Shown: positions 1 to 22,263 of the stretch, one piece after another
How positions within the stretch are numbered: the first letter of the stretch is position 1
How the letters are laid out: the number at the start of each line of letters is the position of its first letter
Source of the DNA: a virus
Length of the DNA: 22,263 nt
Virus record (IMG/VR): IMGVR_UViG_3300025086_000283
Span: 1-22,263 of that record
Reading direction: 5' to 3' (one strand)
The notes under the pieces: model-generated
What the model was told of the DNA's origin: nothing
Seen by the model: only the letters and a program-made list of their open reading frames with translations
Database searches by the model: none
Translations under genes and position numbers: made by a program

Positions 1-1279
1 ACTCTTTAGTTGCATCGTCTGCTCTGGATTTGATGTAAGTAAACGCTTTGTGGTTGAAACCAGTTGCAAAAATACCTTCGAAAGGTATGCTCCTAGATTG
101 TAGATAAGCATGAAAACCCATAGCACCGAGACCGAGACTGCGTTCTCTATACGCTGAGTAGGCAGACTTTGTATACCCTTCTTTCCCTTCTTTAACATAT
201 TTTTGAAAGCGTTTAAAATTTGCATTGTATCCTCCTAACTGTGTTGTGTCTATTGCATTGTCAATGTAATGTTGTAAAACATTGTCAAGCATTGTTATTA
301 AATCTGATATAAACATATCATCTTTTGACCATTTATCAAAGTGTTCTAAATTAACAGACGATAAACAACATACTGCTGTACGTTCTTCATCTGTTGGTAG
401 TGTTATCTCAGAACATAAATTACTTTGTCTGATTTTTAATCCTAAATCTTTTTGTCCTTTTGGCAATGCTTCGTTACATGTATCTATGTTTACCATGTAA
501 GGTTCACCGGTCTCTGCTCTTGCATGAATAATTTGCCACCATAAGTCTCTAGCATTTACTATCTTTACAGCTTCGTTAGTCTTAGGGTCAATCAATCTCC
601 AGTCTTCATCATGTTCAACAGCATGTAAAAAAGCATTAGTAATATTAATACCATTATGAAGATTAAGATTCTTCCTGTTAATATCTCCGCCTGATTCTTT
701 ACGCATGTTAATAAACTCTTCAATCTCTGGATGACTTATATCCATATAAGCTGCATAGCTTCCTCGTCTTGTAGTGCCTTGATTAAAGGCTAACATCTGT
801 GAGTCTACAACATGGATGAAAGGAATGCTTCCAGTAGAACGACTGCCATGAGTAGTTGAAATACCATTGCTCCTAATATCGCCCCAATATCCACCGATGC
901 CTCCACCTGAACTAGCGAGCCATATGTTTTCATCGTAATGAGCAGATAAACCACCCCTACTGTCAGGAACATAATTAAGGAAACAACTGATAGGAAGCCC
1001 ACGACTTGTACCCCCGTTACTAAGTATAGGAGTGCTAAACATGAACCAACGAGAGGAACTGTAGTTATAAAGTCTTTGAGCCAGTTCAAAATCTGTTTCC
1101 CCTTTGTAGGTTGCTCCGAAGACGGAGGCTCTTGCAAATGCTTCTTGGGCATGTGTTTCTCCTTCCCAAAAATATCTATCTTTGAGTGTGTCTAAACTAA
1201 ATTTATCAAATGTTTTTTCTTTATTATAGTTTATTTCAATTCCTAAGTAAGGCTTAGTTCCTATTTTATCTTCAACCAT
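1..1279 (-). CDS. nrdA: Class I ribonucleotide reductase large subunit (NrdA), 5' part only
   Basis: Reduces ribonucleotides to deoxyribonucleotides, together with a radical-generating small subunit that is not in this window. The 426 codons from the ATG at 1279 to the window edge stay open. Visible hallmarks are the barrel entry STPILSNGGTSRGLPISCFL with the first redox cysteine C99, the block NLCSEITLP with N287, the thiyl-radical cysteine C289 and E291, and the second redox cysteine C304 in VCCLSSVNL. By family knowledge these match E. coli C225, N437, C439, E441 and C462. The N-terminus begins directly before the barrel, so the usual ~90-residue ATP-cone is absent. The ATG overlaps the end of the upstream gene by 8 nt. 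The C-terminal tyrosines and the C-terminal cysteine pair lie outside the window. A minus-strand frame inside this gene (805-1152) is a shadow. Confidence 0.95.
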   Translation of the reverse strand, partial: MVEDKIGTKPYLGIEINYNKEKTFDKFSLDTLKDRYFWEGETHAQEAFARASVFGATYKGETDFELAQRLYNYSSSRWFMFSTPILSNGGTSRGLPISCFLNYVPDSRGGLSAHYDENIWLASSGGGIGGYWGDIRSNGISTTHGSRSTGSIPFIHVVDSQMLAFNQGTTRRGSYAAYMDISHPEIEEFINMRKESGGDINRKNLNLHNGINITNAFLHAVEHDEDWRLIDPKTNEAVKIVNARDLWWQIIHARAETGEPYMVNIDTCNEALPKGQKDLGLKIRQSNLCSEITLPTDEERTAVCCLSSVNLEHFDKWSKDDMFISDLITMLDNVLQHYIDNAIDTTQLGGYNANFKRFQKYVKEGKEGYTKSAYSAYRERSLGLGAMGFHAYLQSRSIPFEGIFATGFNHKAFTYIKSRADDATKE

Positions 1280-1544
1280 TATCTTGTTCCTTGTTGTTTA
1301 CGTAAATAGCTATTATAGCATAATGTATAATTTTATACAAGTCTAAATTATTCTTTCCGTCTTTCTTTCCAAACCTCATAGCATACTTCATAATGTTTCC
1401 AAGACAGAATCCTTCCCCATATCCTGAATCAATTATCATATCTGTTGCTTGGTACTTACCATTAGCATAGTGTTGGTCATACGTATTACCTACGTAAGCT
1501 TTTAGTTCATTTAATATTTTATCTTCGTTGAATTTATAATTCAC
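1272..1544 (-). CDS. DUF3310-like small phage protein (90 aa)
   Basis: The region from residue 30 on, ATDMIIDSG...GFCLGNIMKYAMRFGKKDGKNNLDLYKIIHYA, follows the DUF3310 pattern known from many phages (a G-N-x-x-K-Y helix, then K...DL.K...Y). Biochemical function is not established; some annotations call the family nucleotide-kinase-like without proof. I chose the GTG at 1544, because AAGGAG lies about 8 nt upstream and this gives only an 11-nt overlap with the endonuclease gene. The frame is open to 1667, but that extension would overlap the conserved C-terminus of endonuclease I. It overlaps nrdA by 8 nt and is probably translated from the same replication transcript. Confidence 0.7.
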   Translation of the reverse strand: MNYKFNEDKILNELKAYVGNTYDQHYANGKYQATDMIIDSGYGEGFCLGNIMKYAMRFGKKDGKNNLDLYKIIHYAIIAIYVNNKEQDNG

Positions 1545-1971
1545 TGCTTCTCCACTCCTTTGGTAAACTCTCTTCGTTATACCATGTAAAATTATTTTTT
1601 TCTGCCCATTCAGCATGAGTTCTTTTAGTTCCGTCTTTTCTTTTCTTTGCTTGAGGCATAGGTGCAAAAGGTTTTTGAAATAAAAATACTAATTCATAGT
1701 CTTCAGGCAAAGCCTCCCTTATATGTATGTACTTACTAAACTCTGCGTAATCCCAAAACCTACCTTTAGCTTCAATTAAAATAGTTTTATTATTTATTAT
1801 TTTAACAAAGTCAGGCTCATACTTATGTTTAACAATATAGTCTATGTTATCCCAATGATGTTTCCAATCTTTAAGAAGAGTTTGATGTATTTCATATTCC
1901 CAAATACTATCATACCCTTTAGGTACTCCAGTCTTTTTAGGTCTAGGTTTTCTCGGTACTCTTTTAGGCAT
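1534..1971 (-). CDS. T7 gp3-like endonuclease I (Holliday junction resolvase)
   Basis: Cleaves branched DNA, resolving recombination intermediates before packaging, and in T7 also helps break down host DNA. The 145-aa product is close to the T7 protein's 149 aa. The PD-(D/E)XK core is plain: an acidic helix around E25/E27, YEPDF with D54, then ILIEAKGRF with E67 and K69. By knowledge of the T7 enzyme these correspond to E20, D55, E65 and K67. The following KYIHIREALPEDYELVFLFQ and the C-terminal LPKEW also match the T7 layout. The N-terminus is very basic. The ATG at 1971 is chosen; a TTG two codons earlier (1977) is possible. It overlaps the exonuclease gene by 8 nt. Confidence 0.9.
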   Translation of the reverse strand: MPKRVPRKPRPKKTGVPKGYDSIWEYEIHQTLLKDWKHHWDNIDYIVKHKYEPDFVKIINNKTILIEAKGRFWDYAEFSKYIHIREALPEDYELVFLFQKPFAPMPQAKKRKDGTKRTHAEWAEKNNFTWYNEESLPKEWRSSEL

Positions 1972-2770
1972 TGTCAATAGAAGAATCGTAGTTCTTAACT
2001 AGCTTCCAATATGTTAGTATACTATTAAACATACCTAAATGTCTTTCATGAGATTCTTCATCCCATATATGACAAAGTATTAATCCTGTATCAGCCCTGT
2101 CTACAAAGATAGAAACTCTCTGTGGATTATCAAAGCCACAACCCTGTGCATAAGCAGACAACTGCATACCATGTTCATCATACACTAATTTAGCAGGGTC
2201 TTTACCAAAGAGATTATCTTTAGTTTTAAAGTCAACAAAGATTCCAGACTTAGAATATAAATCTATCTTACCACCATAACCTGAATCAGCACAAAACGAA
2301 TCTTCTGCAATCCATTCTTCATCAGGAAAGTTATCATCTAACCAAGCCTTAATAAGTTTGTAAGGTTTTGTTTGACCTAAACCTAAGAAACCTTTTTCAA
2401 TTTGATAGTGTATTTTAGTGCCTTGTTTGGCAGCTTCCATACCTATCTTCTTAGAATCATGTTTACATCTGTAAGAAAAAGAGTCAAGAGATTCTCCCTC
2501 GTATCTCTCTAAAGTAAGAGCCGAGTTAAGTGCTTGATTTATTTTCCAGTTTTCTAATGAAGGTTTAGCTATCATACCTAGTATGGTAGTGACAGAAGGA
2601 ACTAGGTTTTCTTTCTTAGCATCTCTAAGAGTTGTGTTCCTTTCTTTACCATTAGCACCGATGATAGTATACATTGGTTCACCCTCTTGAGTATACCAAT
2701 GTCCTGACTCAGACGTAAATTTATTATAGCTATCTAATTCAGTTTTGTCAATATTTTTTTTATTTTTCAC
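1964..2770 (-). CDS. RecB/Cas4-like PD-(D/E)XK exonuclease
   Basis: Probable DNA exonuclease for phage recombination and host DNA turnover, occupying the place of T7 gp6. The motifs of the RecB-type nuclease fold occur in order: VPSVTTILGMIAKPSLENW near residue 57, GTKIHYQIE with H121, GYGGKIDLY with D170, FVDFKTKD with D180 and K182, and MQLSAYAQG with Q203 and Y207. The Q-x3-Y motif is typical of RecB/Cas4-type nucleases. Cyanophage and other marine podovirus exonucleases share the VPSVTTIL...KP.L..W start (family knowledge). Length is 268 aa. There is no good Shine-Dalgarno sequence; the start overlaps the upstream gene by 11 nt, so translational coupling is likely. Confidence 0.85.
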   Translation of the reverse strand: MKNKKNIDKTELDSYNKFTSESGHWYTQEGEPMYTIIGANGKERNTTLRDAKKENLVPSVTTILGMIAKPSLENWKINQALNSALTLERYEGESLDSFSYRCKHDSKKIGMEAAKQGTKIHYQIEKGFLGLGQTKPYKLIKAWLDDNFPDEEWIAEDSFCADSGYGGKIDLYSKSGIFVDFKTKDNLFGKDPAKLVYDEHGMQLSAYAQGCGFDNPQRVSIFVDRADTGLILCHIWDEESHERHLGMFNSILTYWKLVKNYDSSIDNA

Positions 2771-3083
2771 GATGATTTACCCACCTTAATTTTCTTGTTT
2801 CAGGAATGAATAGTAAAAACCCTACACCTGCTTCTACTTGTTCCGGAGTTCTTGTTGATTTTGATTGCCAATGTGCTTTTTGATTAGTTCTTTTTCTCAA
2901 CCCTGCAGTTTTAACATCTACTAATTTAATGTTTCCTTCAGGGTCTCTGACTACTAAGTCAATAAAACCATCACATCCACAGTTTCTAAAGACTTCATAT
3001 CCATTATCCCATAACCAAGTTACAGCATAATATTCTGCTAAGTCTCCTTTTCTACTGGATGATTTTTCTTTAATGAGTTTCAT
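2760..3083 (-). CDS. Small PD-(D/E)XK nuclease, archaeal-Hjc-like
   Basis: A 107-aa protein with a compact nuclease core: KGDLAEYYAVTWLWDNGYEV (E17), then a C/G-rich turn, FIDLVVRD (D42) and IKLVDVKTA (D56, K58). The order KG..AE, long helix, G.D, D/E-x-K is that of archaeal Hjc-type resolvases and small phage VRR-like nucleases (family knowledge). Substrate cannot be told from sequence. AGGAG precedes the ATG at 3083 by about 10 nt, and the start overlaps the polymerase gene by 14 nt. It sits between polymerase and exonuclease, so a role in recombination or end processing is plausible. Confidence 0.7.
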   Translation of the reverse strand: MKLIKEKSSSRKGDLAEYYAVTWLWDNGYEVFRNCGCDGFIDLVVRDPEGNIKLVDVKTAGLRKRTNQKAHWQSKSTRTPEQVEAGVGFLLFIPETRKLRWVNHREK

Positions 3084-4803
3084 ACCAATTCTCTCCTATT
3101 TTATATTCTCCTGTTAGAGGACAACGCATGTTAAAGTGTTGGCTTGCTTTCTTAATAGCTTCAACTCCTAGTTGTCCTACAAATTCAGCTTGAGATTCTT
3201 TTACTTGTATCTGCCACTCGTCATGAATGTTAGCTACAAACTTAGCATCAAGCGTATTTAAGTTTATAAGTTCTTGTAATATACACATGGCTTTCTTCAT
3301 AACTATAGCACCACCACCTTGTAATAAAGTATTAAGTGCAGCGTGTTGGCTACGTACATATATCTTACGACCATCTAATCCTTTAAGGAATCCTCGTTCA
3401 GATGCTTTTTGTACTTTATCTTTTAAAGTTCTAAGTGACGGTAAGTTTTTGAAAAAAGTTTGTTTAAGTTCTTTACCTTTTTTTAATCCACCACCTGCAA
3501 CTGAACCTATTTTAGCATCACCTGCTCCATAAACTAATGCATATATAAATGTCTTAGCTTGGTCTCTTGTTTTAAGACCTGCAAGATTTTGATTAGTAGT
3601 ATGTATATCACCATTGATAACTTCTTCAATATAATCAGAATCATCCATGTAATGTGCTAACATTCTAAGTTCTAGTCCACTAGCATCTACACCTACAAGT
3701 TTATATCCATCAGGTATAGTCCAACATGAACGACACTCTTTACCATATGGACTACCTGCATTAGGTACTTGTGCCATGTTAGGATTTCTATGTGTCATTC
3801 TCCCTGTAATAGTACCATTAGGTATTACGCTACCATGAACTCTATCATCTTTGAGTTCATCTATCCAAGATGTAACTTGTGCTATACGTTTTTGATATAG
3901 TAAAAAATCTGCAATTAACTTAGCTTCTCTTATATGTTTAATTTTTTTGAGAGTGCCTTCATCTACAATAGGTTGACCTGTTGGTGTAAATCTTTCAGGC
4001 TTCCAACCAAAGTCAATAAGATATTCTCCTATTTGTTTACGACTACCAAGATTAAACTCTTGTAAAGATTGTCGCATGAAGGGGTCTGTGTTGTTAGTTG
4101 TTATACATCTATTGTATTCATCATCAGTAAGACCACGCTTAGATAGTTCACCATCTTTCTTTATGTAAGGTGTAACCAATTTATCATCAACCCACTTAGG
4201 TTTAAATGTTCTATGCACTTCATCTTCTACATCAAGTTGTTTAGCTTTTAATTCAGCAAGAAGTTCCATAGCTTGTTGAGTGTTAAAAAAGAAACCAGTC
4301 TTTTCTTGCTCTTTCATTATCTTAGCTACACAATGTTCTAAATCTATACATTCTTTACTAAATATTTTACCTTCATTAATAAGATAATTATACACAGCTT
4401 CATTTAGTTTAACATCTTGAATACAATACTCTAACATTTCAGGAGTATAAGAATCAAAGTCTTTAGGTTGTTCTTGTTTCAAACAACCAACACGCCAACC
4501 CCAAGCTTTTAAACTGTGTCCGTTCTCACGAACAGGATTAAATAGTCTTGACATAACAAGTGTATCTTCTATCTTACAAGCAAACTTAGCACCGTAAAGT
4601 TTTTCTAGTACAGGTATATCATAACCTATAATGTTATGACCTATAAGTGTTCCAGCTTCTTGTAAAAATTTAATACCTTCTTTTATTTGTGTGTTATCAA
4701 ATGTATGTGAGACACCATTTAATTCTTTAGCTACAATACACCATACATTATTAGGATTTAATCCATCAGCTTCTATGTCAAATATTATTTTAGAATTGTT
4801 CAT
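3070..4803 (-). CDS. T7-like family A DNA polymerase with 3'-5' exonuclease
   Basis: Replicates the phage genome. From the ATG at 4803 the protein has 577 aa (T7 gp5 has 704). The exonuclease domain shows FDIEADGL (D9, E11), IGHNIIGYDIPVL (D62) and YCIQDVKLNEAVY (D130). The polymerase domain shows motif A VGVDASGLELR (D373), motif B RDQAKTFIYALVYGAG (R413, K417, Y421) and motif C IHDEWQI (H527, D528, E529). Residues about 200-255 occupy the position of T7's thioredoxin-binding insertion but are shorter. Y421 is the equivalent of E. coli F762 and T7 Y526. An upstream in-frame ATG would lie deep inside the primase-helicase gene, so the 4803 start (14-nt overlap) is preferred. Confidence 0.95.
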   Translation of the reverse strand: MNNSKIIFDIEADGLNPNNVWCIVAKELNGVSHTFDNTQIKEGIKFLQEAGTLIGHNIIGYDIPVLEKLYGAKFACKIEDTLVMSRLFNPVRENGHSLKAWGWRVGCLKQEQPKDFDSYTPEMLEYCIQDVKLNEAVYNYLINEGKIFSKECIDLEHCVAKIMKEQEKTGFFFNTQQAMELLAELKAKQLDVEDEVHRTFKPKWVDDKLVTPYIKKDGELSKRGLTDDEYNRCITTNNTDPFMRQSLQEFNLGSRKQIGEYLIDFGWKPERFTPTGQPIVDEGTLKKIKHIREAKLIADFLLYQKRIAQVTSWIDELKDDRVHGSVIPNGTITGRMTHRNPNMAQVPNAGSPYGKECRSCWTIPDGYKLVGVDASGLELRMLAHYMDDSDYIEEVINGDIHTTNQNLAGLKTRDQAKTFIYALVYGAGDAKIGSVAGGGLKKGKELKQTFFKNLPSLRTLKDKVQKASERGFLKGLDGRKIYVRSQHAALNTLLQGGGAIVMKKAMCILQELINLNTLDAKFVANIHDEWQIQVKESQAEFVGQLGVEAIKKASQHFNMRCPLTGEYKIGENWYETH

Positions 4804-6454
4804 TGTCAAATGTTTCCTCCTCTGATACTTCAAACAATCTACCTGTATCAGTATTATATCGGAGACCACAAGCTAATCCTGTGTCCCCCGTATATCTAGA
4901 CTTTAATACCCTTACTTTTGTGGTATTAGCTTCTTCAGGATTAGTTGCCTGTTGATTTCTTTCTAGTGCAATTACACAATCAGATAACTGTGCTATACCT
5001 TGTGAGCCTTTAAGGTGTGACAAGGATACTTCAATACCTTGCTCATGTCCTTTATCACCTGATGCTCTACGTAAATGAGATACTAATATCATGCCTACTC
5101 CAGTCTCTTCTACAAGACTGCGTAATTTATTCATAAGCATATCAATACCACGTCTTTCATCACCTTCATGAAGAACATTGACAAGCATATGTAAGTGGTC
5201 AACCACGACCCATTTACATTCACATCCTACAATAATATATCTAAGCTTGGCAAAGATATCATCAATGTCAGTAGCACCTAAATGAGAATGAATAAACACT
5301 CTACCTTCAGGTATAGTCTTATCAAACAAACTCATAAGGTCATCGTCTGTATAATTCTTACGCTTTTCTGATAAGTATATTCTGTCGTTAGCTTCGATAG
5401 ATAAAATACCATCAGCAGTTCTTAACCAGTTCTCTTCAAGTGCTACGATACCTACATTGTCTTCTGTATTTTTAATAAGCCAGTGTTCTAGTTCTCTTGT
5501 TACACTAGACTTACCGAGACCTGTACCACCTGTAAGTGTGACGAGTTCTCCTTTACGCATACCATAGAGTTTCTTGTTCAGTCCCTCCCAAGGATATGCA
5601 ATACTCTCTTTCTCTTCTCTATGTAACCAATCATTCTTTTGAGATGATAGCTCCATGATACCTGAAGGAGTGTATTTTTTAGAGTTCCACCAAGCTTGGG
5701 TAAACTCTTGAAACTTTTTCTGTTTAAGCATTTCGTTTGCATCTTTGAATCCATTTGGGAATGACATGATTCTAGTTTTATTAGGCTTAAGTATTTTAGC
5801 TACAGCTTTAGCTGCATCTTTACCTGCCTTGTCATTATCAAAACATAGAACTACATTATCAAATGATTCTACAAATTCAATACTCTCTCGTATATCTTTA
5901 ACAGCAGCCGAAGCTCCACGTTTAAGAGATACTACCGACCACTTACCTTGGAAGAGTTCATGTACTGCCATAGCATCACACTCTCCTTCAGTAATAGTCA
6001 GGTACTTACCACCTGTATTTCCATACAGTTGCTCTCCAAATAAACCTGTATTCTCAAAGGTACCATTAGTAATAAATCCTTTGTTAGATACAAACCTAGT
6101 TTTAGTACCGACAATTTCATTACCATTAAAATATGGATAGATATGTTGGGTCACATTATTGTTTCTATCTTTTACTATCTTAACACCAAACTTAGTTGCT
6201 GTATTTTCAGAGATACCTCTGTCAGTTAAAGCACCATAAGCACCAGTATAAGATGTAAGAAATGTATTATCAGGTTTAGGTTTACTAGTCATCTCAACTA
6301 CTTTACCTGTTGATTCATTCTCATAGTCTGTAAAGAATGTATTACAACTAAAACATTTAGCAGAGCCGTTCTCATTTAATGATACAGCATCACTGCTACT
6401 ACATTTAGGACAGGGTAATTTGTGTTTAATAAAGTGGGTTTGTTCTTGTTGCAT
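4790..6454 (-). CDS. T7 gp4-like bifunctional primase-helicase
   Basis: Unwinds DNA at the fork and makes primers. Domains in the 554 aa: a zinc ribbon (C15, C18, C34, C37); a TOPRIM primase core with ITEGECDAMA (E156, D160) and LCFDNDKAG (D206, D208); a linker near 260-285; and a RecA-like DnaB/gp4 helicase with Walker A GGTGLGKS (309-316), a catalytic glutamate near E340-E341, Walker B WVVVDHLHML (D419), GMILVSHLRR (454-463) and an arginine-containing C-terminal block. Length is close to T7 gp4A (566 aa). An AAGGAG site lies upstream of the ATG. It is preceded by a perfect 7-bp hairpin and followed by an overlap with the polymerase gene. Confidence 0.95.
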   Translation of the reverse strand: MQQEQTHFIKHKLPCPKCSSSDAVSLNENGSAKCFSCNTFFTDYENESTGKVVEMTSKPKPDNTFLTSYTGAYGALTDRGISENTATKFGVKIVKDRNNNVTQHIYPYFNGNEIVGTKTRFVSNKGFITNGTFENTGLFGEQLYGNTGGKYLTITEGECDAMAVHELFQGKWSVVSLKRGASAAVKDIRESIEFVESFDNVVLCFDNDKAGKDAAKAVAKILKPNKTRIMSFPNGFKDANEMLKQKKFQEFTQAWWNSKKYTPSGIMELSSQKNDWLHREEKESIAYPWEGLNKKLYGMRKGELVTLTGGTGLGKSSVTRELEHWLIKNTEDNVGIVALEENWLRTADGILSIEANDRIYLSEKRKNYTDDDLMSLFDKTIPEGRVFIHSHLGATDIDDIFAKLRYIIVGCECKWVVVDHLHMLVNVLHEGDERRGIDMLMNKLRSLVEETGVGMILVSHLRRASGDKGHEQGIEVSLSHLKGSQGIAQLSDCVIALERNQQATNPEEANTTKVRVLKSRYTGDTGLACGLRYNTDTGRLFEVSEEETFDNEQF

Positions 6455-6474
6455 TCTATCTCCTTTAGAAATGT

Positions 6475-6496
6475 GGCTAGGCTTTTACACCTAGCC
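6475..6496 (-). promoter_or_regulatory. Perfect hairpin between the 90-aa gene and primase-helicase
   Basis: On the minus strand GGCTAGG, an 8-nt loop TGTAAAAG, then CCTAGCC form a perfect 7-bp stem in the 51-nt gap between genes. No T-run follows, so it is not a standard terminator. It could be an RNA processing or mRNA-stabilising site, or an attenuator in front of the primase-helicase gene. The role is inferred only. Confidence 0.5.
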
Positions 6497-6505
6497 GAGT
6501 TATAG

Positions 6506-6778
6506 TTAATCAGAATCTTCAGTAGTGTCTTCGTCCTCCACATCTAATTCATCAACAATTTCATCTTCTTGTTCAACCATAGCTTCAGGACTTTCTTTCA
6601 GCACAGCTTCAAGATTATTCTGATGTCCTTGTGAAGCATAGTTTAAAGCTTCAACTAGTACATTTAAAGTACCTATCTTACTGATAGATACACTAGCACC
6701 TGCTTTTCTTTGCTCGTCTTCAATCTTAGAAACATCATAGATTGATTCACCATCGTCATTATTAATAGTAATTATCAT
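6506..6778 (-). CDS. Acidic-tailed small protein next to SSB (90 aa, unknown)
   Basis: I do not recognise a family. The N-terminal part, MIITINNDDGESIYDVSKIE, looks like a short beta-rich segment. A helical stretch around residues 38-60 follows, and then a strongly acidic tail from about residue 62 to the end (mostly D/E). The start at 6778 is one base after the SSB stop, with GAGGA about 9 nt upstream; an in-frame start further up would overlap SSB. SSB and this protein both end in acidic tails, so it may join the same replication complex, but that is only inference from position. Confidence 0.75.
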   Translation of the reverse strand: MIITINNDDGESIYDVSKIEDEQRKAGASVSISKIGTLNVLVEALNYASQGHQNNLEAVLKESPEAMVEQEDEIVDELDVEDEDTTEDSD

Positions 6779-6779
6779 A

Positions 6780-7193
6780 TTAAAATTCCTCGTCTTCATC
6801 AAAGAATTCAGAGCCGTCTTGGGCTTTGTATTCTACTAAATCTACAATCTGAACAGCTTGTAAGTCGAGACCTTTCCCTGCCTTACCTGCATATTCCCAA
6901 TCGTATTCGTTATATTGAACTCTAATTTTAGAGCCATTTCCTACAGCAAGATTAACTTCCTGTTTGTTTTGGTCTAGTAATCTAGGTGCAACCCTGACCA
7001 TTCCATTTGGTCCATTGACTTTACGTTTGATTACTATAGCAGAACCTTCATCCATCTGCTTAATGGTATGTCCACGAGTTGCAAAGTCATTCGCAGTCTC
7101 TTCATCAACAACTAAGTTGACTGTGTACATTGGTTCAAATGTGGTATTAGGCTCTTTAATACTTGCCCAATACGCAGTTCCTTCTACTATCAT
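6780..7193 (-). CDS. Single-stranded DNA-binding protein, T7 gp2.5-like
   Basis: Binds single-stranded DNA and recruits polymerase and helicase. The 137-aa protein begins with a beta-rich OB-fold-like region, TAYWASIKEPNTTFEPMYTV, contains KIRVQYNEYDWEYAGKAGKG near residues 94-113, and ends in an acidic tail with a terminal aromatic residue (FFDEDEEF). This tail is the hallmark of gp2.5-type phage SSBs, where it contacts polymerase and helicase (family knowledge). AGGAGG precedes the ATG at 7193 with good spacing. It is the first gene after a consensus promoter and a folded leader, so it heads the replication operon. Confidence 0.85.
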   Translation of the reverse strand: MIVEGTAYWASIKEPNTTFEPMYTVNLVVDEETANDFATRGHTIKQMDEGSAIVIKRKVNGPNGMVRVAPRLLDQNKQEVNLAVGNGSKIRVQYNEYDWEYAGKAGKGLDLQAVQIVDLVEYKAQDGSEFFDEDEEF

Positions 7194-7342
7194 ATTTACC
7201 TCCTACGGTTTGTTATTAATAGTTCGTTAAAAATTGGGAGAGTTTGGAGCTAACTACTCTCGAAGTTATGGACTGAAGCCAAACCAAATCGTTTACATTT
7301 GGAGATAGAGGGCTTAAAGTTCTTTGGTTACTCAATGTCATG
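7194..7342 (-). promoter_or_regulatory. Folded 5' leader of the SSB-replication operon
   Basis: About 150 nt without a plausible gene, lying between the predicted start of the 7349-7377 promoter and the SSB ribosome site. It can form two hairpins: arms 7276-7280/7311-7315 (AAGCC/GGCTT) enclosing 7284-7289/7297-7302 (CCAAAT/ATTTGG, 7-nt loop), and 7238-7243/7256-7261 (GAGAGT/ACTCTC). No T-runs follow. A regulatory leader or an autoregulatory SSB-binding site is possible. No known riboswitch class was recognised. Confidence 0.45.
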
Positions 7343-7348
7343 TTGCAC

Positions 7349-7377
7349 ATTTTACACTATTTCTTCTTGAATGTCAA
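7349..7377 (-). promoter_or_regulatory. Sigma70-type promoter for the replication operon
   Basis: TTGACA (7377-7372), a 17-nt spacer, then TAAAAT (7354-7349), reading on the minus strand. It overlaps the last codons of the upstream 67-aa gene and points at SSB, primase-helicase, polymerase, nucleases and nrdA. The predicted start is near 7342. It shares the context GCTTGACATTC with the other minus-strand promoter-like elements. The match implies recognition by host RNA polymerase. Confidence 0.75.
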
Positions 7378-7555
7378 GCATTATATCATCTAATGTATAA
7401 ATACTTTCATCACATAGTTTAACATAAAAGTAATTATCTTTATCCCATCTACATTCATAAGATGTTTTGTTCTCATACATCTCATGTCCGTGTCTACCAA
7501 TCCAATCACTAAAGGTTCTATATTCTTCAGCTGTCATTCTTGTAAAGCCTTCCAT
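7352..7555 (-). CDS. Hypothetical protein (67 aa)
   Basis: Unrecognised. It is aromatic-rich and mildly acidic, with MTAEEYRTFSDWIGRHGHEM near the start and YFYVKLCDESIYTLDDIML in the second half, suggesting a small alpha/beta fold. AGGAG lies upstream of the ATG. It is the last gene of the small-gene cluster before the SSB promoter, which overlaps its 3' end. Confidence 0.65.
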   Translation of the reverse strand: MEGFTRMTAEEYRTFSDWIGRHGHEMYENKTSYECRWDKDNYFYVKLCDESIYTLDDIMLDIQEEIV

Positions 7556-7567
7556 TATATTATACTC

Positions 7568-7753
7568 CTATATATCTATCTTTGAATTAGACATTCTTTT
7601 AATCATGTCCCAACAAACATCTTCTTGTGTTTCTACCATTGTAATATTTAAAGTTACTAAAGCAATACATAATATACCTATCAAAGCTAGAAATGTAGCA
7701 TCTCTATAGTTAAATTCTTTTTTAAATAACTTCCATTCTTTTTTATAATTCAT
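7568..7753 (-). CDS. Small single-pass membrane protein (61 aa)
   Basis: Unrecognised. A lysine-rich N-terminus (MNYKKEWKLFKKEFNYRD) is followed by one hydrophobic segment, about residues 19-37 (ATFLALIGILCIALVTLNI), and a short polar tail. The positive-inside rule would put the N-terminus in the cytoplasm. AAAGGAG lies upstream, and it overlaps the previous gene by 11 nt. Early phage membrane peptides often modify the host envelope, but nothing here shows a target. Confidence 0.65.
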   Translation of the reverse strand: MNYKKEWKLFKKEFNYRDATFLALIGILCIALVTLNITMVETQEDVCWDMIKRMSNSKIDI

Positions 7754-7940
7754 ATTCTACTATCTCCTTTTTTCTTTTATCATTATATTTAGTTACAATC
7801 CTTCCACTATTATAACCTGTAATTTCTTTATTCCATTTACCATTTTTAAAAGTAACTTCTATAAATTTAATAGTGTTATCAAGTCTTTCTTGTTTTAATT
7901 TTTCTTTTTGTTTTTCTACTATTTTAGTGTGTTGTGTCAT
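7743..7940 (-). CDS. Hypothetical basic protein (65 aa)
   Basis: Unrecognised. Highly charged and lysine-rich: a helical N-terminus, IVEKQKEKLKQERLDNTIKF, followed by a beta-like half, FIEVTFKNGKWNKEITGYN. A GAGAAG-like site precedes the ATG. It overlaps its neighbours on both sides (17 nt and 11 nt), as expected within a tightly packed operon. Confidence 0.6.
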   Translation of the reverse strand: MTQHTKIVEKQKEKLKQERLDNTIKFIEVTFKNGKWNKEITGYNSGRIVTKYNDKRKKEIVEYEL

Positions 7941-8187
7941 TGTCTTCTCTTACTTCAAAAAACATTTCTATGTTATCAGGTATTTGATTTTTTAAATGTC
8001 GTAAAAAATTTATATCTTCATGCAGTTCCCATTCTTCTTTTGTTTTAATATTTATAATTGATATTATTTTTGATACTCCTATTAAATCTACCATGTTATC
8101 TACAATATTTTCTACTGTACTACCATAAGATTTTAAAAAAGTATGTTCGTTATTGTTAATAACTTCTACCATATATTCATTCGTCAT
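7924..8187 (-). CDS. Hypothetical protein (87 aa)
   Basis: Unrecognised. The product is acidic and beta/alpha in character, with alternating hydrophobic runs (YMVEVINN, ENIVDNMVDLIGVSKIISI) and the C-terminal DNIEMFFEVREDNDTTH. No catalytic motif is visible. The start overlaps the upstream gene by 11 nt, with GGAG about 8 nt before the ATG. Confidence 0.65.
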   Translation of the reverse strand: MTNEYMVEVINNNEHTFLKSYGSTVENIVDNMVDLIGVSKIISIINIKTKEEWELHEDINFLRHLKNQIPDNIEMFFEVREDNDTTH

Positions 8188-8443
8188 TCTTAGTTATCTC
8201 CTGTAATTCTTTAAAAGTTTTTATGTGTGGATATTGTTTTAAATATTTCATTACCCATTTGTCTGTCATGTATGACATATGTAATTGTCCTTGACCAAAA
8301 GCATGTGTCTGTTCAGGGAGTAGTCCCTCAACATTGTCAATAGTAATTGTATTAGCTTGGTCTTCGGGCAATAAAGTTTTTAACCATTCAATTTGTATAG
8401 GTTTGACTAGCTTTCTAAGCTTTTTAATTTGCTTTGAATTCAT
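8177..8443 (-). CDS. Hypothetical protein (88 aa)
   Basis: Unrecognised. The N-terminus is basic (MNSKQIKKLRKLVKPIQIEW), the middle contains LLPEDQANTITIDNVEGLLP, and the C-terminus is helical with KYLKQYPHIKTFKELQEI. It begins one base after the stop of the 115-aa gene, so it is probably translated by reinitiation. Confidence 0.65.
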   Translation of the reverse strand: MNSKQIKKLRKLVKPIQIEWLKTLLPEDQANTITIDNVEGLLPEQTHAFGQGQLHMSYMTDKWVMKYLKQYPHIKTFKELQEITKNDE

Positions 8444-8791
8444 TTACACCCACTCTCTAAATTCTATGTATGGTGTTTCTTTGTGTCCTTCAGGCAACCA
8501 CTCTATCATATCTTTAACTTCTTCTAAAGTAAAAGTTGTACTTGCACTATCTCCTTCATCATCATGTGATAGTATCAAAGCTTTACCTGCATAGTTTCTA
8601 TCTTTAATACTAAAGTATCTTTGATTATCTATAAGTAAACCTTCATCATCTATATACATATCATTTTCAATAGTAAGTCTAACACAATCAAAAGTTCTAC
8701 AATCTGTTAAGTCATAGATTTCTCTGAAGTTTCCTGTGTATACTACTTCTTTTATTGTTTCATCAAATGGATTTATTAATATTCCTTTCAT
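8444..8791 (-). CDS. DUF3846-like phage protein (115 aa)
   Basis: The start MKGILINPFDETIKEVVYTG, the block NDMYIDDEGLLIDNQRYFSI and the later YAGKALILSHDDEGDSAS follow the layout I remember for DUF3846-type phage proteins, which begin with ILI.P....I..V and contain an acidic DDEG turn. The assignment is from memory and the family has no known function. AAGGAG lies close to the ATG at 8791. A consensus promoter lies 25 nt upstream, so this gene heads a transcription sub-unit reaching down to the 67-aa gene. Confidence 0.6.
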   Translation of the reverse strand: MKGILINPFDETIKEVVYTGNFREIYDLTDCRTFDCVRLTIENDMYIDDEGLLIDNQRYFSIKDRNYAGKALILSHDDEGDSASTTFTLEEVKDMIEWLPEGHKETPYIEFREWV

Positions 8792-8815
8792 TTCTTTCTC
8801 CTTTTTTTGTGATAC

Positions 8816-8844
8816 ATTCTACAGTATCTTTAGTTGTTTGTCAA
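8816..8844 (-). promoter_or_regulatory. Sigma70-type promoter inside the small-gene cluster
   Basis: On the minus strand: TTGACA (8844-8839), a 17-nt spacer, TAGAAT (8821-8816). The predicted start is near 8809, giving a short leader with AAAGGAG before the ATG at 8791. It overlaps the final codons of the 55-aa gene and shares the GCTTGACA context seen at other promoters in this phage. Confidence 0.7.
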
Positions 8845-8986
8845 GCTCAATTAATTTACGCATAGCTACACCCACCATAAAAGCTGTATCATTTAAACCT
8901 TCTGATGTGTATTTATTTTTATTTATGTGTTTATATAAATCGTCTTCGACCATTTCTAAGTCTTCTAATATTTCTTTAATCATCAT
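8819..8986 (-). CDS. Hypothetical protein (55 aa)
   Basis: A short gene read from ATG ATG at 8986 to TAG. The product is acidic and helical: MMIKEILEDLEMVEDDLYKH, then a hydrophobic stretch AFMVGVAMRKLIELD. GAGGAGG precedes the start. It overlaps the 54-aa gene by 11 nt. Function unknown. Confidence 0.6.
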   Translation of the reverse strand: MMIKEILEDLEMVEDDLYKHINKNKYTSEGLNDTAFMVGVAMRKLIELDKQLKIL

Positions 8987-9140
8987 CTACCTCCTCAGTT
9001 TCTTTTAAATGTTCAATTAACCTATTCAAACCATCTACAATTCCATTATGTTCAGCTTCAGTATGAGTATCATTTACCCATTCTGTATCTGCAATAATAT
9101 CGTCTGCAATATCTTTTATTCTTTCAATAGTTATCATCAT
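8976..9140 (-). CDS. Hypothetical acidic protein (54 aa)
   Basis: A short gene read from ATG ATG at 9140 to the TAA at 8976. The product is acidic and helical (MMITIERIKDIADDIIADTE at the start, EEVDDD at the end). GGAGAAG lies just upstream. Its start and layout resemble the following 55-aa gene, so the two could be distant duplicates; similarity is limited to the MMI start and the acidic helical character. Confidence 0.6.
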   Translation of the reverse strand: MMITIERIKDIADDIIADTEWVNDTHTEAEHNGIVDGLNRLIEHLKETEEVDDD

Positions 9141-9146
9141 CTTCTC

Positions 9147-9851
9147 CTATACATGTATTACAAAGCCTGACATATCCTGTCTTGCTTTACCTTTTGCTTT
9201 AAGACCAACCACTACATTGGGTTTGTCCATAAATCTTATATCACTTTCGTCTCCATTGATTACCTCTCTACCTTTGTAATAGATAGGCATAGCACCATTG
9301 AATACTACTGCTATGTTATACTTTATAGTATCAAAGTATTGTGCATACTTACTATTAGCTTCTGAATAACTCCAAGTCAAATGATAGTTTTTAATATCAC
9401 TTACTTTTCTTGTGGGTATTTTAGTGTAGTCATAAAACTGTATATGTGAAAACATCTCAAAGATATTCTTGCCATCAACTTTAATGTGTTCCCATTGTAT
9501 ATCACTAGTACCATTTAATCTCAGGCAAGGAAGCTTATCTTTTTTCTTACAGTAGTTATCAAACTTAGTTATGTCTGATATCAGGTAAGACATGAAGGTA
9601 TCTCTATCTTCTAAATACAATTTAGTCTTACGCTTTCTAGCTTCTTGTATGACATTAGTGGTTTCACCCTTCTTTATAATGCCACCCCTACCTGCTGTAT
9701 TAAGACAGGCTTCCTTGCACCCAGCAATGTCTTGATAAGGACATATTTTAGTGTTGATTGGACTCATATGTAATATAGCACTTAGATAATTGCTATACAC
9801 TTTATTACTTTTTTGTATTTTTGGATTGCTAAATGTTAATAGTTTATACAT
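9147..9851 (-). CDS. Gp88-like phage protein with cysteine cluster (234 aa)
   Basis: The N-terminal block SPINTKICPYQDIAGCKEAC followed by LNTAGRGG (C37, C45, C49) is characteristic of a phage family I associate with Gp88 ('gene product 88') and related DUFs. The later segments LRLNGTSDIQWE (about 110-121), FYDYTKIP (139-146) and HLTWSYSE (157-164) look like strands of a barrel. The clustered cysteines suggest metal or Fe-S binding, comparable in spirit to Gp37/Gp68 or radical-SAM-like proteins, but they do not match the classic CX3CX2C motif. No function is proven. AGAGG precedes the ATG. This is the largest gene of the unknown cluster. Confidence 0.7.
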   Translation of the reverse strand: MYKLLTFSNPKIQKSNKVYSNYLSAILHMSPINTKICPYQDIAGCKEACLNTAGRGGIIKKGETTNVIQEARKRKTKLYLEDRDTFMSYLISDITKFDNYCKKKDKLPCLRLNGTSDIQWEHIKVDGKNIFEMFSHIQFYDYTKIPTRKVSDIKNYHLTWSYSEANSKYAQYFDTIKYNIAVVFNGAMPIYYKGREVINGDESDIRFMDKPNVVVGLKAKGKARQDMSGFVIHV

Positions 9852-9852
9852 A

Positions 9853-10074
9853 TTATACCTCTCTATTTAATCCACCTATCAAAGCCTTTAGAACAACTTT
9901 TATATCTTCTAAAGTCTTTACCTCTTCATCAATATACTTGATAATATCTCCATGATTACCATACTTACCATCTTTAGGTAAAGTAAGTGTAAAGATATCT
10001 CCATTATATTTTGTAGCATTTTCTAATCTGTTATCAAGTTCTTCTATTACTGCTTCACTTATATCTATATACAT
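9853..10074 (-). CDS. Hypothetical protein (73 aa)
   Basis: Unrecognised. It has an acidic helical start, MYIDISEAVIEELDNRLENA, a central FTLTLPKDGKYGNHGDI and a helical end, LEDIKVVLKALIGGLN. GGAGG lies upstream of the ATG, and it overlaps the 98-aa gene by 20 nt. It is separated from the Gp88-like gene by one base. Confidence 0.65.
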   Translation of the reverse strand: MYIDISEAVIEELDNRLENATKYNGDIFTLTLPKDGKYGNHGDIIKYIDEEVKTLEDIKVVLKALIGGLNREV

Positions 10075-10351
10075 TGTTACCTCCTATATTATCTTCATCT
10101 TTTACTGTGTAAGACTCAGCCATTTTATCTATGTCTGCATGAGAATAAATATTATTACCCGCTATAAATATCTTTTGCTGTAACCATTGTATCATAATAT
10201 CTTTTATATCTTGCTCATAAACAATAGCAAAGTTAACTTCTATGTATTCAAGTAAATCATTCTTTAAGTCTTGTCTATCAGGTATAGACCAAAGGGATTC
10301 AACCTCGTCTAAAATGTAGTCTTTACTTGCTTCTGTCATCATATTACTCAT
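10055..10351 (-). CDS. Hypothetical protein (98 aa)
   Basis: Unrecognised. The product is acidic and largely helical, with LDEVESLWSIPDRQDLKNDL near residues 14-33 and a hydrophobic segment IMIQWLQQKIFIAGNN near 52-67. AGGAG lies upstream of the ATG. No motif identifies a role. Confidence 0.65.
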   Translation of the reverse strand: MSNMMTEASKDYILDEVESLWSIPDRQDLKNDLLEYIEVNFAIVYEQDIKDIMIQWLQQKIFIAGNNIYSHADIDKMAESYTVKDEDNIGGNNVYRYK

Positions 10352-10365
10352 ATTGTCTCCTATTA

Positions 10366-10845
10366 TTAAGTTCTGTTTTGATTAATAAATCTATCTGTTA
10401 AGTCTTTGATTAATTCTTTAACATCAAAGTCTCCACCTATAGTAGCTAAAGTTAATTCATTTTCAATCTCACCTATCATTTTATAAGTCATATGAGTTTT
10501 TATTTCATAACCAAAGTCTGAATTATAATTATAAGGTGTATCAAATTTTAATGAAGTTCCACCATATGAAGCTTCATAATGGTCATCACATTTTCCATCT
10601 GATAATACATTATTTACATTTTCACAATGGCTTTTTATTGACTCTCTTATAGAATTAAAATCTTTTTCTAATTCTTCCATTTCTTTTTTAATTGTTTTTA
10701 ATTCTTTTATTCTATCTTTTAAATAAATTTCATTATCACTTCCTTCAAAGCTATGTTTAAATCTATTTAAAGATGTTTCTTTCCATTCATTTCTTATTTT
10801 ATTTACAATAGCTGTTCTATCGCATACTCTCATTGGCTGTGCCAT
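10366..10845 (-). CDS. Hypothetical coiled-coil protein (159 aa)
   Basis: Unrecognised. Residues about 41-75 (YLKDRIKELKTIKKEMEELE and onward) have a heptad-like pattern with many K/E, pointing to a coiled coil. A more compact C-terminal half follows, ending in VKELIKDLTDRFINQNRT. GGAGATATAAT precedes the ATG. It lies directly downstream of a folded intergenic element. Confidence 0.7.
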   Translation of the reverse strand: MAQPMRVCDRTAIVNKIRNEWKETSLNRFKHSFEGSDNEIYLKDRIKELKTIKKEMEELEKDFNSIRESIKSHCENVNNVLSDGKCDDHYEASYGGTSLKFDTPYNYNSDFGYEIKTHMTYKMIGEIENELTLATIGGDFDVKELIKDLTDRFINQNRT

Positions 10846-10883
10846 ATTATATCTCCATATTTATATTTATATATTAATTCAAA

Positions 10884-10919
10884 GTGGCGTTGGCTCAGAA
10901 AATTCTAAGCACTAGCCAC
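10884..10919 (-). promoter_or_regulatory. Hairpin in the leader of the 159-aa gene
   Basis: GTGGC (10884-10888) pairs with GCCAC (10915-10919), enclosing GCT/AGC and AGAA/TTCT (10893-10910) with a 2-nt loop. The sequence is a broken 12-bp stem within the 113-nt gap between the 141-aa and 159-aa genes. A second short pairing (GGTA/TACC) lies at about 10923-10945. There is no T-run. It may be a leader structure or processing site; no known riboswitch was recognised. Confidence 0.4.
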
Positions 10920-10958
10920 AGGTAGGTACTTTAAAGTGATACCCAGCACTATAATTAT

Positions 10959-11384
10959 TTACCTTTGAAACAAAGACACACTATATAGTAATGTATCTTT
11001 TAATTTTTCAGTAAATCTAGTCCATGCACTATTTGTATAGGCTTCGTAGCTATCAATAACATTGAATGTTTGTTGTGCATCCATATTGTTTGCAACTTCT
11101 AAGACTTGCATACCTTTATTACTTTCACCTAGTTTAACTTTTCGTCTAAACCATAGTGGAAATATAGGGTCTTGTAGCTGTTGATATATAGATACTTTGT
11201 TTTGATGATAACCAAAAAATGTTCTACCTTTAGTTTTTTCATCTCTTTCTTTAGCTACTCTAACTCTAATGATGTTAGCCCCTGCTTCAGTACCAGCTCT
11301 CCAAATATTTTGGATAATGATAGGTGCTTTATTTATTGATGTAGTAGTTGCACTACCTCGTATTGTATATGTAGTTTTCGACAT
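10959..11384 (-). CDS. Hypothetical protein (141 aa)
   Basis: Unrecognised. A basic protein with a serine/threonine-rich start (MSKTTYTIRGSATTTSINKA), a central aromatic/basic stretch (TFFGYHQNKVSIYQQL, IFPLWFRRKVKLG) and a helical end (AWTRFTEKLKDTLLYSVSLF). GGAGAT precedes the ATG. It stands apart from its neighbours, with non-coding gaps of 113 and 229 nt on either side. Confidence 0.65.
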   Translation of the reverse strand: MSKTTYTIRGSATTTSINKAPIIIQNIWRAGTEAGANIIRVRVAKERDEKTKGRTFFGYHQNKVSIYQQLQDPIFPLWFRRKVKLGESNKGMQVLEVANNMDAQQTFNVIDSYEAYTNSAWTRFTEKLKDTLLYSVSLFQR

Positions 11385-11613
11385 ATTTTATCTCCGTTTT
11401 ATTATAGTTAATATAAGTGCTAGTTGGTTTATTTACGACTCAAACTAGCAGAAAGAGTACTTTCAGGACTGTTGCTCGGTTTATATTTTGCATAGTTTAT
11501 CCTGATTGCGCAGTTTAATTTTACGATTTAACAGTAATCCCTAGAGACCAAGTCATATTATTATTGTGCTTTAGTATTAGCACCTCTTTTACTTAGTGTC
11601 CTATAAGTTTTTT
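11385..11613 (-). other. Non-coding gap with one strong hairpin
   Basis: 229 nt with no convincing gene. TGCTAGTT (11418-11425) pairs with AACTAGCA (11443-11450), giving an 8-bp stem just upstream of the 141-aa gene. A smaller GTGCT/AGCAC hairpin lies near 11563-11580. A 17-codon reading frame near 11450-11500 lacks a ribosome site. Likely a 5' leader, but no consensus promoter was found here. Confidence 0.4.
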
Positions 11614-11823
11614 TTATACTTCCATTGGGACAGTATCTTGCCCATCTTGTCCAAACAAATGTAAAGAAGTTGTAATTAAATTACCATCATAGTCTTGACA
11701 AATAGTTATTGTTCTACAAGGTGTTCTATTTTCACCTTTACCTAAAACAACTGTGTTGTCTTCTATAGATTTACAGTTAGTTATATTTATTACATCATGA
11801 AAATTCATACTTTTATTACTCAT
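11614..11823 (-). CDS. Hypothetical protein (69 aa)
   Basis: Unrecognised. It appears beta-rich (NTVVLGKGENRTPCRTITIC, then DGNLITTSLHLFG), suggesting a small barrel or sandwich. AGGAG lies upstream of the ATG at 11823, and the start overlaps the 42-aa gene by 8 nt. Confidence 0.6.
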   Translation of the reverse strand: MSNKSMNFHDVINITNCKSIEDNTVVLGKGENRTPCRTITICQDYDGNLITTSLHLFGQDGQDTVPMEV

Positions 11824-11944
11824 TTTTATCTCCTGTTGTTGGATTAATTTCCTCGTCTAACTGTCTGTTAGCTTCGGTGGTTTCTATTATAAGTTCTTGC
11901 TCTTGCATAAACTCTACAAATTCAAAGTGTTCGTTGTCTTCCAT
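11816..11944 (-). CDS. Hypothetical acidic micro-protein (42 aa)
   Basis: A very short gene, from the ATG at 11944 to the TAA at 11816, coupled by an 8-nt overlap to the 69-aa gene. The product is strongly acidic (MEDNEHFEFVEFMQEQELII at the start). AGGAG with good spacing and an upstream 63-bp repeated promoter-like element support translation. Function unknown. Confidence 0.55.
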   Translation of the reverse strand: MEDNEHFEFVEFMQEQELIIETTEANRQLDEEINPTTGDKNE

Positions 11945-11986
11945 ATTATATCTCCTAATATAAAATTTAATCATTCAGTTCTGTTT

Positions 11987-12049
11987 CCGAATGCTTTTAC
12001 ATGATTGCACAAAAACATTCGAAAGTCAAGCACATTTATAACTATTTTA
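11987..12049 (-). promoter_or_regulatory. 63-bp repeated upstream element, copy A
   Basis: Imperfect direct repeat of 12432-12494, placed 43 nt before the start of the 42-aa gene. On the minus strand it reads GTGCTTGACTTTCGAATG, a variable middle, then TGTAAAAGCATTCGG. TTGACT looks like a -35 box; a 17-nt spacer gives only AATCAT as -10, while the conserved TAAAAG lies 24 nt away. CGAATG and CATTCG form an inverted pair 22 nt apart, suggesting an operator. It is probably a promoter with a regulator site. Confidence 0.6.
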
Positions 12050-12064
12050 GTTTAATGTATTAAT

Positions 12065-12089
12065 TTAAGGGGCGAGGGTGCTTCCTTAA
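12065..12089 (-). terminator. Possible weak terminator after the 94-aa gene
   Basis: TTAAGG/CCTTAA arms with inner GC pairs, starting 11 nt after the stop codon of the 94-aa gene on the minus strand. Only a short AT-rich stretch without a T-run follows, so termination would be weak. Its place between a gene end and a new promoter-like repeat supports the role. Confidence 0.35.
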
Positions 12090-12099
12090 TTAGTATATT

Positions 12100-12384
12100 T
12101 TAAGTCTCCAAAGATTGTAAAGTCCAAACTGTTCCCATTTCTAAAGTATTATCATTAAGATAATCAAAAGTTGAACGCATTTCTAACCAACCATATTTAG
12201 ATTTCCATAAAGTATATCGTTCTGCTTTATAAGAAAAGCTGTCTTGATATCTATAACCTTCTGATTTAAGGTATCTTTTTGCTTTCAATTCATCATTAAA
12301 ACGAACTGATATTTTAAATTTATTAGCTCTCTCAATCGCATTAATATTCTGTAATCCATTAGGATTTTGACATTTCTGTTTCAT
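12100..12384 (-). CDS. Hypothetical basic protein (94 aa)
   Basis: Unrecognised. Rich in K, R, Y and W: FKISVRFNDELKAKRYLKSE near residues 23-42, then YTLWKSKYGWLEMRSTF near 57-73. Its alternating pattern suggests a small alpha/beta nucleic-acid-binding fold, but this is inference. GGAGATATAAT lies before the ATG. Copy B of the 63-bp upstream element lies 48 nt upstream. Confidence 0.65.
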   Translation of the reverse strand: MKQKCQNPNGLQNINAIERANKFKISVRFNDELKAKRYLKSEGYRYQDSFSYKAERYTLWKSKYGWLEMRSTFDYLNDNTLEMGTVWTLQSLET

Positions 12385-12431
12385 AATTATATCTCCAAAT
12401 ATAAAATTAAAGTATTTGCAATCGACTTGTG

Positions 12432-12494
12432 CCGAATGCTTTTACACTTTGCCACAACGAAATTCGAAAGTCAAGCACATTTATAACTATTTTA
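12432..12494 (-). promoter_or_regulatory. 63-bp repeated upstream element, copy B
   Basis: Same length and layout as 11987-12049. The left 14 nt (CCGAATGCTTTTAC, plus strand) and the right part (ATTCGAAAGTCAAGCACATT and on to TATTTTA) are identical; the middle differs. It sits 48 nt before the start of the 94-aa gene. This copy has no good -10 at 17 nt from TTGACT, so the conserved flanks rather than the standard -10 box are probably what is recognised. Confidence 0.6.
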
Positions 12495-12670
12495 TATAAA
12501 AAATTAATAAAAGTATTATTTATATTTTATTACTTGACATAATATAAAATATATAGTATAATTTATTATAAATAAAATCGCCCTCAACTACCTGCCCCAG
12601 CCCCCCCAATTATAATTATTTTATATAATATAACTAATATAATTAATATAGTTTATATTTATTTTAAGGG
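12495..12670. other. Extremely AT-rich tract with a C-run (candidate origin or RNA domain)
   Basis: Almost pure A/T on both sides of a C-rich island (12580-12607), with many TATA-like steps. It has no coding potential. It contains the plus-strand promoter at 12534-12562 and the 5' part of the plus-strand RNA. Easily melted DNA between the two transcription arms fits a replication origin, but no repeat family typical of an origin is evident. Confidence 0.3.
12534..12562 (+). promoter_or_regulatory. Perfect consensus promoter reading into a non-coding RNA
   Basis: TTGACA (12534-12539), a 17-nt spacer, TATAAT (12557-12562): an exact sigma70 consensus. No plus-strand gene follows before 14113, and minus-strand genes begin at 12854. 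The predicted start near 12569 leads into the structured RNA described next. Confidence 0.75.
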
Positions 12671-12805
12671 GGCATGACATTTAAAGCCCACTCTAACATA
12701 ATAGGAAGCACAGCGTAGCTTCCGATACAAGAGTTACGACAGCTATTTCAAAGCCTGTATAATATCTTACAGGCTCTTGAAATAATTACTAAAGGCTACG
12801 AAACA
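12569..12805 (+). ncRNA. Structured non-coding RNA, plus-strand member of a two-copy family
   Basis: Follows a perfect promoter and has no reading frame with a ribosome site. It contains a C-run (12601-12607) able to pair with GGGGGC (12668-12673), the block GCCCACTCTAACATA (12686-12700), and CGTAGC (12714-12719) pairing with GCTACG (12795-12800) inside CTAAAGGCTACGAAA (12789-12803). A 15-bp hairpin lies between (12744-12751/12777-12784 plus 12753-12759/12768-12774). An alternative GGAAGC/GCTTCC stem overlaps one arm. The same blocks occur in the same order on the minus strand at 13753-14028. The 3' end is uncertain; the terminator at 12806-12843 lies just beyond. Function unknown. Confidence 0.6.
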
Positions 12806-12843
12806 TAAAAAAAATCCCAGAGTCTGTTAAAACTCTAGGATTT
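12806..12843 (-). terminator. Intrinsic terminator of the 13379-12854 operon
   Basis: On the minus strand AAATCC-T-AGAGT, an 8-9-nt loop, then ACTCT-G-GGATTT form an 11-bp stem with one mismatch, followed at once by a run of eight T. It lies about 10 nt after the stop codon of the 114-aa gene: a textbook intrinsic terminator. On the plus strand it has no T-run, though the stem could still mark the end of the opposing RNA. Confidence 0.85.
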
Positions 12844-12853
12844 AAAGATATTA

Positions 12854-13198
12854 TTAAGCTGATTTTACGTAATCATTAACTGATTGTACAAGCTTTTTAG
12901 TAAAAGGTGTATCAAACTTATTATTTACTTTAGCTTCATGAATCAGCTTGCTAATATCTTGGCTAGTCATCTTATTTTCAGGAATAAATGAATTCCAAAG
13001 ATGAACTTGAAATTTACCAAATCTACCTGATTTACCTTTGAAATTTACAAAGTCATTGTCTTTCTTAAGTTTATCATGTTTCTTTAATATATTCTTTTTT
13101 ATCGTATCCTGATATAGATATACCAGATATTTTACTTGAGCTTCAGTAGCACTTTTATGTTTACTGTTAACTATTCCTTCATGTGTGTTATTTTCCAT
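12854..13198 (-). CDS. Hypothetical basic protein (114 aa)
   Basis: Not recognised with confidence. Lysine-rich; residues 16-40 (KSATEAQVKYLVYLYQDTIK) and the later MTSQDISKLIHEAK (about 77-90) resemble the 'A(S/T)..Q..YL...' and 'S..E.S.LI' helices seen in several small phage proteins, so a helical DNA- or protein-binding unit is possible. AAAGGAG precedes the ATG, it overlaps the 63-aa gene by 11 nt and ends just before a strong terminator. The operon lies between the two homologous RNAs. Confidence 0.7.
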   Translation of the reverse strand: MENNTHEGIVNSKHKSATEAQVKYLVYLYQDTIKKNILKKHDKLKKDNDFVNFKGKSGRFGKFQVHLWNSFIPENKMTSQDISKLIHEAKVNNKFDTPFTKKLVQSVNDYVKSA

Positions 13199-13379
13199 AT
13201 TTAACTCCTTTGGTTTCTATGAGATTAATTAAAGTATCAGTAACAACACTATTATCTGATACCACTTGCAAAGTCTGATTAGATAATCCAGTGATAATCT
13301 GCTCAGCGTCTTTGATTGAATAACATTCTATAGACCTTTCAAGTTCAGGCATTTGAATGTGTATAACTAATTTATGCAT
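13188..13379 (-). CDS. Hypothetical protein (63 aa)
   Basis: Unrecognised. The pattern MHKLVIHIQMPELERSIECY followed by SIKDAEQIITGL and VVTDTLINLIETKG suggests beta-alpha elements. TTAGGAG lies upstream of the ATG at 13379. It is the first gene of a two-gene operon with its own promoter (13410-13438). Confidence 0.65.
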   Translation of the reverse strand: MHKLVIHIQMPELERSIECYSIKDAEQIITGLSNQTLQVVSDNSVVTDTLINLIETKGVKYGK

Positions 13380-13409
13380 GTTTTTAGACTCCTAAATAAA
13401 TATAACATA

Positions 13410-13438
13410 AGTATATCATAAATTATATTTGGTAACAA
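13410..13438 (-). promoter_or_regulatory. Promoter of the two-gene operon
   Basis: Minus strand: TTGTTA (13438-13433), a 17-nt spacer, TATACT (13415-13410), 30 nt upstream of the ATG at 13379. The -35 is weaker than the other promoters here (4 of 6), the -10 good (5 of 6). It probably serves only the 63-aa and 114-aa genes. Confidence 0.55.
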
Positions 13439-13474
13439 ATAAACTTAAACATCCACCGCACATTGTTAACTAGA

Positions 13475-13539
13475 GAAGTTTCATAGCTAATATGTCATAG
13501 GTGGAGACTTGTACTACCTTGACAGATTAGCGAAACTTC
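13475..13539 (-). ncRNA. Long 23-bp nested hairpin
   Basis: Arms in order: GAAGTTTC/GAAACTTC, GCTAAT/ATTAGC, TGTCA/TGACA, AGGT/ACCT, separated by bulges of 1-3 nt. On the minus strand the loop carries TCCACC, complementary to GGTGGA at about 13452-13457, so a pseudoknot is possible. It lies within the non-coding stretch downstream of the minus-strand RNA and just upstream of the promoter of the two-gene operon. It may be a 3' domain of that RNA or an independent element. The strand is inferred from the strong upstream promoter. Confidence 0.5.
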
Positions 13540-13645
13540 GTAATCTTCATTATGTTATATTCTATTTAGGAGTTTGCATAAATTTGTGCACATTGAAATC
13601 TTGAAAGGTCTCCTTTAGAATCTCATCAAAGACTTTAAAGTTTCC

Positions 13646-13728
13646 CTGTCATATGTAATGGAAAATAACATGAAGGAATACCTAAGAATACGATAAGCTA
13701 GGTATCCATTGAAACTATTATATGACAG
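13646..13728 (-). ncRNA. Second long nested hairpin
   Basis: CTGTCATAT (13646-13654) pairs with ATATGACAG (13720-13728); inside it AATGG (13657-13661) pairs with CCATT (13706-13710), which directly abuts TAGGTAT (13699-13705) pairing with ATACCTA (13678-13684). In total 21 bp in three helices. A 72-codon minus-strand frame crosses it but lacks a ribosome site. It probably belongs to the transcript started at 14035-14063. Confidence 0.5.
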
Positions 13729-13752
13729 ACAATGACTTTCAAAGGCATTAAA

Positions 13753-14028
13753 TTTCATAGCCTTTAGAGTGCTATCGAAGTAGAGATGGGATATGTTAGA
13801 GTGGGCGAGGCAGGAGACCATGCCCCCTACCATACATATCTATAGCATGATTATACATTTTATAAGATAATAGTTATTAACCAGAACTAGTTAACGCCCC
13901 GACACTAAAACTCTAAAGTCTTTATAGTATTAAAGGGTATTTATTTCAGACACAACTACTCCCCTCTTATTAGAGAGCTAATAGTTTTGTTTAGGATTTT
14001 GGGGGGCTATGTTGACCCGGGAGGGCAC
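13753..14028 (-). ncRNA. Structured non-coding RNA, minus-strand member of a two-copy family
   Basis: Begins a few bases after a perfect promoter (14035-14063). On the minus strand it shows GCCCTC and TCAAC near the 5' end, a C-run (plus 14001-14006) able to pair with GGGGGC (plus 13822-13827), GGGGGCATG (13819-13827), GCCCACTCTAACATA (13792-13806) and CTAAAGGCTATGAAA (13753-13767). GCTAT (13757-13761) can pair with ATAGC (13771-13775). The plus-strand RNA at 12569-12805 has the same blocks in order, with GTAGC/GCTAC in that last helix: an A-U to G-C change that keeps pairing. A TATTAG/CTAATA hairpin lies in the 5' domain. The 3' end is unclear and may extend to about 13440. Function unknown. 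Confidence 0.6.
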
Positions 14029-14034
14029 AATGTT

Positions 14035-14063
14035 ATTATAGCATCTGATTTCGATTTTGTCAA
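14035..14063 (-). promoter_or_regulatory. Perfect consensus promoter for the minus-strand RNA
   Basis: Minus strand: TTGACA (14063-14058), a 17-nt spacer, TATAAT (14040-14035), an exact sigma70 consensus. The next minus-strand gene with a ribosome site starts 650 nt downstream and has its own promoter, so the direct product is non-coding. It is back-to-back with the promoter of the small terminase gene. Confidence 0.75.
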
Positions 14064-14077
14064 GTCTTAATTTATAC

Positions 14078-14106
14078 TTGACAATTTTAAAATAGAGGTG
14101 TATACT
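14078..14106 (+). promoter_or_regulatory. Promoter of the packaging and head operon
   Basis: TTGACA (14078-14083), a 17-nt spacer, TATACT (14101-14106). The transcription start expected about 7 nt beyond falls on the A of the ATG at 14113. No other promoter of this strength was seen upstream of the plus-strand genes, so it may drive all of them. Confidence 0.7.
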
Positions 14107-14112
14107 AGATGC

Positions 14113-14553
14113 ATGGCTATACTACCAAGTGTTGATACAACAACAACAAAAAGAGAATTAACTGACAAACAGAAGTCTTTCCTAGAGCATCTTGTAGAAA
14201 CTCAAGGTGATGCAAAGAAAGCTGCTGAACTTGCTGGTTATTCTTCTCATTATCATCATGTTGTAAAGACTTTAAAAAATGAGATATTAGAATTAACTCA
14301 TGAAGTATTAGCAAACTCTGCTCCTAAAGCAGCTTTTAAAGTTGTAGAAATAATGGAATCTAAAAGACCTGTGGTTCAAGCTAATAATAAGTTAGCTGCA
14401 GCACAAACTTTATTAGATAGAGTAGGAGTAAGTAAAGTAGATAAAGTAGACGTTAATCATAATATGAATTCTGGTGGTATTTTTTTAATGCCAGATAAAG
14501 CACCAGTTGTAATAGAAGCAGAACAAAGTGACTATGAGGAAGTATCAGAATAA
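14113..14553 (+). CDS. Terminase small subunit-like protein (146 aa)
   Basis: Likely recognises phage DNA and helps load the large terminase. Residues about 15-45 (LTDKQKSFLEHLVETQGDAK, then KAAELAGYSS) match the helix-turn-helix start common to small terminases (LT.KQ..F...L, AA..AGYS). A helical middle with NNKLAAAQTLLDRVGVSK follows, and the tail is acidic (VIEAEQSDYEEVSE), which often contacts the large subunit. The ATG at 14113 coincides with the predicted transcription start and no ribosome site exists, so the message would be leaderless. A GTG five codons earlier lies inside the promoter and is unlikely. The large subunit follows 1.5 kb downstream. Confidence 0.75.
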   Translation: MAILPSVDTTTTKRELTDKQKSFLEHLVETQGDAKKAAELAGYSSHYHHVVKTLKNEILELTHEVLANSAPKAAFKVVEIMESKRPVVQANNKLAAAQTLLDRVGVSKVDKVDVNHNMNSGGIFLMPDKAPVVIEAEQSDYEEVSE

Positions 14554-14641
14554 GTTATTAGAATTTTTAAGTAACCTAATAGATAGGTTTTTTGAAATAT
14601 CCTTTCAAAGAACAGAAGATAAACTGATGCGTAAAAAATAA
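14534..14641 (+). CDS. Hypothetical micro-protein (35 aa)
   Basis: A short frame starting 20 nt before the end of the small terminase gene in another frame (MRKYQNKLLEFLSNLIDRFF at the start). Amphipathic helix with basic ends. The ribosome site is weak, so coupling to the small terminase is assumed. It ends one base before the next ATG. An AACCTA/TAGGTT hairpin followed by T-residues lies inside it. The tight packing supports it; sequence alone does not prove it. Confidence 0.45.
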   Translation: MRKYQNKLLEFLSNLIDRFFEISFQRTEDKLMRKK

Positions 14642-14821
14642 ATGAAGATATGGTTAACAGAATATGTAGAGACTAATAATAATGGAATTTTATTAGGTCC
14701 TTACATTAAAGCTGATTCTATTGAAAAAGCAAATAGTATAGCAATACAATATGGATTATTAGTTTTAGGAGAACTCCAAGAACTAATACATGAACCAATA
14801 ATAGATAGGATAGTACACTAA
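14642..14821 (+). CDS. Hypothetical protein (59 aa)
   Basis: Frame from the ATG at 14642 to the TAA at 14821. The layout MKIWLTEYVE...GPYIKADSIEKANSIA...LLVLGELQEL resembles short phage proteins of the form 'W.T.Y....G..I.A.S.EEA...A...GL.V.GEL', which I have seen beside terminase genes; their function is unknown. It is closely spaced with its neighbours. Confidence 0.6.
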   Translation: MKIWLTEYVETNNNGILLGPYIKADSIEKANSIAIQYGLLVLGELQELIHEPIIDRIVH

Positions 14822-14838
14822 TAGTCCGGAGGACTAAA

Positions 14839-15129
14839 ATGCCAAAAGAAAAAGATAGTAGATTAAAACGTGCAGGAGTAAGTGGTTATAACAAACCTAA
14901 AAGAACTCCAGGGCACAAAACTAAATCTCATATTGTTGTTGCTAAAGAAGGCAATAAAATAAAAACAATACGCTTTGGGCAAAAGGGTGCTAAAACAGCA
15001 GGTAAACCTAAAGCAGGTGAGTCCGCTAGAATGAAAGCAAAACGAAAGTCTTTTAAAGCAAGACACGGTAAAAACATTGCAAAGGGTAAAATGTCAGCAG
15101 CCTACTGGGCTGACAAGGTTAAATGGTAG
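14839..15129 (+). CDS. Basic phage protein, SHIVVAKEG/KTIRFGQKG type (96 aa)
   Basis: A recognisable family of tailed-phage proteins with the blocks RLKRAGVSGYNKPKRTPGH, KSHIVVAKEGNKIKTIRFGQ, GESARMKAKRKSFKARHGKN and the C-terminal MSAAYWADKVKW. I recall it as a DUF (DUF6321 or similar) without assigned function. It is strongly basic, so nucleic-acid contact is plausible. GGAGG lies before the ATG. It is encoded in the packaging region with several other tiny basic proteins. Confidence 0.75.
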   Translation: MPKEKDSRLKRAGVSGYNKPKRTPGHKTKSHIVVAKEGNKIKTIRFGQKGAKTAGKPKAGESARMKAKRKSFKARHGKNIAKGKMSAAYWADKVKW

Positions 15130-15149
15130 TCCACAAGACTAGGTAAACT

Positions 15150-15332
15150 ATGGGTAGACAAATAGGTAATGACGAAGGTTCTCAAGTAACTTTTAGAAAA
15201 AGTATCTATGGTAAAAGCGATGGTGGTAAAGGTGCAAGACCTCGACCATTTGCTGTATCTAAAAAAGAATACGAAGATAACTGGGACAGAATATTCGGAG
15301 AAAAAAATGCTAAGAAAAAAAACGACAACTAA
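15150..15332 (+). CDS. Hypothetical basic protein (60 aa)
   Basis: Frame from MGRQIGNDEGSQVTFRKSIY to a lysine-rich end. It holds glycine/lysine-rich GKSDGGKGARPRPFAV and an aromatic segment KKEYEDNWDRIFG that phages often place in short proteins near terminase. The ribosome site is weak (AGG). It overlaps the next gene by 26 nt. Confidence 0.6.
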   Translation: MGRQIGNDEGSQVTFRKSIYGKSDGGKGARPRPFAVSKKEYEDNWDRIFGEKNAKKKNDN

Positions 15333-15504
15333 GAAAAAGTCAACCGTGAATAAAGCTGGTAACTATACCAAGCCAACTATGCGTAAGAGACTTTTCGAGA
15401 GGATTAAAGCTGGTACCAAAGGTGGTAAAGCCGGTCAATGGTCAGCTCGAAAAGCCCAGCTTTTAGCCAAAGAATATAAAGCCAAAGGAGGAGGTTATAA
15501 ATAA
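15307..15504 (+). CDS. Small basic phage protein, WSARKAQLLAKEYK type (65 aa)
   Basis: After a lysine/threonine-rich start the protein carries KPTMRKRLFERIKAGTKGGK and GQWSARKAQLLAKEYKAKGG, a conserved block known from many phages and some large DNA viruses; from memory it corresponds to DUF5872. No function is known. The ATG at 15307 is chosen because GGAG lies 7 nt upstream; the frame is open further 5' but that would overlap the 60-aa gene more. It is followed by GGAGGAGG inside its own 3' end, serving the next gene. Confidence 0.7.
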   Translation: MLRKKTTTKKKSTVNKAGNYTKPTMRKRLFERIKAGTKGGKAGQWSARKAQLLAKEYKAKGGGYK

Positions 15505-15505
15505 T

Positions 15506-15643
15506 ATGGGTAAGAAAATAAAAATTATGTTAGTAAAATTAATGGATGCAGGTAAGAAAGAATACAAAAGATTATTTAAAAAATGTTTAACAACAAAACC
15601 AAAAAAGAATGCCAAAAGCAAAAAGTCAAAAAAGTCTAGATAA
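15506..15643 (+). CDS. Hypothetical basic micro-protein (45 aa)
   Basis: Frame starting two bases after the previous stop, with GGAGGAGG about 11 nt upstream. It has a hydrophobic/basic helix (KIKIMLVKLMDAGKKEYKRL) and a tail of lysines and serines. It overlaps the following gene by 35 nt in another frame. Function unknown. Confidence 0.55.
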   Translation: MGKKIKIMLVKLMDAGKKEYKRLFKKCLTTKPKKNAKSKKSKKSR

Positions 15644-15851
15644 GTGGACTAAACAAAAGTGGAGAACTGCCAGTGGGAAGAAGTCTTCTAAAACTGGAGA
15701 AGTCTACGCACCTGCTAAGACTATAGCAAAGCTTAAGTCTACTGCAGCAGGTCGTAAAAAACTTGCAGCTGCTAATAAAAAGAAACGAGCAGCTACTAAA
15801 AAAGGTAAGCAACATGCTAAGCATGGATTACATAAAGGAAAGAAAAGATAA
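15609..15851 (+). CDS. Small very basic phage protein, KSLDKWTKQKW type (80 aa)
   Basis: Starts with KAKSQKSLDKWTKQKWRTAS, then VYAPAKTIAKL and a long lysine/alanine tail. By my count 28 of 80 residues are K or R against two acidic ones. The KSLDKWTKQKW.T.SGK opening is familiar from marine and other tailed phages, without known function. The histone-like composition suggests DNA binding or condensation, an inference only. It overlaps the genes on both sides. Confidence 0.65.
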   Translation: MPKAKSQKSLDKWTKQKWRTASGKKSSKTGEVYAPAKTIAKLKSTAAGRKKLAAANKKKRAATKKGKQHAKHGLHKGKKR

Positions 15852-16098
15852 ATTGAAAGAAGGTTATATAACAAGAACTTCTTCAACTATTCCTTTTGGA
15901 TATGAGTTAGAAGAAGAGTCTGGTTCTTTTCTAGTACCTATAGAAAACGAACTAAATGTATTAGAAGAAGTAACAAAAGCAGTATTTCATGGTGAAATTA
16001 GTCTAGGTATTGGAGTAGATTGGTTAGAGGCAGAGACCGGAAGGAAGATGTCTAGACCCGGATTGAAAAAACACGTAGATAAAGTATATGGAAGATAA
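15823..16098 (+). CDS. Recombinase-domain-like small protein (91 aa)
   Basis: The pattern TIPFGYELEEESGSFLVPIE, then LNVLEEVTKAVFHGEISLGI, GVDWLEAETGRKMSRPGL and KKHVDKVYG is like the helix-turn-helix 'Recombinase' region of large serine recombinases (PFGY..., long helix, ...W...TG.K.S..GL..I). No catalytic resolvase domain is present. As a free DNA-binding domain next to the large terminase it could be an accessory packaging or regulatory protein. The start at 15823 is one of two nearby ATGs (the other at 15814); neither has a strong ribosome site. It overlaps the large terminase gene by 11 nt. Confidence 0.6.
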   Translation: MDYIKERKDKLKEGYITRTSSTIPFGYELEEESGSFLVPIENELNVLEEVTKAVFHGEISLGIGVDWLEAETGRKMSRPGLKKHVDKVYGR

Positions 16099-17725
16099 TT
16101 CACAAAAGTACTTGACAAACCCAGATGGGAGTTATATACTAAAGAAAGATGGTACACCAAGGCTTAGACCCGGTAGACCAAAAAATTCAGAACTTTCTGA
16201 CATTAAGTTAGCTTTACAAGCAAAGAATAAACTTAATAAAAAGTCTAAGAAAGTTAAAAAGCTAACAAGAAGTTTAGCTAGAGTCAAGAAAGAACTTGAC
16301 AAAGAAGAAAAAGTTTTAACATCTAATGTTTTAACAGAGTCAGAAACCAAAGAGTTACCTGATGCTATACAACAACATTTAGATACTACTGGTTCTCATG
16401 TGGCTTTCATGCCAAACGAAGGACCACAGACAGACTTTTTAGCTGCTGGTGAGAAAGATGTTCTTTACGGTGGAGCAGCAGGTGGTGGAAAAAGTTTTGC
16501 AATGTTAATAGACCCATTGCGTTACTGCCACATAACAGAGCACAGAGCTTTAATATTAAGAAGGTCTATGCCAGAACTAAGAGAACTTATAGATAAGTCT
16601 CGAGAACTTTATCCTAAAGCCTTTAAAGGTGCTAAGTTTAAAGAAGTAGAAAAGTTATGGCAGTTCCCTAGTGGAGCAAAAATTGAATTTGGGTTCTTGG
16701 AACGAGATGCAGATGTTTATCGTTATCAAGGACAAGCGTACAGTTGGATAGGTTTTGATGAAATAACTCACTTACCTACAGAGTTTGGATGGAACTACTT
16801 AGCTTCAAGGTTAAGAACTACTAATCCTAATATACAAACTTATTTAAGATGTACAGCTAATCCCGGTGGTGTAGGTGCTCATTGGGTAAAGAAAAGATAC
16901 GTAGAGCCAGCAGAACATAATACAAGTTTTGAAGGTAAAGACGGTCTTACTAGAAAGTTTATACCAGCATTGTTACAGGATAATCCTCACCTTGCTGAAG
17001 ACGGTGAATACGAAAGGATGCTACAATCTTTACCGGCTATACAACGTAAACAGTTGTTGGAAGGTAACTGGGATATTTCAGAAGGAGCAGCATTCGCAGA
17101 GTTTGAAATAGATACACACGTCATACCACCTTTTGAATTACCAAGTTGGTGGGAAAGAATTAAAGCAGTAGACTATGGTTATGCTGCAGAAAGTTGCTGT
17201 CTCTGGGCTGCTATCGACCCTGAAGATAAGACTATTATTATATATAGAGAATTATACAAAAAAGGTCTGACAGGCGAAGCACTTGGCGACACCATAACAG
17301 AAATGGAAATGAATGAAATAAAATCCATAGCTGGAGTATTAGATACAGCAGCATGGTCTAGGACAGGTTATACAGGTCCTACGATTGGTGAAATATTAGT
17401 TAATAAAGGACATAAACTAAGAAGAGCTGATAAAAATAGATTAGCAGGTAAAACTCAAATACATGAGTACCTGAGAAAAAATAATAGTACAGGAAGACCT
17501 AAGTTACAAATATTTAATACATGTGTTAACTTAGTAAAAGAAATACAGGCGTTGCCTCTTTCTAAAAGTAATCCTGAAGATGTGGATACTCATGCAGCAG
17601 ACCATGCATATGATGCATTAAGATATATGTTAATGAGTAGACCTAGAATGGACCATCCTCAAGATAGGATGTTAAGAATTAAATCAGATATATTTAGTCC
17701 TTCTGATTCAACTTTTGGTTATTAA
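16088..17725 (+). CDS. Terminase large subunit (ATPase-nuclease)
   Basis: Pumps and cuts phage DNA at the portal. Of 545 aa, the first ~110 form an unusual extension with LRPGRPKNS (AT-hook-like) and a lysine-rich helical stretch. The ATPase follows: Walker A YGGAAGGGKS (about 127-136), Walker B WIGFDE (220-225) and coupling motif TANPG (256-260). The RNase-H-like nuclease shows AVDYGY (D362), GVLDTAAW (D419) and ADHAYDALRY (D505/D509). Start overlaps the previous gene by 11 nt. The portal gene follows after 3 nt, confirming the packaging module. Confidence 0.95.
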   Translation: MEDNSQKYLTNPDGSYILKKDGTPRLRPGRPKNSELSDIKLALQAKNKLNKKSKKVKKLTRSLARVKKELDKEEKVLTSNVLTESETKELPDAIQQHLDTTGSHVAFMPNEGPQTDFLAAGEKDVLYGGAAGGGKSFAMLIDPLRYCHITEHRALILRRSMPELRELIDKSRELYPKAFKGAKFKEVEKLWQFPSGAKIEFGFLERDADVYRYQGQAYSWIGFDEITHLPTEFGWNYLASRLRTTNPNIQTYLRCTANPGGVGAHWVKKRYVEPAEHNTSFEGKDGLTRKFIPALLQDNPHLAEDGEYERMLQSLPAIQRKQLLEGNWDISEGAAFAEFEIDTHVIPPFELPSWWERIKAVDYGYAAESCCLWAAIDPEDKTIIIYRELYKKGLTGEALGDTITEMEMNEIKSIAGVLDTAAWSRTGYTGPTIGEILVNKGHKLRRADKNRLAGKTQIHEYLRKNNSTGRPKLQIFNTCVNLVKEIQALPLSKSNPEDVDTHAADHAYDALRYMLMSRPRMDHPQDRMLRIKSDIFSPSDSTFGY

Positions 17726-17728
17726 TAT

Positions 17729-19939
17729 ATGGCAGACAACGACAATACATTTCTAAACGCTGATAGTATCTATGAAGAAGTTGAAGGAGAATCAGGAGTT
17801 ACTTTAACTCTTGAAGAAGACCAACAAAGAAATCTTATAGGAACTATTAAAGATAGATTTGCTATAGCAGAAGACGCTAGACAAACAGACGAAACTCGTT
17901 GGTTAAAAGCTTATGAAAACTATCGTGGATTATACGCTAAGAATATTAAGTTTAGAGAATCAGAAAAGTCTAGAGTATTTGTTAAAATAACTAAAACAAA
18001 AGTACTTGCTGCTTTTGGACAATTAGTAGATGTTATATTTGGTACAGGTAAATTTCCAATAGGAATTTCAGAAACTAAAATACCAGAAGGTGAAACAGAT
18101 TACGCACATCTTGACACTACTAATCCTATTCCTAGTTTAGAAACTACAATAGGAGACAATACAGAAATACCTGATGATATAGGAAATCGAATAGATAATC
18201 CTTATGATGTTGGCTATGAAGGTGATGGTAAAACTTTAAAACCCGGTGCTACTTATTATAATGGAATATTTGAAGATAGTCTTGAAGACCAAGCAGAAGA
18301 GTTAGGTATTCTTAAAGATGGAGCTAGTCCTGACCCACAAGCTTTAGAATTAAGTCCTGCACAAAAAGCTGCAAGACGAATGGAAAAACTTATACATGAC
18401 CAAATAGAAGAATCTAACGGTAACTCTGAAATGAGAAATGCTTTATTAGAATCTGCTTTACTAGGTACTGGTATTGTTAAAGGACCATTTAATTTTAACA
18501 AAAAATTACATAAATGGGACACAGATGAAGAAGGTAACAGAACTTATAATCCGTTAGAAGTTAGAGTTCCTAGAATTGAGTTTGTTAGTTGTTGGGATTT
18601 TTATCCAGACCCTAATGCTACTAACATGGAAGAATGTGAGTATGTAATACATAGACACAAAATGAATCGTAGTCAACTTAGACAACTACGTAACATGCCT
18701 TACTTTGATGAAGATGCTATACGTAATGCAATTCAAATGGGTGCTAACTATGTAGAAAAAGATTTTGAAAGTCAGTTAAAAGATGATGCTAGATATGATG
18801 AAGAAGTAGGAACTAACTTTGAAGTTTTAGAATACTGGGGAATAATGGATGCAGAGTATGCAAGAGAAGTAGGTATTGATTTACCCGACAGTGTTGATGA
18901 CCTAGATGAAGTACAAGTAAATGTATGGACATGTGGACATTATTTACTAAGAGCAGTATTAAATCCATTTACTCCTTATAGAATACCTTATCATGCTTTT
19001 CCATATGAAAGAAACCCATATAACTTTTTTGGTATTGGTATAGCAGAAAATATGGATGATAGTCAACAGATTATGAATGGTCATGCAAGAATGGCTATTG
19101 ACAACCTAGCAATGTCTGGGTCGTTAGTATTTGATGTAGACGAGTCTGCTTTAGTTGGTGGACAATCAATGGAAATATATCCCGGAAAAATATTTAGAAG
19201 ACAAGCAGGGATGCCCGGACAAGCAATACATGGATTAAAGTTTCCTAATACATCACAAGAAAATTTAATGATGTTTGATAAGTTTAGACAGTTGGCTGAT
19301 GAACAAACTGGAATACCTAGTTACTCACATGGGCAAACAGGTGTTCAAAGTATGACAAGGACTGCTTCAGGTATGTCAATGTTAATGGGAGCATCTAGTT
19401 TAAATATTAAAACAGTTATCAAAAATCTTGATGACTTTTTATTAAAACCACTTGGAGAAGCTTACTTTCAGTGGAACATGCAATTTTTAGAGGACGAGTT
19501 GGATGTCAAAGGTGATTTAGAAGTTAAGGCTACTGGAACAAATAGCTTGATGCAAAAAGAAGTACGAAGCCAAAGGCTTACTATGTTCTTACAAACTGCT
19601 CAAAATCCTGCTGTTGCACCGTTTGTTAAGATTTCTAAACTTATAAGTGAACTAGCCTACAGCTTAGACTTAGACCCTGATGAAATACTCAATGACCCTG
19701 AAGAAGCTGCTGTAATGGCTCAAATAATAGGAATGCAAAATGCTGGACAAACAAATGGCGAAGAAACTCAACCCAATAGTCAACAGTCTCCATTGGGAGG
19801 ACTTCAAGGAACACCTGAACAATCTCAAGAACTTGGTGTTACAGGAACTGGTGGTGGCAACATCGGAACAGGAAATGTACCGGTTGCAGGGGAAGATGAA
19901 TTTTCTGGTACGCCTAGAGCAGCTGGACCTACAGGTTAA
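17729..19939 (+). CDS. Portal protein, P22 gp1-like (736 aa)
   Basis: Forms the dodecameric DNA channel at one head vertex. Length is close to P22 gp1 (725 aa). Recognisable parts are the N-terminal RFAIAEDARQTDETRWLKAY region, PRIEFVSCWDFYPDPNATNM, PYHAFPYERNPYNFFGIGIA, then AENMDDSQQIMNGHARMAID, and the Q...RTASGMSMLMGASS segment typical of podovirus portals. The C-terminal ~70 residues are Q/G/N/P-rich and probably disordered; that part is overlapped in another frame by a second gene. No clear ribosome site precedes the ATG three bases after the terminase stop, so coupling is likely. Confidence 0.9.
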   Translation: MADNDNTFLNADSIYEEVEGESGVTLTLEEDQQRNLIGTIKDRFAIAEDARQTDETRWLKAYENYRGLYAKNIKFRESEKSRVFVKITKTKVLAAFGQLVDVIFGTGKFPIGISETKIPEGETDYAHLDTTNPIPSLETTIGDNTEIPDDIGNRIDNPYDVGYEGDGKTLKPGATYYNGIFEDSLEDQAEELGILKDGASPDPQALELSPAQKAARRMEKLIHDQIEESNGNSEMRNALLESALLGTGIVKGPFNFNKKLHKWDTDEEGNRTYNPLEVRVPRIEFVSCWDFYPDPNATNMEECEYVIHRHKMNRSQLRQLRNMPYFDEDAIRNAIQMGANYVEKDFESQLKDDARYDEEVGTNFEVLEYWGIMDAEYAREVGIDLPDSVDDLDEVQVNVWTCGHYLLRAVLNPFTPYRIPYHAFPYERNPYNFFGIGIAENMDDSQQIMNGHARMAIDNLAMSGSLVFDVDESALVGGQSMEIYPGKIFRRQAGMPGQAIHGLKFPNTSQENLMMFDKFRQLADEQTGIPSYSHGQTGVQSMTRTASGMSMLMGASSLNIKTVIKNLDDFLLKPLGEAYFQWNMQFLEDELDVKGDLEVKATGTNSLMQKEVRSQRLTMFLQTAQNPAVAPFVKISKLISELAYSLDLDPDEILNDPEEAAVMAQIIGMQNAGQTNGEETQPNSQQSPLGGLQGTPEQSQELGVTGTGGGNIGTGNVPVAGEDEFSGTPRAAGPTG

Positions 19940-19970
19940 AGAAGCAATAATGAGAAAAGAGGAAATATAA
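19740..19970 (+). CDS. Gene overlapping the portal 3' end (76 aa)
   Basis: About 200 of 231 nt lie inside the portal gene in the +1 frame. The product is a well-formed helical protein: LNPIVNSLHWEDFKEHLNNL near residues 11-30, then ATSEQEMYRLQGKMNFLVRL with regular hydrophobic spacing, while the portal frame there is low-complexity. AGGA lies 7 nt before the ATG and its TAA overlaps the next ATG as TAATG, the usual layout of real operon genes. I have seen similar small '(S/T).Q....QGK...L..L' proteins just after portal genes; their role is unknown, perhaps a head assembly factor. A second ATG at 19755 is possible. Confidence 0.7.
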   Translation: MLDKQMAKKLNPIVNSLHWEDFKEHLNNLKNLVLQELVVATSEQEMYRLQGKMNFLVRLEQLDLQVKEAIMRKEEI

Positions 19971-20932
19971 TGTCAATGTTAAAACCAGATTACTTAGACT
20001 TAGATAAAGACGGTAATAAAACTGAACCAATGAAAGAAGCTGTTAAAGATAGAAAGCCTATGTATAGTGGAGGTGCTGGAGCATCTAAAAAAAGAATGAG
20101 CTACCAAGAAGGTGGTTTGTTAAAAGACGACAGAGAACAATATGGTTTAGGTGGTATTGCTAGTAAAATATTATCTAAATATAATATTACTCCTTCTAAA
20201 GGAAAAAAAATAACTGTTAAAGATGCAAAACAAGAATTAAAAAAATTAAAAGAAGATTTAAAAGATATAAAACAAACAACTCCTGACGATAGTAGAGTAG
20301 ATGAAATAAAACTTTTAGAAGAAGAAATAGAAGATTTACAAGCAGACATTATAAAAATAACAGAAGGTGTATCTGATGATTATAGTGCTAGAGGAATGGT
20401 TGCTGAAGGTGGTCTATTAATGGATGACCAAATGTTAATGGTTATGACACCACCAATGGAATCTGAAATGGAATCAGACGATGACATGGAAAATAACTAT
20501 TTAGATTTTATAATTGGAGAAGCATTAAGCTCAGAAGAAGAAGCAATGCTAATGTCCAAAATGGAACAAGACGAGGAACTCTCAATGCTTTTTGATAAAG
20601 TAATAGATGTTGCTCAAGAATTTGCTGGTTCTGGTCCTGTTGAAGGACCGGGCTCAGGAGTCTCTGACAGTATACCTGCAAGGTTATCTGATGGAGAATT
20701 TGTCTTTACTGCAAAAGCTGTAGAAGAAATCGGAGAAGACACTTTAATGTCTATGATGAAAGAAGCTGAAGCTAAAGTAGATGAAAGACAACCTCTTAAT
20801 TTAGGAGGAATGCCTATGATGGAAGAAGAAATGAAGGTAGACCAATATGGAAAACCCGTTGACCCTGCTGTTGTAGATGATGAAATACGAAAAGGTATGT
20901 TATCAGCAAATCCTAGATTAAGACAACGATAG
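19970..20932 (+). CDS. Acidic phage structural-region protein (320 aa)
   Basis: No firm function. The N-terminus holds LDLDKDGNKTEPM, an EF-hand-like calcium loop without the usual final acidic residue. Residues about 83-125 form a charged coiled coil (KDAKQELKKLKEDLKDIKQT and on). The middle is very acidic and methionine-rich. Near 225 the block GPGSGVSDSIPARLSDGEFV, followed by FTAKAVEEIG, is a motif common in tailed-phage virion-region proteins. GAGGA precedes the ATG, which overlaps the previous stop. Its place between portal and scaffold suggests a head or ejection role. Confidence 0.65.
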   Translation: MSMLKPDYLDLDKDGNKTEPMKEAVKDRKPMYSGGAGASKKRMSYQEGGLLKDDREQYGLGGIASKILSKYNITPSKGKKITVKDAKQELKKLKEDLKDIKQTTPDDSRVDEIKLLEEEIEDLQADIIKITEGVSDDYSARGMVAEGGLLMDDQMLMVMTPPMESEMESDDDMENNYLDFIIGEALSSEEEAMLMSKMEQDEELSMLFDKVIDVAQEFAGSGPVEGPGSGVSDSIPARLSDGEFVFTAKAVEEIGEDTLMSMMKEAEAKVDERQPLNLGGMPMMEEEMKVDQYGKPVDPAVVDDEIRKGMLSANPRLRQR

Positions 20933-21056
20933 AGCTACCCTGAGATATCAGGCACTTTATCACTTTAAAAACCGAAAGGCTACCTTTACAATACAAGCCC
21001 TGCTAGTGCACAACGCAGCTACCTTGTAAACAAAGCCCCAATTAGGAGAATAGAAA
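20933..21056 (+). repeat. Folded intergenic element with three GCTACC repeats
   Basis: Non-coding gap of 124 nt. GCTACC occurs at 20934, 20979 and 21018. The last two belong to ~22-nt imperfect repeats (GGCTACCTTTACAATACAAG, AGCTACCTTGTAAACAAAGC), each leading to AGCCC. CCTGA-GATA-TCAGG forms a tetraloop hairpin (20939-20952), TTTACAA (20984-20990 region) can pair with TTGTAAA near 21024-21030, and CTGC/GCAG pair inside. It ends in the TTAGGAG ribosome site of the scaffold gene. It may be an mRNA processing or stability element between gene groups with different output. Confidence 0.5.
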
Positions 21057-21941
21057 ATGACTAATACAGTCCAAAAAGAACAAACGCCAAACCCTTATAA
21101 CGCAAAAAAAGATTGGCACACAGGTGAAGACAAACCTTTTGTATCATCAGATAGTATGTATTTTGAAGAACCTCAAAATAGACTTTTTAAAAGCGATGAC
21201 ATAACTGAAGTCGGTGAAGAAGGAAGTGTAAATAATGAGGAGCTGGTAAGTAAGAAGAATACTCCTTACAAAAAACCAGACTACAAAAAACGCTATGATG
21301 ATTTAAAAAAACATTACGATAGTAAACTTAACGAGTTTAAATCTAGAGAACAAGAATTATTAGACGAGTCTGCTAAAAACAGACCTGATTATATAGCTCC
21401 TAAATCTCCAGAAGAACTTGAAAAGTTTAAAACAGATTATCCTGATGTGTATGAAGTTGTAGAAACTGTTGCTCATATGCAATCGGAGACTAAAGCAAAA
21501 GTTCTAGAAGAACGCCTTAGTAAACTCCAAGAACGTGAAACACAGTTAGTACGACAAGATGCAGAAAAAAGGTTAGTAGAAAGACATCCTGATTTTGAAG
21601 ATATCAGAAACAGCGATGACTTTCATGAATGGGCAAAAGAGCAGCATGCATCTATCCAAGCTTGGGTATATGACAATACTGACGATGCCGACCTAGCTTC
21701 ACGTGCTCTTGATTTGTTTAAAAAAGATATTGGTATGGATGTTCCTACAACTAAGTCATCTTCTAAAAAACCGACTAGACAATCTGCTGCAGATATGGTC
21801 TCTACTAAAACAACTAGTATTGAACCAACGCAGGAGAAAGTATGGTCATTAAGGGAGATAGAAGCCATGTCTGTACAAGAATTTGATAAATACGAAACAG
21901 AAATATCAGATGCTATGCAGGAAGGCAGAATCTCAAATTAA
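21057..21941 (+). CDS. Scaffolding-like capsid assembly protein (294 aa)
   Basis: Directly before the major capsid gene, where scaffold genes usually lie. It has a polar, disordered N-terminus, a long charged helical region (about 75-115 and 140-200: KKRYDDLKKHYDSKLNEFKS, VLEERLSKLQERETQLVRQD), the segment VERHPDFEDIRNSDDFHEWA common in podovirus scaffolds, and a polar tail. No enzyme motif is seen. AGGAG lies upstream of the ATG. It should guide capsid protein assembly and leave or be retained in the prohead; assignment rests on position and composition. Confidence 0.75.
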   Translation: MTNTVQKEQTPNPYNAKKDWHTGEDKPFVSSDSMYFEEPQNRLFKSDDITEVGEEGSVNNEELVSKKNTPYKKPDYKKRYDDLKKHYDSKLNEFKSREQELLDESAKNRPDYIAPKSPEELEKFKTDYPDVYEVVETVAHMQSETKAKVLEERLSKLQERETQLVRQDAEKRLVERHPDFEDIRNSDDFHEWAKEQHASIQAWVYDNTDDADLASRALDLFKKDIGMDVPTTKSSSKKPTRQSAADMVSTKTTSIEPTQEKVWSLREIEAMSVQEFDKYETEISDAMQEGRISN

Positions 21942-21971
21942 ACTATAATTTAACTTAAAGGAGAAAGTATC

Positions 21972-22263
21972 ATGGCTCAATTTTTTGAACCCTCAACCGA
22001 TACAAATGCTAACTTTGCAAACTCCGTAGCAGGACAAACTAATAGTTTCTTTTTACCTTCGGTTTACTCTAAAAAGGTTTTAAACTTCTTTAGAAAAGCC
22101 TCGGTAATTGAAGCTATCACAAACACCGACTATGCTGGTGAGATATCCTCTTTCGGAGACTCTGTAAAGATTATTAAAGAACCTGTAATTTCTGTGTCAG
22201 ACTACACAAGAAATTCAGACACAACTGAAACTAGACTAACAGACCAAGAAATCACTTTGGTTG
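21972..22263 (+). CDS. Major capsid protein, N-terminal part
   Basis: 97 codons to the window edge, still open. It begins MAQFFEPSTDTNANFANSVA, and includes KKVLNFFRKASVIEAITNTD, GEISSFGDSVKIIKEPVISV and TRLTDQEITLV, the N-terminal layout of P22/N4-type coat proteins (helix, then the G.G.SVKI.....I.V.DY strand and T.D.E.TLV). AAAGGAG lies before the ATG. The position directly after a scaffold-like gene supports the call. Confidence 0.85.
   Translation, partial: MAQFFEPSTDTNANFANSVAGQTNSFFLPSVYSKKVLNFFRKASVIEAITNTDYAGEISSFGDSVKIIKEPVISVSDYTRNSDTTETRLTDQEITLV

Follow-up and report, generated by a model that had tools for sequence, protein, structure and literature searches.

Why does this phage genome carry the same set of sequence motifs twice, on opposite strands, with two small genes in between? 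A sequence-only reading of the locus had answered that these are two paralogous structured RNAs. The window, which is the whole stretch of DNA that we analyzed, is an IMG/VR record of 22,263 bases. Its terL product is nearest to those of the pelagiphages HTVC115P/103P/104P (~66% identity) and next to those of HMO-2011, CRP, and other marine podophages. Replication genes run leftward on the minus strand and structural genes run rightward on the plus strand. The motifs lie at the junction of the two gene sets, where the GC skew also turns (13-14 kb). A divergent promoter for the terS/structural operon, matching sigma70 at 11 of 12 positions, is found at 14078-14106 on the plus strand.

One hairpin instead of two RNAs

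The motifs occur in the order that had been described, GGGGGCATG, GCCCACTCTAACATA, and CTAAAGGCTA(C/T)GAAA, at 12668, 12686, and 12789 on the plus strand and at 13827, 13806, and 13767 on the minus strand. The set has no further occurrence in the window. Each copy had also been placed behind a perfect sigma70 promoter, and both promoters do match at 12 of 12 positions (TTGACA-17-TATAAT at 12534-12562 on the plus strand, leading into the hairpin's left arm, and 14063-14035 on the minus strand). However, identical motifs that face each other from opposite strands form an inverted repeat. Therefore, the copies are not homologous RNAs but the two arms of one hairpin, and their likeness is intramolecular complementarity.

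The hairpin is a single giant imperfect inverted repeat of ~1.2 kb (12668-13827) with two small genes inside. Arm 1 (12668-13410) is the complement of ORF2 (12854-13198, minus strand, 114 amino acids) and ORF1 (13188-13379, minus strand, 63 amino acids). An apical region with predicted local structure (13411-13549) separates it from arm 2 (13550-13827), which is the complement of the leader of the minus transcript and is compressed relative to arm 1. This leader is free of ORFs and belongs to the same transcript that encodes ORF1 and ORF2. From 13755 to 13540 it matches the complement of ORF2 and ORF1 piecewise, with many deletions on the leader side.

RNAfold joined 12668-13410 to 13550-13827 on the plus strand by 19 nested arm-to-arm helices (178 bp), from the outermost, GGGGGCATG (12668-12676 with 13819-13827), to the innermost, AATATAACATAA (13399-13410 with 13550-13561). 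The left base fits a motif of the whole family, GGNRTGGTC, and the right base reads GGGGGCATGGTCTCCTGCC on the minus strand (13809-13827), of which GGTCTCCTGCC is conserved across the family. Within the minimum-free-energy (MFE) fold, the 15-mer that the sequence-only reading had singled out became a 14-bp helix, GCCCACTCTAACAT (12686-12699 with 13793-13806), and its "extra arm" became a 16-bp side arm (12744-12784). Further in are a 10-bp helix, CTAAAGGCTA (12789-12798 with 13758-13767), the helices TATTCCTTCATGT / TATTTTCCAT (13172-13198 with 13658-13680), and an apical run of helices (13332-13410 with 13550-13611) that blastn also detected (71% identity, E 1.5e-5). Pairing reaches beyond the ORFs, down to the base of the stem.

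The plus strand of the repeat folds at -345.8 kcal/mol, versus -236.5 kcal/mol for dinucleotide shuffles (z -12.9; minus strand, z -9.9). Against mononucleotide shuffles its z score is -11.3; by the same measure, eight control segments of equal length from the window gave +0.4 to -8.8, with energies of -170 to -270 kcal/mol. The score of one arm against the other is 78, versus 43 +/- 7 after shuffling. About half of the pairs formed by the window's own arms are long range, and these arms have no strand bias.

It had been proposed that the shared blocks contain no translatable gene. This held, in that neither is a noteworthy ORF in the window, and a 72-amino-acid minus-strand frame in the region (13615-13833) is not conserved. 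We rejected GGGGGCATG as a Shine-Dalgarno sequence with the start of a peptide because its reading frame is not conserved, and the palindrome GTTAACTAG as a repeated operator because it has two sites only in the window, which is the chance level.

The minus-strand promoter is conserved in relatives, as is the sequence of the first ~240 nt of the transcript. A conserved 5' segment (13828-14028, minus strand; GTGCCCTCCCGGGTCAAC, GTTAACTAG/CTGGTTAAT, and CTATAGATAT) lies outside the hairpin, and an intrinsic terminator is predicted for the ORF1-ORF2 transcript at 12812-12843 on the minus strand. The core of the leader (128 nt; RNAalifold on 49 sequences, A1) had no covarying structure when aligned alone, with three consensus pairs and no compensatory ones; it is not a conserved structured RNA by itself. 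Covariation had been suggested as the check on the two RNAs, and it was found from arm to arm (see below) and not within the leader core. The perfect plus-strand promoter had a similarly mixed outcome, because it is present but specific to the window: no plus-strand sigma70 promoter is conserved in relatives, most of which score no better than shuffles at that place. Motifs common to both copies and two perfect promoters in the window were the case for a pair of paralogous small RNAs. With similarity that runs on through both genes as an inverted repeat, an unconserved plus promoter, and a leader core that lacks its own covarying structure, this explanation is very improbable for the window, and as a description of the family it is already refuted.

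Related phages and the region left of the hairpin

Searches with terL and the leader returned well over 100 related contigs, which we compared using custom scripts for energies, alignments, and pair counts. The expectation of a non-coding feature conserved among related phages was borne out. The hairpin is present in HMO-2011-type phages, with arms that pair over ~600 to 700 nt in 28 of 44 non-redundant loci and 79 contigs above a strict arm-score cut; the representatives share ancestry, and these counts are not numbers of independent events. It is ~1.1 to 1.4 kb long across the family, and its base motif (GGNRTGGTC / GACCAYNCC) is conserved. In most genomes, phage-specific sequence 3' of the conserved ~240 nt matches the genome's own ORF2-ORF1 region inversely. 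The best arm match came from the same locus in 36 of the 44 representatives (diagonal mean, 81 versus 24.7; permutation, 0/10000).

Two types of locus were distinguished. In type 1 (ORF2 family A2) the match spans the full length of the arms, as in L027 (520 identities over 716 columns). The window represents the other type (ORF2 family A3), in which arm 2 is shorter and compressed. The MFE of type-1 repeats from eight loci was about twice that of dinucleotide shuffles (z -18 to -74). Over the 28 loci, ~85% of pairs are arm to arm and the plus strand is the more stable (-0.427 versus -0.366 kcal/mol per nt for the minus strand). In this context, the exact 15-mer GCCCACTCTAACATA is limited to this phage and the near-identical contig L008; at the same position, relatives have another sequence in common. 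It was rejected as a family marker because its other matches in an IMG/VR search lie in unrelated sequence from which the element is absent.

The cultured phage HTVC115P retains the promoter and a portion of the leader but has no hairpin (220.7 versus shuffles up to 194). Therefore, the hairpin is not essential to the lineage. We found no isolate that carries the element, and all of its loci are uncultivated metagenomic contigs. An assembly artifact is a very unlikely source of these inverted repeats because diverged arms with compensatory changes recur in dozens of independent contigs.

ORF2 had no match in Pfam or PHROG, no fold match in PDB or BFVD, and no relative in phage isolates or genome_contigs; sequence and fold searches assigned neither ORF1 nor ORF2 to a recognizable family or fold. 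The ORF1-ORF2 module (12854-13379 and its equivalents) occurs in two or more distinct versions, each a different protein family, at an unchanged position. Arm 2 necessarily changes along with this module, so the two are swapped together. In the leader core of L081 and L091, the GTAAACTAG...CTGGTTAAC inverted repeat reads as its own reverse complement, which would look like a flip of the segment.

The place of the supposed left-hand RNA is, in relatives, a region that resembles a replication origin. The gap left of the hairpin in many of them contains clustered perfect TTATCCACA DnaA boxes, all on the plus strand, with paired CCCTCAAC repeats ~30 bp apart and AT-rich DNA. Examples are the gap left of ORF2 in L027 (1847-2370) and in L051, where exact TTATCCACA clusters stand beside CCCTCAAC pairs. 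Judging from these sequences, the DnaA-box clusters suggest that such lytic-type marine phages may use host DnaA. The window's gap has no DnaA boxes. It retains a C-rich iteron-like block, GCCCTCAACTACCTGCCCCAGCCCCCCC (12580-12607, plus strand), which matches the CCCTCAAC repeats of relatives, and an AT-rich stretch resembling a DNA unwinding element between this block and the base of the hairpin (12608-12667).

Selection on plus-strand pairing

We compared the arms in 34 pairs of close relatives. There were 292 compensatory double changes, versus ~65 expected if the arms evolved independently (the sum of per-pair estimates). Therefore, the compensatory pairing that had been described is real, although it joins the arms. 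These changes are scattered, and they are most common at third codon positions (86, versus 42 and 29 at the others), whereas changes in arm 2 alone are distributed without regard to codon phase (105/104/93). At 32 of 239 compensatory sites, a mismatch or bulge common to the two genomes lies within 5 nt on either side; at 85 of the 239, such flanking holds within 12 nt. Long conversion tracts would have erased such flanking mismatches, so they do not explain the compensatory sites. An RNAalifold alignment of 11 relatives gave a plus-strand score of -183.8 and a minus-strand score of -120.2. For the plus strand, the consensus comprised 193 long-range pairs, and 59 of these had double-sided changes (shuffles, 32.4 +/- 3.3). 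When partners were slid by one or two columns in this alignment, the paired fraction dropped from 94% to 40-49%.

The two strands were not treated alike. Single changes in the 34 pairs produced a plus-strand G.U 301 times and a minus-strand G.U 51 times. Changes that broke a Watson-Crick pair, counted in both arms, gave 280 plus-strand G.U (A>G 198, C>U 82) and 43 plus-strand A.C (G>A 22, U>C 21); other pair-breaking changes included 16 C>G and a single G>C. Among these recent changes, the ratio of G.A to C.U was only 86:67, against 280:43 for G.U to A.C. In the non-coding arm 2 alone, A>G plus C>U numbered 174 and U>C plus G>A numbered 27. In 25 of 28 loci, most mismatches over the whole repeat placed G or U opposite G or U on the plus strand; two loci were ties, and one showed the reverse. 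The asymmetry was weak or absent in L027, L043, L045, L049, L050, and L101, where bulges dominate. We found no matching mutational bias in minority transitions, which numbered 122 versus 109 in the whole repeat and 24 versus 15 outside it, with per-base rates nearly equal. The compensatory excess, together with a G.U bias that mutations outside the repeat do not mirror, indicates that base pairing on the plus strand is under selection. The simplest reading is that pairing of the minus mRNA is tolerated or weakened and pairing of the plus strand is maintained.

What the pairing may do

The explanation that we favor, tentatively and at somewhat short of an even chance, is that plus-strand pairing is maintained as a rod RNA that acts in trans. 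From the anatomy, conservation, compensation, and strand bias described above, we infer an RNA instead of single-stranded DNA (ssDNA), its transcription, and its action in trans. The plus transcript would begin in the gap on the origin side (at the 12534-12562 promoter in the window) and fold into a body resembling double-stranded RNA (dsRNA). Arm 2, which is non-coding, is held complementary to arm 1 by compensatory mutation. The body would act through its double-strandedness and length and not its sequence, since pairing persists through sequence turnover and reaches past the ORFs to the base. It might be a ligand or decoy of a factor that recognizes dsRNA, such as a host factor of the RNase III type or the ORF2 protein, acting in the early-to-late or origin region. 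Several findings count against a rod RNA. Unlike the minus transcript, with its conserved promoter and terminator, the plus transcript lacks a conserved promoter. In addition, asymmetry is weak or absent in several loci, the window's arms are without bias, and HTVC115P is hairpin free.

Pairing could also be functionless. Gene conversion or template switching would then keep the arms alike, and selection would do no more than weaken the hairpin in the translated minus mRNA. The mismatches present are precisely the ones that disrupt pairing of the minus strand, and perfect runs of at least 12 are scarcer than in shuffles (39 versus 61.5 and 72 versus 91), a scarcity that would also be in keeping with avoidance of RNase III or of inter-arm recombination. 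However, many compensatory sites lie between persistent mismatches or bulges within 5 to 12 nt, compensatory changes have a third-codon bias, and plus-only tolerance extends to the non-coding arm. Moreover, selection only to break the minus hairpin leaves unexplained why complementarity persists. We consider this explanation improbable, and one in which plus transcripts are antisense to ORF1-ORF2 hardly less so. Arm 2 of such a transcript would fold back on arm 1, preventing or regulating silencing of the early mRNA. Complementarity to ORF1-ORF2 is certain, with arm 1 wholly antisense to both genes, and a plus promoter is found in the window only. The weakening of the minus mRNA hairpin by A.C, C.C, and A.A mismatches while the plus hairpin is kept would fit self-locking. 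However, the arms still pair beyond the minus terminator, down to the stem base, a stretch that offers no mRNA as a target for silencing. Plain loss of antisense transcription would also be easier.

A hairpin of ssDNA is the strongest of these competitors, although still unlikely. The plus strand would be the lagging-strand template of a rightward fork from the adjacent origin and would fold when exposed; its role, if so, would just as doubtfully be control of fork direction, priming, or origin firing. The repeat abuts the gap that in relatives has TTATCCACA boxes, CCCTCAAC pairs, and AT-rich DNA, the GC skew turns at 13-14 kb, and no plus promoter is conserved. The order of mismatches over the whole repeat, in which G.G, G.T, and G.A are tolerated and C.C is avoided, also fits the stability of mismatches in DNA. 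However, the skew turn also tracks divergent transcription, the window has no DnaA boxes at its gap, and long hairpins on a lagging-strand template are normally harmful. Recent changes prefer G.U far above G.A or U.U, which is typical of RNA. On balance, our judgment favors RNA over ssDNA by roughly two to one.

The rod RNA that we favor resembles hepatitis delta virus (HDV) and Obelisk rods, which also are ~1 to 1.7 kb long with an ORF in one arm, a non-coding complementary other arm, and two polarities that fold unequally well. The predicted fold here is likewise rod-like with an ORF in one arm. However, the phage hairpin has a fixed locus in DNA phage contigs and is not an RNA-only replicon, and HDV and many viroid-like RNAs self-cleave, whereas the hairpin has no Rfam ribozyme. 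Therefore, membership in this group fails on the ribozyme and on being DNA borne. Obelisks have been reported to be widespread in the ocean (PMC11922315). It is doubtful, about as much as the antisense explanation, that the phage encodes an HDV/Obelisk-like rod RNA body of >1 kb, with the plus polarity kept folded by selection and the minus polarity serving as mRNA for two phage proteins. Just as doubtfully, such a body would be a rod RNA carried in DNA, either domesticated or ancestral, or else it would found a new class of dsRNA effectors in phages.

Other known systems are less similar. GOLLD, ROOL, and OLE are also large RNA structures of several hundred to >1,000 nt at phage-linked loci, but the phage element is a single near-continuous rod, is not multidomain, and has no Rfam match. 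Its genes lie opposite one arm, and its arms vary fully between phages. ColE1 RNA I/RNA II and hok/sok-type systems share antisense transcription beside an origin or small gene, but here the arms are in one molecule, pair over 600 to 700 nt, and have whole coding sequences inside. The put RNAs of HK022, which sit as two copies next to early promoters, recall the two related RNAs of the sequence-only reading. They are independent hairpins of ~70 nt, whereas the phage "copies" are arms of one hairpin.

That reading had recognized no known RNA class, and Rfam 15 (GOLLD, ROOL, 6S, HDV-like, and other ribozymes) agreed, with no hit at gathering score in the window or eight relatives. Hits at E<=5 were just chance-level snR33, NsiR1, mir-1892, and ZNRD1-AS1. 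We rejected an HDV-like ribozyme, suggested by GGCAUGGUC, because Rfam did not support it. A literature search for phage hairpin or rod RNAs found nothing relevant, and the words promoter, non-coding, and intergenic are absent from the HMO-2011/pelagiphage papers PMC9038755 and PMC12753301. We found no Rfam family, isolate genome, or paper that describes the element, and its design is not known in DNA phages.

Long, near-continuous self-complementarity that spans entire genes is something that bacteria and phages normally avoid. An abundant marine lineage keeps it by compensation, with a strand signature that tells which polarity matters. The plus RNA, if it exists, represents a phage RNA of a new kind and offers a natural model of coding and structural constraints in one molecule; should the active form be ssDNA, the hairpin is an origin element of a new kind. 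In both cases, phage origins become testably linked to dsRNA or hairpin DNA and to two protein families with no known relatives.

Three other features of the window were noted. An ARAGORN tRNA-Tyr call (4598-4670, plus strand), antisense within the DNA polymerase gene, is probably a false positive. The minus-strand gene at 9147-9851 encodes a PHROG_1617 protein of unassigned function with conserved Cys motifs, a relative of which (gp03) appears to adjoin the promoter region in HTVC115P. Finally, the regions upstream of two different minus-strand genes (11985-12048 and 12431-12494) are near-identical over ~60 to 120 bp (79% over 124 bp), and by sequence this pair is a putative repeated promoter/leader cassette.
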